Of a stretch of DNA of 64,000 nt, positions 1-64,000 are shown piece by piece. Each line of letters opens with the position of its first letter. The first letter of the stretch is position 1. The DNA lies in the IMG/VR virus record IMGVR_UViG_3300028920_000039, positions 1 through 64,000 of that record; one strand, 5' to 3'. The notes under the pieces were generated by a model, which was not told where the DNA came from, searched no databases, and saw only the letters and a program-made list of their open reading frames with translations. The DNA is from a virus. Both the position numbers and the translations under genes were made by a program.

Positions 1-2
1 GG

Positions 3-1325
3 AAGCCTTCCCAGCCTGCCAAATTTAAAAAGCCCAGCCCTCCGCCCAAAACAAAGGCTCCAACCGCTTCTGATGGGGGTAATTATCATACTTCTAACGA
101 TCCTTCGTGGAAAGGTGGTACTTGGGATGGTGTTTGGAAAGGTGGTGTTTGGGAGAATGGTGTTTGGAAAGGTGGTGATTGGTGGGGTGGTGAGTGGAAG
201 GGTGGTGTTTGGGAGAATGGTGTTTGGTGGGGTGGTGTTTGGAAAGGAGGTGAGTGGCGGGATGGTACTTGGGAGGCCGGTGTTTGGTGGGGTGGTGTTT
301 GGAAAGGAGGTGGGTGGAAGGGTGGTATTTGGTGGGGTGGTGAGTGGAAAGGTGGTGTTTGGGAGAATGGTTTTTGGTGGGATGGTTCTTGGTGGGATGG
401 TGTTTGGAAAGGTGGTGTTTGGGAGAATGGTGTTTGGAAAGGTGGTGTTTGGAAAGGTGGTGAGTGGAAAGGTGGTGTTTGGGAGAATGGTTTTTGGTGG
501 GATGGTGTTTGGAAAGGTGGTGAGTGGAAAGGAGGTGAGTGGAAGGGTGGTATTTGGTGGGGTGGTGAGTGGAAGGGTGGTAAGTGGAAGGGTGGTGTTT
601 GGAAAGAAGGTGAGTGGAAGGGTGGTGTTTGGTGGGGTGGTGAGTGGAAAGGAGGTGAGTGGAAGGGTGGTATTTGGAAGGGTGGTGTTTGGAAAGGAGG
701 TGAGTGGAAGAATGGTATTTGGTGGGATGGTGTTTGGAGAGGTGGTGTTTGGGAGCAGGGCAAAATCTGGGATCCTTATGAAGGCGATAGAGGCGCGTAT
801 GTGCAGTCTTCAGTTTCTCCACCTGAGTACTTCGCCAACAAAGGTCGAGGAATGAAAAAAGAACCCCCGGAGGAACCGGAAGTGAAAGATTCCATCGAAC
901 AAGCTATCAACATGATCCTTGATGAGGATGACGAAGCCACTCCTCTCCCCGTCCCGTCCTGGATACATCGTGGTTTGACCAAAGTCATGGTTCCTAAAGG
1001 CTTTGACTACCCTTCCTCAAGGGTGCCCCAGGGCACCGGCCATGAAGTAAGCGACAACAAAATCAGCTACACCGTAGATTTCAATTCTGACATTGAAGCA
1101 ATGAGCCAGCCAGGAGAAGGTCGAGATGAAGAGGTAGAGTTGCAGAATGAGATCGATGCAGAACTGAAGAAGGAGTTTGCAGTTCAGGGTCATGATGTTG
1201 TAAGGGTGAACACATACGTCTTCACAGGTCGCAACGGGAAGGTTGTGGCAAACGTGATAGTGGTCGTCAACAAGGAGAAGTATGATAGATCCAATCGAAC
1301 AAGCAATCGATATGGTGTTGGCTGA
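3..1325 (+). CDS. Trp-Gly pentapeptide-repeat virion-like protein with C-terminal tag (5' truncated by window)
   Basis: An open frame runs from the window edge to the stop at 1325, about 440 visible residues; the true start lies upstream. After a Pro/Lys-rich stretch, residues ~36-250 are about 43 tandem units of pattern W-x-G/N-G-V/E/T/D (WKGGV, WENGV, WWGGE), one unit being only four residues long. Such regular five-residue repeats suggest a beta-solenoid or repetitive fibre. At residue ~296 lies DSIEQAINMILDE, a member of the tag family found across this window. The last ~130 residues are a globular domain I do not recognise. The repeat has long open frames on other frames and on the reverse strand because its 15-nt unit lacks stops; this frame is chosen because it joins the downstream domain without interruption. 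Virion role is inferred. Confidence 0.75.
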   Translation, partial: KPSQPAKFKKPSPPPKTKAPTASDGGNYHTSNDPSWKGGTWDGVWKGGVWENGVWKGGDWWGGEWKGGVWENGVWWGGVWKGGEWRDGTWEAGVWWGGVWKGGGWKGGIWWGGEWKGGVWENGFWWDGSWWDGVWKGGVWENGVWKGGVWKGGEWKGGVWENGFWWDGVWKGGEWKGGEWKGGIWWGGEWKGGKWKGGVWKEGEWKGGVWWGGEWKGGEWKGGIWKGGVWKGGEWKNGIWWDGVWRGGVWEQGKIWDPYEGDRGAYVQSSVSPPEYFANKGRGMKKEPPEEPEVKDSIEQAINMILDEDDEATPLPVPSWIHRGLTKVMVPKGFDYPSSRVPQGTGHEVSDNKISYTVDFNSDIEAMSQPGEGRDEEVELQNEIDAELKKEFAVQGHDVVRVNTYVFTGRNGKVVANVIVVVNKEKYDRSNRTSNRYGVG

Positions 1326-1749
1326 GGAAGAAGCCTCAGACCTCGAGACTCGAATCATGCGTCACATTGACGCCGAGTATGAAGCTCTCGAAGGCTATTC
1401 TAAAGAGGACTTCTACTCCTACCTGAAGGATGTGTTTCCTGAAGTTGACCGAATCATGTCAGATGAAATCTACGACCAGGTAGGTCTGACACCTCGCAGG
1501 AAAAAGCAGAAAGCCAAGTCTGACAAGTTCTGGATCGCGGCATCTTTCACAATCGACGGTCTTGATGACGAATGGGTTGTCAGGCAGTACGATAATGGCG
1601 AATTCAAAGTAATCGATCAGGAACGGCAGATTGTTGCTGATGCTGGGAAGTCCTCCGCTAGTGATGCCATCACTAAGTTCTTCAATGAACTCGTCAAGAG
1701 AGGCGAAGTTGACCCCGACGCCGATGTCCACATGAAACCGTGGGGGTGA
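1282..1749 (+). CDS. Tag-bearing small protein, unknown function
   Basis: 155 residues. The start ATG lies inside the end of the preceding gene (44-nt overlap) behind a good AAGGAG ribosome site. Residues 3-14 are DPIEQAIDMVLA, the archetype of the tag recurring in this window, placed at the extreme N-terminus. It is followed by an acidic helical region and, around residues 85-150, a compact segment reading WIAASFTIDGLDDEWVVRQY, likely a small alpha/beta domain. No family recognised. The tag at the terminus and the coupling to the repeat protein suggest a virion-associated protein, by inference. Confidence 0.8.
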   Translation: MIDPIEQAIDMVLAEEEASDLETRIMRHIDAEYEALEGYSKEDFYSYLKDVFPEVDRIMSDEIYDQVGLTPRRKKQKAKSDKFWIAASFTIDGLDDEWVVRQYDNGEFKVIDQERQIVADAGKSSASDAITKFFNELVKRGEVDPDADVHMKPWG

Positions 1750-1791
1750 AAGTGGCCGCTCTCAAGAAATACCCGCATATAGGCTACACCA

Positions 1792-3093
1792 TTGGAGGAC
1801 TATACTGTTACTCGAGTAAATGGTGATCTCGGCCTATCTCACCAAGAATCAGGTATGTTTCTCACAGTGGACGAAGACTCTCCTTGGGACACCTTCTTTT
1901 TAGACGATATCGAGGAGTGGGGTGGTAAGGTCACAGCCGTTAAGAAGCTATCTCCTGCTCTCAAGAAACGACTGGAAGATCTCTACAGTGAGGTGGTACA
2001 GGCGCTTCATTATGAAGAGTCAGCCGAAGACTTCTCCACAACCACTATGAAGCATCGAGGTGGCGGAGATCTTCACAGACTTCACTATCAGGACAAAGGA
2101 TATCTTGATTATCAGGAAGAGGATGGGCTGTACTTTCTGATCAAGGTGACGGTCCTGCCTGAGCATAGACGCCAAGGTATTGCTACAAAGCTTCTCCGAA
2201 AATTTCTTGACATGGTCAGAGAGAATGAAGGAGCTGTTGATATTTCAGGCTACACTGAGATGGGTGAGAAGTATCTTAAGCATGTGGTGACTCGATTGAA
2301 AGACGAATATTCTGATCTGGTGTGGATGGATGAAGGTGTTGACAAGGCCATTGAGTTCTTGCTTGATGAAGCAGTTCCTGAAGACGAACCACTTGTTTTT
2401 CCCGATCATCCTGATGCCAAGTATTGGAACCTAACAACTACAGACATGCCGTTCTACGACGATCTGATGCGGTTACCAACTTACTTCAAAGACCACAAAG
2501 GCTTTGAAGCTAAGATGGAGTGGTTATCCCCTGTTAGCTATTTGAAAAGATGTAAAGAAATGTTCGATTGTACGTGGGCAAATTTGGAACAAGGTGTTTC
2601 CGAAAAACGTGTTGATGAATATGCCAAAATGATGCAGAAGGGTACGAAGTTTCCAGTTTTAACGTTAGAGCCATCCAGAGGATACCAAGAAGGCCGCCAT
2701 CGTGCCCTTGCAGCGTTGAAAGCAGGCATTCGAAGAGTGCCGGTTTTGACTGTCATGGAACCTGGCAGGAAAGAATCGGTTGAAGAAGAGGGTGAGTTCC
2801 CGGCAGGTGACTGCTATCGAAACGTCTACCTGAAAGCCAAGCAACTAGACGATGAGCACCCCGGTTTGAAGATCGCACACGGCAAGATCTACACCATCAA
2901 GGGCGACAAAATGATTGACCACGCTTGGATTGAGCTGGACGACAAAGTGGTTGATCCGACAGCGGGTGTGGAGATGGACAAGGAGAAGTGGTATGGACTG
3001 GTTAACGCCGAGCTACATAGCCACTATTCTTATGAGGAAGTCATGGTGAATACCCTCAGAAACCGGCATTGGGGGCCATGGGAAGAAAAATAA
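1792..3093 (+). CDS. Multidomain tagged protein: GNAT-like, ParB/Srx-like and transglutaminase-like segments
   Basis: 433 residues from a weak TTG start. Residues ~113-140 contain VTVLPEHRRQGIATKLL, a typical acetyl-CoA binding motif A of GNAT acetyltransferases. Residues 181-193 (EGVDKAIEFLLDE) match the window's recurring tag and act as a linker. Residues ~285-320 end in EGRHRALAALKAGIRRVPVL, resembling the GxxR/HR box of ParB/sulfiredoxin-like domains. The C-terminus has Cys341 (GDCYRN), His377 (DHAWIE) and Asp388 (VVDPT), spaced like a papain/transglutaminase-type triad. Substrates are unknown. The start is doubtful: a GTG at 1746 overlapping the previous stop opens a frame whose peptide would join this one smoothly if one G near 1793 were absent, so the intact gene may begin at 1746 with a frameshift. 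Confidence 0.8.
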   Translation: MEDYTVTRVNGDLGLSHQESGMFLTVDEDSPWDTFFLDDIEEWGGKVTAVKKLSPALKKRLEDLYSEVVQALHYEESAEDFSTTTMKHRGGGDLHRLHYQDKGYLDYQEEDGLYFLIKVTVLPEHRRQGIATKLLRKFLDMVRENEGAVDISGYTEMGEKYLKHVVTRLKDEYSDLVWMDEGVDKAIEFLLDEAVPEDEPLVFPDHPDAKYWNLTTTDMPFYDDLMRLPTYFKDHKGFEAKMEWLSPVSYLKRCKEMFDCTWANLEQGVSEKRVDEYAKMMQKGTKFPVLTLEPSRGYQEGRHRALAALKAGIRRVPVLTVMEPGRKESVEEEGEFPAGDCYRNVYLKAKQLDDEHPGLKIAHGKIYTIKGDKMIDHAWIELDDKVVDPTAGVEMDKEKWYGLVNAELHSHYSYEEVMVNTLRNRHWGPWEEK

Positions 3094-3112
3094 AAGAAAG
3101 TCAATTTTTTGG

Positions 3113-3141
3113 TTGACTTTGAAACAACAATCATCTACAAT
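3113..3141 (+). promoter_or_regulatory. Sigma-70-type promoter
   Basis: TTGACT at 3113-3118, a 17-nt spacer and TACAAT at 3136-3141, followed by ACTTGTAAC. The 5' flank AGTCAATTTTTTGGTTGACT is an inverted repeat nearly identical to the flank of the promoter at 11899. It would drive the leader RNA and the 3465 gene group. Confidence 0.75.
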
Positions 3142-3144
3142 ACT

Positions 3145-3460
3145 TGTAACAATTAACAACGGAGATGTTAGTTTGGTGAGCAGAGGAGAATACAGAGGGC
3201 GAAATCAGGGGACAGAGGACGCGCCAAGTGTTGAGCTTACTCCGCCGAGCATTCCTGCGTCAGCAGGTCGGACAAGGGGCAATTCCCTTAGCAATATTCG
3301 GGTCGTTAAGTGGACAAAAGGCAACATACCTGGGCAGCGAGCGGATGGTACGGCGGCGGGGCACAGCTCCGCTAGTAGAATCGGAGTTGCCACCTACGGG
3401 CCTCTAAACGAACTGGCTGGCCGAGACACTCCTCTGCTTATCCAACAAACCAGGAGGTAC
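3145..3460 (+). ncRNA. Putative structured non-coding RNA or long 5' leader
   Basis: About 315 nt between a strong promoter and the next ribosome site. Visible hairpins: CCTGC-GTCA-GCAGG at 3254-3267, flanked by a CCGA/TCGG extension; AAGGG-GCAATT-CCCTT near 3275-3290; AGCTCCG paired with CGGAGTT at 3365-3388; and a long-range helix between CTCCGCCG near 3240 and CGGCGGGG near 3352. One frame is open across it, but its only starts are a TTG inside the promoter and a GTG at 3176, and its Gly/Arg/Ser/Thr-rich translation does not look like a folded protein. I recognise no known RNA family. It could be a free RNA or a regulatory leader of the 3465 gene. Confidence 0.45.
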
Positions 3461-3464
3461 AGAG

Positions 3465-4487
3465 ATGCGGAACAAGGACAAGGTTAGGAAGGCGATGGAA
3501 GAGCTCCGTCTGAACACAGAGCCCAACTGTCACAGCTGGACGCAGTCTTCGGAACAGTGCTGGTGCGTCAAGGAGATCGCCAAACAGGCGGGTCTTACAG
3601 TCGACCAGACGAGGGACGCTCTTTATCAGATGAGGGGCTGGTACTGGAAGACCAGTCGTGGTCATTGCGGCCGTGTTGTTAACCATTACGGCCACAATCG
3701 CTGGCTTCACAAGACAGACCGGAACTGGCAGGTCAGCGAATGCTGGGATACAGTTCCCGAGTATCTGAAGGAGCTGAGTGAGGAAGCACATAGCATTCTG
3801 TCGAAAGTTCTACTTCGTTGCCAGGATGAAGGTTACAGGTACGAGATCAAAAAGGTCACCGCTCGCAGTGATGATCCGATTGATCTTGAAATTGAAGGTG
3901 TTCAGCACGCCAGTCCTTACAGTGACGGCGACTACACCCCGACGAACTTCCTTGCTTGGCTTCCGCTCATGGCGATTCACAATCTGATGGACTGGACGGA
4001 GATGGAGTTCGCCCGGGAATTGGACTATCCGTTCATGGCGATGGAGGGCGACTGGAGCGGTGTCAGGGACACTGATCCTGAGAAAATCAAGCGTCTTTTC
4101 AAGATCCACATTCAGGACGGCCATCCGCTGCCGTCAGATCCGGGTGATCCTGAGGATGAGGAAGGTGTCTGGTCAATTGACAGTGACGGCAACAAGTTCT
4201 TCATTCCGTTGCTGTATGGTTGCATCGGTATCTACAAGGCCGGAAAGGTCTGGGAGGTGGGTCTGGAAGGCGAAAATGCCACTCTCGACAACAAGAAGGT
4301 GAATTTCGCTGAGCTGGATCATTTTCTTCAGTATATCGAGGAGAAACATATTCGGGAAATCCCCTCGGTTGAAACACACGGCGGGGTGGGGATTCACGAC
4401 GAAGAATGGAATATGGTGATCGGCGCTGCTTGCTACACAGATCCCGCTGAAGCGCTGGAATATCTCAAGTCAGCCGTGGCTCACTAA
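3465..4487 (+). CDS. Hypothetical protein with N-terminal helix-turn-helix-like segment
   Basis: 340 residues, start ATG behind AGGAGG. Residues ~32-62 (CWCVKEIAKQAGLTVDQTRD and following) look like a winged-helix or helix-turn-helix unit, preceded by a Cys/His-containing stretch that might bind metal. The rest is acidic, Trp-rich and unrecognised, with a central region around residues 150-200 rich in aromatic residues. First gene of a run of closely spaced genes downstream of the 3113 promoter and leader RNA, so probably expressed early; this is inference. Confidence 0.75.
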   Translation: MRNKDKVRKAMEELRLNTEPNCHSWTQSSEQCWCVKEIAKQAGLTVDQTRDALYQMRGWYWKTSRGHCGRVVNHYGHNRWLHKTDRNWQVSECWDTVPEYLKELSEEAHSILSKVLLRCQDEGYRYEIKKVTARSDDPIDLEIEGVQHASPYSDGDYTPTNFLAWLPLMAIHNLMDWTEMEFARELDYPFMAMEGDWSGVRDTDPEKIKRLFKIHIQDGHPLPSDPGDPEDEEGVWSIDSDGNKFFIPLLYGCIGIYKAGKVWEVGLEGENATLDNKKVNFAELDHFLQYIEEKHIREIPSVETHGGVGIHDEEWNMVIGAACYTDPAEALEYLKSAVAH

Positions 4488-4545
4488 AACAAACGATTCT
4501 CTTCTAGAAGTTGTAAGTACATACAACAAGGGAGGAGATACAGAG

Positions 4546-5088
4546 ATGCGGATAGAGAATCGCACACATTGGTCCACTCGAAATCTCAAGTCGTTCGTTG
4601 TCAAGGTCTGTGACAGGGAGATGGTCACTCCTGAGTACCGCAAACGTTTACGTGTGACTTTCAACTACGCCAAGCGAATCGGAGCTGATTACTGGGTTGG
4701 TGGATACGCCACCTACAATTCCCACTACATGACTATTCATCTCCCGAAGGACAAGGTTCATAAGAGGGGCCTTGCTCATACAATCGCCCATGAGATGGCT
4801 CACAATCATGGGGTCAGACACAGAAGCATGCATGGACCCTTGTACGGTTACGCTCCGGGATGGGAAGAGCTTTACGCTTGGGCAGACGAACTGCCTCTTG
4901 AGAAGAAAGCACCCGTGGTCCCTGCCAAGCCAACCAAGTTGCAGGCCGCACAAGCCAAGCTCGCCGGCGCTCGGGCGGCTCTCAAGGCCTGGGAGACGAA
5001 GAAGAAACTTGCGATGACCAAGACTCAGAAGTGGAAGGACAAGGTCTACTACTATACACAACGCGTCAAGGAACTCTCAGATGGCTGA
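4546..5088 (+). CDS. Zinc metalloprotease-like protein (HEXXHXXGXXH)
   Basis: 180 residues, ATG behind GGGAGGAG. Residues 82-92 read HEMAHNHGVRH, the complete HEXXHXXGXXH zinc-binding and catalytic signature of metzincin-type proteases: His82, His86 and His92 as ligands, Glu83 as catalytic base. SprT/WSS1-like proteases are an alternative family. The preceding ~80 residues would form the N-terminal half of a minimal zincin fold. Residues ~125-178 are an Ala/Lys-rich coiled coil. No signal peptide is visible, so it probably acts in the cytoplasm or in the virion; the substrate is unknown. TTGTAAG at 4511 precedes the ribosome site, as for several other genes here. Confidence 0.8.
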   Translation: MRIENRTHWSTRNLKSFVVKVCDREMVTPEYRKRLRVTFNYAKRIGADYWVGGYATYNSHYMTIHLPKDKVHKRGLAHTIAHEMAHNHGVRHRSMHGPLYGYAPGWEELYAWADELPLEKKAPVVPAKPTKLQAAQAKLAGARAALKAWETKKKLAMTKTQKWKDKVYYYTQRVKELSDG

Positions 5089-5272
5089 ATGTCCACAGTG
5101 TGAGAAGTACAAGGAGCAGCTTCGGAAGCTGACCTACATGTACAAGGACAAGAACAAACAGATTGAGCGGCTGGAGCACTCCAAGCAAGCTGCTATTGAC
5201 AATCTCAAGAGAAAGATCAAGGAGCTAGTCTGTAAGAGGAAACAGGATGACGACAAAACTGACCAAGGCTGA
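5081..5272 (+). CDS. Small coiled-coil protein with CxxC
   Basis: 63 residues overlapping the previous gene by 8 nt and the next by 26 nt, so translationally coupled. Begins MAECPQCEKY, giving a single CxxC pair, then a Lys/Glu-rich heptad-like helix. Probably a small oligomeric or adaptor protein; function unknown. Confidence 0.7.
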   Translation: MAECPQCEKYKEQLRKLTYMYKDKNKQIERLEHSKQAAIDNLKRKIKELVCKRKQDDDKTDQG

Positions 5273-7094
5273 CGATCCCGAAGTCACTCGTCTGGACAAC
5301 GAAGAGGAGATCCGGATCGGTGATTGGTGGTGGGTCAAGTTCGATGACGATTACGATTTTGATGACAGAGACTGGTACCAGCATCTGATTCTAAACGATG
5401 AAGGAGAGTGTCTTCTGTGTGTTGAGCACATCGGTAGCAACTTCGTCGAGGTTCGTTCTGAATCAGACGGTGGCTCCTATGGTTGGAAGGTTCATCTGGA
5501 CGAGTGGTACCAGTCCTGCCGAAAGGAGCCGAACTGGCGAGCCTACGTGGAAGATCGCATTCAGCTGGATCAGGCCAAGATACAAGAGACCATGAAGCAG
5601 ATCTCCAGCAGGGCTGAGAGCTTGCACCTGACGGGCCGTCAAGCTCTGCCACCTTCTGAGGAGGAAGAGCAGTCGTTGCTGCCTTCTACATATGTCACGT
5701 CACCTGACAAGTACAAGGCTGATCTGATAGTGGCTCGAGACGAGCAGTTCCCTCAGCTGGAGGAAGATGTCAAGAAGTACAGTACCGATCTGGCTGTACA
5801 GACCAGAAATTCTTACCTGCCTGACAAGATGCGAATGAAGAAGCTCAAAGAGGTTGTGAAGGGTGTTGAGGATAAGATCTTTACGGTGGAGCTGTACGTC
5901 GGCATGAATGAGGACATCACACAGATCAAGAAAGGCGAACCTGCCCCTGCCGATACACCCATCACCATCCGTCAGCTTGTGTTGTTCATGGATGAAGAGA
6001 CCCTTTTCGAGTACAAGAGTGGTGGTATGGACATCACCGATCTCAAACGATTTGACGAATGGGTTGTCAAGAAGAAGAATCTCAGCCGCATTCTTCCCGA
6101 GGCCAGGGGTGTGGTGGCAATGCAGGTTCGCCGAGAAAGGAAAGACTACGGCGAATCTGAATCAATCGCTGCCGCAATCAGCCACATTCAACTGAATGAA
6201 GCCAACATGAGCACCTACTTGCTCATTCGAAACGGTGACAACGTCTACCGAATCGCTACTGGACTCGATTTCAAGCCACGTCTTGTTCCTTTGAAGACCG
6301 AGTTGAATGAAGAATATCGGAAAGAAGAAAGGTGGTGGGACCACGACCTAAAGGACTACAAGAAAGAAAGTGAGCTGATAACTCCTGACCATCTTGACTA
6401 CGACGAGCATGTTCTGAAGCGGCTCGCTAAGATCAAGCAGTACAATCGTATCATTCTGATCCTGCAAGGCCTTATTGATCGAACCAATATCTTTCAGCCG
6501 ATGCCACGTGCTAACCTGTCGGACCCAAATCAGATCAGTAAGTGGTGCAACTTGGTGAGAGACGAGGAAGCCCTGCCAGCCCCTCCGTTGGACTGGAAGG
6601 AGTATCAGGAGCGTATGAATAGCACCCTCAAGAAGGGCAAGGTTGTGATGGTTGGTGCTACATATAGAAGGAAATGGCACAGTACCGGAAATAGGGGCTC
6701 CGGCTACTGGGGTGAGTGTTTCTGGGATGAGAGTCCTGCTTACGGCTTGTTCACAAGTTACACAATCTATAAGGTGGCTTCTGTCAAGAGAGACCGTTCC
6801 GCTGTGGAGATCACCTTCCCTGAGAGATATTCTGACAATTCCTACGAAGATGATGGCTGGCGAGGGCAGGGAAGGTACCGTGGAGGAGAGCTGTCAGGCA
6901 GGACTTCTCATTTGTGGGTGCCAATGAAGTACATTCTGAACGTTAGTGATTACACCCTTGGGGACTACATGATGTTTCTTTGCAACCATGCCGCCAAGGG
7001 CAAGTACAACAAGTGGGCTCGATATGTCATAACAGCCGAAGAGTTCGCTCGTGGTAACTTGAAGGTGGAAGAGTCAAAAGATGAAACAGACTGA
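5247..7094 (+). CDS. Large hypothetical phage protein
   Basis: 615 residues, start ATG inside the preceding gene. The N-terminal ~90 residues are acidic and Trp-rich (GDWWWVKFDDDYDFDDRDWY), then a long predicted helical region (residues ~95-215), a central mixed domain containing YLLIRNGDNVYRIATGLDF around residues 325-345, and a C-terminal mixed region. No catalytic motif is obvious and I do not recognise the family. Its length and position among early-looking genes suggest a conserved phage protein rather than a structural one, but this is weak inference. Confidence 0.75.
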   Translation: MTTKLTKADDPEVTRLDNEEEIRIGDWWWVKFDDDYDFDDRDWYQHLILNDEGECLLCVEHIGSNFVEVRSESDGGSYGWKVHLDEWYQSCRKEPNWRAYVEDRIQLDQAKIQETMKQISSRAESLHLTGRQALPPSEEEEQSLLPSTYVTSPDKYKADLIVARDEQFPQLEEDVKKYSTDLAVQTRNSYLPDKMRMKKLKEVVKGVEDKIFTVELYVGMNEDITQIKKGEPAPADTPITIRQLVLFMDEETLFEYKSGGMDITDLKRFDEWVVKKKNLSRILPEARGVVAMQVRRERKDYGESESIAAAISHIQLNEANMSTYLLIRNGDNVYRIATGLDFKPRLVPLKTELNEEYRKEERWWDHDLKDYKKESELITPDHLDYDEHVLKRLAKIKQYNRIILILQGLIDRTNIFQPMPRANLSDPNQISKWCNLVRDEEALPAPPLDWKEYQERMNSTLKKGKVVMVGATYRRKWHSTGNRGSGYWGECFWDESPAYGLFTSYTIYKVASVKRDRSAVEITFPERYSDNSYEDDGWRGQGRYRGGELSGRTSHLWVPMKYILNVSDYTLGDYMMFLCNHAAKGKYNKWARYVITAEEFARGNLKVEESKDETD

Positions 7095-7407
7095 GATGTT
7101 TTGCGGTGAGATTGGCGAAGGAATGCTTTTTCATTTCTACCCTTCAGCCGCGGTTGTAAAGATGTGCGGCGTATCTGCCGATAAGGTTCACAAAGTTACG
7201 GTTACTGAGGTATCAGAAGTAGTGGAACAAACCAAAGCTACGGGAACAGAAGCATACTTTGCTTGGTGGGATAACGAAGACCAACGTTTTGTGCATGTTT
7301 ACCCTTCTTTCCTACAAGTAGATGTGTGTTTTCCTTATGGTGTCAAAGGTGCACAACAGGCGGGAAAGGGAATGGCTTACCAAGTTGAGGTGAGAATCAT
7401 AGAATGA
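7081..7407 (+). CDS. Hypothetical protein
   Basis: 108 residues, start overlapping the previous gene end by 14 nt and its own end overlapping the next ATG. Mixed alpha/beta composition with several aromatic residues (YFAWWDNEDQRFVHVYPSF) and no known motif. Only the coupling to the large 5247 gene is informative. Confidence 0.7.
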   Translation: MKQTEMFCGEIGEGMLFHFYPSAAVVKMCGVSADKVHKVTVTEVSEVVEQTKATGTEAYFAWWDNEDQRFVHVYPSFLQVDVCFPYGVKGAQQAGKGMAYQVEVRIIE

Positions 7408-7619
7408 AGGTGTGGAGACTGCAAAACCCTCGAGTCTTTGTTAAGAGCGCTTGCATTACTTTCGTTGCAAGTTACCCCGAAGGTTCTCAGTGGGTGCTAT
7501 CTGTCATTACAAAGTATGACTGGATGGGGGTGATTGATTCTTGTTCTTCTTTGACAGCAGCCAAACGCCTCTTCTCGACCCACTTCCTTTCACCCAAAGA
7601 TCATGGTCCAAACATCTAG
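7404..7619 (+). CDS. Small hypothetical protein
   Basis: 71 residues, ATGA overlap with the previous gene. Sequence resembles a short beta-beta-alpha unit: a strand pair (SACITFVASYP, QWVLSVITKYDW), then a Ser/Ala-rich helix ending in KRLFSTHF. Not recognised. Confidence 0.65.
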   Translation: MKVWRLQNPRVFVKSACITFVASYPEGSQWVLSVITKYDWMGVIDSCSSLTAAKRLFSTHFLSPKDHGPNI

Positions 7620-7688
7620 AAGGAAGAAAACATTGAACTCTAATCAAGACTCGTTTGGAAGTCTTGTAAGTATATTTAGGAGGAGGAG

Positions 7689-9362
7689 ATGAAGCTCGAA
7701 ATTGGCAGAAACATCATGAAGATTATGGTGGAGGAGTTCGGTTCCGAGAACCCCGCCTTCATGACTCAATATTCGTATGGCAGTGAAAATATCGACTCCC
7801 ACCACTTGACGGAGGAGGAGCTCGAGCAGCTCAAGACGATCTGTTCCAGGAAAGAGCATTCCGTCGATATCAACAATCGCCGGGTTGTGCGAGGAATCAA
7901 GTCTCTGCAGAAGCTCGCCAAGGAAGGTAACGACAAGCCGATCGGTCGTTTACAGGCGATGACGGAGGCTATCACCAACTATCTGATGCCCCTTCCCCAT
8001 CACTGGATATTCGTAGAGGACGAATTCTCGGCTGTCATGAAGCCCTATTTCGTGAAAACCATCGAGTATCATCCTCCGCACCAGCGAAGTGAAGACGATT
8101 ACGTTCCTGCTTACATTGAGTTGAAGGCAGTAGGCTGGTGTCGTGGGCAGAGGGTTACAGCTGGGGAAGCCGTTCATCAGGAGGATCTGCAGGGAGGAAT
8201 CACCGTTGGAGAACTCCTCGGAAACATCGGTTGGATTCCTGAAACCGAAGAGATGGTTGTCGAACATGAGAAGTACGTTGCCTACTACAATGAATGCTGC
8301 GATAAGATGGGCGAACAGTTTCTTGGATACGGTGTTTGCAAAGCCGGTTCTGATAACTGGCAGGATGAAATCGTCGATCTTGAGAAGCACGGCATGCCTT
8401 CCAAGCTAGTGATGGACAATGACCAGGAACGAGGCAGTCGCAGTCGTAGAGGCAGGGACGACACCTCCCCTATCATTACCTGCACTCTCTGGTGTAAGAA
8501 GCCAGTGAATCTGGAAGACGAAGACGACGTGGACGAAGATGCTACAATTCGTTTGCCTGTCCATCCGATCGTTCAGGTCTTCATTCTTTCTCTGCATGAG
8601 TACGCCAAGATCCACGTCGCCAACATTAAGGACTACGACTACGACGAGAAGATGGCGGACAAGCTGGTTCTGTCGGATGATCGTCGGGAACTTATCGATC
8701 TGCTGATTGGATCCGAGCGAGATGGTTACAGCGACATTGTTGAAGGCAAAGGCAAGGGTGTTATCATCTTGACGTCGGGCCCTCCTGGCACTGGCAAGAC
8801 GCTGACCGCCGAAGTCTTCTCAGAGAAAGTGCATAAGCCGTTGTATATAGTGCAGTGCTCGCAGCTTGGTACTGATCCTGATGAGCTGGAAAAGCATTTG
8901 GCCGATGTGCTTGAGAAAGCCACTCGGTGGGACGCCATTTTGCTTATCGACGAAGCCGATGTCTATATACATGAACGCGGTGATGACGTGGATCAGAACG
9001 CCATCGTTGGCGTTTTCCTACGGCTGCTTGAGTACTACAGCGGAGTGCTTTTCCTAACTACCAACAGGGCAACTGTTATCGACGATGCCATCATCAGTCG
9101 TGTTATGGCGCATATACGATATGACCTGCCTACCTACGACGAGAAAGTCAAGCTCTGGAAGGTTCTATCCGAGCAGTATGGGGTTAAGCTCAGTGCTGAG
9201 CTTCGAAATGATCTTGCCAAGGAGAAGCTGTTTAAGAGAATCTCCGGCAGGTCCATCAAGCAGTTGTGCCGCCTGGGTAAGGCTCTGGCAGCTCGTCGCG
9301 AATGTGAAATAGATGCGAACCTGATCAAGTGGGTTGCACGGTTCCAGGACATCGAATTATGA
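7689..9362 (+). CDS. AAA+ ATPase
   Basis: 557 residues, ATG behind TTAGGAGGAGG. The N-terminal ~330 residues are a variable domain with no recognised family. The AAA+ module follows: Walker A GPPGTGKT at ~365, Walker B ILLIDEADVY at ~417, sensor-1-like LTTNRA at ~457, and a C-terminal helical lid. Subfamily resembles FtsH/Cdc48-type classical AAA rather than clamp-loader proteins; no protease motif is present. Probably a remodelling ATPase of nucleoprotein or protein complexes. It lies immediately before the DNA ligase, coupled through a 26-residue mini-gene, which hints at a role in replication or repair. Confidence 0.85.
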   Translation: MKLEIGRNIMKIMVEEFGSENPAFMTQYSYGSENIDSHHLTEEELEQLKTICSRKEHSVDINNRRVVRGIKSLQKLAKEGNDKPIGRLQAMTEAITNYLMPLPHHWIFVEDEFSAVMKPYFVKTIEYHPPHQRSEDDYVPAYIELKAVGWCRGQRVTAGEAVHQEDLQGGITVGELLGNIGWIPETEEMVVEHEKYVAYYNECCDKMGEQFLGYGVCKAGSDNWQDEIVDLEKHGMPSKLVMDNDQERGSRSRRGRDDTSPIITCTLWCKKPVNLEDEDDVDEDATIRLPVHPIVQVFILSLHEYAKIHVANIKDYDYDEKMADKLVLSDDRRELIDLLIGSERDGYSDIVEGKGKGVIILTSGPPGTGKTLTAEVFSEKVHKPLYIVQCSQLGTDPDELEKHLADVLEKATRWDAILLIDEADVYIHERGDDVDQNAIVGVFLRLLEYYSGVLFLTTNRATVIDDAIISRVMAHIRYDLPTYDEKVKLWKVLSEQYGVKLSAELRNDLAKEKLFKRISGRSIKQLCRLGKALAARRECEIDANLIKWVARFQDIEL

Positions 9363-9439
9363 AGAAGAAACGCAAAGGCCTCAAGCGATCGAGCTACAAC
9401 CGTCTGAAAGTGAAAGGCGGCGCCAAGGAGATGCGATGA
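9359..9439 (+). CDS. 26-residue basic mini-protein between ATPase and ligase
   Basis: Begins at an ATG that overlaps the ATPase stop (ATGA) and ends at a TGA overlapping the ligase ATG (ATGA again). The peptide starts MKKKRKGLKRSSYNR and ends GGAKEMR: strongly basic, 11 Lys/Arg of 26. Its final codons contain the AAGGAG ribosome site used by the ligase, so it may be a coupling leader peptide, a nucleic-acid-binding peptide, or both. Too short for family assignment. Confidence 0.6.
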   Translation: MKKKRKGLKRSSYNRLKVKGGAKEMR

Positions 9440-11364
9440 AGAAACACAGGGAGATAGCCGATCTAGAGTGGCAGATCCGCCAAGCCAACATCGCCTACTA
9501 CGATGAGGACGATCCTGTCCTTACTGACTCTGAATACGACAAGCTCAAGCAGCAGCTAGAAGAGTTGGATCCTGGCAATCCAGTTCTTCTGGAGATCGGT
9601 AACCCTACCTACGGCGAGAAGTTCACTCACGAGTCCATGATGTGCTCACTCAAGAAGTGTCACACCGCCCAAGAGATTCTCGACAAGTTTTATGGTCGAG
9701 TCGTCGTTATGATGCCGAAGGTTGACGGCTTCTCATTGAGTCTGCACTATGATCACGGGTCTTTGAAGACAGCAGTCACGCGTGGTGATGGTCACATCGG
9801 AGAGGTTGTTACGCCAAATGTGGTGCGAATGTTAGGTGTTCCTCTTGAGATCTATCACAAAGAGAAGGTAGAGATTCGAGGGGAAGGCTACATCTCGCCG
9901 ACGGACTTTTACGGAATCATGGATCGAAAGGGGTATGCGGGTAAAGACAATGGTTTTGCCAACCCTCGCAACGCCGCAGCCGGCTCAGTTCGTCAGAAGG
10001 ATCCCGCCATCACACCCCAGCGAAAAGTGAGGTTTGTGGCGTATCGTGTTCTTGGCGCCGGTTATGTTTATCACGACGACGCCCTTGCTTGGCTAGAAAT
10101 GCAAAACTTTCAGGTCACTCCTTACTGGTCATACAACCCTGTGTCGGAGGATGGGGTGCAGACGATGATTGAATCCATCAAGAACTATTCGGTACCGTTT
10201 GAAACTGATGGCATCGTCGTCATGCTTCAGAATCTGGAAGAGTTTGAAGCGGAAGGCGTCACCGGCAAGGAGCCCAAAGCAGCCCTTGCTTACAAGTTCG
10301 AAACGGAGAAAGCTGCTACAATGGTGGAGAACATCGTGTGGCAAACTGGTCGAACTGGTAAGATCACCCCTGTCGCCATTATCGAGCCGACGCACATCTG
10401 CGGCAGCACTGTTGCTCGAATCAGCCTACACAGCTTAGAGTGGCTCAGGAAAAAAGATGTTTGCATCGGTGACAAGATTCTCTTCGAGAAAGCCAATGAG
10501 ATCATTCCTGAGGTGGTGAAGGTTCTTCAAGAAGCGCCTGTTAGAGATATCAATCTACCTGAGTACTGCCCTGCGTGTGGCGGTGATGTAGCAGAAGAAG
10601 GCGCTGATCTAATGTGCAAGAACCCCGAATGCGATGCGCAGCTGATCAAGCATGTTCGTTTCATCTTGGAGACCTTGCGAATCAAAGGCATAGGTGAGAA
10701 CAGCATCGCCAAGATGTGCGACGGGGGTCTGGTCAATTACACTTGGCAGATCTTCGACATCACCGAGGAGAACCTGGTAGAGGTTGGTTTCGGACCCGGG
10801 GAAAGCAACAAGATGGCAGCGGCTGTCAAGCAGGTGAAAGCATCACCATCTCGTCTGATGGCTTGCCTTGGAATCAGAGGCTGGGGTGAGTCGATGTTTG
10901 AGAAGCTCTTCAAGAAGAGCCAGATCGCTGGACAGGATTGGTTGCTCCTATTTGCGGGTCTGTTTGACGACGGCAGAGAAGGTTTCGATGCTCACATTGA
11001 TAGTATGGGTGATGTTCGGCCTAGAGACCTTCGAGAAGGCCTGAGCTTACCTGATAAACAGGAACTTTTGTCTCGGCTACTGGAGAATGTGGAAGTTGAA
11101 TCCGCTGCTAAGAGCGGTGTTCTCGCCGGCAGCACTTTTTGCATCACAGGTTCACTGTCCAAACCACGTTCCCAGATAGCCGATGACATCAAGGCGGCTG
11201 GTGGGGTTGTGAAGGATTCAGTCACTAAGAACCTTGACTACTTGGTGGCTGGTTCCTCGACGGGCAGCAAGCTTGACAAAGCGAAAGCTGCGGGAGTGCT
11301 CGTGATCAAAGAAGGTGAGCTGTATGCAATGATGAGAGGAAAGCATGCGTCATTACTTCTGTGA
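9436..11364 (+). CDS. ligA: NAD-dependent DNA ligase
   Basis: 642 residues from ATG 9436, placed after AAGGAG. Seals nicks using NAD+. Visible in order: N-terminal Ia-like region (residues 1-60, with YYDEDDPVLTDSEYD, the NMN-binding Tyr/Asp pattern), adenylation domain with catalytic Lys95 in PKVDG, ERGEGYIS-like motif III as EIRGEGYIS, NPRNAAAGS motif, DGIVVM motif IV, OB fold, a four-cysteine zinc finger (CPACGG around 378, CKNPEC around 394), helix-hairpin-helix region, and a C-terminal BRCT domain from ~561 (GSTFCITGSLSKPRSQ). Slightly shorter than the ~670 residues usual in bacteria but apparently complete. The frame is open upstream to 9334, but that stretch overlaps the ATPase and mini-gene and is not needed. 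Confidence 0.95.
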   Translation: MKKHREIADLEWQIRQANIAYYDEDDPVLTDSEYDKLKQQLEELDPGNPVLLEIGNPTYGEKFTHESMMCSLKKCHTAQEILDKFYGRVVVMMPKVDGFSLSLHYDHGSLKTAVTRGDGHIGEVVTPNVVRMLGVPLEIYHKEKVEIRGEGYISPTDFYGIMDRKGYAGKDNGFANPRNAAAGSVRQKDPAITPQRKVRFVAYRVLGAGYVYHDDALAWLEMQNFQVTPYWSYNPVSEDGVQTMIESIKNYSVPFETDGIVVMLQNLEEFEAEGVTGKEPKAALAYKFETEKAATMVENIVWQTGRTGKITPVAIIEPTHICGSTVARISLHSLEWLRKKDVCIGDKILFEKANEIIPEVVKVLQEAPVRDINLPEYCPACGGDVAEEGADLMCKNPECDAQLIKHVRFILETLRIKGIGENSIAKMCDGGLVNYTWQIFDITEENLVEVGFGPGESNKMAAAVKQVKASPSRLMACLGIRGWGESMFEKLFKKSQIAGQDWLLLFAGLFDDGREGFDAHIDSMGDVRPRDLREGLSLPDKQELLSRLLENVEVESAAKSGVLAGSTFCITGSLSKPRSQIADDIKAAGGVVKDSVTKNLDYLVAGSSTGSKLDKAKAAGVLVIKEGELYAMMRGKHASLLL

Positions 11365-11665
11365 CATAGATGGTACACTCACCCATGATGGCGGGAAAGC
11401 ATGGGGTGAGCCCAACCTGCAAATGATAGAAGCGGTTCGGAAGCTGGCTGAAGAGGAGTCGGTGGTGTTGTGGTCAGCTCGGGGCCGTATGTATGCCCAC
11501 AAATTTGCTGCAAAGTATGACATTCCGGTTGACTTCTGCTTGGGAAAGCCGGAAATGATCATTGATGACAGTCCTATCATTCGTCCTGAGCATCTGATGC
11601 CTCATTTTTCACCAGAACAGTTTCTCAAGTATATGGAGAAAAGAGATGAAAACCGTACAAGATGA
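11345..11665 (+). CDS. HAD-superfamily phosphatase
   Basis: 106 residues overlapping the ligase end by 20 nt. FCDIDGTLT at residues 5-13 is the HAD nucleophile motif DxDGT, WSARG at ~43 matches motif II (Ser/Thr) and KPEMIIDDSP supplies the Lys and the acidic motif IV. No cap domain, so a minimal HAD fold. Possible roles are nucleotide or polynucleotide 3'-phosphatase activity, which would suit its coupling to DNA ligase; substrate not determinable. Confidence 0.85.
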   Translation: MRHYFCDIDGTLTHDGGKAWGEPNLQMIEAVRKLAEEESVVLWSARGRMYAHKFAAKYDIPVDFCLGKPEMIIDDSPIIRPEHLMPHFSPEQFLKYMEKRDENRTR

Positions 11666-11879
11666 CTTTGAAAGGAGATACCCCGCCATCAAGACGATGA
11701 GGTACTATTCTCGGTTCAATAACAACACACAGACGCTTTCGAAGCCCAAATGGTGGCAGAGGCTCTGGAGCCGGTTGACGAGACGCAAACGTTTCCGACG
11801 CCACCACCTGTTGATTTCAGGTTCGTCTTCTGGATCGTTTGTTGAGCTTGACTTTCGACGGATGAAAGGAGAAAACTAA
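11646..11879 (+). CDS. Small basic hypothetical protein
   Basis: 77 residues overlapping the phosphatase by 20 nt, with GGAGAAAAGAG upstream. Basic and aromatic centre (KPKWWQRLWSRLTRRKRFRR) suggests nucleic-acid or membrane-surface binding. Last gene before the 11899 promoter. Not recognised. Confidence 0.6.
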   Translation: MKTVQDDFERRYPAIKTMRYYSRFNNNTQTLSKPKWWQRLWSRLTRRKRFRRHHLLISGSSSGSFVELDFRRMKGEN

Positions 11880-11898
11880 AAGAAAATCAATTTTTTGG

Positions 11899-11927
11899 TT
11901 GACTTCTAGATGAGAATCGTCTAGAAT
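11899..11927 (+). promoter_or_regulatory. Sigma-70-type promoter, copy of the 3113 promoter
   Basis: TTGACT at 11899-11904, 17-nt spacer, TAGAAT at 11922-11927, then ACTTGTAACAAT. The 5' flank TCAATTTTTTGGTTGACTT is shared with the promoter at 3113. Drives the 11959 gene group. Confidence 0.75.
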
Positions 11928-11958
11928 ACTTGTAACAATCAAAAAAGGAGGCACAGAG

Positions 11959-12588
11959 ATGCCGAGAGTACATCACGTGAAGAAGGCCCGGAAGCCGAAC
12001 CCAGTAGTTACTGTTGAGGACATCGCCCGGGCCAAGAGAGGAGAGGACCCCGAGGCAGCTTCTTACTATTACTGGGAGTTTCGCTTTGGCGGGAAGCGGT
12101 ACAGCAAGACCTATCCGAAACAAAGTCAGCTGACCCAGTCGGAGTTTCTTTCTCAGGTCTACGACCTGAACGAGCGAATAGAAGGGGTAGGCAGTGATGA
12201 TCCCGAAGTTGTTTTGTCTTCGGTGTCAGAAATCATTGATGAAATCGACGTACTTCGTGACGAGCAGCAGGACAAGCGAGACAGCATGCCTGATCAGCTG
12301 CAAGACAGTGAAGTCGGTGAGCTGCTGCAGAGCCGATACGATTCCTGTGATGATTGGCGTAACTCTTTGGAAGAGGTGTCTGATCGCTTAATAGAAGACG
12401 TGGGCAATGCCGGCGTAGAAGCAGAAGAAGCAGAAAAGGAAAGTATCGAAGAGGACCAGAAGTCTGACGGTGAATACACTGATGAAGAGGTGGAAAGCAG
12501 AGTGGAGGAGGCAGGCCAATTTGCTCGTGAAAACAAGATGCATGAATTGCTTGATGAGCTTCGGGCTTGCCAGTACGAAGGAGAATAG
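11959..12588 (+). CDS. Acidic coiled-coil hypothetical protein
   Basis: 209 residues, ATG behind AAAAAAGGAGG. N-terminal ~70 residues are basic with a strand-rich motif (YYYWEFRFGGKRYSKTYPK) resembling a small DNA-binding domain; residues 75-205 are highly acidic and helical with repeated Glu/Ser. No family recognised. First gene after the strong promoter at 11899, so likely early and abundant. Confidence 0.75.
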   Translation: MPRVHHVKKARKPNPVVTVEDIARAKRGEDPEAASYYYWEFRFGGKRYSKTYPKQSQLTQSEFLSQVYDLNERIEGVGSDDPEVVLSSVSEIIDEIDVLRDEQQDKRDSMPDQLQDSEVGELLQSRYDSCDDWRNSLEEVSDRLIEDVGNAGVEAEEAEKESIEEDQKSDGEYTDEEVESRVEEAGQFARENKMHELLDELRACQYEGE

Positions 12589-13093
12589 AATCCCATACTA
12601 TCGAACATACACTGAAAAAGACCCTCCTGCCGAAGGTCGAGCCAAGAAAGCGTGGGAGCTTTTCAAGCACTTTCGTCCGAGCAAGAAGATCAAAGAGATG
12701 TTCTACAGTCCTTCATGTGACATCGGAGACGAGAAACCGGTTCGAGCCTGGGTTGCATGGTATGGCACATTGTCTGGAATGGGGCCAGCCGGAGCCACTG
12801 CGAGAGAAGACTACAGCGAAATCCCGGCACATGATGTTACATACAAGCATTGGTACTTCATAACAGGACCAGAAGCAGAATACCACACTAAGGTTATGAG
12901 AGGAGGGAGAGATAAAACCATGACTACTAGAGATGAACTGAAGAAACAGATCGATGAGTCGAACAAGAACGACCTGCCGATAGCTCTCAGGGGCTACCAT
13001 CGAGCCGCTCGCATCTACGCCGAAGGCGGTGACAGACTGCGGCAGATGATCTGTCTTCGTATGGCTGCTCGTGTGGCCTCGCGAATGGCGTAG
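12554..13093 (+). CDS. Hypothetical protein with possible internal start
   Basis: 179 residues from ATG 12554; the start is uncertain because the ribosome site GAAGGAG at ~12578 lies after it and has no good start codon in frame. Residues ~25-120 form a mixed domain (VRAWVAWYGTLSGMGPAG). An in-frame ATG at 12920, behind GAGAGGAGGGAG, could separately give a 57-residue helical protein starting MTTRDELKKQ. Either one gene with an internal start or a recent fusion. Not recognised. Confidence 0.55.
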   Translation: MSFGLASTKENRIPYYRTYTEKDPPAEGRAKKAWELFKHFRPSKKIKEMFYSPSCDIGDEKPVRAWVAWYGTLSGMGPAGATAREDYSEIPAHDVTYKHWYFITGPEAEYHTKVMRGGRDKTMTTRDELKKQIDESNKNDLPIALRGYHRAARIYAEGGDRLRQMICLRMAARVASRMA

Positions 13094-13124
13094 GCAGGAA
13101 ACCTGTAGAGATTCTAGACGAAAG

Positions 13125-13133
13125 TTGTATAAC
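13125..13133 (+). promoter_or_regulatory. TTGTATAAC promoter-like element
   Basis: TTGTATAAC 20 nt upstream of the DUF932 gene start, with an AAGGAG site in between. Recurs upstream of other gene groups (20301, 33393, 42284); likely a -10 element without an obvious -35 box. Confidence 0.45.
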
Positions 13134-13153
13134 ATACCGAAAGGAGATACAGC

Positions 13154-14167
13154 ATGCCAGCGGAAGTTGACTCGATGTTTTATACGGGAAAACCGCCGTG
13201 GCATGGTCTTGGCAAGGAACTCGCTAAGCCCGCCACGGCTGCTGAAGCGATTGAGGCGGCGGGCCTCAACTGGGATGTGAAGTGTGGCACGATACTTGTG
13301 AATGACTTCCAGGGTAAGAAGTCCGCCAAGGAGATCGTTATCCCAAATCACTTCGCTACTGTGCGAATGGACAAGCGAATTCCTCTCGGGATTGTGGGCA
13401 GGCTGTATACGCCTATTCAGAATCGAGATGCTTTTTCGTTCTTTGACAGTGTAATCGGAGAGAACCAGGCCATCTATCATGTGGCTGGGGCGCTCGGAAA
13501 AGGTGAGACGGTATGGATCCTGGCGAAGCTACCGAGTGACATTCGAATCGTAGGAACAGATGACATCATCAACAAGTATCTGCTTCTGACGAATCGGCAC
13601 GACGGTACTATGTCGCTGCGGATGTTCTTCACACCGATCAGGGTAGTTTGTCAGAACACCTTGAGTGCCGCCTTGAGCGTCAGGAAGGTTGGAGAAGGGA
13701 TCACTATTCGGCACTTCCCAGACATTCACAAGAAGGTGGAACAGGCGAAGCGGCTGTTAGGCCTTGCAGTAGATTACTACAAGGATCTGGCAGAGGCCTT
13801 TAATGAGCTGGCTCGCCATCAGATAGTTGAGACTTGGCTGGACGAGTATCTGGCGGAGGTTATGCCTTCGCCTTCCAACAAGGAACCCAGTACTCGGCTG
13901 CTCAACATTCGTGCCAACATGAAGAGTAGGTACAGCTCTGCTGCCAATTCACTCCCCGGTATTAGAGGAACCGCTTGGTCAGCATACAATGCTGTAACAG
14001 AGTTTGTTGACCACGGCAGGAGGGTGCCGAAGATTGATGAGGACAAGACTCGTCGGTTGGAAAGTGTGTGGATAGGAAGCGGTGCTCAGATTAAAGAAAG
14101 GGCTCTTAATTTGGCGTTGTTGAAGGTCGGTTCGCAGCCGATGACAGCATCTAAACGACAGGTTTAA
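13154..14167 (+). CDS. DUF932 / phage-plasmid-like protein
   Basis: 337 residues, ATG behind GAAAGGAG. Opens with PPWHGLGKEL and continues with residues typical of the DUF932 (phage/plasmid-like TIGR03299) family: NHFATVRMDKRIPLGIVG, QNRDAFSFFDSVI, GKGETVWILAKLP, and LRMFFTPIRVVCQNTLSAAL. Members are frequent in phages and plasmids; the biochemical function is not established. Length fits the family (~300-360). Confidence 0.85.
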   Translation: MPAEVDSMFYTGKPPWHGLGKELAKPATAAEAIEAAGLNWDVKCGTILVNDFQGKKSAKEIVIPNHFATVRMDKRIPLGIVGRLYTPIQNRDAFSFFDSVIGENQAIYHVAGALGKGETVWILAKLPSDIRIVGTDDIINKYLLLTNRHDGTMSLRMFFTPIRVVCQNTLSAALSVRKVGEGITIRHFPDIHKKVEQAKRLLGLAVDYYKDLAEAFNELARHQIVETWLDEYLAEVMPSPSNKEPSTRLLNIRANMKSRYSSAANSLPGIRGTAWSAYNAVTEFVDHGRRVPKIDEDKTRRLESVWIGSGAQIKERALNLALLKVGSQPMTASKRQV

Positions 14168-14308
14168 CGTCAGCACGACCGAAGGCGATGGGGGTAGGTT
14201 GCTATAACAATCCTGGGGCATGAAAGAGGTGGTGGACGCGCCTACCTCGCCTACACCTCACCGCCGGAGGTCGAACAGTTACAAGAAAACAAATGAATGG
14301 AGTATAAC
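14168..14308 (+). other. Intergenic stretch with weak hairpins
   Basis: About 140 nt without a convincing gene. It has GCTATAAC at ~14199, which could be a -10 element, and a small hairpin (GAGGT paired with ACCTC around 14227-14249). A GGAG ribosome site precedes the ATG at 14309. Confidence 0.35.
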
Positions 14309-14491
14309 ATGAGTGACCCTGTGGAGAAGAAACAGGAACTTCGGAAGAAGCTTGAGAACCTTCTGCGCCGGCAGAAGCAGAAGATTCGAGACAAGGAAAA
14401 CGCTGCTGCGGCTTACAATGATGAGCTTCGGCAGATTCGAAAAGAGATTGACGAGACTCTCAAGGAGATCGACAGTCTCAATAGTGTTTGA
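14309..14491 (+). CDS. Small coiled-coil protein
   Basis: 60 residues beginning MSDPVEKKQELRKKLENLL, a continuous heptad-rich helix with high Lys/Glu/Arg. Start chosen at 14309, behind TGGAG, rather than the in-frame ATG at 14297. The TGA stop is directly followed by tRNA-Pro with no gap. Function unknown. Confidence 0.65.
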   Translation: MSDPVEKKQELRKKLENLLRRQKQKIRDKENAAAAYNDELRQIRKEIDETLKEIDSLNSV

Positions 14492-14566
14492 CGGAGAGTC
14501 GCCCAGTCTGGTTAGGGCACCTGCTTTGGGAGCAGGGGGTCGCTGGTTCGAATCCAGTCTCTCCGA
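14492..14566 (+). tRNA. tRNA-Pro (UGG)
   Basis: Acceptor CGGAGAG pairs with CTCTCCG, anticodon loop TTTGGGA with anticodon TGG, T-loop TTCGAAT. No encoded CCA. Starts at the base after the preceding stop codon. Confidence 0.9.
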
Positions 14567-14567
14567 C

Positions 14568-14644
14568 GGGCGGGTAGCTCAGACGGTAGAGCGTGGGGTT
14601 GAAAACCCCAGACAGCGAGGATTCGATCGCCTCCCTGCCCACCA
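14568..14644 (+). tRNA. tRNA-Phe (GAA)
   Basis: Acceptor GGGCGGG pairs with CCTGCCC (one G-U), anticodon stem TGGGG/CCCCA around loop TTGAAAA with anticodon GAA, CCA encoded. The closing pair of the T-stem looks mismatched (GAGGA/GCCTC). Confidence 0.85.
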
Positions 14645-14662
14645 GTTGAAAGGACCGAGACA

Positions 14663-14695
14663 ATGCGCAAGAGGATCGGAAAGGAGGACCCATGA
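14663..14695 (+). other. Possible 10-codon leader peptide
   Basis: ATG CGC ... CCA TGA encodes MRKRIGKEDP, with an AAAGGAGG site near its end and a second short ATG reading frame (MMAPV) at 14692. Lies between tRNA-Phe and the 14727 gene. May be spacer only. Confidence 0.25.
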
Positions 14696-14710
14696 TGGCA
14701 CCAGTATAGA

Positions 14711-14724
14711 AAGGAGGTGATCCA
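14711..14724 (+). promoter_or_regulatory. Full-length Shine-Dalgarno sequence
   Basis: AAGGAGGTGATCC is complementary to 13 nt of the conserved 16S rRNA 3' end, far longer than the 4-6 nt used elsewhere here. It sits 3 nt before ATG 14727, which is closer than the usual spacing for its core AGGAGG (8-9 nt from the ATG when measured from the core). Confidence 0.8.
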
Positions 14725-14726
14725 TC

Positions 14727-14924
14727 ATGGGTGGCAAGTCACAGAAATCCAAGAAGTCGAAGCGTCCTGACACACGTCCGGGGCGGAGTCGTTATTGGAG
14801 TAGTGGTCGTCTTGCAAAGAACAAGGTTCGCAATCTTGTAAGACACAATGGGTTTGCTTCGGAAGCAGAAGCTGCTGTCTTTTGGCGTAGTGTTCGTTCC
14901 AAGCGAATCAAGAAGGCTGGTTAA
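14727..14924 (+). CDS. Small basic protein, unknown
   Basis: 65 residues, very basic (about one third Lys/Arg), starting MGGKSQKSKKSKRPDTRPGR. A Ser/Arg/Lys-rich tail is followed by a short helical segment with EAEAAVFWRSVRSKR. It might bind RNA or DNA; its site inside the tRNA array behind an extreme ribosome site is suggestive of a translation-related role, but that is speculation. Confidence 0.7.
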   Translation: MGGKSQKSKKSKRPDTRPGRSRYWSSGRLAKNKVRNLVRHNGFASEAEAAVFWRSVRSKRIKKAG

Positions 14925-14932
14925 ACAGCGTT

Positions 14933-15007
14933 TGCCCAGTAGCACAATTGGTAGTTTGCACCTGACTGTTAATCAGGTTGTTGAAGGTTCGAGTCCTTCC
15001 TGGGCAG
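14933..15007 (+). tRNA. tRNA-Asn (GUU)
   Basis: Acceptor TGCCCAG pairs with CTGGGCA, anticodon stem CCTGA/TCAGG around CTGTTAA with anticodon GTT, T-loop TTCGAGT. No encoded CCA. Confidence 0.9.
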
Positions 15008-15013
15008 TGTTTT

Positions 15014-15121
15014 GGAGCCTCACAACGGACAAGGCTTAGGCCCGTGAGCGAATCCGGAGCCAACCGGGTACTAAAGGCATCGCAAACCGGGGTGGGAAGC
15101 GAGTGGTTGACCAGAGGCTCT
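15014..15121 (+). ncRNA. Possible structured RNA between tRNA-Asn and tmRNA
   Basis: GAGCCTC at 15015-15021 pairs with GAGGCTC at 15114-15120, closing a ~92-nt interior with several smaller complementary segments (GGCTTAGGCC, CCGGAGCCAACCGG). A T-rich tail (TTTGTTCTTT) follows. Could be a processing element for tmRNA, a terminator variant, or an independent RNA; not recognised. Confidence 0.4.
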
Positions 15122-15136
15122 TTGTTCTTTGAAAAT

Positions 15137-15469
15137 GGGGGCGACTGGTTTCGACGTATAAGTTGAAGCTACTGTTGCGTGTCGAGGAATGGTAAGGCTG
15201 GCCTCGTAAAAAGCCTTCCGTCTTCAGAAGTGCCGATGCACCGATGAAAATGGCGGCTTGACCGCCTGGGGTTGATGGAAGCTATTCCTGGGAGTACTGA
15301 AAGCCCGACTAGCTACGCAGGAAGAACCCTTCCGCTTGAAGGTACCATAGCACCGGATTGGTGAGCCGGCTCCAAAAGTAACCAAAGAAGTTGCCGGTCG
15401 TAACCGGATATGCACGTAGAAGCGGTAGTGGAGCTTAGACGGACATGGGTTCAATTCCCATCGCCTCCA
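15137..15469 (+). ncRNA. ssrA: Transfer-messenger RNA (tmRNA)
   Basis: About 333 nt. The 5' end GGGGGCGACTGGTTTCGACG and 3' end GGTTCAATTCCC followed by CGCCTCC form the tRNA-like domain (acceptor GGGGGCG with CGCCTCC). GGCCTCGTAAAAAGCC is the conserved pseudoknot 1 region. The tag frame most likely starts at GCC 15232 and reads ADAPMKMAA, ending TGA at 15259-15261; the stop sits in the loop of hairpin GGCGG-CTTGA-CCGCC, as in bacterial tmRNAs. It rescues stalled ribosomes by adding the tag. CCA is not encoded. Lies within the phage tRNA array. Confidence 0.93.
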
Positions 15470-15482
15470 TTAATTTGAAAGA

Positions 15483-15559
15483 TGAGGGGTGCTAGCAATT
15501 GGTAGCTAACCGGGCTCATAACCCGGAGGTTGCGGGTTCAATTCCCGCCCCCTCAACCA
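15483..15559 (+). tRNA. tRNA-Met (CAU), initiator-like
   Basis: Acceptor TGAGGGG pairs with CCCCTCA, loop CTCATAA with anticodon CAT, CCA encoded. The anticodon stem has three G-C pairs next to the loop (GGGCTCATAACCC), the hallmark of initiator tRNA, and the 3' end CAACCA matches fMet tRNAs. The first pair is U1-A72, weaker than in elongators, rather than the C1/A72 mismatch. The D-arm is offset by one base, so the fold is slightly unusual. Elongator or tRNA-Ile(CAU) cannot be excluded. Confidence 0.88.
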
Positions 15560-15564
15560 ATAAA

Positions 15565-15918
15565 ATGAAAGACTACAAACAGCATGTTCACTACGACACA
15601 TCTGGCTTGTCACTAGATGACAAAGTCAGAATGTGTAGAGCAGCATACGCTCTTTGCTATAAATGGTGGGTGGATGTGTTGAGTCACTCGAATAGCTGGC
15701 AAAGGCAGAAGATTGAAATGTCGTTTGATGAGGTGATGGCTCATCTGTCCGAAACAGCTCATTTCACAGTTATTCATCGTAATCGTAAGTGGATAGGTGA
15801 AAGAGATTGCTTGGAGGTGGGCTTCTGCACCTTGAGCAGTCCTGAGTACTTTTTGTGGATGGAGGTTGCAGTCGAGTACGAATATGTGTTCGTAAAAGAT
15901 TTACCAGTTTTGTGTTAG
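15565..15918 (+). CDS. Hypothetical protein inside the tRNA array
   Basis: 117 residues starting MKDYKQHVHYDTSGLSLDD. The ATG lies 5 nt after the CCA of tRNA-Met with no recognisable ribosome site, and the last base of its TAG stop is the first base of tRNA-Glu. Aromatic-rich alpha/beta composition, no motif. Translation may need RNA processing, since the upstream tRNA would be cut out of the transcript. The frame is open farther upstream only through the tRNA itself. Confidence 0.65.
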   Translation: MKDYKQHVHYDTSGLSLDDKVRMCRAAYALCYKWWVDVLSHSNSWQRQKIEMSFDEVMAHLSETAHFTVIHRNRKWIGERDCLEVGFCTLSSPEYFLWMEVAVEYEYVFVKDLPVLC

Positions 15919-15993
15919 TCCCCGTAGTCTAGTGGTTAGGACACCAGATTTTCACTCTGGTAATCGCAGGTTCGAATCCTGTCGGGGACACCA
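15918..15993 (+). tRNA. tRNA-Glu (UUC)
   Basis: Acceptor GTCCCCG pairs with CGGGGAC, loop TTTTCAC with anticodon TTC, T-loop TTCGAAT, CCA encoded. Shares its first base with the preceding stop codon. Confidence 0.93.
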
Positions 15994-16003
15994 GTTTTGT
16001 TGT

Positions 16004-16082
16004 GGACGCGTAGCTCAGTTTGGTTAGTAGCACCTGTCTGATACACAGGGGGTCGGTGGTTCAAATCCACCCGCGTCCACCA
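16004..16082 (+). tRNA. tRNA-Ile (GAU)
   Basis: Acceptor GGACGCG pairs with CGCGTCC, anticodon stem CCTGT/ACAGG around CTGATAC with anticodon GAT, T-loop TTCAAAT, CCA encoded. Confidence 0.93.
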
Positions 16083-16090
16083 AAAGCAAT

Positions 16091-16162
16091 TTGGAGGTAG
16101 CTCAACGGTTAGACCATCGGGTTGTGGTCCCCGGGATGAGGGTTCAATTCCCTCCCGTCAAC
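16091..16162 (+). tRNA. tRNA-His (GUG)
   Basis: Anticodon stem around loop TTGTGGT with anticodon GTG, T-stem AGGG/CCCT with TTCAATT. Acceptor TTGGAGG against CCGTCAA has one A-G mismatch and one G-U pair. Discriminator C73 is as expected for His. No encoded CCA. Confidence 0.82.
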
Positions 16163-16167
16163 TTTAA

Positions 16168-16238
16168 GGGCCTGTAGTGTAATGATAGCACACGAGGTTT
16201 TGGTCCTCGGGGATTTGGTTTAACTCCAGACAGGCCTG
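16168..16238 (+). tRNA. tRNA-Gln (UUG)
   Basis: Acceptor GGGCCTG pairs with CAGGCCT (terminal G-U), anticodon stem CGAGG/CCTCG around TTTTGGT with anticodon TTG. T-loop is TTTAACT, deviating from TTCRA. No complete CCA encoded. Confidence 0.85.
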
Positions 16239-16274
16239 CCATATCGCTATGAAACTTGTAAGATATGTGAGGAG

Positions 16275-17045
16275 ATGACAGCCGAACCCACCAAACTTCC
16301 TAAGAAGCGATCTAAGCGAAACCAGATGATGTTTGACCCATCTTGGTGCGATAGAAAGCTGCATTCGTACCATGAAGGTGCTGTAGTGGTCGGTGATTTC
16401 TTTGAGGAGGCAACCAGCAACCTGCTTTCCTCAGCTCGATTTCTGACAGATAGCACAGCTGACACATGTCCTGATGTGAAAGAGCCTTCTCGATGTGAGT
16501 TCTTTGTGGAATCTAAAGCGATGGGTCTCAACACAGGGCGCAGGTTTCCACTAGCAGAAGAACAACTCAAGGCTTACGAAGCTTTCGTAGAGAACTACTT
16601 TCCTTCTATGGACATAAACGAACCAGATTGGGAGCCTTCCCTTCTGTTTGCCTTCTGGATGTATGAGTTAGAAGAAGGGAAGATCGGTGATTACCAGTAT
16701 GTGAATGATCTTCGAGAGATTCTGGCCAAGTCTGTGGTGGCCTTGTTTTTGCTTGATTTCGATGTTGTGAAAGGAATGCTGAAGAACAAAAAGCTCGAAA
16801 ACTACAAGATGTATCGTCCTTTCTACAGTTTGCGTCGAACCGACTTTCGTCTGCTAGAAACCGATTGGCGAGCCTTCCTGAAGAAAGTCGAGATACCGAT
16901 CAACGGGCATGCTTTCTTCTCAACCCAGATCAAGAGTCGTCAAGTCTACAGTTTGAAGCTTCGCCCATTCGAACTAAATGTACTTGTGGATGGGCATGGC
17001 ATGTCAAAGCAAGCCTTTCGTTTGTTCCTGTCAAAGGTGATGTGA
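16275..17045 (+). CDS. Possible PD-(D/E)XK nuclease-fold protein
   Basis: 256 residues, ATG behind TGTGAGGAG. Residues ~40-90 contain GDFFEEATSNLL and CEFFVESKAMGLNTGRRF, whose E-x-K (ESK) and upstream acidic residue resemble a PD-(D/E)XK catalytic core; the rest is helical and unrecognised. It overlaps the next gene, itself a clearer nuclease of the same superfold, by one base. A paired nuclease function is plausible but the family is uncertain. Confidence 0.65.
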   Translation: MTAEPTKLPKKRSKRNQMMFDPSWCDRKLHSYHEGAVVVGDFFEEATSNLLSSARFLTDSTADTCPDVKEPSRCEFFVESKAMGLNTGRRFPLAEEQLKAYEAFVENYFPSMDINEPDWEPSLLFAFWMYELEEGKIGDYQYVNDLREILAKSVVALFLLDFDVVKGMLKNKKLENYKMYRPFYSLRRTDFRLLETDWRAFLKKVEIPINGHAFFSTQIKSRQVYSLKLRPFELNVLVDGHGMSKQAFRLFLSKVM

Positions 17046-17731
17046 TGGCTAGAAACTGGTTAGTGGAGTTCAGAGTCAAGCAGAAGAAGGTCGACGGTAA
17101 GTGGGAACCTACCCGAGACGACGTTCTCAGCCTTGTTAAGAAAAAGATACTTGGCGGTGGCTTTCCACCGACTCTTGCCGAATCTCTTAAGTGTATCAAC
17201 AAGACAACAACGGGTAGCAAAGCTCGTGGATCCGACTACGAAAGAAGGGTTGCCAAAGTACTTGGTGCGTGGTGGTGGGGCAAACCATTCAGGCGAACCC
17301 CTAACAGTGGCGGATGGGACAAGCAAACCACGGACGGCGAAGTAATGGCGGCAGGTGATCTTATTGCTCCTGAAGAGGCGAAGTTCCCCTTCTGCGTTGA
17401 ATGCAAACATCGAAAGGAACACCTCAACCTGTTTGCCCAGCAGACCGGGTCTAGTGATTGTGTGTTTGACTGGTGGGATCAGTGCGTGCAGGATGCCAAC
17501 ACTAGCAAGAAAGAGCCTCTTCTCATCATGTCGTGTGGTAGGGTTGAGTACGTTGCTTTCACTTCTGGGTTGTTTGATATAGTGGATGCCGTCAAACTTC
17601 CTGATAGTATTGTCAGGGTGTATCATGATTATCATTGTCACGAAAGGCTGGAAGGATACTTCGAGATGGTTTTATTGAAACAGCTGTTGGAAGGGAAACC
17701 CTATGGCAAAGAAGAAAGAGCTGACACCTGA
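17045..17731 (+). CDS. PD-(D/E)XK endonuclease, Holliday-junction-resolvase-like
   Basis: 228 residues, TGATG overlap with the previous gene. Residues ~58-125 show the pattern of archaeal Hjc-type and phage resolvases: GSDYERRVAKVL, then RRTPNSGGWD, GDLIAP and FCVECKHRKE, giving acidic, GDL and ExK catalytic elements. Two-metal DNA cleavage at branched junctions is expected. Placed just before the terminase genes, where a resolvase that trims replicative branches before packaging would fit. Confidence 0.75.
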   Translation: MARNWLVEFRVKQKKVDGKWEPTRDDVLSLVKKKILGGGFPPTLAESLKCINKTTTGSKARGSDYERRVAKVLGAWWWGKPFRRTPNSGGWDKQTTDGEVMAAGDLIAPEEAKFPFCVECKHRKEHLNLFAQQTGSSDCVFDWWDQCVQDANTSKKEPLLIMSCGRVEYVAFTSGLFDIVDAVKLPDSIVRVYHDYHCHERLEGYFEMVLLKQLLEGKPYGKEERADT

Positions 17732-18476
17732 AGAGGAAGAGAAACTGAAGAAGGAGAAACCCTTCAAGTGTCCGATATGTGATTATCGGGCCAAGATGAA
17801 GTCTCTGTTGACTCGGCATATCAACTTCCATCACAAGGAGATCGTTAGCAAGACTCCCAAGCATCTTCTTGAGGCGATACATGGTCACGCCAATGTTTCA
17901 GACATGTTGGTGGCTGTGGCTGAGTGGGTGGAACGTAACAGCAACTTCGACGAGCATCTACCAGAGGATGTGGTGTCTTACCTGCGTCGAGAAGACGCCA
18001 AGACACAGCTGATATTGAGGGTTATCGCTATCGGCAAGATCCAACGGGCCCTTGGCTTGGCTGATAAGATCAAGACTTTGGAACAGGAGTTTGATGCGAA
18101 GCTTCAAGAGAAAAACTTCAAAGAAAACGCTACTGCTGGCAGCTTGCTGGGTCTCATTGAACGAATGCAAACACTACAGGAAAGCGAGCTGAACTTCTTG
18201 AAGGGCATTGCACAATTGGGTGAGGTGAACCTTGCTGATGTAATCGATAAGTTAGTTGGCGCGTTCGGTTCAGCTCGATTTGGTAACAAGAAAACAGCAA
18301 TGGGATTTCAATTGACAGGCGTTGCTCTTCCTGAAGACCCCGGAGAGCGTGAACAGCTCAGAACTATTCTTAGACACATAGGAGCAGAGGACATAGTTGA
18401 CGATGGACAACCTGGCGGACCAGATATCCCGATTGAGGCCGACTACGAGGAAAGCCCTGGACCAGATTCTGATTAA
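17703..18476 (+). CDS. Zinc-finger helical protein, probable terminase small subunit
   Basis: 257 residues. The start overlaps the nuclease end by 29 nt, and the end overlaps the terminase large subunit by 74 nt. Residues 23-44 hold a C2H2 finger (Cys23, Cys26, His39, His43/44: FKCPICDYR ... RHINFHH). The remainder is helical and charged, with coiled coil around 110-150. By synteny and by its DNA-binding-like finger I infer the small terminase subunit, which recognises phage DNA for packaging. No sequence family is recognised. Confidence 0.65.
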   Translation: MAKKKELTPEEEEKLKKEKPFKCPICDYRAKMKSLLTRHINFHHKEIVSKTPKHLLEAIHGHANVSDMLVAVAEWVERNSNFDEHLPEDVVSYLRREDAKTQLILRVIAIGKIQRALGLADKIKTLEQEFDAKLQEKNFKENATAGSLLGLIERMQTLQESELNFLKGIAQLGEVNLADVIDKLVGAFGSARFGNKKTAMGFQLTGVALPEDPGEREQLRTILRHIGAEDIVDDGQPGGPDIPIEADYEESPGPDSD

Positions 18477-20274
18477 CATTCAGGAGACGGAAAGTCTTAA
18501 CATACTTGATAGCCTGAATGCGTTGGACTACGAAAGGGAAGTGGTTCCTCCGCGGCAGTTTCTCGAGGATGACTATTACCTTGGCAAATCGGTCAAACAT
18601 CTCTCCGAGACTTGGAAGGTTGAGTTCGACGAGATTTTTCACCCTGACAGCACCATAGGTACATTGGTTCTGACAGGTTCTATCGGTTGTGGAAAGACGA
18701 CCTTCTCCGCTTGTTGCTTGGCCCGCCTTGCATATGAGCTCAGTTGCTTACACGACCCTGCTCACTTCTTTGGGCTCCTGCCTCGTTCTAAGATTATCTT
18801 CGGCATCTACAACGTGACGTTAGATAAGGCTGATGACTTGACGAATGTGGTAGAGGAGTTCATCAAAGAAAGCCCTTACTTTCAGGAGAATTGTCCGGTA
18901 CGAGAGCGTCCGCGGTATCCTCTTTACTTCTCCTCAAAGCGAATCGAAATCTCTACCGGTAGTCTTAGCACCCATGCTCTTGGTGACAATGTCTTGAGCT
19001 TTGTGCTAGACGAGGTCAACTTCTTCAAGAAGGTGCAGAACCCTGATGCCGCTAATCAGAAGACTCGTGCGCATTCAATCTTCAACGAAGCCCGTACACG
19101 ACAGATCTCCCGATTCCAGAGAGGTTCCAAGGTGTCGGGCCTCAACATTCTCATTTCGTCTCGGAAGTATCAGACCTCCTTCTTAGATGAGTTCATTGAG
19201 AAAGCCAAGTCTGACCCAGAGATTTCGAAGCATGTTAAGGTGGTAGAGCTCGCGCTATGGCAGGTAAAAAATCCTGAGGACTTCAGTGGTGAATACTTCG
19301 AGGTACTAATTGGTACAGAGCATTATGCTTCTCGAGTGCTTGAGTTTGAAGAGGTGATCCCCTCGGGGGGTGAGGTGGTAAAGGTTCCGGTGGAATACAG
19401 GGACCCTTTCGTTACTGATCCTGATTTGGCCCTCCGAGATATCGCTGGTGTCTCTACAGCTGGCTCAACAGCATTCTTTCCTGTAAAAGACAGGATTATC
19501 AACTGTATTGATCATAATCGTACACATCCTTTCACACGTCCTGTCGTCACTATTCCGCTTATGAGCGATCGTACCATTGACGAGTTTTTCCAAGAGCGTA
19601 AGGTGTGTCGGATTGAGCATAGCGTTTGGACACCTTTGGTGCATCCGAACGCTGAACGGCATGTCCACATCGACTTGGCTTACTCTGAGGAATGCATCGG
19701 AATGACGATGGCTCATCCGTATACTATGAATGATTCGCGATTCGGTGTGTATGTTGACTTCATGTTGCGGATCAAGCCTCCAACGGTTGGTGAACTCGAA
19801 CTCGGTTGTGTGCTGAAATTCTTGCAGCTTTTGAAAAGCACCTATCGATACCGGATCAAGAAGGTCACTTTTGACCAGTTCCAATCCCGAATGCCCATTC
19901 AACTATTGTTGCAGGCTGGATTCGAAGCTGAGCAGTTGAGCATTGATTTGGTCCACTACACCCATCTGAAAACCTGCTTCAACGAACGTCGTATCAACAT
20001 GTATGAATACGCCCCACTGCTGGAGGAGTGTGATGGGTTACAAAAGGATCCTGCAGGCGGCCGACCCCATCACAAAAGCGAAGCAGAAGAGTTTGATGAT
20101 GTGACCGATTCACTGGCTGGTGCGGTGTCAAGATGCTATAACGTCACTTCCGCTCGAGTAAAGAAAGGAACTGTTAAGAAGGACAAAGTCCATCTTCCTC
20201 GGGTAGACGCTGGTCCAATTGTCATGTCAGTCAATGTGGACCACAATCAAGAAGAATTCCGAGATCAGTTCTAA
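18403..20274 (+). CDS. terL: Terminase large subunit (DNA packaging ATPase/nuclease)
   Basis: 623 residues from ATG 18403. The motor domain has Walker A GSIGCGKTT at ~92 and Walker B FVLDEVNFF at ~200 with the catalytic Glu. The nuclease domain has conserved acids in HVHIDLAY (~422), KVTFDQFQSRMP (~490) and EFDDVTDSLAGA (~565), in the RNase-H-like arrangement. It translocates DNA into the prohead through the portal, encoded at 24033, and cuts it. The TTG at 18397 is an alternative start two codons upstream. Length is typical (~600). Confidence 0.9.
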   Translation: MDNLADQISRLRPTTRKALDQILINIQETESLNILDSLNALDYEREVVPPRQFLEDDYYLGKSVKHLSETWKVEFDEIFHPDSTIGTLVLTGSIGCGKTTFSACCLARLAYELSCLHDPAHFFGLLPRSKIIFGIYNVTLDKADDLTNVVEEFIKESPYFQENCPVRERPRYPLYFSSKRIEISTGSLSTHALGDNVLSFVLDEVNFFKKVQNPDAANQKTRAHSIFNEARTRQISRFQRGSKVSGLNILISSRKYQTSFLDEFIEKAKSDPEISKHVKVVELALWQVKNPEDFSGEYFEVLIGTEHYASRVLEFEEVIPSGGEVVKVPVEYRDPFVTDPDLALRDIAGVSTAGSTAFFPVKDRIINCIDHNRTHPFTRPVVTIPLMSDRTIDEFFQERKVCRIEHSVWTPLVHPNAERHVHIDLAYSEECIGMTMAHPYTMNDSRFGVYVDFMLRIKPPTVGELELGCVLKFLQLLKSTYRYRIKKVTFDQFQSRMPIQLLLQAGFEAEQLSIDLVHYTHLKTCFNERRINMYEYAPLLEECDGLQKDPAGGRPHHKSEAEEFDDVTDSLAGAVSRCYNVTSARVKKGTVKKDKVHLPRVDAGPIVMSVNVDHNQEEFRDQF

Positions 20275-20300
20275 AAACATATCTGAGACTGGCAAACCTT

Positions 20301-20309
20301 TTGTATAAT
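20301..20309 (+). promoter_or_regulatory. TTGTATAAT promoter-like element
   Basis: TTGTATAAT followed by ACTTTGTAAC, 28 nt upstream of the 20337 start. Combines both recurrent motifs of this window (TTGTATAAC and TTGTAAC/G). No TTGACA-like -35 box at normal spacing. Confidence 0.5.
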
Positions 20310-20336
20310 ACTTTGTAACTTTGAAAGGAGTTTGTG

Positions 20337-20993
20337 ATGAAAAACAAACAGATTGAGGCTGCAATCGACATGGTGATGGAGCAAGAAGGTGAAAGCTGGA
20401 AAACAGACCCTATTTTGAGCAAGTTTCCTCTTGTGAAAGATAAGGGTCCTTACAGTGAAACGGATAGAAAAATAACTCGTAAAGAATGGAAGAAAGTAAA
20501 GCGTCGGTTGGAACAACTAGGCTACATTCGAGGAGATATAGAGCATGATTGGGGTCGAGGAGGAGGTAGCCGAGTATACTACAACCTTCCCGATAGATCA
20601 GATGAATGGATTATTTTCTTTATAACAAATCCACTGCCCGGCACGGACCCTAAAAGGACTGTAACCATTCGTCACTATGGCGTTCACGGAATGGTGCAGA
20701 ATGAAGCTGAGTACGTCGCGGGTCCTGATCTTGATCTTGGCAATCTGAAAGTAGGAGATACAGTCAAAGATTCTGAAACAGGTGAGATCATTTCGCCTAT
20801 CAAAGGGAAAACTGTCATCCTTAACAGGGGCTATGCAGCCAAGGATGAAACAGGCAGGATCGATATTGTCAAAAACCTTTTAGGTGGCCCGGAGATAAGG
20901 TTTTGGTTGTATCCTGATGAAATTGCCGCTCTGCATTCGTTGATCATGCCCACAGAATCTTCAGAAAGCGGGGGAGATTCGGATGCCACTTGA
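20337..20993 (+). CDS. Tag-bearing protein of virion gene cluster
   Basis: 218 residues from ATG behind AAAGGAG; a GTG at 20334 is the less likely start. Residues 4-18 (KQIEAAIDMVMEQEG) are an N-terminal copy of the recurring tag. Next comes a basic helical part (RKITRKEWKKVKRRLEQLG, winged-helix-like), then a beta-rich part with WIIFFITNPLPG. First gene after terminase. Function unknown; likely virion-associated by the tag. Confidence 0.75.
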   Translation: MKNKQIEAAIDMVMEQEGESWKTDPILSKFPLVKDKGPYSETDRKITRKEWKKVKRRLEQLGYIRGDIEHDWGRGGGSRVYYNLPDRSDEWIIFFITNPLPGTDPKRTVTIRHYGVHGMVQNEAEYVAGPDLDLGNLKVGDTVKDSETGEIISPIKGKTVILNRGYAAKDETGRIDIVKNLLGGPEIRFWLYPDEIAALHSLIMPTESSESGGDSDAT

Positions 20994-22050
20994 AAAGAAA
21001 AACCAGAAAATCAGGCGTTGCTTCGGCTGCGGTGAACCTCTGAAACCCGGTGAGAAAACCTTCTGCAAGAAATGCCGGCGAGTTCCTGGGCATGGTGAAT
21101 CTGCTGATCCCATCGAGCAAGCCATTGATATGGTTGGTGAAGCAGACGAGAGGCAACCTAAAACACGAGAGGCTTTAGGAACCGCCCTGCAAAACCTCCA
21201 AACGGCACTTTCCGACAAGATACAGCAGTACGAAGAGTTTGCTTCGGTTACAGTAGATCCGAAAGGTGCTCGGAAGTTGCAAGTGGTTTTCACCCTGGGT
21301 CCTGGTTATGAGAACAAGGTTTTCTATAGATGGGATCCAGAAGGCCCTGTGATTGAGCTTCCTATCGCATACAATGCGAAACAAGGATACAAGTACTTTC
21401 CGTTTTCGCAACGATTGAAGTCCAAGACAAAGAGGTCCGCTTACAGCACCCAAACAGGTATCCACTGGAAAGACGTGGAACCAGAGAGGCTCGCCAAACC
21501 TGTCATCACAACTTCTGCTGATGAACTGGCGGACGTCTTGGTGAAGGATGCTCTCGACAATCTTGTTGGGGAAATGGATGTTGATAGTTGGAATGAGATA
21601 CTGAAGGGCGAATCTCAAGACCCTATCGAACAAGCCATTGATATGGTGATGGAACAGGAAGGTGATTGGATTATAGTGGGGTTCCATAGTAGTGATCCAC
21701 ATGAGGTTTTTGAGCCCGGCCCTATAGTTGATTTACTGGGTCCATTGACTCGAGAGCAGTTTGTGAAAGAGGTTGATAAGTACCTCAAACATCCTGATTT
21801 TAAGAAGAAACCAGGTTATGGTCCCTACAAGCCAATTCCTCATACAACTGGAGAGCCCTATTGGGGTCGGTTTCCTTCAGCCGAAGGGATGATGATGGCT
21901 TCAAATGATGGTGGCTCATATTTCTTTGCAGGTCCTCGAAAGTATGTCATGGATGTGTACAATCATTCAAAAAAGTTTGACGAGATGCCTCCTTGGTATC
22001 ATGATTTTGAGGTTCTCTTTCCTGAGATGTGGCCACCAAAACGACACTAA
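20983..22050 (+). CDS. Zinc-ribbon protein with two internal tags
   Basis: 355 residues overlapping the previous gene by 11 nt. Residues 13-32 form a zinc ribbon (CFGCGEPLKPGEKTFCKKC). The tag appears twice: DPIEQAIDMVGEAD around residue 42 and DPIEQAIDMVMEQEGD around 213. The segments between and after them are unrelated, so the protein looks like two tagged modules joined head to tail. The second ends in an aromatic-rich domain (YFFAGPRKYVMDVY). It may have arisen by fusion of two genes each starting with the tag. Confidence 0.8.
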   Translation: MPLEKKNQKIRRCFGCGEPLKPGEKTFCKKCRRVPGHGESADPIEQAIDMVGEADERQPKTREALGTALQNLQTALSDKIQQYEEFASVTVDPKGARKLQVVFTLGPGYENKVFYRWDPEGPVIELPIAYNAKQGYKYFPFSQRLKSKTKRSAYSTQTGIHWKDVEPERLAKPVITTSADELADVLVKDALDNLVGEMDVDSWNEILKGESQDPIEQAIDMVMEQEGDWIIVGFHSSDPHEVFEPGPIVDLLGPLTREQFVKEVDKYLKHPDFKKKPGYGPYKPIPHTTGEPYWGRFPSAEGMMMASNDGGSYFFAGPRKYVMDVYNHSKKFDEMPPWYHDFEVLFPEMWPPKRH

Positions 22051-22066
22051 GTTGTAAGGAGGGGTA

Positions 22067-22408
22067 ATGAAAGACCCCATCGAACAAGCCATTGATATGG
22101 TGATAGGCGAAGCAGTGCCTTCGCTTGAAGATCCGATTTTCAAAGGTGAGATCAATGAGCTCGGTGACTTCATTTTGGCAGGCAACCTTCCCAAGGCTAT
22201 TGATGCAGTCAAGAATCTGATCAAAAAGGTGCAGAAGTTTGGGCAAGGAATCAGCCCGAAGATGTTTGGTGAAGCCACCCTTATCCTTCCTGACGACATG
22301 GTTTTCCAGGCTGAGATGAATGATCTGAGAGATTTCATTTTGACAGGCAAAGAGCAGAATGCTATCACGATGTTGAGGAAGCTCATCAACCGTGCTTCCA
22401 AACTATAG
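22067..22408 (+). CDS. Tag-bearing helical repeat protein
   Basis: 113 residues, ATG behind AGGAGGGG. Residues 3-15 are DPIEQAIDMVIGE at the N-terminus. Two homologous helical units follow: EINELGDFILAGNLPKAID at ~26 and EMNDLRDFILTGKEQNAIT at ~80, each ending in a basic helix. The internal duplication implies a two-lobed helical protein. Function unknown. Confidence 0.75.
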   Translation: MKDPIEQAIDMVIGEAVPSLEDPIFKGEINELGDFILAGNLPKAIDAVKNLIKKVQKFGQGISPKMFGEATLILPDDMVFQAEMNDLRDFILTGKEQNAITMLRKLINRASKL

Positions 22409-22416
22409 GAGTAAAA

Positions 22417-23322
22417 ATGAAAATCAAACTAGATGAAGCAATAGATATGCTTTGTGGTGATGAAGAGCCGACAGAGCGCAAACGTGAATTCTTTCAGTAC
22501 ATCAAATCTGGCAATGAGTTTCAGCCCGTCGGCCCCATCAAGCTCGTAGATCGACTGGATCCCTATGCTTACCGTATCCTGACATGCCCTCTCCGATTCC
22601 AGAAGGAGGACATCAGCACAGACCAGCTGTACATGTTCGAGGGCTCCAAGATGAACGCTGTCATGGAAGAGATCAAGCGTTTCTGGACACTCAAGGATAA
22701 CTTCGAGAAACTGGGTCTGCTTCACAACCGCGGCATTCTCATGTATGGCCCTCCCGGCACTGGCAAGACTTGTCTCATCAAGCAGGTCACCGAGCACATG
22801 ATGTCACAGGGCGATGTGCTGATCCATGCTCGTTCCCTCGGACCGGTTCTGCAGGGTTTGCCTGTTCTCAGAGAGGTTGAGTCTAGCAGGCGTTTGGTTG
22901 TGGTGTTTGAAGACATGGACGAATACATCGGCTATGACGAGCGAAACATGCTTCAGCTGCTCGACGGATCGTCTTCAGTGGACAATGTGCTCTTCCTGGG
23001 TACTACCAACTACATCGAGAAGTTTCCTGAGCGCCTGCTGCGCCCGGGCAGATTCGACAAGAAGGTAAGAATCGACTATCCTCCGGTAGAGGGGCGGCTT
23101 GTTTATCTGCAACATAAGCTCAAGGGAATTGAGGAGGAAGAGAAGATCCAACAGCTGGCTCGGCAGACGAAGGGCTTCTCGTTCGGACATCTTCGCGAAC
23201 TTGTTATCGCCGGCTACGCCTTCCAAGAGGATGTGAATGAGGTGATCAAGCGGCTCGGTGGCACTTCCTACAACATGCTTCCTGAAAGGGAAGAAGGGTT
23301 GATTGAAAGCCTGCGGAGGTAA
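22417..23322 (+). CDS. AAA+ ATPase with N-terminal tag
   Basis: 301 residues. Residues 3-17 (IKLDEAIDMLCGDEE) match the recurring tag. The ATPase core follows: Walker A YGPPGTGKT at ~111, Walker B VVVFEDMDEY at ~162, sensor 1 LGTTN at ~196, arginine finger-like RPGRFDKKV at ~210, and a helical lid. Resembles the BCS1/FtsH branch of classical AAA ATPases. Lying between packaging and portal genes and carrying the tag, it may act in head assembly or be carried in the virion; both are inference. Confidence 0.85.
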   Translation: MKIKLDEAIDMLCGDEEPTERKREFFQYIKSGNEFQPVGPIKLVDRLDPYAYRILTCPLRFQKEDISTDQLYMFEGSKMNAVMEEIKRFWTLKDNFEKLGLLHNRGILMYGPPGTGKTCLIKQVTEHMMSQGDVLIHARSLGPVLQGLPVLREVESSRRLVVVFEDMDEYIGYDERNMLQLLDGSSSVDNVLFLGTTNYIEKFPERLLRPGRFDKKVRIDYPPVEGRLVYLQHKLKGIEEEEKIQQLARQTKGFSFGHLRELVIAGYAFQEDVNEVIKRLGGTSYNMLPEREEGLIESLRR

Positions 23323-23323
23323 C

Positions 23324-24004
23324 ATGACTGCTAAAGACTTTTGGGTTGAATACTTCTCACCTGTCGGTGAGTATGGGGCCTATGGAGGTTATTCTCCTAT
23401 AGACAAGCTCGAAACCGAAGAAGAGAAATGGGCGGCTGTGGCTGATGACGTTATGGCCGATTACAGTCCTGATTTGGATGATCTGATGGTTCGAGGAGAA
23501 TTTCCACCTTCCGTTGCGAGGAGGATCAATTCAATCTACGACGCTATCAAAGCCAAGTACGGTATAAAGGAAACTACAGATCCTATCGAGCAAGCCATTG
23601 ATATGGTTTTATCTGAGCGAGTGTCAGGGGGAACCCGACTGAAGCGAGCACTCCCCAGCAATGCCAAAATCATCCCTATTTCTAAGTGGAGTCAGGATGA
23701 TGTGATTGAGCGCCTCCTTGCAGATGATGGTATACCTGTTGAAAGAGACGGTGAGTTTTTGAAGGTGTGGGATGATTCATACATTGGGTATGCAGATGTT
23801 GATGGGATCGTTTTTCAGATAGCCACTAATTGGATTCCTCTATGGCAAGCAAAGGAATGGGAAGACTTTCAAAGATTGGCTGACCCAGGCACATTGTATG
23901 CTATTTCTGCTGAGGACTATATGGACAGGCAAGAGGATCTTGAAACTGCGATTGAAGATATGGGCGCAGCCGGTTTCGAAGTAGGCAGTTTCGAAGGCTT
24001 CTGA
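23324..24004 (+). CDS. Tag-bearing virion-like protein
   Basis: 226 residues, ATG behind GGAGG. The N-terminal ~80 residues form a helical domain, then a central tag DPIEQAIDMVLSE at ~86, then a mixed domain with FLKVWDDSYIGYADVDG and an acidic helical end. The tag is a linker here, the same arrangement as in the 1792 and 20983 genes. Not recognised. Confidence 0.75.
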   Translation: MTAKDFWVEYFSPVGEYGAYGGYSPIDKLETEEEKWAAVADDVMADYSPDLDDLMVRGEFPPSVARRINSIYDAIKAKYGIKETTDPIEQAIDMVLSERVSGGTRLKRALPSNAKIIPISKWSQDDVIERLLADDGIPVERDGEFLKVWDDSYIGYADVDGIVFQIATNWIPLWQAKEWEDFQRLADPGTLYAISAEDYMDRQEDLETAIEDMGAAGFEVGSFEGF

Positions 24005-24032
24005 TTGACAGTTGTAAGAACAAGAGAGTGAT

Positions 24033-26045
24033 ATGGCACTAATCAAGCTTCAGCCCTGGCGGGCCATCAAAGTTCTGTTCGGCTACAGCGCCGATGGTAA
24101 CAAGCAGAGTCTCGTCATGCCACACGGCATGAAGAACCTTGCCATGAATATGTACACCTACGGCAAGGACCCCCTTTCTACATGGTACGCTCGCAAGGTT
24201 CACCTTACCCAAGATCGTTTGCAAGCATACAAAGAGTTCGACGATATGGACTCTGATGACGTTGTTGTTTCAGCATTGGACCTTTACGCGGAGGACTCGA
24301 CTCAAGCGGACACTAATACCGGTCGTCGAATTTGGGTCGAGGCAGAGGATGAGAAGGTTGAAGAAATTTGCAATGACATGTTTGATAGGATCAATGCTGA
24401 CGAGCAATGCTTCTCGATCACACGTGAAATTGCCAAGTATGGTAACTCCTTCGGCGCTGTTATTCAGGAAGAGAATGCTGACGGAACGCCAGGAAAGGTC
24501 ATACAGCTTTTGGCGGCTCCGGTGTATGCCCTTTCCCGTATCGAAGATGAAGAAGGTCGGCTCATCGGTTTTGCAGTAGCGCCGATTGAGCAGATGGGAA
24601 GTACCATTGGCATGGCGCAGCCCAGTGATCTGACACAAGGTAAGCCAACCGACCCTCCTTGGGCCTTTGTTCATTGGCGGCTGCTCGGTCGTGAAAGGAT
24701 CGAAAGTTATGGCACTTCTCTGTTGTGGCCGGCACGTAGACCTTATCGCCGGCTGCGAATGGCTGAAGACGCACTCGTCATATACCGACTTAAGCGCTCA
24801 CCTGATCGTTTCGTCTTTGGAATCAAAGGTCTGAGCGGCATGGCTCCTGAAGACCGCCAGAAGATCATGCGGAAGATTCGACAGGAACTTCGCAAGAAAC
24901 ATCTCATCAATCCTGAGACGGGGCAGGTTCGCTCAGAGTTGGAACCGCTGGGTGTAGACGAAGACATCATTGTCGACGAAGAATCTGTCAATGTGACACG
25001 CTTGACAGGAAGTGCCCAGGTTAACCATGTGTTGGACATTGAATATCTGCGTAAGCGGTTCATGGGTAGTCTGAAGATCCCCCCTGACTACTTGGGGTTC
25101 TCTGATGCCAAGTCAGGCTTCATTGCTGAGTCTCCTCTTTCCTATCAGGACATCAACTTCGCACGTGTGTGTAAACGCTTGCAAGCGGCAAGTATGGATG
25201 GGTTTTCATTACTGTGTCAGATCAACATGGCTTGGTGTGGCATAGACCCTCGAGCGGGTCTAGCCAAGTTCTTCGTTCACATGAATCCTGTCAGCTCGCT
25301 GGATGAGCGTAATCAACTTGAGCTAGAGAAGGTGAGGGCAGAGACGTTGGAGATTCTCACTAAGGTAGGTGCTGCTCTTGGTATTGATTCCGACGAGTGG
25401 CATGCCTTCCTGCTCAATCGCAGTCGTTTGCCATCACATCTGTTCAGGAAGAGCGGCAAGGATGGAATGGACCTTCTCAGAGGACAAGTGATGGTCGAAA
25501 AGAAACCTCTTGATGAATCCAAGTGCGAGTCTATCGAAGAGTCCCTCAAGACGAGTGATAAGGTCACAGTCGAAGAGAAGCAAGAGTTCAACCAGCGGTT
25601 GCATGGTTTGATCTCTTTGCGAGAGTGGAAGGAAGTCACTGAATACGATGAGGAAGGCAGTCGTCAGATAAAGATCATTGATATGGTTCGTCTGCTCAAT
25701 ATTCGTGAGCTATTCTCGCCTGCACTTGGTTCGAATATTCGTAGCAGCAACGTGGTGCTGCATGTGGTTGAAGATCAGCACATTCCTCTCAGTGTACCAG
25801 GAACCGACAAGAAGCTACTCGAAGCCAAGACGGTAACTGAGTGGAATAGCGAAGATAAAAAGACTGAGGTGAAGAAAACCAAGGATCTGATGGAGCGAAC
25901 CATTGAGGGGTTGAAAAAGAAGCAGGCTGAGGAAGAAGATCGACAGAGAAAGCTTCAAGAGCTATCCGAAAAGTATGGCATTGATCCAGAAGATTTCGAA
26001 GAATTTGACCTTGAGGAGGAAGACGATGAAGAAGATGCTGACTGA
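24033..26045 (+). CDS. Portal protein
   Basis: 670 residues. Resembles T4 gp20-like portal proteins: an N-terminal wing, SITREIAKYGNSFGAVIQE, then ESYGTSLLWPARRPYRRLRM and EDALVIYRLKRSPDRFVFGI around residues 225-270, typical of the portal stem region, then DIEYLRKRFMGSLKIPPDYL. The C-terminal ~170 residues are charged and coiled-coil, ending in an acidic tail. The dodecameric portal forms the DNA channel at one capsid vertex and docks the terminase. TTGTAAG at 24012 precedes it. Confidence 0.9.
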   Translation: MALIKLQPWRAIKVLFGYSADGNKQSLVMPHGMKNLAMNMYTYGKDPLSTWYARKVHLTQDRLQAYKEFDDMDSDDVVVSALDLYAEDSTQADTNTGRRIWVEAEDEKVEEICNDMFDRINADEQCFSITREIAKYGNSFGAVIQEENADGTPGKVIQLLAAPVYALSRIEDEEGRLIGFAVAPIEQMGSTIGMAQPSDLTQGKPTDPPWAFVHWRLLGRERIESYGTSLLWPARRPYRRLRMAEDALVIYRLKRSPDRFVFGIKGLSGMAPEDRQKIMRKIRQELRKKHLINPETGQVRSELEPLGVDEDIIVDEESVNVTRLTGSAQVNHVLDIEYLRKRFMGSLKIPPDYLGFSDAKSGFIAESPLSYQDINFARVCKRLQAASMDGFSLLCQINMAWCGIDPRAGLAKFFVHMNPVSSLDERNQLELEKVRAETLEILTKVGAALGIDSDEWHAFLLNRSRLPSHLFRKSGKDGMDLLRGQVMVEKKPLDESKCESIEESLKTSDKVTVEEKQEFNQRLHGLISLREWKEVTEYDEEGSRQIKIIDMVRLLNIRELFSPALGSNIRSSNVVLHVVEDQHIPLSVPGTDKKLLEAKTVTEWNSEDKKTEVKKTKDLMERTIEGLKKKQAEEEDRQRKLQELSEKYGIDPEDFEEFDLEEEDDEEDAD

Positions 26046-26226
26046 AGAGCTGCCAAGCTCCGGAACAAGCAATCATGAGCACAACTGGCAGAAACTCGAA
26101 GGCGGGTCTGATAACCCCGACGAGATGGTGCTAGTTTGCAGGCATGAAGGTTGCGGCGCCACCAAAACGGTGCGCAAGCCGAAGCTCCAGGAAGACAAAG
26201 GCGGCAAGCAACTATTACTGGGGTAA
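26026..26226 (+). CDS. Small zinc-binding-like protein
   Basis: 66 residues, ATG inside the portal gene end, behind GAGGAGG. Contains HEHNWQKLEG and LVCRHEGCGATK, giving a Cys/His cluster (H-x-H, C-x3-E-x-C) that may bind zinc. Function unknown; possibly a portal or head accessory protein by position. Confidence 0.65.
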   Translation: MKKMLTEELPSSGTSNHEHNWQKLEGGSDNPDEMVLVCRHEGCGATKTVRKPKLQEDKGGKQLLLG

Positions 26227-26228
26227 TC

Positions 26229-26495
26229 ATGCACGACACAGTTGATCAGTTGGTAGCCGAGTCTACCATTCAATCAATCGGGGATGCTCTGAAGAACAAC
26301 TCTGTTGTGCCGGAAGTGCAGAAGTTTCAAGAAGAGTTTGAGGAGCTTGCGGAAGAACTTTCAACAGGGGACTGGGGGCGGATTGGTGTTATTGCGGGGA
26401 TGTTGTGGTACAAACTTGATATGGTAATCAAACATCTAGCAGACATATCTTCCTCCTCGAGAAATATTGACAGGAACACCTCAAAAATCAAATGA
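26229..26495 (+). CDS. Small helical protein with hydrophobic segment
   Basis: 88 residues beginning MHDTVDQLVAESTIQSIGDA. Amphipathic acidic helices, then a hydrophobic stretch (IGVIAGMLWYKLDMVI), possibly membrane-interacting though short, and a Ser/Asn-rich tail. Its stop overlaps the ATG at 26492. Unknown function; a small holin-like role cannot be excluded. Confidence 0.6.
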   Translation: MHDTVDQLVAESTIQSIGDALKNNSVVPEVQKFQEEFEELAEELSTGDWGRIGVIAGMLWYKLDMVIKHLADISSSSRNIDRNTSKIK

Positions 26496-26772
26496 GAATT
26501 GTTCCGTCTGCAGGTTACTATGCACAGCCAAAGGCCGCAGGTTGTATCATAGTCAGGAACAGTTTGTCATTTTTGAGAATCTAACTACCATGACGCCTGT
26601 TTTGGTAGCAACTACTCATGGCCAAGGCGTCATCCCTCCCGTTGCTTTTGAGAAACTCAAAGAAATCTGCTCAAAACTGTACGGAGACGCCTACTGTTTG
26701 GCTCCGTCACCACCAGAAGATCCACACTTCATGGTTAAGGTCATCAAGCTTACTCCTGAAGAGCTGACCTAA
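26467..26772 (+). CDS. Small hypothetical protein, probably frameshifted
   Basis: The frame open from a TTG at 26467 has no ribosome site, and its first ~35 residues look unnatural. A better start is ATG 26492, overlapping the preceding stop, which reads MRIVPSAGYYAQPKAAGCII before meeting a stop. A -1 shift near the T5 run at ~26573 would join it to FENLTTMTPVLVATTHGQGV and the Pro-rich C-terminus. So the real gene is probably 26492-26772 with one indel, or a programmed frameshift. Not recognised. Confidence 0.5.
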   Translation: MTGTPQKSNENCSVCRLLCTAKGRRLYHSQEQFVIFENLTTMTPVLVATTHGQGVIPPVAFEKLKEICSKLYGDAYCLAPSPPEDPHFMVKVIKLTPEELT

Positions 26773-26812
26773 TTTTTGAGTATTAACTATCTCCGTTTTA
26801 AACAAAACAAAA

Positions 26813-26819
26813 GTATAAT
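26813..26819 (+). promoter_or_regulatory. GTATAAT promoter-like element
   Basis: GTATAAT 49 nt upstream of ATG 26869, in an A-rich gap after a stop codon. Related to the TTGTATAAC motif; no clear -35. Confidence 0.4.
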
Positions 26820-26868
26820 GGTGTGATGACGGCTTAATCGTAACACTCCAAGAAAGGAGACAAAAGCC

Positions 26869-27294
26869 ATGGGTATGGTAGGAAAACAGAGTCGTGCAGC
26901 GGTAAATGTGGGTTTGTCCCCGCGGCGTTGGGTTGTCTTGTTCGAAAAGGAAGACCCGACGGAAGATCCGGTCTTCAATTACAGGGGTATTGACCTGTAC
27001 CTGGCGGCTGATCACCTGAATACGGCGAACACCGAAATCGTCGTGCAGGACAGCGTTGATGGAACAACCTGGGCTACCCGCCTAACAGTAGCAAACCCTC
27101 TGGTTCCGGGTGGCGAGCTCTCGCTCAACACATACTTCAGGCAGAGGTGGGTCCGAGTACTTCTGTATTCGACTGGTGGTGGTCGGATCGACGGTACACT
27201 GGCAATCCCGGAAGACGATGTTACCCCGGGGCTGTGGCCGGACATCAATGCTCTCGCATGCGCAAGCTATTGCGAAGTCAGCGACGAAAGCTAA
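26869..27294 (+). CDS. Small beta-rich virion protein (SDGTTW family)
   Basis: 141 residues, ATG behind AAAGGAG. Beta-strand-rich, with EIVVQDSVDGTTWATRLTV around residues 60-80 and a jelly-roll-like alternation. Similar S-x-D/N-G-T-x-W units occur in the proteins at 39487 and 62866, suggesting a small paralogous family, possibly head decoration or fibre-associated proteins. Highly expressed structural role inferred from the strong ribosome site and stand-alone promoter. Confidence 0.7.
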   Translation: MGMVGKQSRAAVNVGLSPRRWVVLFEKEDPTEDPVFNYRGIDLYLAADHLNTANTEIVVQDSVDGTTWATRLTVANPLVPGGELSLNTYFRQRWVRVLLYSTGGGRIDGTLAIPEDDVTPGLWPDINALACASYCEVSDES

Positions 27295-27337
27295 ACACCT
27301 TCCGGGCGGTGCAAAGTCGCTTGCTCATTCAAACCTA

Positions 27338-27367
27338 CACCATGCCGGTGACCATTCCGGCATGGTG
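27338..27367 (+). terminator. Stem-loop before the surface-protein cluster
   Basis: CACCATGCCGG (27338-27348) pairs perfectly with CCGGCATGGTG (27357-27367) around an 8-nt loop: 11 bp with no T-run. Could be an intrinsic terminator lacking the tract, an RNA stability element, or an attenuator. Confidence 0.5.
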
Positions 27368-27387
27368 CTAGGGATTAGGAGGTGTTG

Positions 27388-29022
27388 ATGACCTTTCGTC
27401 CAAGAACTGTTCTTTTCTTTGAAGCGTTCCTGTTCCTACTTCCTTCCTTTTGTTTCTCTCAGATCCAAATCAATCCCCGTGACATCAAACCAGGCACTAT
27501 TGATGAAACTGAGTTTGGATATTTGAACGGTCTGCGAGCTAACATTCAGCAGCAGATCGACAGCTTTGGTGTAATCAGTAATGCTATTACCAACATTGTT
27601 TGGTTGCCTGGATCTGACTTTACGTTCTCAAGAACTAATAATGTTGGGTACGAAACCTATCCGACCAACATTGGTTTTTTCATCAACGATGCAAACTATA
27701 TCACTGCGGCTTCTACATTTATGGGCGCAACCAATGACTACGTGTGGACCACCGGACGAGTATGGTGGGTTGCAATTGCGAATGATATGGACGCACACAT
27801 CAATGACACAATAGACAACGCGACTGCAGGCGATACGTTGATGCTACCATCTGGCAGTTTTACGGTAGATAGCGCTATTGTAATTAACAAGTCACTCACC
27901 ATTCGAGGACAGGGACTTGATTCGACCATTATCAATCAGACGGGCGATGGACAGAACACTTTTTTGATTGGAGTCTCTAATGTTCGCATTATGGACTTAA
28001 CTGTGAAGACTATCACGGCAGTTGCAGGGACGGCTATAGCTGTCAGCGCGCCCGGAGCAACAAGCGGGCACATAATTGAGAATGTAAAGGTTGATTATAA
28101 CTCGTCTGGTATTCTTTATGGGTTCAAGGGTAACGACTCTAGTGGCGTGATCAAAAATAGCATCTTCAATGTGATTAGTTCAAGCCACAGTGCCTGGGGG
28201 TTTTTCAACCAACCAATTATGGGGAGCGGTCATACGTGGAACCTTTACAATAGCGTCTTCACCGCGTCGGGCGGGGCAGGTTCAGGTATACACGCTGAGG
28301 ATACTGGAGGTCTGGCTAATACGGTTAATGCTTTCGCGTGTATCCTGGCCGGTTCGGATGCGGGTGCTAGAGTAAAGGGTTCGGGGTCGACGGTTGTACT
28401 GGAACGGTGTTCTGCTAATGGCGGGGATGGAGATGTTCGGGGCGACAGTAGCGGCACGATGATTCTCAGGGGTACGGTCCTGGTTAACAACACGACGAAA
28501 GGGTCCAGTACAATAAGTCGTGACGGAACGATCTGGGCGACGAGTGCTCGGTTTGACGCCGACTCGATATGGTTAGGGACTAATAGAATCTCGGTCGTGG
28601 ATAATCGACTTCTGATTGTGGCGGGTATTGACACCTATGCGACGAACGTTCCGGTGTATTTTACCGACCTTGCCGCATATGATACCACGGTGTGGAACCT
28701 GACAATTCAAGACCCTACTAATGGCGTTGCATACTATCTTCCGAATCCAGTGGACGCAAATGTGGAGTTGATAGAGGTTTTCGTGAAGTCTCACGGAATG
28801 ACCGGAAACGTTGATGTTATTGCTCAGAATCGAACATCTCTGTGGTACACGTATGCAACGGTGCAGGCAGACATAGTCGCAGATGCAAACGGCACAGCAC
28901 AGACTTCCTTCACCGGGGATCAGACGTGGACGAATCAACATAGGATGGGTTTTTTGGCTAGTGACTTGTCTTCCTTTGCTGCTACCAACCTGTTAAGCGT
29001 TGATTTCAAAATCACAAGGTGA
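27388..29022 (+). CDS. Exported right-handed beta-helix protein (tail-spike or adhesin-like)
   Basis: 544 residues from ATG 27388 behind TTAGGAGG. Residues 1-~25 look like a Sec signal peptide (basic start, FFEAFLFLLPSF core, cleavage near CFS-QIQ). Then a fibre-like N-terminal part containing YPTNIGFFINDANYITAAS, a motif common in phage tail fibres. Residues ~150-400 have beta-helix character: strand-turn units such as SLTIRGQGLDSTIINQ, NVRIMDLTVKTI and repeated Asn/Gly/Ser turns. The C-terminal part has SFTGDQTWTNQHRMGF, shared in outline with the 33812 protein. A signal peptide on a fibre-like protein is unusual for a phage. Confidence 0.8.
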   Translation: MTFRPRTVLFFEAFLFLLPSFCFSQIQINPRDIKPGTIDETEFGYLNGLRANIQQQIDSFGVISNAITNIVWLPGSDFTFSRTNNVGYETYPTNIGFFINDANYITAASTFMGATNDYVWTTGRVWWVAIANDMDAHINDTIDNATAGDTLMLPSGSFTVDSAIVINKSLTIRGQGLDSTIINQTGDGQNTFLIGVSNVRIMDLTVKTITAVAGTAIAVSAPGATSGHIIENVKVDYNSSGILYGFKGNDSSGVIKNSIFNVISSSHSAWGFFNQPIMGSGHTWNLYNSVFTASGGAGSGIHAEDTGGLANTVNAFACILAGSDAGARVKGSGSTVVLERCSANGGDGDVRGDSSGTMILRGTVLVNNTTKGSSTISRDGTIWATSARFDADSIWLGTNRISVVDNRLLIVAGIDTYATNVPVYFTDLAAYDTTVWNLTIQDPTNGVAYYLPNPVDANVELIEVFVKSHGMTGNVDVIAQNRTSLWYTYATVQADIVADANGTAQTSFTGDQTWTNQHRMGFLASDLSSFAATNLLSVDFKITR

Positions 29023-29026
29023 TTTT

Positions 29027-30577
29027 ATGCCGAAGATCAGGTTGCAACGTAGACTATCCTGTGTCTTGCCTTTGCTCTTTGTGTTGCTGTGTGTTTCTTA
29101 TGCATGGGCAATCGTGGTCATGCGCGGTCGCGGGTACACACGGCCACCGCTCCCTTCTGTGCTGATCTGGAGGTTTGCCAACACAAATAATCCAACGGAT
29201 GATAGCTCTCTTGTGGGAACCAATGTAGGCACTCTTGGCGCGGGTGGGGCAGAACCTACTTGGATGGTTGCTACGGGTGGGGTGTCAGCCTACTATGAGT
29301 TTGATGGTAACGACTTCATTGAGGCAGCCGACAATCCCACGTTGAGCTTTGGAGATGGTGCGTCTGACAGAGCGTTTACTGCAATGGGATGGTTTCGTGC
29401 AGCAACAGGCGAAGATAACAATGTGCCAATCATCGGCAAAAATCGCATGGGTGCGCGGGAGTGGGCATTACGAACTGTTGACACAGGTGGCAATCGCTAT
29501 TTGTACTTCTTCAGTGTGGACGAGAGTACTAATGCGTACCGTGGACGTTATGCTAGTAGCCCTTTGATCATTGACAGTGTTTGGTATCATGCAGTTGGAA
29601 CGTATGATGGAAGCGGTATTGTAGGTGGGTTCAAACTCTATCTAAGAGGGCTGCGCATAGACAACAACGATTACAGCGATGGTGCGTATGTTGCTATGGA
29701 AGATTATAGTGCTCCTGTGGAAGTTGCACGGACCTATAGCAGCGTGTATACTCAAGGCGGTGTTGATGATGGTCGAATTTATAGCAACATATTGAGTGCC
29801 ACAGCCATTAGTGACATCTATTGGAATTCAGCTACGAACCATGGTGTGTCTAAATGGGACTATGACAACCGTAGTGATTGGTCCAACACAGTCTTTGTGC
29901 AGACGTTCAGTTATGACGGTTCGCGTCCAGCTGATACAGGGTTCATTGGAACACATCATATGTCAAAAGGGGCTGGTGGTGCGCAACCGACCCATCTTGA
30001 CAATGCCGTTAATGGCTTCTATCAATTTGAGTGGACAGATTACATCACGCTTGACAATGATGCATCCCTTTACCTAACAAATTTCACTATCACAGCTTGG
30101 ATTAAGCGTGATGCTGACCACCCCGCCGATCTGTATAGCACGGTGATAGCAAAAGGCGACAACAACGGAAGCGGTGTTGACAACAATTATCAACTGTCAG
30201 TTTTAGATTCAACTTCTGTGTTTCCAAACAGAGTTTATTTTCTTGTGGGTGATGGAGCAGCGTCCACGACTTCTCTAATCTCCAATACGGAGATAACGAA
30301 TGTGACTTGGACGCATGTTGCTGCGGTGTACGACGACACAGGCAACAGCCACAGCATCTACATCAATGGGGTGCTTGATACGAATGCCGTCACAACATTG
30401 ACTCCTCACAACGCTAGTGGCGGTGTCACAATAGGAACATGGTTCATTGCTGGAAGTGAGCCGTTCTCGGAATGGGGCGGACACCTCGATGAGATACGGC
30501 AATACAATGTTGCTTTGTCGGCTGCCACAATCAGCAACATTTACCATGACACAAAGTTTTTGTTTGTTGGTTTCTAA
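29027..30577 (+). CDS. Exported LamG/ConA-like double jelly-roll protein
   Basis: 516 residues. The N-terminus has a strong signal peptide (RRLSCVLPLLFVLLCVSYAWA, cleavage after AWA). Two concanavalin A-like/LamG-type domains follow: residues ~85-290 (YEFDGNDFIEAADN, FTAMGWFRAAT, WYHAVGTYDGSG) and ~330-515 (FEWTDYITLDND, FTITAWIKRD, WTHVAAVYDDTGNSHSIYIN). Such domains bind carbohydrate or act in adhesion. Coupled to the preceding gene by a short overlap of leader (SD AAGGTGA). A host-surface or virion-attached glycan-binding protein is inferred. Confidence 0.8.
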   Translation: MPKIRLQRRLSCVLPLLFVLLCVSYAWAIVVMRGRGYTRPPLPSVLIWRFANTNNPTDDSSLVGTNVGTLGAGGAEPTWMVATGGVSAYYEFDGNDFIEAADNPTLSFGDGASDRAFTAMGWFRAATGEDNNVPIIGKNRMGAREWALRTVDTGGNRYLYFFSVDESTNAYRGRYASSPLIIDSVWYHAVGTYDGSGIVGGFKLYLRGLRIDNNDYSDGAYVAMEDYSAPVEVARTYSSVYTQGGVDDGRIYSNILSATAISDIYWNSATNHGVSKWDYDNRSDWSNTVFVQTFSYDGSRPADTGFIGTHHMSKGAGGAQPTHLDNAVNGFYQFEWTDYITLDNDASLYLTNFTITAWIKRDADHPADLYSTVIAKGDNNGSGVDNNYQLSVLDSTSVFPNRVYFLVGDGAASTTSLISNTEITNVTWTHVAAVYDDTGNSHSIYINGVLDTNAVTTLTPHNASGGVTIGTWFIAGSEPFSEWGGHLDEIRQYNVALSAATISNIYHDTKFLFVGF

Positions 30578-30591
30578 GAAAGGACAATGAT

Positions 30592-31014
30592 ATGAGGATA
30601 ATGCATTGCATGATGGTTCTACTAACATCGTGTGTCATTTGTATTGCGGCTCCGTTGCTGTCGTTTCAGATAACAGTTCCCGAGACGGGTTGGACGGACA
30701 GCGACTTCAGCAACAAGTGTGAAGCGGCATGGGTGATTCTGACTGGTTCGACGGATTACGAGAATTTGTGGGCGGGGTGGGCAACGGACTACTGTTTGTC
30801 CACAAACACAAACACCACGATCTATTTGTACCGTAATAGCATCAAGAACATTCTGGGTGAGAATGTGCTGGAAGAGGGTTCGCGTACACAGGTGGTGAAC
30901 AAGGTAACGGAATACACTAACAGCCATTCGGGTATTAATACTACACCGGCGTTTGATTTGACAACGTGGGGGATTCAGCACAAGGTTCACACGAACATTA
31001 CACCGATGCCATAG
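30592..31014 (+). CDS. Small exported protein
   Basis: 140 residues, ATG behind AAAGGAC. A hydrophobic N-terminus (MVLLTSCVICIAA) fits a signal peptide, cleaved near residue 20. The mature part begins APLLSFQITVPETGWTDSDF and has an Asn/Thr-rich middle. Third in a row of exported proteins. Family unknown. Confidence 0.65.
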   Translation: MRIMHCMMVLLTSCVICIAAPLLSFQITVPETGWTDSDFSNKCEAAWVILTGSTDYENLWAGWATDYCLSTNTNTTIYLYRNSIKNILGENVLEEGSRTQVVNKVTEYTNSHSGINTTPAFDLTTWGIQHKVHTNITPMP

Positions 31015-31060
31015 GGAGGGGGCGGGGAAATGTCTGTTCCTCAGTCGTAAACATAGCGCC

Positions 31061-31357
31061 ATGATGAAACGAACACTCATATGGCTTTGCCTTTTGTTTA
31101 CCGGATGCAGGACCGGCGGCGGAACGTGGTGCGTCAACCGGTCGTGCGACTGGTGGCTCCGACAGCGGCCCGAGAATACCGGCATAGTCTGGTATCAGCC
31201 TCAGCGCCATCACTGGCAACCGTATACGCGGGCGGACCGAGGGCATTGCATCTGCTATACGGTAATTGACGGGCGGCGCGTCTATTATGACCCGCAAATC
31301 GGCATGGTACAATTGAGCGAGCAGGGATTGCAAACGGCGCAGCATATAGGGCCATAG
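31061..31357 (+). CDS. Small lipoprotein
   Basis: 98 residues. N-terminus MMKRTLIWLCLLFTGCRTGG has a lipobox-like LFTGC, so the mature protein would start with a lipidated Cys and sit in the membrane. The mature part is aromatic with several Cys (HCICYTVID, VYYDPQIGMV). Possible roles are superinfection exclusion or outer-membrane spanin partner; neither is shown. The ribosome site is weak. Confidence 0.65.
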   Translation: MMKRTLIWLCLLFTGCRTGGGTWCVNRSCDWWLRQRPENTGIVWYQPQRHHWQPYTRADRGHCICYTVIDGRRVYYDPQIGMVQLSEQGLQTAQHIGP

Positions 31358-31513
31358 AGAAAGGATTAGAGTCTATCTATCGAACCTATTGTTCGTGGCA
31401 AGCCGGAATCACTTGGTTTTTGAAAGAAGATTTTTGTTGTGCTGGTCGTGATCAAAGGTCGGTTATGGTGCACTTCATTTTGAGTAGGTTACAGAGAAAC
31501 CATAGGTGAAGAA

Positions 31514-32344
31514 ATGAAAGGCCTGGTTCTTGATGGAGGAGGGGTTTTTGGCATAGGTCAAGCTCATATCGTGTCGCAAGTGGACCTTGACAAGTTTGAC
31601 TTCTTCGCTGGAACCTCCATTGGATCAGTGATTGCTTCTGTGTTGGCTTCTGGAGGTGATTGCTCTGACCTGCCTGGCTTCTTCCATCGTGCGATGCCTT
31701 TGATTTTTGAAGGATGGAAGTGGGCAAAGTACCGCTTCTATAAACGTCGGTACAGCGACAAAATGTTGAATTATTACCTTCGTCAGTTGTTTCTCGGTAA
31801 GCTGGGAGGGGTAAACAAACCTTTGTTCACTGCAGCAGCTAATCTTGGCGAACAACGGTTGAAAGTCTTTTCGTCAGAGCATGCAGATGATGCCTCATGG
31901 CTGTTGTGGGAGGTTTGTAGATGTTCCGCAGCAGCGGAGACCTATTTTGCTCCATGGAAAGGATATGCCGATGGGGGCATCTACGCTAACAATCCGTCTA
32001 TGATGGTTGTGGCAGCAGCTTGCAAGCAGCTTGGAGCAAAGGTGGATGAGATTGAGCTGTTTTCAATTGGCACAGGTAGTGGATATTCGGGCAAAAGCAA
32101 GATCCCTCGAGGTAGCTGGTCGGCGGTTCGTTGGGGTATCTGGTTGATCGGCGCTTTTTTGGATGGCGCAGCCAATTCAATGCATGAGTATTTTGTGAGA
32201 TCCCTCCCTCTCAAGAAGTACAAAAGGGTCGATTTCACTCGCGACGCTAAGTGGAGAATGGACAGCCCCACTGATATGCTGTTGGCCGAAAAAGCGTGGA
32301 AACCTGCTATTGATGCCGCTGTGAAAGAGGTGGAAGCATTTTGA
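31514..32344 (+). CDS. Patatin-like phospholipase
   Basis: 276 residues. Oxyanion loop DGGGVFG at 7-13, nucleophile Ser35 in GTSIG (33-37), and catalytic Asp153 in YADGGIYANNP: the complete Ser-Asp dyad arrangement of patatins. Predicted lipid acyl hydrolase (phospholipase A). No signal peptide, so it acts from the cytoplasm on the inner membrane, or after delivery. Possible roles: lysis, membrane remodelling, or a virion effector. It overlaps the start of the nucleotidyltransferase gene, so the two are probably made together. Confidence 0.85.
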   Translation: MKGLVLDGGGVFGIGQAHIVSQVDLDKFDFFAGTSIGSVIASVLASGGDCSDLPGFFHRAMPLIFEGWKWAKYRFYKRRYSDKMLNYYLRQLFLGKLGGVNKPLFTAAANLGEQRLKVFSSEHADDASWLLWEVCRCSAAAETYFAPWKGYADGGIYANNPSMMVVAAACKQLGAKVDEIELFSIGTGSGYSGKSKIPRGSWSAVRWGIWLIGAFLDGAANSMHEYFVRSLPLKKYKRVDFTRDAKWRMDSPTDMLLAEKAWKPAIDAAVKEVEAF

Positions 32345-33381
32345 ATGAAGCCATAGTTGATATTGAGCAGAGAGAGTTTGCTCCTAAAATTTTTGCTACC
32401 AACGGGGACAAACCGTCGCTCTTGCCTAATGTACGCCATGAGATCCTTCAGCATGCGGCGAACTATGCTCAGTGGGGTAAGATCCATAACATCTTGCTAA
32501 TCGGCAGTATACTCACCAAGCGCTGGAAGCCTGACTCCGATATTGATGTTACGGTCATCATGGAGCCTTTCTCTGAAGAATCCTTCAAAGCAGCACGCCA
32601 GTACTCAGCTGATCATCAAGACACTGAACTGCTGACAGGAACTGAACATCCTGTTAACGTCTTCATTCGTGATGATTGGGATGATTCATTGGCAGACCAG
32701 ATCTACTATGTGTTGGAAGACGATTGGTACAAGCAAACGATTGTGAAGCCCCTTGAGATAAACAAGTATCTAGACGCCTTCGAGAGATATGTGTCGGCTA
32801 TTGACCTTGAGAAAGCTGAGTTGAAACGAGATTTGATCGACTATGATGAGTTGGCACAGTTTGCCCCAGAAGATGTTAAAGGCCTACAAAGCCAAGTGCA
32901 GGCGAAGCTTGATGAGATCAACGACAGTGTCAAGAAGCTCGCTGCCACATACAAAACGATACATGCCCTTCGTAATATTGCGTTTCGTGCAGAGATGTCA
33001 CCGGAAGAGATCCGACAGTTTCAGATCAAGAACAAGCTGCCGGCGAATGTGGTGTACAAACTGCTTCAGCGATATCACTATACGCGTTTCCTGACAGCTA
33101 TCAACAAAGCTCTTGAGTCTGCTGGTGGGGCAATTGACACTGATCAGGATGTGGATGATGTAGAGCAAGCTTTTGATGTAGAAAGTGCTTTTAAACACAT
33201 TACAAACAATGAAGTTTCTGTTGATGATATTGAAAAAGTGTTAGATGAAATAACAACTTCTGCTGCTGCAGGTTCTTATGAAGTTCCGTTAGGTGCGCGA
33301 CCACAAGCTCGTCGTCGTAAACGGAAAAAGAAGTTGAAAGGCATTCTGACATACGAAAATCTACAAAACAAAAGAGGATGA
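32341..33381 (+). CDS. Pol-beta-type nucleotidyltransferase fused to helical domain
   Basis: 346 residues from TTG overlapping the preceding stop; no ATG in this frame is nearby. Residues 54-72 hold the nucleotidyltransferase signature IGSILTKRWKPDSDIDVTVI, with Gly55-Ser56 and the metal-binding Asp67/Asp69. A helical domain (~120-250) with KLAATYKTIHALRNI follows, then an acidic region with SVDDIEKVLDEITTSA, which resembles the tag motif, and a basic tail (PQARRRKRKKKLKG). Substrate is unknown; MNT-type or tRNA-modifying activity is possible. Tail may bind nucleic acid. Confidence 0.75.
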   Translation: MNEAIVDIEQREFAPKIFATNGDKPSLLPNVRHEILQHAANYAQWGKIHNILLIGSILTKRWKPDSDIDVTVIMEPFSEESFKAARQYSADHQDTELLTGTEHPVNVFIRDDWDDSLADQIYYVLEDDWYKQTIVKPLEINKYLDAFERYVSAIDLEKAELKRDLIDYDELAQFAPEDVKGLQSQVQAKLDEINDSVKKLAATYKTIHALRNIAFRAEMSPEEIRQFQIKNKLPANVVYKLLQRYHYTRFLTAINKALESAGGAIDTDQDVDDVEQAFDVESAFKHITNNEVSVDDIEKVLDEITTSAAAGSYEVPLGARPQARRRKRKKKLKGILTYENLQNKRG

Positions 33382-33392
33382 ATTCTTTAGTA

Positions 33393-33401
33393 TTGTATAA
33401 C
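33393..33401 (+). promoter_or_regulatory. TTGTATAAC promoter-like element
   Basis: TTGTATAAC 24 nt upstream of ATG 33425, behind a stop codon, with GAAAGGG ribosome site after it. Confidence 0.45.
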
Positions 33402-33424
33402 GAATCGAATGAAAGGGTTGAATT

Positions 33425-33802
33425 ATGAATGTTTCGTGTTCTTCTGAAATTTATTCTATTCCTGCTGCAGGAGGCGTCACAGTAACTCTAACCGGTACTG
33501 CCAAATTGATATCTGTTGTTATGACTCTTGCAATAGAGGTTAACAATACGTTTTGTATAACTTTAGTTCGAGAAGGGATCACTTTTGAACTGCTTTCACA
33601 CGAAGGAACTTACAAAGATGTTGTGTGGTTACTTGAAGGTGGTGGGGTTGTTTTGAAAAGCGGCGATCAACTACGATTTTCAAACTTAGCAAATGAAGAA
33701 GGATATGTGTTTTTTGGGTATGAGACTAATGGTCCTCAGGGACCTTCGATTACCGTAACACCAGGTCCTGTGGTTGACGATGCAGCCGGGCCTTTAGCAT
33801 AA
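33425..33802 (+). CDS. Small beta-rich virion-like protein
   Basis: 125 residues beginning MNVSCSSEIYSIPAAGGVTV. Predominantly beta strands, Gly/Val/Thr-rich, ending in a Pro/Gly tail (GPQGPSITVTPGPVVDDAAG) of a kind found in phage structural proteins. Size and composition resemble the small beta proteins at 26869 and 39487, but the signature W unit is missing. Structural role inferred. Confidence 0.65.
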   Translation: MNVSCSSEIYSIPAAGGVTVTLTGTAKLISVVMTLAIEVNNTFCITLVREGITFELLSHEGTYKDVVWLLEGGGVVLKSGDQLRFSNLANEEGYVFFGYETNGPQGPSITVTPGPVVDDAAGPLA

Positions 33803-33811
33803 GGTGAGCCA

Positions 33812-35011
33812 ATGAAAAAGTTTGTGGTTTTTGTAGTTGGATTACTGCTGTCCCTTTCCTTTACTTTTGCTGGTATCATTGAAGATGGAAGGGTTGTGAA
33901 GGGGTCAGCAACTAATTCAACACACCTTGGTGGAATCCCTGCTGCTGAATTTTTGAGAAGAGGCGGGGAGGTCCCTTTGACAGGAAATTTAGACGCTGGA
34001 AACTATCGAATTGTGCATTCTGCTGGACCTGTTGATAAAGGAGATTTGGCTCGTCGAAGTTTTGTTTTAGCGCAGATTGTGGCTCAAATAAATGCTGAAA
34101 TTACCGCTTTGTCAAATCATATTGATGCAACATTTGGGCAATTGACAGGAGATCAAACATGGACCGGTTCCAACATGTTCAGCGGCATTGTCAGCCTAGG
34201 GAGTATAGAGAGCCGGTGTGCTGCTCCTGAGTTTGTGTTTGGGGATAATTCGCCAGTGGATGCTAATCGTTTCAAGATGTATTCCAATTGGGATATCTGG
34301 GCTCTAGCGGTTGATGATGACGGCGACGGGAATTATGTTGATGTAATATGGGTTTTGACTAACTCTTTCCAGGCTAGTATCACTTACCTAATAGGCAACG
34401 GTGGCGGTATTTTGCAAATGAAAGAATGTTCCCAGCAACCTGGGGGCCCTCTTACAGAGGGGTATCGGGAGATATGGCAGAGCGATGGGACCGGCTATGG
34501 CGACGATGGGGATCTCTGCACCGTCCATCAGGCGGGCGGTATCCTGCATACGAATACATTTGCGATGGAGTCTTATGTGGATAATATTGTAGATACTAAT
34601 TCCATTAATTACATGTTCACTAGAACTAGTTTTTGGGATACTGCTTATAATTGGGTAAATACTAGTTCTACGGTGTATCGTGGCGGGGCGTCGGCGTTCG
34701 ACTACACGAATTTTACGTTTGATAGCAGTTGGCACGACCTTGACCTTTCCGCCATTGTGCCGCAGGGTGCTCGCAAGGTAACTATTTATGGGGCCGTGAT
34801 CGACGATACGGCGGGTCAGCAATTTCGGATGCGTAACAACGCTACCACTGGCTCATATGTTGAGGCGGCATGGACCGTGCAGGTGTCGGGCGTGATTGTC
34901 ACATACGCACAAGAGGTGTACTGTGACGAGAATCGCGTGATTGAATACAAGTGCGACCCAAATCTAAGCAACAACTCTTTGCTTGGGTTCACAGTCATAG
35001 GATGGGAGTAG
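33812..35011 (+). CDS. Exported tail-fibre-like protein
   Basis: 399 residues, SD AAGGTGAG. N-terminus MKKFVVFVVGLLLSLSFTFA is a typical signal peptide, cleaved after TFA. The mature part reads like a tail fibre: HLGGIPAAEFLRRGGEVPLT, GNLDAGNYRIVHSAGPVD, then a helical region with four-residue periodicity, GQLTGDQTWTGSNMFSGIVS, and a beta-rich C-terminus (SVTIYGAVIDDTAG-like). Parallel to the 27388 protein in organisation. Secretion of a fibre-like protein is unusual. Confidence 0.8.
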   Translation: MKKFVVFVVGLLLSLSFTFAGIIEDGRVVKGSATNSTHLGGIPAAEFLRRGGEVPLTGNLDAGNYRIVHSAGPVDKGDLARRSFVLAQIVAQINAEITALSNHIDATFGQLTGDQTWTGSNMFSGIVSLGSIESRCAAPEFVFGDNSPVDANRFKMYSNWDIWALAVDDDGDGNYVDVIWVLTNSFQASITYLIGNGGGILQMKECSQQPGGPLTEGYREIWQSDGTGYGDDGDLCTVHQAGGILHTNTFAMESYVDNIVDTNSINYMFTRTSFWDTAYNWVNTSSTVYRGGASAFDYTNFTFDSSWHDLDLSAIVPQGARKVTIYGAVIDDTAGQQFRMRNNATTGSYVEAAWTVQVSGVIVTYAQEVYCDENRVIEYKCDPNLSNNSLLGFTVIGWE

Positions 35012-35012
35012 C

Positions 35013-35372
35013 ATGGATGCGGAATACCTTCCACCAAGCTGGGCAAAGGACAGGGCGGACATTTTGCGATGGTGCAGGCGGCAGCGCCTATTCTGGCGGC
35101 TGGAGTGGTTAATTCGGAAATTTGGACCATAGGTAGGCTATGGGGAATGGGACGACAATCCTGAGGCGCGAGGTGACAGACAATTTGTCAGGACGAATCA
35201 GGTTCCCGTGCGCATCAGTGACAGCGGCGGCGGTATGTGTTGGATCAGGCCGATCAATCTGTCATGGGGCAAATACAACGCGAAGCGGGGTGAGTGTCCT
35301 CCGAGTTGGAGCTACTCGAAATGTATTAGGCGCACGCTCGAAGAGTGTGCAAAAGACGAACTCACGCCATAA
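35013..35372 (+). pseudogene. ORF split by an in-frame amber codon
   Basis: From ATG 35013 a frame runs MDAEYLPPSWAKDRADILRW and on to a TAG at 35130-35132, then continues in the same frame for 79 codons with a natural-looking sequence (EWDDNPEARGDRQFVRTNQV, GGGMCWIRPINLSWGKYN, ECPPSWSYSKCIRR) to TAA at 35370. The two parts are either one gene interrupted by a nonsense mutation, a readthrough product, or a 39-residue gene plus an unstarted remnant. The overlapping frame from 35140 has a less natural composition. TAG is used as a normal stop elsewhere in the window, so genome-wide recoding is unlikely. Confidence 0.5.
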
Positions 35373-35380
35373 GGACTGAT

Positions 35381-35866
35381 ATGGGCTGGCTCACCAAAAT
35401 CTGCGGCAAGCCTCTTTGGCCGTTCCGCAAACCGACGCTTAAGGAGACGAACCCCTGTACCGGCAGTGTCCGAGACTGGTACATCGACGCCCACAAGAAG
35501 GGAGTCACAGTCGGACTTGTCGAGTACTACCGTGACCTTCGCCCCTGGGAGCCCTACGCTGACAAAGAGGACCGGTGGCACATGGCCGGTACCTACATCG
35601 ACGAGAACGGCCGCCTGACGGTATACGACGTGATCAACGACGAGATTGTCACCCTCAGCGACACGGAGCTTGAGGACGTGATATGGATTGGACTCACACC
35701 CGATAGTTGCCCAAAATGCAATGCGACCACGGGCGGGACCACAAATTATGTTGCAGGGAATGTCCTTAAATGCACAAGCGGGACGAATATATTTACTCGT
35801 GGGATGACTGCTCTTGCTGTGGCTATTACAGGTACTTACGGAAGGGTTAATATTTTGTTAGATTAG
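35381..35866 (+). CDS. Hypothetical protein, virion cluster
   Basis: 161 residues from ATG 35381 (SD AAGGACTG). Begins MGWLTKICGKPLWPFRKPTL. The first half is acidic and aromatic (DWYIDAHKKGVTVGLVEYYR), with an LTVYDVINDEIVTLSDTELE segment; the last ~45 residues (CPKCNATTGG to the end) are a Gly/Thr-rich beta tail. A CPKC pair may bind metal. Structural or fibre-associated by position. Confidence 0.65.
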   Translation: MGWLTKICGKPLWPFRKPTLKETNPCTGSVRDWYIDAHKKGVTVGLVEYYRDLRPWEPYADKEDRWHMAGTYIDENGRLTVYDVINDEIVTLSDTELEDVIWIGLTPDSCPKCNATTGGTTNYVAGNVLKCTSGTNIFTRGMTALAVAITGTYGRVNILLD

Positions 35867-35884
35867 ACCTTGAAACAGTATGGT

Positions 35885-35895
35885 AAGCGGTATAG
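35885..35895 (+). promoter_or_regulatory. Weak promoter-like element
   Basis: GGTATAGTGTAAT-like sequence after a 60-nt gap, 40 nt before ATG 35936. Related to but poorer than the TTGTATAAC motif. Confidence 0.3.
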
Positions 35896-35935
35896 TGTAA
35901 TCAAAGTTAGCATGAAAAGACCATAGGAGTATATC

Positions 35936-36607
35936 ATGAGAGTTGACGACTTGCAGATTTCTGTGAGAGAAGGTCTCGACGCAGAGCAACAAATTCAGCC
36001 CCGCGAATTCGGCGAAGCTAAACCCAAGAAGACGCCCCGTCGCACCACCCGTCCCCTCAAGAAGCACAGAGAGGTTGCCGATCAATTCCTGCAGACTCGC
36101 CAAGCAATTGATGAGCTCAACCAACAAATTGCTGCTGTTCGGGCTATCATTGCTTCTAAGGAAGAAGTAGCGGGGAATCTTGCTCGAGACCTGATGACGT
36201 ATGCTGAAGAGTACCAGGACCGTATGTTCCAGACAGAGAAAGTTCTTGTGGCTCTTGAAGACATTCCTCCTCACAAAGCGCAGATCCCTCAGTGGGGTAA
36301 GGTGATCAAGCATCTGCTGGCTCAGCTAGAAAGTGTGAGTGTTGATATGCGAAAAGAAGCAGAAGAGTTCATCGAAGCAGCCAAACGTGAGATCCCCGGC
36401 GCCACCGAGCTTCTCTACAAAGAGCTTGAATCTGTCAACAAGACGGCAATGGCGGAAGGTTGGATCGGTTTCAAGAAGATACTGGACAAGGTGAAAGCAA
36501 TGGGAAAGAAGGCTCGTGCAAAACTGGATGAGATTACATCCGAGACACAAGACCTCCTGGCTTCATTGCATCCAGACAGCAAGACGAGCAGAGAGTATGG
36601 CAGATAG
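35936..36607 (+). CDS. Helical coiled-coil protein
   Basis: 223 residues. Basic linker PKKTPRRTTRPLKKHREVAD at ~29-48, then long helices (RQAIDELNQQIAAVRAIIAS) and an Ala/Lys-rich C-terminal helix. Overall composition resembles scaffolding or internal head proteins; no family recognised. It overlaps the next gene by 11 nt. Confidence 0.7.
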   Translation: MRVDDLQISVREGLDAEQQIQPREFGEAKPKKTPRRTTRPLKKHREVADQFLQTRQAIDELNQQIAAVRAIIASKEEVAGNLARDLMTYAEEYQDRMFQTEKVLVALEDIPPHKAQIPQWGKVIKHLLAQLESVSVDMRKEAEEFIEAAKREIPGATELLYKELESVNKTAMAEGWIGFKKILDKVKAMGKKARAKLDEITSETQDLLASLHPDSKTSREYGR

Positions 36608-37151
36608 TAAGGTCAAAAGCGCACCTTCTTTGGTAGAAGCTCGAAAAGCAATGAAGCGCGCGTCTAAGCGCGTCAAGAATACTGCCAAAGCTCGTCGTCT
36701 GACTCGAAAGCAGAAAGCGGCGCGGGCGGCGGCTCGTCGTGCCAAGAAGATGAGAGGGATGAAGCGCGCGGCTGTTGCTCCCAAAGGCAAGGAGTGGCTG
36801 GCGGCACCTGTGCAGATTCGAAAGATCCAGCCTCTCCCTCCGTTGGGAGGCAGATTGCCTACGGCACAGCCGGTTACAGTAGCTCCGCTCCGCCCGGGAT
36901 TCAAGAGGGCGGCACCTGTTGCTGGTGAGTGGAATGGTGTAGAGTTGATACCGGTGATATCGAGTAATGTAGCCTCGTATGGGTATGATCCTGAGAGAGA
37001 ACTTCTCCTGATTGCATTCTTAGATGGAAGTCTGTACCGTTATTTCAATGTTCCTGAAGTGGTTTGGATTCGGTTTCAGGCGGCCAGCAGCAAAGGGAAA
37101 TTCGTCTGGAGTGATGTCAGGGATCAATACGAATACCAGCGCGTTGCGTGA
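36597..37151 (+). CDS. Histone-like Lys/Ala/Arg-rich protein with KTSC domain
   Basis: 184 residues from ATG 36597. Residues ~15-65 are extremely basic (ARKAMKRASKRVKNTAKARR and more), like a histone-H1-type tail. The C-terminal ~65 residues match the KTSC family: SSNVASYGYDPERELLLIAF, DGSLYRYFNVPEVVW, then a conserved S-x-G-x-F. The KTSC domain function is unknown, sometimes found in lysyl-tRNA-synthetase-related and phage proteins. DNA binding by the basic part is inferred. Confidence 0.8.
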   Translation: MADSKVKSAPSLVEARKAMKRASKRVKNTAKARRLTRKQKAARAAARRAKKMRGMKRAAVAPKGKEWLAAPVQIRKIQPLPPLGGRLPTAQPVTVAPLRPGFKRAAPVAGEWNGVELIPVISSNVASYGYDPERELLLIAFLDGSLYRYFNVPEVVWIRFQAASSKGKFVWSDVRDQYEYQRVA

Positions 37152-37162
37152 AAGGGATAACA

Positions 37163-39472
37163 ATGACTGAAGAACTGAAGATTCCTCCTTCGGTGGCAGC
37201 GAAGATGCCGAAGACCGAAATGAAGAAACCCGTTGACACAAAGTTTCCTGATGTTCCTATGATGGGAGGCACTTCTCCAAAATCGCATCAAGGTCTTTCT
37301 GAATCTGACAAGGCGGGGATTGCGGGCATGCTGATGGCAATGAACGGCGATGCTCCTGAATCTTCAGTAGCCGAGGGCGAAGCGGCTCTCAACAAGATTC
37401 CGAAGAGTCGGCATTTGGATGAATCTACTACACAAGGTGTTGCAGGTATTCTTTCTAGTATGAGTAGAGAAGAGCCTCCTGAAGAAGAGAAGCCTGCTTC
37501 TCAAGTTCAGGAAGTGACTGAAGATGAGAAGCAAATGTGGAAGGATCGAATCTGGAAGCTTTTTGCAAGCGATTATACTGTCGAGCAGGTTGAGGAGGAG
37601 ATCGGTGACAACTACGGTAATCTTCCTCCCTGGTTGTATGATATGATCCATGAAGTAGCGAAAGGATTTACTGAGAAGATGGTTCAGCAAGGTGACAAGC
37701 CAAAGGCTTCTGACTTTAAGATCAAGAAGACCCCTGAAGGCGAGCAGATAGTACATATTCCAACAGGGAAGAAATCAGTTGTGTACAAACGAAAAGGTGA
37801 TGCTGAAGTAGTCATTCGAAACATCGTCACAGGCAAAGAGAAGTGGGAATCTGTTCAGCTTCAAGAAGGCCGCATCAAAGAGTGGATAATGTCCAAGATC
37901 AACGCAGCTCTGGTGAGCCTTGGAGTTCCAAAGGACAAGTGGGATGGCATTGAGGACGCTGTTTTTGCGGCGGCTCTCGCCGGTGAGCTGGGGGATGGTC
38001 TGCCTTCAAGCGAGACAGCGGAAGCAGTGGCAGACATGGTTACGGAGTTGGCTGGTACTGAAGCAGCCCCTACACCAGAACTAGAAGAGCCTGGCGAAGG
38101 CGAGCCGGTGGGAGCAGAGGCGGGTCTTGATACAGAGATCGATATTGAAGAACCTCCTGAGGAAGAGGACCCTGCTCTTGAACCGGAACCCGAACCGGAA
38201 CCCGAACCGGAACCCGAACCCGAACCGGAGGAACCCCTGGAACCGGAAGAGCCTCCAGTCGAAGAACCTGGCGAAGAATCGCCACCTGACGCGGGTGAAG
38301 AAGAGCCTTTTATGGATCTGGTTTCTCTTGACGATATTGAGGCTGAAATTGCTCGATTGGCTGGTGATGAAGAACCAATGGAGCCGCCGGAAGAAGAGCC
38401 TCCTGAAGAAGAAGAACCAGGCGAAGGTGAGCCTGAGGATAACACAGTCTTCATTCCAGCTGAAGAGGAAGAGGAGATTGAGGAAGCAAAGCCTACTTTT
38501 GATCCTCAATTGGTTGATGGAATGGGCAAGCATGTTCTGGCAACATCTCAGGCTATTAAGAATGCGCTCTTTGGTCCTACAAGTTATGTAGCTACTCGAG
38601 ATGAGATGTTGGCGATAACTTTTGATGAAGAATCAAGCGCTTATGCCCATGGTGAAGTAAACATTCACAACGAGTGGGAACAGTCTTCTCCAGGGGATTT
38701 CCCTTCCTATGATGGAGAAACAGAAGTAGATGATGCGATAGGTGATTTCTTGACACAATGGGGTGAATACAGGGATTTAGGGGAAGAAAGTCTTAAGGAA
38801 GCTGAGTTCGAAGACGACCCAGAAGTGAAAGCACAAACTGGTGCTTGGTTGCTCGGCGGTATCCTTGGAAAGCATGAAAGGGCTGGTTTTGATTCCGAAG
38901 AGGAAGCACAAGCTGTTGCTGATGAGTACAAAGCTTTCCTTGACAGTGAAGGCATTCCTTACGAGAGAATTGAAATTTGGGATTCTGAGAGTGTTGCAAC
39001 ATTTAAGGTGTACGTCCAGATTAATTCATTCTCTATGGAAAAAGGGGTCAATCCACCGCCTACTCCTACAAATGCAGACAGAGCCTATGATCTATCGAAT
39101 TTCATCATAGGAAAAGAGCTGGTCAAGGGTAGCTCTTTCGCCTATGCAACATTACCGATGGATCAAGCCAAAGAACGAGCTCTGAAAATCAAGAAGCTCT
39201 CAACCACTCCGGGTCCCAAACGCGAAAGTTTTATTCCCGGTGAAACCGTTATGATTCCTATCGACGGTGAGTTGATGGAAGCAAAGGTACTGGATGTTCA
39301 TTCTCACAACAAGACACTTGACGTGGATGTCGAAGGCAACCTTTTCAAGACAACCTTCGAAAAGGCTTCCAAGCTTTCTGTTGAGGACAGTTTTGTTGAG
39401 CGTCTTCTGGACGGAGAAGATGCGATGCAGATTCTGGATGACATGATAACTGATGAAATTCTGACGAAGTAA
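37163..39472 (+). CDS. Large acidic virion-like protein with (EP)n repeat
   Basis: 769 residues from ATG 37163; GTG 37148 is an alternative. Residues ~1-110 contain two related segments (SESDKAGIAGMLMAMNGD and DESTTQGVAGILSSMSREE), a possible internal repeat. Residues ~330-430 are very acidic with (EP)n runs, encoded by a GAACCG/GAACCC repeat at ~38178-38226. Globular domains flank it (KAQTGAWLLGGILGKHERAG; ESFIPGETVMIPIDGELMEAKV). The middle (SLDDIEAEIARLAGDEE) and the C-terminus have tag-like short helices. Scaffold or internal-protein role inferred. Confidence 0.75.
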   Translation: MTEELKIPPSVAAKMPKTEMKKPVDTKFPDVPMMGGTSPKSHQGLSESDKAGIAGMLMAMNGDAPESSVAEGEAALNKIPKSRHLDESTTQGVAGILSSMSREEPPEEEKPASQVQEVTEDEKQMWKDRIWKLFASDYTVEQVEEEIGDNYGNLPPWLYDMIHEVAKGFTEKMVQQGDKPKASDFKIKKTPEGEQIVHIPTGKKSVVYKRKGDAEVVIRNIVTGKEKWESVQLQEGRIKEWIMSKINAALVSLGVPKDKWDGIEDAVFAAALAGELGDGLPSSETAEAVADMVTELAGTEAAPTPELEEPGEGEPVGAEAGLDTEIDIEEPPEEEDPALEPEPEPEPEPEPEPEPEEPLEPEEPPVEEPGEESPPDAGEEEPFMDLVSLDDIEAEIARLAGDEEPMEPPEEEPPEEEEPGEGEPEDNTVFIPAEEEEEIEEAKPTFDPQLVDGMGKHVLATSQAIKNALFGPTSYVATRDEMLAITFDEESSAYAHGEVNIHNEWEQSSPGDFPSYDGETEVDDAIGDFLTQWGEYRDLGEESLKEAEFEDDPEVKAQTGAWLLGGILGKHERAGFDSEEEAQAVADEYKAFLDSEGIPYERIEIWDSESVATFKVYVQINSFSMEKGVNPPPTPTNADRAYDLSNFIIGKELVKGSSFAYATLPMDQAKERALKIKKLSTTPGPKRESFIPGETVMIPIDGELMEAKVLDVHSHNKTLDVDVEGNLFKTTFEKASKLSVEDSFVERLLDGEDAMQILDDMITDEILTK
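38178..38226 (+). repeat. (GAACCG/GAACCC)n codon repeat
   Basis: About eight tandem Glu-Pro codon pairs inside the 37163 gene, giving a stiff acidic linker. Prone to length change by slippage. Confidence 0.8.
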
Positions 39473-39486
39473 AGGAGGAAGAAGCC

Positions 39487-39831
39487 ATGCTAATTACGCA
39501 GACGGATATTTTTGACGTCCCTGCAAGCTTGAGCACCGTCGTCAACATCAGAGAGAACAACTCTCTGGAGAGGAGCCTGTTCTTCGATAACAAGAGCTCT
39601 GCAACACTCTCGATTCAGATCGAGACATCTGCCGACGGCGGTACAACATGGTCACTAGTAGGCACAGCTTTCTCGCTGACCGCTGGTTCTCAGACGGTGA
39701 AGGAGATCGCGGCTTCCTATCCTAACCAGTTGCGGATCAGAGCTTCCGGTGGTGGTGATGATCGTGACCTGTACATCGGTTATGCTCGGCTCTTCTCGAA
39801 CACCAGTTCCTGGACGAATCCGACTCTGTAA
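39487..39831 (+). CDS. Small beta-rich virion protein (SDGTTW family)
   Basis: 114 residues, ATG behind AAAGGAGG. Contains NNSLERSLFFDNKSSATLSI and QIETSADGGTTWSLVGTAFS, the strand-turn-Trp unit shared with the 26869 and 62866 proteins, followed by QLRIRASGGGDDRDLYIGYA. Looks like a small beta sandwich typical of decoration, neck or fibre-base proteins. Structural role inferred. Confidence 0.7.
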   Translation: MLITQTDIFDVPASLSTVVNIRENNSLERSLFFDNKSSATLSIQIETSADGGTTWSLVGTAFSLTAGSQTVKEIAASYPNQLRIRASGGGDDRDLYIGYARLFSNTSSWTNPTL

Positions 39832-39899
39832 AGGAACCGATTCGTTAGGTTCTGTTTCTGATTGCCTCATAAAACCAACTTTCTAACTGTGTTCTGTAA

Positions 39900-39906
39900 G
39901 TATAAC
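39900..39906 (+). promoter_or_regulatory. GTATAAC promoter-like element
   Basis: CTGTAAGTATAACG, 34 nt before ATG 39940. A weak hairpin (GAACC/GGTTC, 39834-39860) followed by a T-rich stretch precedes it, which could terminate the upstream group. Confidence 0.4.
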
Positions 39907-39939
39907 GAAAGGGGTAAAAAACTCTGGTTGGTTTTGAAA

Positions 39940-40668
39940 ATGCAAACTAATCATGTCACAGTGGTGGTGCCTGCATTTAACACTGCAAAATACATCAAGC
40001 CTTGCCTTGATTCCATTTTAAAGCAGTCCCACAAGAACACTGACATCGTCGTTGTCAACGACGGTAGCACTGATGATACAGGTAAAATTGCTTGTGCCTA
40101 CATGCGCAAAGGCCACCCCGTCAGTGTCATGAACATCCATCGCAACAAAGGTGTAACCCACGCTACGCATGTTGGTATCATGTCTGCTCAAGGCCCGATT
40201 GTGACCATTGTTGACAGCGATGATATGTTGCTTGATGGTTCCCTTAAGTATGGCATCAAACCTTTCATGGATCCTAAAGTCGGTTTTGTGTGGACCAAGT
40301 TTGTGAAGAGCACCGGTGGAATTGGTTGGAGCCGAGGTTTGCCAGAAGGTGTTTCCTTGTGGCGTGCTATGATGTACAATAAGTGGTGGAAAGCTAGCCA
40401 TCAGCGATTTCTTCGTAAGTCTGTGTATGAGAATGGCATCCGCCTCAACACTTCGTTTGACAGGTCTTCAGATTTTCAACTTGTTCTTCTGATAGCGCTT
40501 TCAGGCTGTAAGACAATACATGTGCCCGTGGCGACATACTGGTATCGAATGCGAAGACCTAACAGTCTCACATCAGAAGGCTCTGAGAAGCAACGTGTTG
40601 TGGTCACAGGCATTCGAAAGTGGTTGCAATCAGAGATCAAAAAACGAGGTATAAATGAGCCTGCTTGA
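39940..40668 (+). CDS. Family 2 glycosyltransferase
   Basis: 242 residues. Classical GT-A start: TVVVPAFNTAKYIKPCLDSI, then DIVVVNDGSTDDT (nucleotide-binding), and DSDDM as the DXD metal motif near residue 95. The rest includes RFLRKSVYENGIRL and an R-x-R-rich C-terminus. Transfers a sugar from a nucleotide donor to an unknown acceptor. Stands apart from the 49209-58575 glycan island, next to DNA metabolism genes, so DNA or protein glycosylation cannot be excluded. Confidence 0.85.
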   Translation: MQTNHVTVVVPAFNTAKYIKPCLDSILKQSHKNTDIVVVNDGSTDDTGKIACAYMRKGHPVSVMNIHRNKGVTHATHVGIMSAQGPIVTIVDSDDMLLDGSLKYGIKPFMDPKVGFVWTKFVKSTGGIGWSRGLPEGVSLWRAMMYNKWWKASHQRFLRKSVYENGIRLNTSFDRSSDFQLVLLIALSGCKTIHVPVATYWYRMRRPNSLTSEGSEKQRVVVTGIRKWLQSEIKKRGINEPA

Positions 40669-40885
40669 TTTCTTTCACAAGAATGAAGGGGAAGATTTGA
40701 AGGACTCAACCAAGGTGGTGCTCGCCAAACTGGCTGAGATGGCTGATCCGAACTGTAATAAATGTTACGGCCGTGGTTTTATTGGGCGCATTCCTCGAAC
40801 GAAAGCTCTTCTTCGCTGTGAAAGATGCGCTCGGAGATATGCCAGGAAGAAGGAAGAGGAAGAGAAAGCTGAGGAAACCAAGTGA
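40655..40885 (+). CDS. Small zinc-binding protein
   Basis: 76 residues overlapping the glycosyltransferase end by 14 nt. CNKCYGRGFIGR and CERCARR supply two CxxC pairs, a DnaJ-like zinc-knuckle pattern; the C-terminal tail is Lys/Glu-rich. The stop overlaps the GTG of the exonuclease gene, so the two are coupled. Confidence 0.7.
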   Translation: MSLLDFFHKNEGEDLKDSTKVVLAKLAEMADPNCNKCYGRGFIGRIPRTKALLRCERCARRYARKKEEEEKAEETK

Positions 40886-41787
40886 AGTGTTTGTTCATTG
40901 ACGGTAACCACCTTCTGCACCGAAATGCTCATGTTCATACCGATCTGACCTACGGCAATGAGCCTACAGGGGCGATGTATGGCTTCTTCAACTCCATCGG
41001 CAAGATCAAACGTGAGTATCCGGCCCATCATGTTGTGATTGCCTGGGATATGGGCCACAAACGACGGGACGAGGAGAGCCTGGAGGCTGTCAAAGCCGGG
41101 ATCGTTCCTGAGCCTTACAAAGGCAATCGCACTAAGGATGAAGACGCAACCCAAGAGAATGACTTGGTAAGGTGGCAGATCAACCAGCAGTGGAATGCTC
41201 TAAGGGAAGGTCTTAAGTATACCACTTGTCAGCAGGTGCAGAAGAAGGGCTTCGAGGCTGATGATATCATTGCAAGTTATGTGATGAGCATGGACGATCC
41301 TGCTACTATCGTCACATCTGACAAGGACTATTATCAGCTGTTGGAGCCGGGCATTATCATTCGGGATGACCACCACGATAAGGTGGTTACTTTAGACAGT
41401 TTCCGGGAAGAGTTCGGTCTCGTGGCTCCGCAGCAGTGGATTGACGTCGGGGCTCTCACAGGTGATTCCAGTGACAATATTTTTGGGGTAGACGGTATCG
41501 GCATTAAGACCGCCTGCAAGCTTATAATTCAGCACAAATCCTTGAAAAACCTTTTGAAACATTTGAAGGAAGAGCGGGACAAAGGTGTAGAACTACCTAA
41601 GAGGCATGCGGCGATATTGCAGTTTGAGGAACGGGTTCTCTTGGCGTTCTCTCTCAAGCAGATGGATGACGCTATCGAAGATCTGCCACCTCTTGTGAGA
41701 AGATGCGGCCGAAATGAAGAGTTAACACAGTTTTTCAACAAGTATGCCTTTGAGTCACTTATCGACTACATTCCTGTTTTGAGTTAG
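40882..41787 (+). CDS. 5'-3' exonuclease (FEN/PIN-like)
   Basis: 301 residues from GTG (GTGA overlap). FIDGNHLLHRNA at 5-16, AWDMGHKRRDEE near 55, FEADDIIASYVMS and TSDKDYYQLLEP give the conserved metal-binding Asp cluster; GDSSDNIFGVDGIGIKTA is the helix-three-turn-helix DNA-binding motif. Predicted structure-specific 5' nuclease, like T5 or T4 RNase H/FEN enzymes, that removes primers and flaps, complementing the DNA ligase at 9436. Confidence 0.9.
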   Translation: MKCLFIDGNHLLHRNAHVHTDLTYGNEPTGAMYGFFNSIGKIKREYPAHHVVIAWDMGHKRRDEESLEAVKAGIVPEPYKGNRTKDEDATQENDLVRWQINQQWNALREGLKYTTCQQVQKKGFEADDIIASYVMSMDDPATIVTSDKDYYQLLEPGIIIRDDHHDKVVTLDSFREEFGLVAPQQWIDVGALTGDSSDNIFGVDGIGIKTACKLIIQHKSLKNLLKHLKEERDKGVELPKRHAAILQFEERVLLAFSLKQMDDAIEDLPPLVRRCGRNEELTQFFNKYAFESLIDYIPVLS

Positions 41788-41790
41788 CCA

Positions 41791-42258
41791 ATGGCCATTG
41801 AAGAAGTTGTTCGGCCGGTTCGACGTCGTCTTCCTGATCAACGACGTTCAATCACCCATAAGTTCACCGTCTATTCTAAGTCAGTAAACCATATCTGTGC
41901 CAATTGTGGAACAGAAGTTACCTTAGAAGAGGGCGGGATCGATCTCTACCTAACAGTCGGTTTCTTTGATGACGGTTCGCCCGGTGAGCTGTTTGTCAAA
42001 CTTGCTCGCCATGGTAATACACTGAAAGGGCTGTGCGATCAATGGCTGCAGGCTGTTTCAGTTGGGCTTCAGTATGGCATTCCTCTTCAGGTCTTCTGTA
42101 GAAAAGGGTTGTTTGTGGCATTCGAACCATCCGGTCCTACGGACGACTTCATCTACGACGAAAAAGGCAAGGTTGTTGGTAAGCTCAACGCCGCTTCTCT
42201 GGTTGACTGCATCTGTAAATGGTTGATGCAGGAAGTCGTCAAACAACCTTTCGTCTAA
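41791..42258 (+). CDS. TSCPD-domain-like protein (ribonucleotide-reductase-associated)
   Basis: 155 residues. CANCGTEVTLEEG gives one CxxC pair; ELFVKLARHGNTLKGLCDQW and SVGLQYGIPLQVFC resemble the TSCPD domain found at the C-terminus of B12-dependent ribonucleotide reductases and as a stand-alone protein. The domain's role is not settled; may bind metal or a partner. No reductase large subunit is visible in this window. Confidence 0.7.
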   Translation: MAIEEVVRPVRRRLPDQRRSITHKFTVYSKSVNHICANCGTEVTLEEGGIDLYLTVGFFDDGSPGELFVKLARHGNTLKGLCDQWLQAVSVGLQYGIPLQVFCRKGLFVAFEPSGPTDDFIYDEKGKVVGKLNAASLVDCICKWLMQEVVKQPFV

Positions 42259-42283
42259 ACAAATCTCTCTGCAGACCCTTTCA

Positions 42284-42292
42284 TTGTATAAC
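42284..42292 (+). promoter_or_regulatory. TTGTATAAC promoter-like element
   Basis: TTGTATAAC 17 nt before ATG 42309, with AGAGGTG between. Starts the group that includes the papain-like protease. Confidence 0.45.
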
Positions 42293-42308
42293 ACATCAGA
42301 GGTGTATT

Positions 42309-42461
42309 ATGAAAGACTCTGTAGAACTGGCGATTGAACGGGTCATGTCAAACTTTCGGAAGCGGACAGTGGAGTCAGCAGAGCCCGATGAGTTTGATGA
42401 CGCTATCATCGAAGAGCTACTAGAGGAGGAGCTCACAGAAGAGCTTGAGGAGCAGAGATGA
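42309..42461 (+). CDS. Small acidic protein with N-terminal tag
   Basis: 50 residues: KDSVELAIERVMSNF at 2-16 is a divergent copy of the recurring tag, and the rest is acidic helix (DEFDDAIIEELLEEELTEEL) that repeats an AI-x-x-L pattern. Ends overlapping the protease start (ATGA), so co-translated. Could be an inhibitor or propeptide partner of the protease; this is inference. Confidence 0.65.
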   Translation: MKDSVELAIERVMSNFRKRTVESAEPDEFDDAIIEELLEEELTEELEEQR

Positions 42462-43285
42462 AGTTCGCAACTGGTTGGATTCGAGACTTTGAGGATCCTC
42501 GAGATTACACTGTAGATTCAGATGAGGTGGTGCCTTTCCTCCTTCGCCGTGAAGCATTCGGTAACAAGGATGGAAAGAAGATTCCGAATCGCTATACTAT
42601 CCCTTCATTGCCTCCTATTAAGCAGCAGGGCCGCATTGGTTCTTGTACAGCTCATGCAGCTACAACCATGTATGAGGCCTATCTGCAAGTAGCTGATCTC
42701 ATTGGCGAGCCCCTTAGCCGCCGTTTTCTGTACAAAGTCACACGAAATCTAATGGGAGAGAAGAGCGACTCCGGGGCTTACCTTAGAACTACCATGCAAG
42801 CCATGGCGATGTTTGGCATACCTCCCGAGCGCTACTTCAAGTACAGCATCAAAGAATATAACCGAGAACCGTCCGGTTTCCATTATTCTATGGCGCAGAA
42901 CTACCAGGCTCTCACCTACTATCGCCTGGATCGTCGTGAGAAGCCTGAGAAGACGATTGATTGCATCAAGACCAACATTGCCGCTAATCGTGCTTGCATG
43001 TTTGGCTTTGTTGTGTTTTCAAACCTGAAAGAGGACGGTGACATTCAGCTCCCGAGTCGGCGTGACAAGGTTGAAGGCGGACATGCTGTTTGCGCTGCTG
43101 GCTACAATGACATCTACAAGGTTGGTGATTCTGTAGGAGCGTTCAGAATTGCTAACTCATGGGGCACTGAGTGGGGTGACGATGGTTTCGGATGGCTCCC
43201 TTACGACTACGTTAGATTTGGACTTGCCACTGATTGGTGGACGATAATGAAAGGTGAATGGTTGGAGCTGGACTGTTTCAAATGA
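42458..43285 (+). CDS. Papain-like cysteine protease (C1 family)
   Basis: 275 residues. QQGRIGSCTAHAATTMYEAY places catalytic Cys63 after Gln57; GGHAVCAAGYND (~208) supplies His, and IANSWGTEWGDDGFGWLPYDYV (~232) the Asn and the NSWG box characteristic of papain-like C1A enzymes. The N-terminal ~50 residues may be a short propeptide. No signal peptide is seen, so it works in the cytoplasm or capsid. It sits between two tagged proteins (42309, 43282), so cleavage of tagged cargo or a maturation role is possible but unproven. Confidence 0.9.
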   Translation: MKFATGWIRDFEDPRDYTVDSDEVVPFLLRREAFGNKDGKKIPNRYTIPSLPPIKQQGRIGSCTAHAATTMYEAYLQVADLIGEPLSRRFLYKVTRNLMGEKSDSGAYLRTTMQAMAMFGIPPERYFKYSIKEYNREPSGFHYSMAQNYQALTYYRLDRREKPEKTIDCIKTNIAANRACMFGFVVFSNLKEDGDIQLPSRRDKVEGGHAVCAAGYNDIYKVGDSVGAFRIANSWGTEWGDDGFGWLPYDYVRFGLATDWWTIMKGEWLELDCFK

Positions 43286-43650
43286 AAGACGAGGACATCG
43301 AAAAAGCAATAGACCACATGATGCTTGATGAGGTGGAGTTCATGAGTCCGGGCGATCCTCGTTACAAGCAGCTCATGCAGTTCCAGAAGAAATATGGCCA
43401 CATGCCTCCGACTGCTCGAAGGGTGCATCTCGGCTCTCCAGGCAGCACTTTGGCTCCAAGAGGGGCAATGAAGAAGAATTCATTGTCGGAATACATCTAC
43501 CAGAAGCTGGTGGCCGCCCATGAGCACTGGACCAGCCCTGACTACAGCGATTCAGTAGACGATGCTACTATGATTGGTGAGCTTGAGAAACAGCTTGAAC
43601 AAGAAGTTGAAGCGGCTCTTCGAGCCTACAAAGAATGGGCTACACACTAA
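43282..43650 (+). CDS. Tag-bearing protein downstream of protease
   Basis: 122 residues, ATGA overlap with the protease. N-terminal KDEDIEKAIDHMMLDE is a clear tag copy. A Pro/Gly-rich middle and a helical end with GELEKQLEQEVEAALRAYKE follow. Unknown function, one of the tagged set. Confidence 0.7.
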   Translation: MKDEDIEKAIDHMMLDEVEFMSPGDPRYKQLMQFQKKYGHMPPTARRVHLGSPGSTLAPRGAMKKNSLSEYIYQKLVAAHEHWTSPDYSDSVDDATMIGELEKQLEQEVEAALRAYKEWATH

Positions 43651-43985
43651 TGAATGAAGCAAAAGAACGTCGGTTGGTTTGGGTGGATGTTGGTCACCGG
43701 TGGCGTGATGCTTTTACTAAGTGGTTTAAGCAGAACAAGATGCCTATTTGGGATCAAGGGTGGACTCGAGGTTCCACTGGTTGGGGTTTTCAGGTTGAAA
43801 CAGACCTGACACCTGATGACCTCCAAGACAAGCTCTGGAACGAGGTTCCGGGTGCCGGGATGATTGCTATTTCGACGGGTTATGTGGATGACGACGAGGA
43901 AGACGACGAACAAGACGTGTCCGGAGATTACCCCTCCATTTTTGATGCAGAAGGTCGTTACCAGACGCGACAGATGGGCCAATGA
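43650..43985 (+). CDS. Hypothetical protein
   Basis: 111 residues from ATG 43650; an in-frame ATG at 43635 lies inside the previous gene. MNEAKERRLVWVDVGHRWRD opens a mixed domain with GSTGWGFQVETDLTPDDLQD and an acidic tail. The next gene also has a TTGWGF motif, so the two may be related. Not recognised. Confidence 0.6.
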   Translation: MNEAKERRLVWVDVGHRWRDAFTKWFKQNKMPIWDQGWTRGSTGWGFQVETDLTPDDLQDKLWNEVPGAGMIAISTGYVDDDEEDDEQDVSGDYPSIFDAEGRYQTRQMGQ

Positions 43986-44820
43986 AGAACCGGATGATTA
44001 CGAAGACCATAAAGATATGGCAGATGCTGCTTGGTACTATGCAACAGGAGATCAAGTAGCTTCTCCTCCTGCTGAATTGGTTCGTTATGCAGAGAAAGAG
44101 ATATGGCAACCGCACGTGAAATCAACGTGGGAAGGCGTCGAAGCAGCTATCGCCACACTGGTTGAAAAGAGCTCAAAGAAAGTTACAACTGGTTGGGGTT
44201 TTATGGATGATGATTATGCAGAATACGAAGAGATGTCTGATTACAGAATGAGTGATGACATACAGGCTCTCAAGAAAAAGGTGCAAAAACTTGCAGACCA
44301 GTACGATTGGAAGATCATTGAATGGGTTGATGATTCTGATCGTTCAGGAATGTATGTTCAAGTCTATCTCGAGGTGCCTTTTACGACAACAGAAGAGGAA
44401 GTGTCGGAAATCCTTGGACAAGAAGCAGAAGAGGTCGAAGAATCCATTGATGCAGCTATCAACATGCTTCTTGAGCAACCCAAGGTTCGAAAGGCTAGCG
44501 TCGCTAAGCAGATCAATGATCTTCTGAAATCAGTCGGCTTCAAAATTGATGGCAGAGAGACCACCGCTGGTGCTATCAAGACGTGGCTTAAGAAAGAAGA
44601 TGGTTTTACCATGGAAGAGATTTTAGATGTGCTCAAACTTGTCTTTCCTCGAACATACATTCACGAGTATGAGATAGTTTTTGGGAAAGGTCCAAAGGTG
44701 AAAGACATTTATGTTCCTGGCGTTGCAACCTTGGAAAAGCAAGGAAAGACCGGTTTGTTTGTAGCAGTGTATCAGAGAGGACGTGGCGGCATGGAATATG
44801 AGATGGGACTTGATGTATGA
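43945..44820 (+). CDS. Tagged protein with uncertain start
   Basis: 291 residues from ATG 43945; this start overlaps the previous gene by 41 nt and has no good ribosome site, and the frame is open farther upstream. VTTGWGFMDDDYAEYEEMSD near 75 echoes the preceding protein. Central VEESIDAAINMLLEQ at ~160 is a tag copy, then a small domain (KASVAKQINDLLKSVGFKID) and a last beta-rich part. A frameshifted fusion with the preceding gene is possible. Confidence 0.65.
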   Translation: MQKVVTRRDRWANEEPDDYEDHKDMADAAWYYATGDQVASPPAELVRYAEKEIWQPHVKSTWEGVEAAIATLVEKSSKKVTTGWGFMDDDYAEYEEMSDYRMSDDIQALKKKVQKLADQYDWKIIEWVDDSDRSGMYVQVYLEVPFTTTEEEVSEILGQEAEEVEESIDAAINMLLEQPKVRKASVAKQINDLLKSVGFKIDGRETTAGAIKTWLKKEDGFTMEEILDVLKLVFPRTYIHEYEIVFGKGPKVKDIYVPGVATLEKQGKTGLFVAVYQRGRGGMEYEMGLDV

Positions 44821-45461
44821 TCCTTCCTGAGTTAGAAGTTGGAGATGTGCTATATCGCAAAGGTACTGCTCGTTACGCAGTACACTCTGTCAAGAGAGGC
44901 AAGAAGCTCGACGAGCCAGTCTACATGCTTCGAGGCCTTGAGACCGGTGTTGTCTTCGGGCCTTTCCCGGGTGAGTATCTTAGTGGTGAAGGGTACTATG
45001 TGATGGAGAGACAACAAACCGAAGCTACCAAACACGTATACATCTTCAAGTACAAAGATTCCGACCAAGAGGTCCTTCGTACCACTGCGTCAAGCCAAGC
45101 GCAAGCCATTCACCAAGCCGGTATTCGAAAAGGACACGATTGGATACAAGATGCAATTGAAACCGGTTTGATCCTCATTGATGTTGAGAAGCCCAAGGAG
45201 AAGAAGGATTCGCCTGATGTAGGACCTTCCTGCCCGAACTGCAAGAAACGCAACTCCAAGACGATTGCTACTGGTGAGACAATGTGTCGTGAGTGCGGCT
45301 GGATATGGGATACCCGAGACGAGTCCATCAGCCAGCTCATCAAAACGGTTTCAGGCAACACAGACGCCAAGCCAATGCTGAAGAAATGGAAGCAGCAGCT
45401 TGGCAAGATGATTCCTATGGACAAGGAGGTTGACGAAGCCATAGCGCTGTTGCTGCAGTGA
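44817..45461 (+). CDS. Zinc-ribbon protein with C-terminal tag
   Basis: 214 residues, ATGA overlap with the previous gene. N-terminal beta domain (LEVGDVLYRKGTARYAVHSV), then a zinc ribbon: CPNCKKRNSK ... MCRECGWIW around residues 140-165. The last residues (KEVDEAIALLLQ) are a truncated copy of the tag at the extreme C-terminus. Function unknown. Confidence 0.7.
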   Translation: MILPELEVGDVLYRKGTARYAVHSVKRGKKLDEPVYMLRGLETGVVFGPFPGEYLSGEGYYVMERQQTEATKHVYIFKYKDSDQEVLRTTASSQAQAIHQAGIRKGHDWIQDAIETGLILIDVEKPKEKKDSPDVGPSCPNCKKRNSKTIATGETMCRECGWIWDTRDESISQLIKTVSGNTDAKPMLKKWKQQLGKMIPMDKEVDEAIALLLQ

Positions 45462-45464
45462 TTT

Positions 45465-45517
45465 GGTCGCTGCCGCCTCTGCTTTCTCCTCATCTCCTCG
45501 GGCATGTGGTGGCGACC
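45465..45517 (+). terminator. Stem-loop after the 44817 gene
   Basis: GGTCGCTGCCGC (45465-45476) can pair with GTGGTGGCGACC (45506-45517), 12 bp including G-U pairs, around a 29-nt loop; TTATTTG follows. A possible terminator, though the loop is large and the U-tract weak. Confidence 0.4.
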
Positions 45518-45542
45518 TTATTTGAGGAACTGTCGTTGACTG

Positions 45543-45550
45543 TTGTATAG
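45543..45550 (+). promoter_or_regulatory. TTGTATAG promoter-like element
   Basis: TTGTATAG followed by AAATTGTATTTTTATATAGG, AT-rich, 30 nt upstream of ATG 45580 in the gap after the stem-loop. Confidence 0.4.
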
Positions 45551-45579
45551 AAATTGTATTTTTATATAGGAGAAAAACA

Positions 45580-46077
45580 ATGAAATGGTATGTCGCAGAG
45601 TTCAATGTGTCTCCTGGGTTGCCCAGTGGCCTTCCAGAGTTTATTAATGCTGTTGTTTTGCCTACAAGGTTGGCTGCGATTGGCCTGTTGAAGAAAAGAT
45701 CTGAAGCGCTGTCTCCTGGCAATGAACTGGTTTTAGGATCGGGTGAAGGTGGAGAGGAGTATTTTCCTACTGAATTTGAAGAACCTCCTGTTGAGTCTTC
45801 CGACCCCATCGAAGCAGCCATCGACCACATGCTGGACGAGAAAGGTGGAAAGACCTTCTCTCTAAAGGGCCGAGGTAAGAAGCCCGCTACCTTCAAGAAA
45901 GGCGCCCTTCATCGGCAACTCGATGTTCCCCAGGACAAACCGATCCCGCCAGGCAAGAAAAAGGCTGCTTTGGCCGGAGAGTATGGTCCGCTTGCTAAGA
46001 AGCGAGCAACAGCTGCTTTCAAAGGTATACTGAAGAAGGGTCGTGAGACTGCTGCGGCAGGAAGGAAGAAATCATGA
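45580..46077 (+). CDS. Tagged protein with basic C-terminus
   Basis: 165 residues, ATG behind ATAGGAG. The N-terminal ~70 residues are a beta-alpha domain (MKWYVAEFNVSPGLPSGLPE). A middle SDPIEAAIDHMLDEKGG at ~74 is a tag copy. The rest is very basic (KGGKTFSLKGRGKKPATFKK, KKGRETAAAGRKKS), suggesting nucleic-acid binding inside the capsid. Its stop overlaps the next ATG. Confidence 0.75.
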   Translation: MKWYVAEFNVSPGLPSGLPEFINAVVLPTRLAAIGLLKKRSEALSPGNELVLGSGEGGEEYFPTEFEEPPVESSDPIEAAIDHMLDEKGGKTFSLKGRGKKPATFKKGALHRQLDVPQDKPIPPGKKKAALAGEYGPLAKKRATAAFKGILKKGRETAAAGRKKS

Positions 46078-46931
46078 AGCATAGCGAAATCCAAGAGATG
46101 TTAGTTCCCGGTTCCACCAAGGTGGTGGTTGAAGCAGAGGAAGAAATTGCCGTTCGTGTAGGCAACATGAATTACCAGGTTCAGAATGGCGGTTGGGATC
46201 AGTGGTGGGATAATGGATACGGACCTCGCGACATTGATTGGTTGGTTGACTTTTTTCACACACATCGAGAATATAAGTCTTTCAAGTGGATTTTTGATCT
46301 ACTTGAAAAGGTACAATACACAAGTGAGCTTCCGGGTACGGAAGAGTGCACATGGTGTGGCGGTTCTGGTGAAATTGAAGATGAAGATCCTGAAACTGGT
46401 GAAGTGGAGTATGAGGAGTGTCCTGAATGTAGAGGTACTGGTGAGGTGGCAACTGATGAACCTTCTTTTCCTGATGAGTATGATGATTCCTACTATGCTG
46501 GCAATGACAAGCTGATGGATGACATGGAGTTGTACCTTTCAGGCAAAGGGGATGAGATCGAGACAGTCAGTCCAGAAACCACTCCGAAGGAAGAGCCTCC
46601 TGCGGAAGAGCCTCCTGCGGAAGAGCCTCCTGCGGAAGAGCCTCCTGCGGAAGAGCCTCCTGCGGAAGAGCCTCCTGCGGAAGAGCCTCCTGCGGAAGAG
46701 CCTCCTGCGGAAGAGCCATCTGCGGAAGAACCATCTGCTGAAAAGAAAAGACCTCGTGTGAAGCTGGTAGGCACGGACGGCAACGCCTTTGCAGTTCTGG
46801 GCACAGTCACTCGTGCACTCAAGAAGGCTGGTTACTCCAAGGAAGAGGTGGATGAGTTTCGAAGGGAAGCTATGGGCGGGGACTACAATCATCTGCTGGC
46901 AACAGCAATGGAGTGGGTGGATGTGTACTAG
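46074..46931 (+). CDS. DnaJ-type zinc-finger protein with PPAEE repeat
   Basis: 285 residues, ATGA overlap with the previous gene. Residues ~92-128 hold two CxxCxGxG motifs (CTWCGGSGE, CPECRGTGE), as in the DnaJ zinc centre. Residues ~172-222 are about ten EEPPA repeats from a 15-nt DNA repeat. The last ~55 residues (VKLVGTDGNAFAVLGTVTRA onward) form a small domain widespread in phage and plasmid proteins whose function is unknown. The repeat acts as a flexible acidic linker. Confidence 0.75.
   Translation: MKHSEIQEMLVPGSTKVVVEAEEEIAVRVGNMNYQVQNGGWDQWWDNGYGPRDIDWLVDFFHTHREYKSFKWIFDLLEKVQYTSELPGTEECTWCGGSGEIEDEDPETGEVEYEECPECRGTGEVATDEPSFPDEYDDSYYAGNDKLMDDMELYLSGKGDEIETVSPETTPKEEPPAEEPPAEEPPAEEPPAEEPPAEEPPAEEPPAEEPPAEEPSAEEPSAEKKRPRVKLVGTDGNAFAVLGTVTRALKKAGYSKEEVDEFRREAMGGDYNHLLATAMEWVDVY
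46590..46742 (+). repeat. 15-nt tandem repeat encoding EEPPA
   Basis: About ten copies of GAAGAGCCTCCTGCG, nearly identical at DNA level except the last two or three. Copy number probably changes by slippage. Not a CRISPR array: no unique spacers. Confidence 0.85.
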
Positions 46932-46940
46932 GAGGTAGAA

Positions 46941-47453
46941 ATGACACCATTGTCTGGTCCGGAAGATTACAACGTGGACAGCACCAAAGAAGAGTTTCTG
47001 ACAGTATTCAAACATGAGCTTGAAATGTTTCAGAAGCCAAAGTGTGACCCTACCAATCTAAGCGAACACACCACCGAAGACATTGTTCATGATATCTTCA
47101 GAGCTCTGTATGGTAATGGTGGTGAAACCCGAGGAATCATCTGGAAGATGGCTGAGCAGTCTGTGTTAGTTCTTGAACTCACCAACAGACAGAATGCTTG
47201 TAGGGGGCAAGTAGTTCAACATTTCAAAAGCCACAAGGAAGAGGCAATCGCCAAGGATAGGGGTGTGGTAGCGTTTGTTGCAAGGCACAAAGTGTTGTCT
47301 ACTGTTGCAGCAATTCTTATGTTTTTCGGCCTTTCCAGTTTGTGGGCAATAGCTATGCAGAAGAAGCAAGCCACCAAGCTTGAAAGTATAGTGCTCAGTG
47401 CAGTGAACAAGCATATAGAGATTCTAAAAGACGAGAACAAATCAGGAGGTTGA
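46941..47453 (+). CDS. Single-pass membrane protein
   Basis: 170 residues, ATG behind AGGAGG. A soluble N-terminal helical part (~1-105) is followed by one transmembrane segment (VLSTVAAILMFFGLSSLWAI, residues ~118-137) and a short charged C-terminal tail (KKQATKLESI, KHIEILKDENK). Topology is likely N-in. Roles such as holin accessory or inhibitor can only be guessed. Confidence 0.65.
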   Translation: MTPLSGPEDYNVDSTKEEFLTVFKHELEMFQKPKCDPTNLSEHTTEDIVHDIFRALYGNGGETRGIIWKMAEQSVLVLELTNRQNACRGQVVQHFKSHKEEAIAKDRGVVAFVARHKVLSTVAAILMFFGLSSLWAIAMQKKQATKLESIVLSAVNKHIEILKDENKSGG

Positions 47454-47454
47454 A

Positions 47455-48069
47455 ATGGATTCAATTCGTGAAATGGTGAAGCCTATTTTGGCAGGCTGGT
47501 GCCCACAGGCGGAATTGATTCAAGAACATGAGAAGCTGGACGAAGGCATTCGTGCTCAATTGAATGTGTATTTGGATGATATCTCTGAGGAAGAGCTGGA
47601 GAAGGTGAAGGACAGCATCGAAAAGGCGCTTCAGGACTGCGGTCATGCTCCTGTATCCTATGACGAGCTGATGAAGGCTGCTGGCATCAAGCCTATTTTG
47701 GGAGAAGCAGAAGAGCCTGAGGCGAAGGAAGAAGCAGAGCGCACACCTTCTGAAACTCCTCCGGTGTCGGGGACAGTTGAGCGTGCACTTATAAATCTTT
47801 GCTCGGAGCTAATCCAAGAAAACTGGACTGGTGCTTCGGAACACGACAAAGAGATCGCTGCTCAGAGTTGTCACGTTTCGCGTGCTAAGTGGTTGGCCCC
47901 GGAATCGACCATGAATTATCTGGTCGAGACAGAATACATCTCAGATGAACACGAGGAGCCTCAGAAGTATTGGTGGGATATTCAGGTGAAGATGCCTGGA
48001 GGTGAGTATTCAGTTGAAGAACCACCCGCCGCTGACGAGAGTCTTCAGATCACACAGCGAAAGGGTTAA
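47455..48069 (+). CDS. Hypothetical acidic protein
   Basis: 204 residues, ATG behind AGGAGG. A helical N-terminal half (SEEELEKVKDSIEKALQDCG), an acidic linker (EPEAKEEAERTPSETPPV), and a C-terminal helical domain with ALINLCSELIQENW. Not recognised. Confidence 0.65.
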   Translation: MDSIREMVKPILAGWCPQAELIQEHEKLDEGIRAQLNVYLDDISEEELEKVKDSIEKALQDCGHAPVSYDELMKAAGIKPILGEAEEPEAKEEAERTPSETPPVSGTVERALINLCSELIQENWTGASEHDKEIAAQSCHVSRAKWLAPESTMNYLVETEYISDEHEEPQKYWWDIQVKMPGGEYSVEEPPAADESLQITQRKG

Positions 48070-48121
48070 AGCCCGTTGAGGAGCAATGAGAGATTATATC
48101 TCCGAATACGGAGAGTAAGAA

Positions 48122-49186
48122 GTGCGACTTCGAGAGATTACTATCATGATTGAAGCCGGTGCTTTGGAGGAAAGCATCCAGCAATTGATTAAGGATTTGC
48201 GCGCCACGCAACACGGCGATCGCACCAATCCTGCATACGACATTCTCCAAGATTACCACATGGAAGGTGGTGTCTGGAAGCACACCAAGCTAGCCCTCGA
48301 CGCCCTTCCGAAAGCAGCAAAAGCACTTGCTGACTATTTGGATGATCCTAAGTACACAGAGATCTATGATGAGTTCAAGCATCACCTGCGTGCTGCTGCG
48401 TTTTTTCACGACATCGGCAAGATCGCTACACAGGAGCCTTCCAAGAGACGTCCTGGATCATACTCTTTCCCAGGACATGCTGAGGAAGATCTGATCAATG
48501 ATCTTCTGGATGAGTATGATATTGAAACCAATCAGCTTGTGGCTGAACTGGTAGCCCATCATCATGATGTTCCTTCTGATTTGGCTGAACTGGTGGGTGA
48601 CTGGGATGAGGCTCAACTTATCATGTTAATGATCCTAAAGGTGGCTGACAACATGGCGGTTGGTCCTCGAGGTGTGGGCGATGCTATCAAGCATGTGCAT
48701 CCTTTCCTAGTAGCTCTCCAGGACCAGGAAGAATACGGCCCGCCTCTTCAGGATCAGTGGAGCATCGAAAACATCGAGTGGGCAGAAGGTAGCGAACTTG
48801 GTTTCATGGAACCTGAGCAGGAGATAGTTGGTCCCCATGTGGCCGGTGAGATCGGCGGGGAAGAAGGGGAAGAAGAGGTTATAGGATTGGAAACCTCTGG
48901 GGAGCGAGAGCTGGTATCTTACATAAGCTCGCCGGTATATGAAGGCGATTTCACCGGATCTGTCAGAGCTATGGTTGGTAAGAATCCGGAACCAGTGGAA
49001 GATTTTCTTAGGCATGATGTGATGAGCTTCCTGAAAGCCGAACCGAATGCACCTGAAGAGGGGCAGTGGGTTGACTTTGAGGAGGAGGTTGATCTTGAGG
49101 TTCTTCCCAAGAAATCTTTTGAACTAACATCGGAAACAGCAGACGCAATCGAGTTTCCGATCTATGTGAAAGTAAGCTGGGGCTAA
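48122..49186 (+). CDS. HD-domain phosphohydrolase with C-terminal virion-like region
   Basis: 354 residues from GTG 48122; an ATG nine codons later is an alternative. Residues ~50-180 carry the HD superfamily metal site: VWKHTKLAL (His), FFHDIGK (His-Asp, ~96), FPGHAEED and HHHDV, and KVADNM (Asp). Predicted metal-dependent phosphohydrolase on nucleotides or cyclic nucleotides; substrate unknown. N-terminal ALEESIQQLIKDL is tag-like, and the C-terminal ~150 residues are an acidic, unrelated module. If virion-borne it could act on host nucleotide signals, but that is speculative. Confidence 0.8.
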   Translation: MRLREITIMIEAGALEESIQQLIKDLRATQHGDRTNPAYDILQDYHMEGGVWKHTKLALDALPKAAKALADYLDDPKYTEIYDEFKHHLRAAAFFHDIGKIATQEPSKRRPGSYSFPGHAEEDLINDLLDEYDIETNQLVAELVAHHHDVPSDLAELVGDWDEAQLIMLMILKVADNMAVGPRGVGDAIKHVHPFLVALQDQEEYGPPLQDQWSIENIEWAEGSELGFMEPEQEIVGPHVAGEIGGEEGEEEVIGLETSGERELVSYISSPVYEGDFTGSVRAMVGKNPEPVEDFLRHDVMSFLKAEPNAPEEGQWVDFEEEVDLEVLPKKSFELTSETADAIEFPIYVKVSWG

Positions 49187-49208
49187 AGCCCAAGAGGAGA
49201 CATCATCA

Positions 49209-49856
49209 GTGGAGAAGTACAAACTCTTAGTGACGGGTTGTGGAAGAAGCGGAACAAGTTTTATTTGCAGTGTGTTGGCGCAATGCAAACAACCACTTGA
49301 CCTTGGCCATGAAAGCTGGATAGGCAAGGACGGGATTGCTTCGTGGTTGTTGGCATTTGACAAGAAGCCTCCTCGCGGACCCCAGAATGTAACTTATAGA
49401 GATTTTGATATTGTCTTTCACCAAGTTCGACATCCCTTAGGAGTAATCTCTTCTCTTCACACTGCTGGACAGGAATCATGGGAGTTCTTTAAAGAGTGTG
49501 TTCCTGAATTAAAAGCGCATTCTTGGCCCTATATGCGCCGCCAAAAGGTTCATCCACAAGATGCTGATACACACCTCCTTGCTTGTGCTAAATGTTGGTA
49601 TTACTGGAATCTGCAAGCGGAAAAGATAGCGCAGTGGACGTATCAGGTAGAAAAACTGCCTGAGGTGTTTGAACAGTTTTGCCACAACGTCGGAATTCCA
49701 TACGATGCAGATGTTTTCTGCAAGAAGCTGAAGACAGACTCTCGCAAAACCCGAAGGGACTACGTTCAGATTTGCTGGTCTGATATTCAAGAATTGAGCC
49801 CAAAACTATGTAAGAAAATACAACAGCTTGCAAGGAGATACGGGTATGAGCAGTAG
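49209..49856 (+). CDS. Sulfotransferase-like protein
   Basis: 215 residues from GTG 49209 (SD AAGAGGAG). Residues 10-17 (CGRSGTSF) are the 5'-PSB loop that binds the phosphosulfate of PAPS, and QVRHPLGVISSLH near 77 matches the 3'-phosphate-binding R-x(7)-S region. Transfers sulfate to an unknown, probably carbohydrate, acceptor. First gene of the glycan-modification island. Confidence 0.8.
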   Translation: MEKYKLLVTGCGRSGTSFICSVLAQCKQPLDLGHESWIGKDGIASWLLAFDKKPPRGPQNVTYRDFDIVFHQVRHPLGVISSLHTAGQESWEFFKECVPELKAHSWPYMRRQKVHPQDADTHLLACAKCWYYWNLQAEKIAQWTYQVEKLPEVFEQFCHNVGIPYDADVFCKKLKTDSRKTRRDYVQICWSDIQELSPKLCKKIQQLARRYGYEQ

Positions 49857-51348
49857 GTTAAACATTATCATTTTTAGCAAGAATCGGCCTTGCCAGCTTG
49901 ATGCATTGCTGAGATCTATTCAGAAACACATTAAGATACCTTTTAGTATATCAGTTTTGTGCAAGGTGGAAGCGCCTTTTGTGGAAGGCTATCGCATTCT
50001 TTCACAACGACCCCAGGGCAAATCTGTAAACTGGTGCTACGAGAACGATTTTTCATCGCAGACCAAGAAGCTAGTAGCACAATGCGATCCCGGTTCGTTC
50101 GTTATGTTTTTGGTGGATGACATCATCTTCAAGAAATCGCTTAGGAATGACAAGACCTTCAAGCAGTTTGGTTGTGATAAGGGAGTTGCAACTTTGTCCC
50201 TCCGGTTGGGCAAAGACATTACAGCAGATGCTAAGAAAGCAGGAAAGAAGATACCGGGTACTCGATGGGATCCAAAGGCTGTGGGGATAAAAGGTTGGAA
50301 TTACCCAATGTCGGTTGATGGTAACATCTTTCGCGCTAAAGATCTACAAGGATATGTTCATGGTTTGACCTTTCACAATCCTAATTCATTCGAGTCGGCT
50401 ATGTCTGTGAATCCTTTGAAAGGTGACATGATGTGTTACCCCAGCTCTCGCCTTGTGAATCTTGCTATAAACAAAGTACAGACGGAAGTCCTTAAGAATG
50501 CCTGTGGCGACATAGATCAATGGTTTCTCAACGAGCAATGGAGAAAGGGGTTTCAGATTAAACTAGAGCCTATTGAGAAGCTGAAACACACTGAGCGCCA
50601 TGTGATTATTGATTCGCTTGCGTTTGAGAAGCAGTTTGGGGAACCTCCTGAGCATGTTCCTCTGGAATTGCTTGATCGATATACCGTGAAGGGCACCATC
50701 CGCGTGATAGATAACTATCGTTATGGTGTTAGCTCTAAACCACAGGTGTTTCGTACAGAACAAGTGGAAGAATATATAAAACTGGTGCAGGCTCGCCAAG
50801 GTAACTACTACAAACGGGCGGATTCTCGTCTGTACGAAGCGTTGAGTACTTACTCCATCAAAGGGAAGTCTGTAGGAGTGGTTGGTTCAATGAAGCCATG
50901 GTATGAAACCGTTTGTCTCTGCTATGGAGCTGTACCTATCACGGTAGAGTACAACACAATCGTGAATGAAGCGAATCGATGGAAGGTAATGACGGTCGAT
51001 GAGTACAGGAAAAATCCTGTTGAGTTTGACGCAGTAATCTCCATTTCGTCTCTTGAACATGATGGGCTTGGAAGGTATGGTGATCCTCTAAATCCAGAAG
51101 GGGACCTTGACGCTATGCATGATTTGAAAAGCATGGTAGTGAAGAACGGGCTTTTGTTCTTGTCGGTGCCTGTGGGGCTTGACACGTTGGTATGGAATTC
51201 TCATCGTGTGTACGGCGCTATCCGTTTGCCTATGCTGATGAAAGGGTGGAAGGTCTTGGCATACTACGGGTATTGTAAACGAGATCTAAAGAAGGATTGT
51301 GGGCGCAAAGCCAATCATCAACCTGTATTTGTTTTGCAAAACATATGA
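49846..51348 (+). CDS. Glycosyltransferase-like domain fused to DUF268
   Basis: 500 residues from ATG 49846. N-terminal GT-A-like part: IIIFSKNRPCQLDALLRSIQ, SFVMFLVDDIIF (DXD-like) around 90. C-terminal ~200 residues: GKSVGVVGSMKPWYE, SISSLEHDGLGRYGDPLNPE and GDLDAMHDLKSM match DUF268, a Rossmann-like, methyltransferase-related domain. A bifunctional enzyme that both extends and modifies a glycan is likely. The stop overlaps the next ATG. Confidence 0.75.
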   Translation: MSSRLNIIIFSKNRPCQLDALLRSIQKHIKIPFSISVLCKVEAPFVEGYRILSQRPQGKSVNWCYENDFSSQTKKLVAQCDPGSFVMFLVDDIIFKKSLRNDKTFKQFGCDKGVATLSLRLGKDITADAKKAGKKIPGTRWDPKAVGIKGWNYPMSVDGNIFRAKDLQGYVHGLTFHNPNSFESAMSVNPLKGDMMCYPSSRLVNLAINKVQTEVLKNACGDIDQWFLNEQWRKGFQIKLEPIEKLKHTERHVIIDSLAFEKQFGEPPEHVPLELLDRYTVKGTIRVIDNYRYGVSSKPQVFRTEQVEEYIKLVQARQGNYYKRADSRLYEALSTYSIKGKSVGVVGSMKPWYETVCLCYGAVPITVEYNTIVNEANRWKVMTVDEYRKNPVEFDAVISISSLEHDGLGRYGDPLNPEGDLDAMHDLKSMVVKNGLLFLSVPVGLDTLVWNSHRVYGAIRLPMLMKGWKVLAYYGYCKRDLKKDCGRKANHQPVFVLQNI

Positions 51349-51992
51349 TTCATTGTATTGGTGATAGTCATGTGGGTCTGTTTGCTGGCACAGACAAAGG
51401 TGTAAAGCATTGGCCTAGCAAGAAGTCACCAAACATTCTTCCATGGTTTCGAGCATACAGATTGGGGGGATGTTTGGCTTACAAGATCTGTGAGCCCAAT
51501 ACTCGCACAAGCGGCCATCGCCGTTTGATGCAGGTTCTTGATGAGATTCCTGACAAGCGAGTTCTGCTTAGTTTCGGGGAGATAGATTGTCGGTTGCATC
51601 TTTTGAAGCAGGTTAAGATTCAGAACCGACCTATCAAAGAACTTGTTTATGAATGTGTTAAACGGTACATTTCTTTGATAGTAAAGGTTCAAAACATGGG
51701 GTTTGAAACAATGGTATGGAATGCGCCTGCAACACATCGAGACGATTTTGTTCCTGACCCGAACAACCCTTCCGACGGTTCTTGTGTTGAGAGGAATGTG
51801 ATTACAAAGAAGTTCAATGATGCCCTCCGAAAGCTTCTCCCTGGAAATGTCCCTTTTATTTGCGTGTTTGACAAACTCCTTCTTTCAGATGGGACTACAA
51901 ACATGTATTACTACTATGATGGTACCCATCTTTCGCAGAAAGTGATGCCTTTTGTATTGGAAGAGTTTGCTAGGCAAGGTGTTGTGCTATGA
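51345..51992 (+). CDS. SGNH/GDSL-like hydrolase
   Basis: 215 residues, ATGA overlap. IGDSHVGLF at 5-13 supplies the catalytic Ser, LSFGEIDCRLHLL the Gly block and DGTHLSQKVMPF the Asp-His pair near the C-terminus, the three SGNH blocks visible here. Probably adds or removes acetyl groups from the glycan. Confidence 0.8.
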   Translation: MIHCIGDSHVGLFAGTDKGVKHWPSKKSPNILPWFRAYRLGGCLAYKICEPNTRTSGHRRLMQVLDEIPDKRVLLSFGEIDCRLHLLKQVKIQNRPIKELVYECVKRYISLIVKVQNMGFETMVWNAPATHRDDFVPDPNNPSDGSCVERNVITKKFNDALRKLLPGNVPFICVFDKLLLSDGTTNMYYYYDGTHLSQKVMPFVLEEFARQGVVL

Positions 51993-52600
51993 TGGCATTC
52001 GATATTGGTGCTAATGTCGGGAAATTGACAGCTGAACTTTTGCGAGACTTCGATAAGGTGATCTGTGTAGAAGCAAATTCCGGCCTTATCAACAAGCTGC
52101 GCCGTCGCTTTGAATGGGCCGATGTGACTGTTGTTCACGCTGCCGCAGCTGAGAAGGAAGGCGGGCATATTCCTTTCTATGTAAGCAATGAACATACGCT
52201 TTCTACCGCATCGGTCGAGTGGATTACCAAATCTCGTTTTGCTGCTTCGTCTCGTTGGGACCGCCCGGTTGAGGTACCAACAACTTCACTGAATTACTTG
52301 ATGCGCATTTTTGGTGTGCCTGATTTCATAAAGGTAGATGTCGAAGGCTTCGAGCTGACTGTGTTTAAAGGATTGTCAAAGCCTGTCCCAAAATTATGCT
52401 TTGAATGGGCAGAAGAGCTGTTTTCTTCGACCGTTAAGTGTGTTAAGCGTCTACAGGAGATTGGCTACACGCAGTTCGGTCTGACCCATGGTGAGTACCA
52501 GAGGGACCAGCTAAATTCAGTTGAGTATGCTCGATGGGAACGGCTCATCTTTGACACAAGTTTGCGGAAACGTTATGGAATGATCTGGGCCAAAGTCTGA
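51989..52600 (+). CDS. FkbM-family methyltransferase
   Basis: 203 residues overlapping the previous stop by 4 nt. MAFDIGANVGKLTAELL is the S-adenosylmethionine-binding motif I, VICVEANSGL motif II, and FIKVDVEGFELTVFKGL the FkbM-typical acidic box. Methylates a hydroxyl of a sugar or glycolipid, by family; acceptor unknown. Confidence 0.85.
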   Translation: MMAFDIGANVGKLTAELLRDFDKVICVEANSGLINKLRRRFEWADVTVVHAAAAEKEGGHIPFYVSNEHTLSTASVEWITKSRFAASSRWDRPVEVPTTSLNYLMRIFGVPDFIKVDVEGFELTVFKGLSKPVPKLCFEWAEELFSSTVKCVKRLQEIGYTQFGLTHGEYQRDQLNSVEYARWERLIFDTSLRKRYGMIWAKV

Positions 52601-53295
52601 TGTTGTACACAGTTCAAATTCCGCTAAGAACCAGCCAAGCTCGTTACCAGATGTGTGTCGGTATCCTTGAGCAGCAGACCTTCAAGGACTTCGAGTTAAT
52701 AGTGGCTGATGATTGCACCGACCAGGAACCTCTCAAACCAATAAAAACGAGCTTTCCACATCGTTTGGTAAGGATGGGTCCACGTTCTCCCGGATGGGCC
52801 TATTCGCTTGGCAGAAATGTGTGCATCGACTTCGCCAGTCCCGAGGCACAATATTTGGTGTATGTAGACGGTGACTGGCTGCTCCATCCGAATGCTCTGC
52901 AAGACACTCGTCCTTTCCTGAACATGCATACAAACATCCATGGATGGAAAAAGTATATCAATGAGGAAGGAGTGGTTACGAGAGAACGCTGGTATGCAGA
53001 GCAGCAGATCTTGCCTTTTGATCTTGTGCTTGCTTCTGGTGGATTCGATGAAGTCTACTTCCCGTGGTACGGACATTCAGTCAAAGATCTGTGGCGTCGG
53101 ATGAACCGAATACGTAAGATGGAAGATCAAAATGTAGCTGAGTTTTCGGCTGATTGTATTGGTACAGATATTCGATTCCAACGAGACGACAAGGTGAATG
53201 CTCTGCTAACAAAGCGGCTGGCGAAAATGGGAACCAAGCAGCCCATCCTTCGACGAACAGTACCGGCTGAACTGGTGTATGAATACGGGTACTAA
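52600..53295 (+). CDS. Family 2 glycosyltransferase, paralogue of next gene
   Basis: 231 residues. Starts MLYTVQIPLRTSQARYQMCV, with FELIVADDCTDQEPLKP (nucleotide-binding), RNVCIDFASPEAQYLVYVDGDWLL as the DXD loop (DGDW) and GGFDEVYFPWYGH near 145, the ED-like catalytic region. About as long as the neighbouring 53305 protein and clearly homologous to it: a tandem duplicate. Confidence 0.85.
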   Translation: MLYTVQIPLRTSQARYQMCVGILEQQTFKDFELIVADDCTDQEPLKPIKTSFPHRLVRMGPRSPGWAYSLGRNVCIDFASPEAQYLVYVDGDWLLHPNALQDTRPFLNMHTNIHGWKKYINEEGVVTRERWYAEQQILPFDLVLASGGFDEVYFPWYGHSVKDLWRRMNRIRKMEDQNVAEFSADCIGTDIRFQRDDKVNALLTKRLAKMGTKQPILRRTVPAELVYEYGY

Positions 53296-53304
53296 GGAGA
53301 TATC

Positions 53305-54027
53305 ATGCTCTACTCCATACAAATACCTATTAGAGGCCCACAGGTCATATACGATCGACAGATCGACGCCTTGTCGAGGCAAACTTGTCAAGATTTCGAG
53401 GTTATCGTCTGCGATGATTGTGCGAAGAAATTTCCTTGTTTGAAACCCCAACCCTCCTTGTTTCCTCAGAAGATGGTCAGAATCGTTGATCGAATAGATG
53501 GATGGGGCTATCCCATTGCACGCAATGCTGCTCTGGATAACTGCTCGAAGAAAGCCAAGTACATGGTTCGTCTTGATGGTGATTGGGTTCTTCGAAACAC
53601 TGTTTTGGAAGACATTCTTCCTTTGTTGTCGACCCATACTCTTCTGGAAGGGTTCAAGCTCGGAAGTAACGGGAAGCTAAAGGAATTCGCTCCTTTCTCT
53701 GTTATGCCTCTTGATGCTGTGTTTTCTTGCGGAGGGTGGGAGGAGGCTTTCTTTCCGTGGTATAGTGACTGGGAAGACTTCAAGCGCCGCCTGCTTTTGG
53801 TCAGAGAATTCGAGATTAAGAGTACTGAATTGCTCTTTGCTGATGACACAGGCGAAGCTGATATGACGACTGTTCGGGATCGTTCCCATACACGAAAGTT
53901 GGCCAAGTTCTTTGCGCGGCAAGGTACCACGGTTCCTCTCATGCGAGATCTGTTTGAGAACGAAGTTGTTTTCAAGTGTGGCTACAAAAAGAAAAGAAGC
54001 AAAAATGAGAATTGTGACCAGTTTTAG
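53305..54027 (+). CDS. Family 2 glycosyltransferase, paralogue of preceding gene
   Basis: 240 residues, ATG behind AAGGAG. MLYSIQIPIRGPQVIYDRQI mirrors the start of the 52600 protein; YMVRLDGDWVLRN carries DGDW and GGWEEAFFPWYSDWED the catalytic region. A divergent tandem copy that probably uses a different donor or acceptor. A basic tail (KKKRSKN) ends the protein. Confidence 0.85.
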   Translation: MLYSIQIPIRGPQVIYDRQIDALSRQTCQDFEVIVCDDCAKKFPCLKPQPSLFPQKMVRIVDRIDGWGYPIARNAALDNCSKKAKYMVRLDGDWVLRNTVLEDILPLLSTHTLLEGFKLGSNGKLKEFAPFSVMPLDAVFSCGGWEEAFFPWYSDWEDFKRRLLLVREFEIKSTELLFADDTGEADMTTVRDRSHTRKLAKFFARQGTTVPLMRDLFENEVVFKCGYKKKRSKNENCDQF

Positions 54028-55567
54028 TGGACGTCTTTATTATACTACTGGTAAGGATGCTTTGAAGACTATGGCCACCCAGAGTGGTGCTGACTTGCCT
54101 GTTATCGCGTACCATGAGAACAGCTGGGAAGGCACTAATCCGATGAGTGGTCGAACTGTGTGTGAGGTTGACAAACTGGATGGTGTCACCTATCTGGATC
54201 TGTTTGAGTGTGTGCCTGATTTGAGAAAGGTGGTGGCGTACCCTGAGTGGGAACGAGGGAAGACCTACCTGAACAAGAATACCCCTTTTTTCCTTCGAAA
54301 GACAGCGGCAATGTGGCATGCCGTCACTGACAATCCTGCAGACATGTATCTCTGGCTTGATTGTGATTGTTACATGAAGAAGCCTTTCAATCGCCGCCTG
54401 CTTGAGTTCGCTGAGAATTATGACATTTGCTATCTAGACAGGCAACGCATCTCCACTGATACAGGTGTGATTTTCTTTAACACCAAGAAGAATCCCAGGC
54501 TTATTGACTTTATCAAAGAGTGGTACTATCTCTATCTCAACAAAGGTATCTTCAAGATTAAGGGATATGAATCTTGGGCCGATACTGACGCCTTTGACTT
54601 TCTCAGAAGGAAGTACCGAAATCTTTTCACCTTTGGTCAGCTTCAGTCAGGCGAAGGCAGGCGACTATGGTTCCAGCCACGGGAATGGGCGGCTTCTTCT
54701 AAGCGACATCCGTGGTCAATAGAGGAGGGGTGGGAGTATATCCTTCACCTCAAACATCCTCTTAAGAAAATCAGGAAGCCTGTGAAGAGTTCTCGCCCTA
54801 ACATTACTCAGAATCGAGGGCACATCTATGTGGCTTTCGGCAAAGAGTACGACAAAGTGGCGGTGCATTCAGTAGCTTTCCTGCGAAGGGTTTCAAACCT
54901 GCCTGTGCATGTGGTGACCAACATACCCATGTCAGATCGGCATCCTTCTTGGAACAAGCTGAGTAATGTGACGTTTTCCTACTGGCCGATGCAAGACGCG
55001 GATAACAGAGTGCCAAAGACCCTGCTATGCCAGTATTCACCATTTCAGGAAACTCTCTATACCGATGTGGACAGCTTGATACACTCCCCTAAGTTCATGG
55101 AAGTATTCGGCCTGCTTGAACAGAACGATATCCTGCTACCGATCTGGCGTCACAACATCTATGAGAACCAGCTTCCTATCGAATCAAGGCCGCTTTTCTC
55201 AAAGTTTCTTCGGCAATTTCCTCGTCCTGGTTTTCATCCGAAGCAGCCCCTTACCATATACGGGGGCGGTACTTGCGTCTTCAAAAAGAACGAGCAAGTT
55301 GAAAGGTTTTTCTTGATGTACAATGAGTACTGGAACCGCACAGGCAGAGGAAGAGACATGCCTGCCCTTGCCATCACCGTAGCTACCTGCGCTGACAAAC
55401 TAAGCATCGGTTTGCTGTCTAATGACTACAACCGCCATAATAGCAAGATCATTCAGTCGGTCCACGGTAAGGCCAGATCAAAACATCTCCCTTCTTATGT
55501 AGCTTTTCGGCCGAATGCGCAAACCAATCAATGGGAACACCAGAGGAAGAATGGCTCATGGGTATGA
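54005..55567 (+). CDS. Two-domain glycosyltransferase
   Basis: 520 residues from ATG 54005. N-terminal domain ends in MYLWLDCDCYMKKPF (DCDCY, DXD-like); the C-terminal domain begins near 290 with RGHIYVAFGKEYDKVAVHSV and has ETLYTDVDSLIHSPKFMEVF (DVDS DXD). The C-domain is homologous to the whole of the 55564 and 57038 proteins, so this is a tandem fusion of two GT-A domains, each with its own metal motif. Confidence 0.8.
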   Translation: MRIVTSFSGRLYYTTGKDALKTMATQSGADLPVIAYHENSWEGTNPMSGRTVCEVDKLDGVTYLDLFECVPDLRKVVAYPEWERGKTYLNKNTPFFLRKTAAMWHAVTDNPADMYLWLDCDCYMKKPFNRRLLEFAENYDICYLDRQRISTDTGVIFFNTKKNPRLIDFIKEWYYLYLNKGIFKIKGYESWADTDAFDFLRRKYRNLFTFGQLQSGEGRRLWFQPREWAASSKRHPWSIEEGWEYILHLKHPLKKIRKPVKSSRPNITQNRGHIYVAFGKEYDKVAVHSVAFLRRVSNLPVHVVTNIPMSDRHPSWNKLSNVTFSYWPMQDADNRVPKTLLCQYSPFQETLYTDVDSLIHSPKFMEVFGLLEQNDILLPIWRHNIYENQLPIESRPLFSKFLRQFPRPGFHPKQPLTIYGGGTCVFKKNEQVERFFLMYNEYWNRTGRGRDMPALAITVATCADKLSIGLLSNDYNRHNSKIIQSVHGKARSKHLPSYVAFRPNAQTNQWEHQRKNGSWV

Positions 55568-56286
55568 AAGGGCACATCTATGTGGCTTTCGGCAAAGGAT
55601 ATGATGAACAAGCTGCTCATTCGGCCTTGGCAGCTCGTCGTTTTTCCACCCTCCCAATATGTGTTTTGACGAACCGGAGAAGCGGTAAGCGATCTAAGGT
55701 CTGGGACAAAGTTTCGAATGTGTCCTTTCTTGAATTTGATCTGACTGACAATGAGAATCGGGCTGTCAAAACTCGGATCGATGAGTATAGTCCTTACGAT
55801 GAGACGCTATACACCGACACAGACACAGTCATCCAGTCACCTCGATTCATACAGGGCTTCGACGCTCTACAGGATGCTCATGTGGCTTTCTCAATAGACC
55901 GTGTGTTCCGTCCTGGCCGAAAAGTTCTCAGGCTGTACCAGCAGGCAATGAACATGTTCAAGGTAGATCTGCCGATGGTTGTGTATCAGGGCGGGGTGTG
56001 TTTCTTTCAGAAGTGCCAGCCTACTACGGAGTTTTTTACTTTGTGGAACGCTTATTGGCAGCAGTTCGGAAGAGGCAGAGAAATGATGTGCTTGGCATGT
56101 GCTGCCAAGAATGTGATTGGAGTTGCAATCGGCATACTTTCCAGGGAGTTTGGGCACCCTCATAGTACTATCATTCAGCATTTCCACAGTGCTTCCGCTC
56201 CACACACTGATCTCATTCCGAAGATCAAGAAGAACAAACCTTTTGACAAGGTGTACGGTCGTAGAAAATGGGATTGGGTGGACTGA
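55564..56286 (+). CDS. Glycosyltransferase, second copy of the GHIYVAFG family
   Basis: 240 residues from ATG 55564, which overlaps the previous stop (ATGA); ATG 55531 and 55558 are in-frame alternatives. MKGHIYVAFGKGYDEQAAHS, then ETLYTDTDTVIQSPRFIQGF (DTDT). Homologous to the C-domain of the preceding gene and to the 57038 gene. Confidence 0.8.
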   Translation: MKGHIYVAFGKGYDEQAAHSALAARRFSTLPICVLTNRRSGKRSKVWDKVSNVSFLEFDLTDNENRAVKTRIDEYSPYDETLYTDTDTVIQSPRFIQGFDALQDAHVAFSIDRVFRPGRKVLRLYQQAMNMFKVDLPMVVYQGGVCFFQKCQPTTEFFTLWNAYWQQFGRGREMMCLACAAKNVIGVAIGILSREFGHPHSTIIQHFHSASAPHTDLIPKIKKNKPFDKVYGRRKWDWVD

Positions 56287-57041
56287 TGCGGTTTCTCATC
56301 ATTTCTCGACAACGCGCTGGTTCGCACATGTTGTCTTCAATGCTTGACTCTCATCCTGATCTGACTTGCTTCGGTGAGGCAGAAAATGTGGCTTGGCTGG
56401 ACAGGTTGCATGAAGGCCAAGGCGCTATGATCAAGTACAACCGTGTTGAAGATCGGGAGAAGCTGGGGCAGTTCCGTTTGATACATTTGGTGAGGAAAGA
56501 TTTGTTGGAGCTTACTATCTCCAACTACCTTCTGAAATGCACCACTAAACTAGGAAGCAGTGTGCCGTTTCATAAAGTGCATACAGACTCAGACGACTTG
56601 CTGATATGGGGCGAAACCATGGAAGGTGATGCGTGCTGGGACAAGGATTTTACACCTGCTGTTTTGCAAGAGGACCGCACGAAGAACAGGTACAGGTACA
56701 CAACCGACAAGCAGACCGGCTTTCCGATTGATCTCCTGAGCGCTGGTTCACTCGGAAAGGTGATGGGTCGCCTGTGTGAGGAAGTGCTTTCGTGGCATGA
56801 TTTTCTCAAAGACAGGGCGCTCACTGTTTTCTATGAGGACATTGTTGGCTCGTCTCGAGAGACCACAACAATGCCTGAGGATATTTCTCGCAGGATCTGC
56901 AGACATCTGGGTGTGCCCCAGCACACCATGACAACGTCTTTTAAGAAGGTGAACAAGTTTGATCGACACTCTCTTCCAAAGAAGGTTCGTCATTTAAAAT
57001 CGCAGTTGCGTGATATGTATGTAAACACCTTGTTAACATGA
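56286..57041 (+). CDS. Sulfotransferase-like protein
   Basis: 251 residues, TGATG overlap. RFLIISRQRAGSHMLSSMLD at 2-21 is a sulfotransferase P-loop (RAGSHML). LIHLVRKDLLELTISNYLL near 65 fits the second PAPS-binding region, VFYEDIVGSS near 190 the typical Y-E-D-L/I element, and a basic Lys/Arg-rich end binds acidic ligands. A second, divergent sulfotransferase of the island. Confidence 0.8.
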   Translation: MRFLIISRQRAGSHMLSSMLDSHPDLTCFGEAENVAWLDRLHEGQGAMIKYNRVEDREKLGQFRLIHLVRKDLLELTISNYLLKCTTKLGSSVPFHKVHTDSDDLLIWGETMEGDACWDKDFTPAVLQEDRTKNRYRYTTDKQTGFPIDLLSAGSLGKVMGRLCEEVLSWHDFLKDRALTVFYEDIVGSSRETTTMPEDISRRICRHLGVPQHTMTTSFKKVNKFDRHSLPKKVRHLKSQLRDMYVNTLLT

Positions 57042-57757
57042 CGAGAGGCCATCTATACATAGCGTTTGGAATTGAGTACGACAAGGCCACCGCCTTTTCA
57101 GTAGCAACCCTGAGGAAGCATTCTACCTTGCCTGTCTGTGTTCTGACGAATGTCAAGAAACGACACCCCAAGTGGAAGGAATGCGACAACGTCAAGTTTG
57201 TGTTTATGGAGAGTGCAGATCGTGACAACAGGGATGTCAAGACTCGAATGGTCAACTTCACCCCTTACGACGAATCGTTGTACACTGATTCAGACACACT
57301 CATTCTGTCCAACAAGTTTGCACTGGCATTCGATGTTCTCAAGAACTGTGACATAGCATTCCCTTACTACCCCGGAAAGCAAAGTGCACAGCGGCTGGCC
57401 ACACCTATCTATCGGGAAGCGCTGGCTAAGTTCAAAGTGAAAGACATACCACTTGTGTACCAAGGGGGTGTTTGCGTCTTTCGCAGAAATGACGCAGTCA
57501 AGAAGTTCTTTGCTCTGTGGAATGAGTATTGGAAGGTGGACAGGTTCAGAGATATGCCTCCACTGGTAGCGGCTGTTCACAATGTTCATGGTGTGGCGAT
57601 AGGCTTGCTGTCCCAGAATTATGGATTTCCTCATAGCGATATTATTCAGCACTTCTATGGTTGGCGCCCTCCTAAGACCGGCGCCTTGCCACAGTTTGTC
57701 AAGGACGCCGCAAATGAAACCAGTCGACGCTGGGAACCCCGGAGATGTTTTCGATGA
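57038..57757 (+). CDS. Glycosyltransferase, third copy of the GHIYVAFG family
   Basis: 239 residues. TRGHLYIAFGIEYDKATAFS and DESLYTDSDTLILSNKFALA (DSDT) show the same fold as the 55564 protein and the C-domain of 54005. The rest, including DIPLVYQGGVCVFRRNDAV, follows the same order. A sulfotransferase gene has been inserted between copies two and three. Confidence 0.8.
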   Translation: MTRGHLYIAFGIEYDKATAFSVATLRKHSTLPVCVLTNVKKRHPKWKECDNVKFVFMESADRDNRDVKTRMVNFTPYDESLYTDSDTLILSNKFALAFDVLKNCDIAFPYYPGKQSAQRLATPIYREALAKFKVKDIPLVYQGGVCVFRRNDAVKKFFALWNEYWKVDRFRDMPPLVAAVHNVHGVAIGLLSQNYGFPHSDIIQHFYGWRPPKTGALPQFVKDAANETSRRWEPRRCFR

Positions 57758-58575
57758 AAGAGCTAGACCTACTGATCGTTATCAGATGCCACGTGGACCC
57801 GATGTTGGTAGTTGATACCTATCATGCAGCACAGTACAATACTGGCCCCGAAACTGATGTGGTGTTTGCAGTTGATGGCGACACACCAAAGTTTTCTCGA
57901 AAGATGCTGGATCTTTTCGGGAAAGAGCGAGTGTATATTGCTAGCCACAGATGGGGATGGGGCGCAGGCTTGTTCAGTTTGCTACTGGAATCCTACCTGT
58001 ACTTTCGTGAAATCTATCGGTTTAACCATTTTCAATCTATCGACTACGATACACTTTACATTGCTCCTGAAGCTGATCGTATGCTACTTGATAGGATCAC
58101 TAGTTCCAAGATAGGGTTGTTGGGTTGCCACCGTCCTTCAAACTCCCATTGGAAGAAGGTCTACGAGAAGAATGCAGAGCGATTTGTGGAGGTATTCGGT
58201 CACCCCGGACGTGCCTACACGCATGGCGAAGGGGTTCAAGGCGGATACATGACCCTAACTTCCTCGCTTCTCCAGAACATGGCTACTCGCAAAATGTTTC
58301 GGCCCCCTTACACAGTGGCCAGCTCATACACTTCGATTGCCGATGACCATCTTCTGCCGATTTTTGTGAGAATGTGCAACAAAGAGGTTGTGGATGTATC
58401 TGACTTTGCTCGGTGCTTCTGGAAGGCTCGTGAGGATCCGCGAGGTTTGGAAGAGAAAGGCTATAAGGTCTTTCATCCTACCAAGCTGAATCCTCATAAC
58501 AAGAGTAGGTCAACAGAAGTGGAGATGCGTAACTACTTTCGAAAACTTCGTGGTTGCTCCGATATGCTCAAATGA
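57754..58575 (+). CDS. Glycosyltransferase-like protein
   Basis: 273 residues, ATGA overlap. ELDLLIVIRCHVDPMLVVDT and DVVFAVDGDTPKFSRK at the start, then FQSIDYDTLYIAPEADRM with acidic residues placed like a DXD loop. Weakly resembles GT-A enzymes; exact family not recognised. Belongs to the glycan island. Confidence 0.65.
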   Translation: MKELDLLIVIRCHVDPMLVVDTYHAAQYNTGPETDVVFAVDGDTPKFSRKMLDLFGKERVYIASHRWGWGAGLFSLLLESYLYFREIYRFNHFQSIDYDTLYIAPEADRMLLDRITSSKIGLLGCHRPSNSHWKKVYEKNAERFVEVFGHPGRAYTHGEGVQGGYMTLTSSLLQNMATRKMFRPPYTVASSYTSIADDHLLPIFVRMCNKEVVDVSDFARCFWKAREDPRGLEEKGYKVFHPTKLNPHNKSRSTEVEMRNYFRKLRGCSDMLK

Positions 58576-58955
58576 AGACCCTTATACACATCACAGGCAA
58601 AAAGCTAACGCTCAAGTTTTCTCCTGAGGGTGCGCTTTCCAGTGCACGGTTAGATGGTAAGAGTGTGACAGATGAGCTAATGTATGTGAAGAAGGCCAAC
58701 TCCACTGAATCTCTGTCAGTGTTTGGGTTTGGTGAAAGGTGGGAACCCGGGTTGGTTGGTTGCTTCAAACGCCTTGAGGCCATACTGGAACCTATGAACT
58801 TTTCCATCCTTAAGGTCGACAAAGTGCGGCAGGATGTGTATGAGATTTTCTTGTGTTCTTCCAAAGACACAGCATTCGTCAACCGAACAGCTCTCATGAG
58901 TCTGCATTACAATCACCGAGAAGACAAGTTCGTTGCAGTTGTAAAAACATACTAA
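58572..58955 (+). CDS. Hypothetical protein at end of glycan island
   Basis: 127 residues, ATGA overlap. Beta-rich throughout: MKTLIHITGKKLTLKFSPEG, then a repeat of alternating hydrophobic strands and TALMSLHYNHREDKFVAVVK at the end. Not recognised. Confidence 0.65.
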   Translation: MKTLIHITGKKLTLKFSPEGALSSARLDGKSVTDELMYVKKANSTESLSVFGFGERWEPGLVGCFKRLEAILEPMNFSILKVDKVRQDVYEIFLCSSKDTAFVNRTALMSLHYNHREDKFVAVVKTY

Positions 58956-58966
58956 GGAGGTACGAT

Positions 58967-59395
58967 ATGTATACAGTTCGAAAGAAGTTCACAGTAGAAA
59001 TGTCTCACCAGCTTGAAAGAGCATACAGCAGTTGTTGCACTGATTGTATACATGGCCACTCGTATACAATCGAGTTGTTTTTCACTGCCTCAGTGCTTGA
59101 CGAAAACGGTATGGTGATTGATTTTGGAGAGGTGAAGGAAGTCTGTAAACCCGTCATTGATCAGTTTGATCATGCATTGGTTCTTCCTAAGAGTCTTGCT
59201 GAGAAATATGGGCCTCACATGGCTGCTCTAAGCAAAAAACTGATTATTGTTGATGCGAACCCGACTGCTGAGTGGATGGCCTTTCATTTGTACACCGTTA
59301 TCTGCCAGGCGCTTCCTGAGCTGTTCAAGGTGCGAGTTCACGAAACAGTCACTGGTTGGGCTGAGTGGTTTGAAGACAAAAAAGACCAGATATGA
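58967..59395 (+). CDS. queD: 6-carboxytetrahydropterin synthase-like (QueD/PTPS family)
   Basis: 142 residues, ATG behind AAGGAGG. MSHQLERAY supplies the first zinc His, CTDCIHGHSY the catalytic Cys and the HGH zinc ligands; VIDFGEVKEV, FDHALVLP, NPTAEWMA and VHETVTGWAEW are the other conserved boxes. Converts dihydroneopterin triphosphate toward 6-carboxytetrahydropterin, the second step of queuosine/7-deazaguanine synthesis. Phages use this pathway to protect their DNA with deazaguanine bases or to supply queuosine. Other pathway genes are not in this window. Confidence 0.88.
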   Translation: MYTVRKKFTVEMSHQLERAYSSCCTDCIHGHSYTIELFFTASVLDENGMVIDFGEVKEVCKPVIDQFDHALVLPKSLAEKYGPHMAALSKKLIIVDANPTAEWMAFHLYTVICQALPELFKVRVHETVTGWAEWFEDKKDQI

Positions 59396-60096
59396 ATCAC
59401 CTTCGTATTTACAGTGATATCATAGCAAATGCACTCCAAAGACCTTTGATACAAGGATATTCAGAGGTACATCACATAGTCCCTACTTGTATGGGAGGTG
59501 ACGATATAGATAGCAACAAAGTTGTGCTTACCGGGAGGGAACACTATTTGTGCCATTGGTTGCTGTATAAGATTCACGGAGGGAAGCTAGTTTATGCTTG
59601 GTATATGATGACGTACAACCCTTTTGGCAAAAGGTATACCTCTCACTCTTTTCAGTATGCTCGAGAGATGCATGCAAAGGAAATAGGAAAAATAGTGAGC
59701 AAAGCATTAACCGGTAGAAAACTACCAGAAGAAACGAAAAGAAAAGTGTCAAAAGCTCTAAAAGGCAGAAAAGGACAACCTCGTTCTGCAAAAACAAGAA
59801 GGAAGATATCTGCTGCTTTGAAAGGAAAACCTGGCCACTCTCAAAGCATAGAATCAAGAAGAAAAATATCATTGGCGCAAAAAGGAAGGAAGATGTCGGA
59901 AGCAGAGGTGGCAAAGATGATAGCTGCAGTAACGGGCGTCAGAAAAGCCCCCAGAACACAGAAACATTGTTTGCATTTGAGCATATCCCGGAAAAATTCA
60001 CCTGTTGTTGTGTGTCCTTACTGCAACAAAACAGGTCAAAAGTCAGTTATGACTAGATGGCATTTTGAGAATTGTAAATTGGCGAAGGGCAGTTGA
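59392..60096 (+). CDS. Free-standing HNH endonuclease with NUMOD3 repeats
   Basis: 234 residues overlapping the previous gene by 4 nt. EVHHIVPTCMGGDDIDSNKV and LTGREHYLCHWLLYK form an HNH core (His-His, Asn, His). Residues ~100-180 contain repeated NUMOD3-type DNA-binding motifs (KALKGRKGQPRSAKTRRKIS and similar). A CPYC ... H ... C pair at the C-terminus may bind zinc. Such genes are homing endonucleases that spread between phages. AT-richer coding (adenine-rich Lys/Arg codons) than the neighbours suits recent arrival. Confidence 0.85.
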   Translation: MNHLRIYSDIIANALQRPLIQGYSEVHHIVPTCMGGDDIDSNKVVLTGREHYLCHWLLYKIHGGKLVYAWYMMTYNPFGKRYTSHSFQYAREMHAKEIGKIVSKALTGRKLPEETKRKVSKALKGRKGQPRSAKTRRKISAALKGKPGHSQSIESRRKISLAQKGRKMSEAEVAKMIAAVTGVRKAPRTQKHCLHLSISRKNSPVVVCPYCNKTGQKSVMTRWHFENCKLAKGS

Positions 60097-60335
60097 TGGC
60101 CTTTCCTCTCTTCAAAATCACTGGCAGAGTACAACAGGATCATATTCTCTACGGTGAAGATGCTATGAACCTGGGTGACCTGGGAAACAGCCTTGACCCA
60201 CGAGTGGTTCATTACTGCAAGATTCTGGAAGCCCACAAGAAAGAGTGCCCTATCTGTTCATGGCCCAGGTTTTATCCCAAGTGGCGAAAGTTTTGTCAGT
60301 TGTGTATTCGAGTGTTCAAAAGAAAGGTATTCTGA
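60096..60335 (+). CDS. Small zinc-binding protein
   Basis: 79 residues from ATG 60096 (TGATG overlap). CPICSWPRFYPKWRKFCQLC forms a compact CxxC-x(12)-CxxC site near the C-terminus, with a basic tail. Unknown; possibly a nucleic-acid-binding accessory. Confidence 0.65.
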   Translation: MAFPLFKITGRVQQDHILYGEDAMNLGDLGNSLDPRVVHYCKILEAHKKECPICSWPRFYPKWRKFCQLCIRVFKRKVF

Positions 60336-60496
60336 TGGGTGTAAAAGCGAAACGACGGCATGCTCGAAAGATGATCCTAAAAGTTCTCGAATCGAAAATT
60401 CCTGAATTGAAAAACGAGATCATCAAACAGATCAACAATTATCCCTTCTGGACTCGGGTTCACTTTGCTTGGAAGGTGGTTTTAGGCAAAATTTAG
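60335..60496 (+). CDS. Small basic protein
   Basis: 53 residues, TGATG overlap. MGVKAKRRHARKMILKVLES, then amphipathic helix ending in FAWKVVLGKI. Last gene before the terminator at 60591. Confidence 0.6.
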   Translation: MGVKAKRRHARKMILKVLESKIPELKNEIIKQINNYPFWTRVHFAWKVVLGKI

Positions 60497-60590
60497 GCGG
60501 TTTAACGGAACAGGTCCGTTTTTGATCTTGTAAGTAACCGTGGAGTGTATGTTAGAGAAGTTTAACATGCATATATAAAGACGGGCACCT

Positions 60591-60622
60591 AAGCGGATCC
60601 GAGAGGATCCGCTTATTTCTTA
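60591..60622 (+). terminator. Strong intrinsic terminator
   Basis: AAGCGGATCC pairs with GGATCCGCTT (10 bp) around a GAGA loop, followed by ATTTCTTATTC. Perfect stem with a short T-rich tail; ends the 58967-60496 group. The rest of the 60497-60718 gap has a TTGTAAG at 60528 and no gene. Confidence 0.85.
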
Positions 60623-60662
60623 TTCTCAATTCTAAACAATTCTTGAAAATAAAAAAGTAGTG

Positions 60663-60706
60663 TTGACTAGAAACTACATTTGTCATACCCTGGTGCTTAG
60701 TATAAC
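60663..60706 (+). promoter_or_regulatory. Promoter region of the 60719 group
   Basis: TTGACT at 60663 with TACCCT 17 nt downstream (60686-60691), and GTATAAC at 60700-60706, the recurring late-type motif. The GTATAAC end is only 13 nt before ATG 60719 and no ribosome site is visible, so the message may be nearly leaderless. Confidence 0.5.
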
Positions 60707-60718
60707 TATTTTGACATT

Positions 60719-61237
60719 ATGAGTCTTCCTACGGTACAGAAACCAGCCTCTTTGATGATCATTGATAATCTCACTCAGCGTATGATGGAGATGGAAGTCA
60801 CTCCAGAAGACGCTTTGGATGAGCTAGTGTATCTTGATCCAGAAACTGAACTGGGCCGAGCCATGACCAAAGTCATGGTTGACATCGCAACGCTGAAGCT
60901 TCTGGATTACTACAAAGGCTACACTCGAGAAGCCAATGAGATCAAAATAGTACTTTCGTCAGAGGCACCAGTGGATAGCCTGAAAAAGCTGGTGTCACAG
61001 ATTGAGCAGGATGTCGAGGCTGTACCAGTGGGTTCTGATGAATCTACTCCATTGATCAACGCCGAACTGATGAAGTCCAACATGAGTGACAAGGATTTCG
61101 AGTGGATTCTGAAGCTGATGATATTCACTGAAGAGCCCGACGAGTTCGGCGATGTACCAGTTCAGATTAATATGGACGGCGAGATTTCAGTTGAAGATGA
61201 TGAAGAAGCACCTGTTCCTGGTGAGGAGGAAGAATGA
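60719..61237 (+). CDS. Acidic helical protein
   Basis: 172 residues, no obvious ribosome site. Residues ~12-110 are helical with MEVTPEDALDELVYLDPETE and a long charged helix; the C-terminal 30 residues are acidic. The stop overlaps the next ATG. No family recognised; probably part of a virion operon with its neighbours. Confidence 0.65.
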   Translation: MSLPTVQKPASLMIIDNLTQRMMEMEVTPEDALDELVYLDPETELGRAMTKVMVDIATLKLLDYYKGYTREANEIKIVLSSEAPVDSLKKLVSQIEQDVEAVPVGSDESTPLINAELMKSNMSDKDFEWILKLMIFTEEPDEFGDVPVQINMDGEISVEDDEEAPVPGEEEE

Positions 61238-62481
61238 TGGAAAAGATCAAATGTGACTCTTGCGGGTATGAAACACCGCTCGAAGAGATGGATTTCCAAC
61301 TCGACGAAGCAGCTACGATGACCTGCCCGGTTTGCAACTCCAAGATCGAAATCACTGCCAAACTGCTTGAGCCCGGCACTCCTGGTCCTGAAGCGGAAGA
61401 GCTTCCCCCTTCTCCTGAGGAGCTTCCGGGTGAGGAAGAGGAGGAAGAGGAGGAAGAGTTGCCTTCAGGCGAGGAAGAAATGATGTCTGGCGAAGAAGAG
61501 GTCGGGCAGATTACTCCTCGTGAAAGCGTTGAGGAACGGGTGGCCCAAGCTCTCAAGGACATTAAGGAAGGCAAGGACGACAGGGAAGTCATCAGTCGTC
61601 TTCTGAACCCGCCAATGAGGGTGCATTCGCCTGCGAAGCTGGAGATGGGTGTGCCCAACCGCTTTCCCAGTGGTTTTGTGGTAGGTTCTGGTGAGTCCTT
61701 CAAAAATGAGTATGATTATGGGATCTGCTTTTCTCTTGAAGGCTACGTTGAAATATACAAGGATGATAAGGTTGTGACCCAGTTCCATCCTGATGAGGTG
61801 CAACTAGATTTTGCGGATTCAAAGAAGCGACCTTCTTCAGATCTTCAGGAACGCAAGGTGATTGATGTTACTCCTTCACCAGCCCACTATCGTCACATGC
61901 TCAAGATCATCATGCAGAACTCTCGGAGCAAGGCTGATCGTGATTGGGCCAAGGAAGAATACGAGCGTGTGAAAGACGTCAAAATGTGGCGGACAAAGGA
62001 CGAAGATCCGATGGCGAAGGATAAGATGCGTGAGTTTCCAGAGGAATCCAAGAAGCTCAACGAAAAAGAAGATGAGCTGAAGGATTGGAAGGGTGACTTT
62101 GCTACATTCAACGCAAAACTCTACGGTTGCGCCGAAGATCTGAACATTCCGATGGAAGAGTACGAGAAGGTCATCCAAGCACTGCAGGACAAAGACGCCA
62201 TTGGTCTCACCAACGATAAGGTAGAGCTGGATCTCAAGAAGACGAAGGATGTTCTGGTAGACTATCTGAAAGGTCGCGGTGCTGAAGCGGAAGAGGTCGT
62301 TGCTGCTACAGACGGCATGACTGAGCCACCGCCTGAACCACAGGATCTCGGAAATGATGAGATGGGCGGAGAGCTTGGTAGTGAGGTTCCGCCGATTGAG
62401 AGCAAGGTCACAGAGCAGGAAGAGGGTTCCGACTCTGTTGATGATGATGTGGAGCAGGTTCTTCGTAAGTACTTTGCATGA
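61234..62481 (+). CDS. Zinc-ribbon acidic virion-like protein with tag-like helices
   Basis: 415 residues, ATGA overlap. Residues 7-37 form a zinc ribbon (CDSCGYETPLE ... CPVCNSKIEI). An acidic linker (PGEEEEEEEEELPSGEEEMM) follows, then SVEERVAQALKDIKEG near 98, resembling the tag, a globular domain (VPNRFPSGFVVGSGESFKNE) and helices. The last residues (SVDDDVEQVLRKYFA) again resemble the tag. Same architecture as 20983 and 44817: zinc ribbon plus tag. Confidence 0.7.
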   Translation: MMEKIKCDSCGYETPLEEMDFQLDEAATMTCPVCNSKIEITAKLLEPGTPGPEAEELPPSPEELPGEEEEEEEEELPSGEEEMMSGEEEVGQITPRESVEERVAQALKDIKEGKDDREVISRLLNPPMRVHSPAKLEMGVPNRFPSGFVVGSGESFKNEYDYGICFSLEGYVEIYKDDKVVTQFHPDEVQLDFADSKKRPSSDLQERKVIDVTPSPAHYRHMLKIIMQNSRSKADRDWAKEEYERVKDVKMWRTKDEDPMAKDKMREFPEESKKLNEKEDELKDWKGDFATFNAKLYGCAEDLNIPMEEYEKVIQALQDKDAIGLTNDKVELDLKKTKDVLVDYLKGRGAEAEEVVAATDGMTEPPPEPQDLGNDEMGGELGSEVPPIESKVTEQEEGSDSVDDDVEQVLRKYFA

Positions 62482-62846
62482 ATGAAAGAGACCATATCCG
62501 GAAGATTTTCGAGAGTTGTGAGCATGGTGATGATGCGTCTGTTCCGTCCCCGGTTCGGCTGATTGAAGCCGGCCCATCGCAAGAGCTGCCGATTCAGATT
62601 CAGGCTAAGGTGATCATGACTGGTGCTCTTCTTGAATCTTCTTTCAAGGAGAAAGCCACAGACGAACCCACAGAGGCGAAGAGTTTCACATTGAATCTTG
62701 ACTGGGAGTCCATTAGCGAACAACTCAACAAGGCTGTGAGAGAAGTGGTGGAGGGCCATGCCGGTTGTTCAATATATGCTCAAGGCGGTGGCAATTACTA
62801 TCTTGAATCCTGCTTTGTAAATGAGGAATTCAACCGTAGAAGTTGA
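62478..62846 (+). CDS. Hypothetical protein
   Basis: 122 residues, ATGA overlap with the previous gene. MNERDHIRKIFESCEHGDDA, a mixed middle, and NKAVREVVEGHAGCSIYAQG near the end. Not recognised. Confidence 0.65.
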   Translation: MNERDHIRKIFESCEHGDDASVPSPVRLIEAGPSQELPIQIQAKVIMTGALLESSFKEKATDEPTEAKSFTLNLDWESISEQLNKAVREVVEGHAGCSIYAQGGGNYYLESCFVNEEFNRRS

Positions 62847-62865
62847 CTAGCAAAGGAGAAGAATC

Positions 62866-63231
62866 ATGGCTGGTGAACGCGTCGAAAGAGATCAGATCGT
62901 CCTGAGAGACCCTACAGGCTGGGTAATGTCAGATGTCCCAATTCACTTTGCGGGAATGGCTGTGTTCATGCGTAACGACTCTAATAGTCCCGCTACTTTC
63001 AGAATTCACGAGAGTGAAAACGGTACTGTTTGGAGTTTGGTGTTGTTTTCAACACATAACGCGTCGGCATTAGCAAGTTTGACAATTGCTCCTTTAAGCT
63101 TCGCAGTAGCTTTGTTTACCTCTGCAGAGCAGTTTGTCAGGCTTTCACTGGCAGATGAGAACCAGGCGGGAGTGTACTGCTCATTGGTCCAGTACCCACC
63201 GAAGGGTCTGGAAGACCTGCCGGGGTATTGA
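62866..63231 (+). CDS. Small beta-rich virion protein (SDGTTW-like family)
   Basis: 121 residues, ATG behind AAAGGAG. VFMRNDSNSPATFRIHESEN and GTVWSLVLFSTHN align with the strand-turn-Trp unit of the 26869 and 39487 proteins, though more diverged. Probably another copy of a small virion beta protein. Its stop overlaps the next gene by 4 nt. Confidence 0.65.
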   Translation: MAGERVERDQIVLRDPTGWVMSDVPIHFAGMAVFMRNDSNSPATFRIHESENGTVWSLVLFSTHNASALASLTIAPLSFAVALFTSAEQFVRLSLADENQAGVYCSLVQYPPKGLEDLPGY

Positions 63232-63233
63232 TC

Positions 63234-63683
63234 ATGAACGACATCAGAGAGAACATCAAAGACATTCTGGTACCTGCAACCACTGAAGCAGAGAAACCGA
63301 TTGACCCCGAAGAGCTGGCTGACAAGTTTGACCCGAGTGCTTTGGAAGCGGAGATTGCAAAACGCCTTGACTTCAAGCCTGCTGGTCTTGAAGTGCTCTT
63401 CAACACCGATGATAAGAAGGCTCGAGTTGAGATAACCAGTGATAACCTGGTTGATAAAGCAGGCATCATGGACCAGGTTTTCTCTGAGGTGGGAATTTAC
63501 AACTTCGGTGGATCCGTAGGATATGATCCTGATGAAGGTACATATGCTTGGGTTCCTGTTCACATGAGTTGGGAACATGTTAGTGGCGGAAGCAACGGTG
63601 GGAAGATGTTTGATGCTTTTTACTTCTTCGACACTGGTCGATGGGAGTTCAGGGATCTGGAACGCTATGCTCCACCAGAGTAA
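63234..63683 (+). CDS. Hypothetical protein
   Basis: 149 residues from ATG 63234. N-terminal helical, Pro/Glu-rich linker (PATTEAEKPIDPEELADKFD), then a beta domain (YNFGGSVGYDPDEGTYAWVP) ending in aromatic strands. Not recognised. Confidence 0.65.
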   Translation: MNDIRENIKDILVPATTEAEKPIDPEELADKFDPSALEAEIAKRLDFKPAGLEVLFNTDDKKARVEITSDNLVDKAGIMDQVFSEVGIYNFGGSVGYDPDEGTYAWVPVHMSWEHVSGGSNGGKMFDAFYFFDTGRWEFRDLERYAPPE

Positions 63684-63711
63684 ACGGATTTGTGATTAAA
63701 TGGAGGATGCA

Positions 63712-64000
63712 ATGAAAGAAGCCAAAGAGAAAGAAGTAGTGGATCTGGAAGGCCGCACCAAGAAGGTGCTGGACAACATGGCCAAGTCCTTTGAAAGGAT
63801 GAGGGACGAAGCCAACAGTCTGATGATGGGCCAGGACAAGTATTGGGCTCACATCATGAAGGGCGTGAAGGAAGAGGCTCAGATTACAGATCGTGATCTT
63901 CTTCTGGCCGGCATGCCGGCTCCTTTGGTGATGGAAGTTATCAGTCTGGAAGAGCAGCCTGCTACTAAGACGTCCACCTACAAAACAGTCTATCTCAAGA
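63712..64000 (+). CDS. Helical protein running off the window (3' truncated)
   Basis: From ATG 63712 (SD GGAGGATG) 96 codons are open to the window edge. N-terminus MKEAKEKEVVDLEGRTKKVL is a charged helix, then FERMRDEANSLMMGQDKYWA and GMPAPLVMEVISLEEQ. Position after small virion proteins would fit a head or tail structural protein; identity not determinable. Confidence 0.6.
   Translation, partial: MKEAKEKEVVDLEGRTKKVLDNMAKSFERMRDEANSLMMGQDKYWAHIMKGVKEEAQITDRDLLLAGMPAPLVMEVISLEEQPATKTSTYKTVYLK

Follow-up and report, generated by a model that had tools for sequence, protein, structure and literature searches.

A short peptide on otherwise unrelated proteins of an uncultured T4-like phage is a probable capsid-targeting and cleavage tag

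Why should a 23-nucleotide segment recur almost base for base in otherwise unrelated genes of one virus? The window analysed here, a stretch of 64,000 nucleotides, is positions 1–64000 of a 135,046-bp record of an uncultured virus, and an earlier note had placed five such segments in it, at 1294–1316, 21112–21134, 21625–21647, 22079–22101 and 23585–23607. All five are present at these positions, compared with zero expected from 100 dinucleotide-preserving shuffles. The 23-mer encodes the middle of a peptide, D-P-I-E-Q-A-I-D-M-V, hereafter the tag. The scan for copies covered the whole record and identified two more beyond the window, at 71258 (2 mismatches) and 70901 (3 mismatches); a scan with the majority sequence added a copy at 894 (5 mismatches). 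These eight copies with five or fewer mismatches all lie on the plus strand, in one frame and within genes, and the 135,046-bp record holds no non-coding, out-of-frame or antisense copy. The next matches start at seven mismatches (18 cumulatively, versus 2.8 for shuffled patterns), and some of those at seven or more mismatches are further divergent tags.

At the peptide level, the same short sequence is found on at least ten otherwise unrelated proteins of this T4-like phage. A looser motif, D-x-I-E-x-A-[IV]-D-x-[VL], occurs at about 14 places in the record, and 11 matches score above 13 bits where 0.4 would be expected in shuffled proteins, although the profile was built from tags of the same genomes and scores in those genomes are therefore partly circular. 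Together, the shuffle controls for DNA 23-mers and for motif scores rule out a chance origin of the repeats. Outside the tag, no similarity among the tagged proteins was detected, and nearly all of them match no family, the exceptions being an AAA ATPase and a GNAT domain.

The tags of the window, all on the plus strand, begin with DSIEQAINMI followed by LDE at 888–917, which is likely N-terminal in gene 801, given a GTG start at 882 behind GGAGG. The first of the five original copies belongs to the N-terminal tag of gene 1282 (1288–1317, DPIEQAIDMV and LAE), and a divergent internal tag, EGVDKAIEFL with LDE, sits at 2332–2361 between a GNAT domain and a C-terminal region. A cluster of tags then occupies 20.3–23.6 kb, directly upstream of the portal gene (24033–26045, plus strand; phrog_213, E = 1.3e-34). 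It starts with the N-terminal KQIEAAIDMV and VME of gene 20337 (20346–20375) and continues with gene 20983, whose product carries the second and third original copies as two internal DPIEQAIDMV tags, one after a zinc-ribbon-like N terminus (21106–21135, followed by VGE) and one further on (21619–21648, followed by VME). The fourth copy is the N-terminal tag of gene 22067 (22073–22102, DPIEQAIDMV and IGE), and the fifth is internal to gene 23324 (23579–23608, DPIEQAIDMV and LSE). Between these two, within the cluster, lies the AAA ATPase gene (22417–23322), with a divergent N-terminal tag, IKLDEAIDML, at 22423–22452. Further along, gene 42309 begins with the divergent DSVELAIERV (42315–42344), and a gene in G001 starts similarly, MDVRIEEAIERVMKNF; gene 43258 has EDIEKAIDHM and LDE near its N terminus (43291–43320, after MKDED); and gene 43864 has an internal ESIDAAINML and LLE (44440–44469). 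Beyond the window, gene 70613, in the head module, carries two tags, at 70895 and 71252, one of them with a possible GTG start at 70889. Overall, the tag is N-terminal or nearly so in about seven genes and internal in genes 20983 (two copies), 23324, 1792, 43864 and 70613. A C-terminal sequence of the tail tube, VIDKAIEIVLEA (78097–78132), was considered and dropped, as its relatives do not keep it.

The near-identity of the DNA could reflect the DNA or the peptide. Among the six strict copies, identity is 88% over the 30-nt tag and falls to 28% in one and 31% in the other of the flanking 36-nt stretches, bearing out the remark in the earlier note that the surrounding proteins are unrelated. 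Codon identity exceeds a codon-usage null, at 0.77 versus 0.43 for codons 3–9 and 0.62 versus 0.41 for all ten codons (p about 0.001 or less in each case), which indicates that the copies share descent. The note had also described conserved synonymous third positions. This holds for the ATC (Ile) and CAA (Gln) codons, which are invariant in 8 of 8 copies even though CAA makes up only 34% of Gln codons, but the Asp, Pro, Glu, Ala, second Ile and Val codons all vary between copies; the 23-mer coordinates trim the most variable codons, Asp-Pro upstream and the end of Val downstream. In the six strict copies pS is 0.58 and pN 0.02 (pN/pS about 0.03), and this combination of strongly diverged synonymous sites and low pN points to selection on the peptide and not on the DNA. 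Synonymous states are linked in pairs, with 21106 matching 23579 (GAT...GAG...GTT) and 21619 matching 22073 (GAC...GAA...GTG), and AIDMVMEQEG at 20352 and 21625 is the same peptide in different codons. Duplication or gene conversion of a cassette of about 23 bp, as the note had suggested, is supported by the excess codon identity and the linked pairs, but given the large synonymous divergence this does not require a recent event. The near-identical DNA can be accounted for by copying together with selection on the peptide, without a separate DNA site.

The note had proposed, in addition, selection on the DNA itself as a recombination hotspot or a packaging or binding site; the location of the 23-mer inside genes would then be incidental. 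The excess codon identity and the invariant ATC and CAA are what such an element would predict. We nevertheless reject a DNA-level function, which we consider very improbable, as every copy is coding, on one strand and in one frame with none intergenic, 58% of synonymous sites differ, divergent tags keep the peptide and not the DNA, and the peptide motif is common to relatives. Slightly less credible still is a selfish micro-element inserted in frame, comparable to the Rickettsia palindromic elements and of no benefit to the carrier protein. It would account for one segment in unrelated proteins with similarity stopping abruptly outside, but not for the low pN/pS, for the placement of tags at protein starts or apparent domain borders, or for the conservation of the motif in diverged relatives, with tags kept in AAA orthologues; by eye, the 30-nt segment also has no inverted-repeat structure.

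What follows the tag suggests its role. A [LIVM]-x-E sequence lies within four residues after 23 of 29 tags, compared with 12–13% at control positions (p about 1e-15), after 11 of 15 tags in relatives only (p = 2e-7) and after 11 of the 13 distinct tags of the record (p = 1e-8); these p values treat tags as independent though they are related by descent, and are thus too small, the last two counts being the fairer ones. In some copies the first position is V or M and not L or I, and six of the 29 tags have no such site, among them those of two of three AAA ATPases, including the one in the cluster. The site is close to the rule of the T4 prohead protease gp21, which cuts after L/I-x-E (PMC9026906). 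The record encodes a member of the gp21 family (PF03420 Peptidase_S77, E = 1.6e-16; gene at 65238–67400), fused to a long charged tail that is presumed to be the scaffold, and a gp23-family capsid protein (PF07068 Gp23, E = 1.2e-54; 67581–69044). LAE is conserved near the N terminus of the capsid proteins (LVE in one), and most protease–scaffold fusions of relatives have [IL]TE near the C terminus, which fits a cleavage specificity like that suggested for the tags.

The best reading of these sequence patterns is that the peptide probably works as a capsid-targeting and cleavage tag similar to the T4 capsid-targeting sequence (CTS), a reading supported by its occurrence on unrelated proteins and in relatives, the enrichment of [LIVM]xE, the S77 protease and Gp23, the position of tags beside portal and head genes, and the T4 precedent. 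The short, probably helical tag would bring cargo to the core of the prohead, possibly through binding to the scaffold portion of the protease–scaffold fusion; the gp21-type protease would then cut after the trailing [LIVM]-x-E, and the products would be packaged and ejected. On this reading the DNA copies are near-identical because duplication or conversion carried the tag from gene to gene and strong selection on the peptide has preserved it. AlphaFold predicts short tag helices in the two-tag protein (20983–22047), and these carry little weight because the prediction is of low confidence (mean pLDDT 43.5).

As in T4, where unrelated internal proteins (IPI–III and Alt, cut by gp21) bear a common short peptide (PMC9026906, PMC3012670), the tag precedes an L/I-x-E-type site in a genome that encodes both a gp21-family protease and a capsid protein of the gp23 family. 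The likeness extends to DNA near-identity between otherwise unrelated genes: the CTS regions of T4 ipII and ipIII share 32 of 33 nt, then 18 of 60. By eye, the N termini of T4 ipI–III (NC_000866) and the tag have no clear common motif beyond a charged, amphipathic look. The present tag differs in having many more carriers and several internal copies, sometimes two or three per protein, and the present protease in its fusion to a long scaffold-like tail.

Relatives inform the reading of the internal copies. The capsid protein search identified seven viral contigs with 53–76% identity, and the AAA and portal searches two contigs of one further relative, IMGVR_UViG_3300032401_000033 (L070) and IMGVR_UViG_3300037011_000700. 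Tags are found on other proteins in G007 (DSIESAVDKV-LGE, DAIERAVDKV-LAE, ESIEGAVDQI-LKE and NEIQKAVDRL-VGE) and in G005 (DPIEEAVDHV and DLIEEAVDHL-LSE), as well as in L070 (DPIEEAIDHV-LLE, DFIEREIDRV-LSE, EQIESAIDLM-LTE and TFIETMIDRM-LTE); the profile scan of two fragments, G002 and G003, gave no tag above 13 bits. In L070, a 976-aa open reading frame consists of three tag-plus-domain units and the next gene forms a fourth, with tag residues I, E, I, D, L and E invariant among the units. The AAA ATPase, which has its own gene in the present record, is in G007 part of a stop-to-stop reading frame of 1,099 residues that contains two internal tags. Given these fusions, internal tags look like former or alternative N termini of fused modules. 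Two scans of 2.9 million viral contigs with the bare motif, which are independent of capsid-gene kinship although their patterns derive from the same tags, recovered the same rare contigs plus a small number of others, with matches also in L081, L085, L088–L090 and L092. Exact IEQAIDM matches elsewhere in the viral collection (L012–L015) fall in two unrelated contexts and were taken as chance.

From the inter-domain copies we infer what would be new relative to the known CTS, a polyprotein-like cargo. It is possible, with the balance tilting slightly against it, that this T4-like lineage builds capsid cargo as polyproteins, in which CTS-like tags between domains load one long precursor and the gp21-type protease cuts at each tag to release several mature effectors, which would then be ejected into the host. 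By fusing and splitting tagged modules, the phage could rearrange the set of proteins that it injects. Counting against an inter-domain role, the known propeptides of T4 and SPN3US are terminal and not internal in the portions of PMC9026906 and PMC10052503 available; T4 Alt is also cut C-terminally (PMC9026906, in part). We found no description of prohead-protease polyprotein cargo in the open-access literature searched.

A tag on unrelated proteins could also be a docking or oligomerization motif that serves some other protein of phage or host (the tagged AAA ATPase, for example, or a host factor) and plays no part in head loading or cleavage. The amphipathic, helical look of the peptide would suit such a motif, as would the tag variants on AAA ATPases, two of three without the [LIVM]xE site. 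We regard this as unlikely, though well ahead of the other alternatives, because a protease-type site is strongly enriched right after the tag, tags cluster beside the portal and head genes, and the genome encodes an S77 protease. That the tag instead singles out proteins for a protease of host or phage, which would degrade them or set their timing, as the AAA ATPase gene inside the cluster might hint, seems most improbable: the AAA protein is itself tagged, and internal positions with a trailing [LIVM]xE better match prohead processing.

The proposed capsid targeting by the tag has partial parallels outside T4. In the giant phages SPN3US and phiKZ, a gp21-like protease cuts after a short motif ending in Glu, and many proteins are packaged and ejected; their propeptides differ in being long, with some exceeding 100 residues, and in being N-terminal except for the self-cleavage of the protease, and the accessible text describes no short tag repeated over many unrelated proteins (PMC5694885, PMC10052503). 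For DarB and the Dar proteins of phage P1, a short N-terminal stretch suffices for head entry and delivery, but a single carrier was tested, with 30 residues, and the sections available report no repeated inter-domain tags (PMC9024508). The polyvalent proteins of phages and plasmids are likewise multi-domain delivered proteins that need processing into units; the parts of PMC5512222 consulted attribute release to an embedded metallopeptidase, whereas here it would fall to inter-domain tags and the prohead protease.

If the targeting role is correct, the proteins that a phage injects into its host can be listed by their tags from sequence alone, in a lineage for which the present searches found no cultured close relative and among proteins most of which match no known family. 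Injected phage proteins often counter bacterial defences. The tag would also provide a short, transferable signal with which proteins could be loaded into capsids, and the inter-domain copies, if they act as proposed, would carry the targeting principle of T4 over to polyprotein cargo.

Several minor observations concern the same genes and relatives. The GNAT acetyltransferase domain of gene 1792 (1792–3093) is joined via its divergent tag to a C-terminal part that is ParB-like by eye. A papain-family cysteine protease gene (42458–43285; PF00112, E = 2e-12) lies between two tagged genes. The protein encoded at 46074–46931 has a (PAEEP)n repeat and a DnaJ-like zinc motif, and its C-terminal domain recurs at the end of a 559-residue G007 reading frame, suggesting domain shuffling. 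Three G007 reading frames, at 43721, 47930 and 51408 (L059), have a second repeated peptide, VREQ[EVG]G, between domains, which may be another processing signal. In the relative L080, a minus-strand reading frame of 212 residues has a copy of the tag at its C-terminal end, DPIEEAIDEMLEAD. Three nearby G006 genes, at 614, 2281 and 2906 (L054), have the variant xVIDQLLERE in common, either internally or close to the start, and it may be a tag particular to that phage. In Xanthomonas phage phiXF1 (L075:8245-12261), the AAA ATPase homologue makes up the C-terminal part of a multi-domain protein of 1339 aa that contains repeated segments of ferredoxin-like appearance and no clear copy of the tag. 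Finally, the portal proteins of L070 (15439–18435, 998 aa), G002 and G005 look interrupted by an intein-like insertion, which in L070 has an HNH-like motif inside; unlike these, the present portal is uninterrupted.
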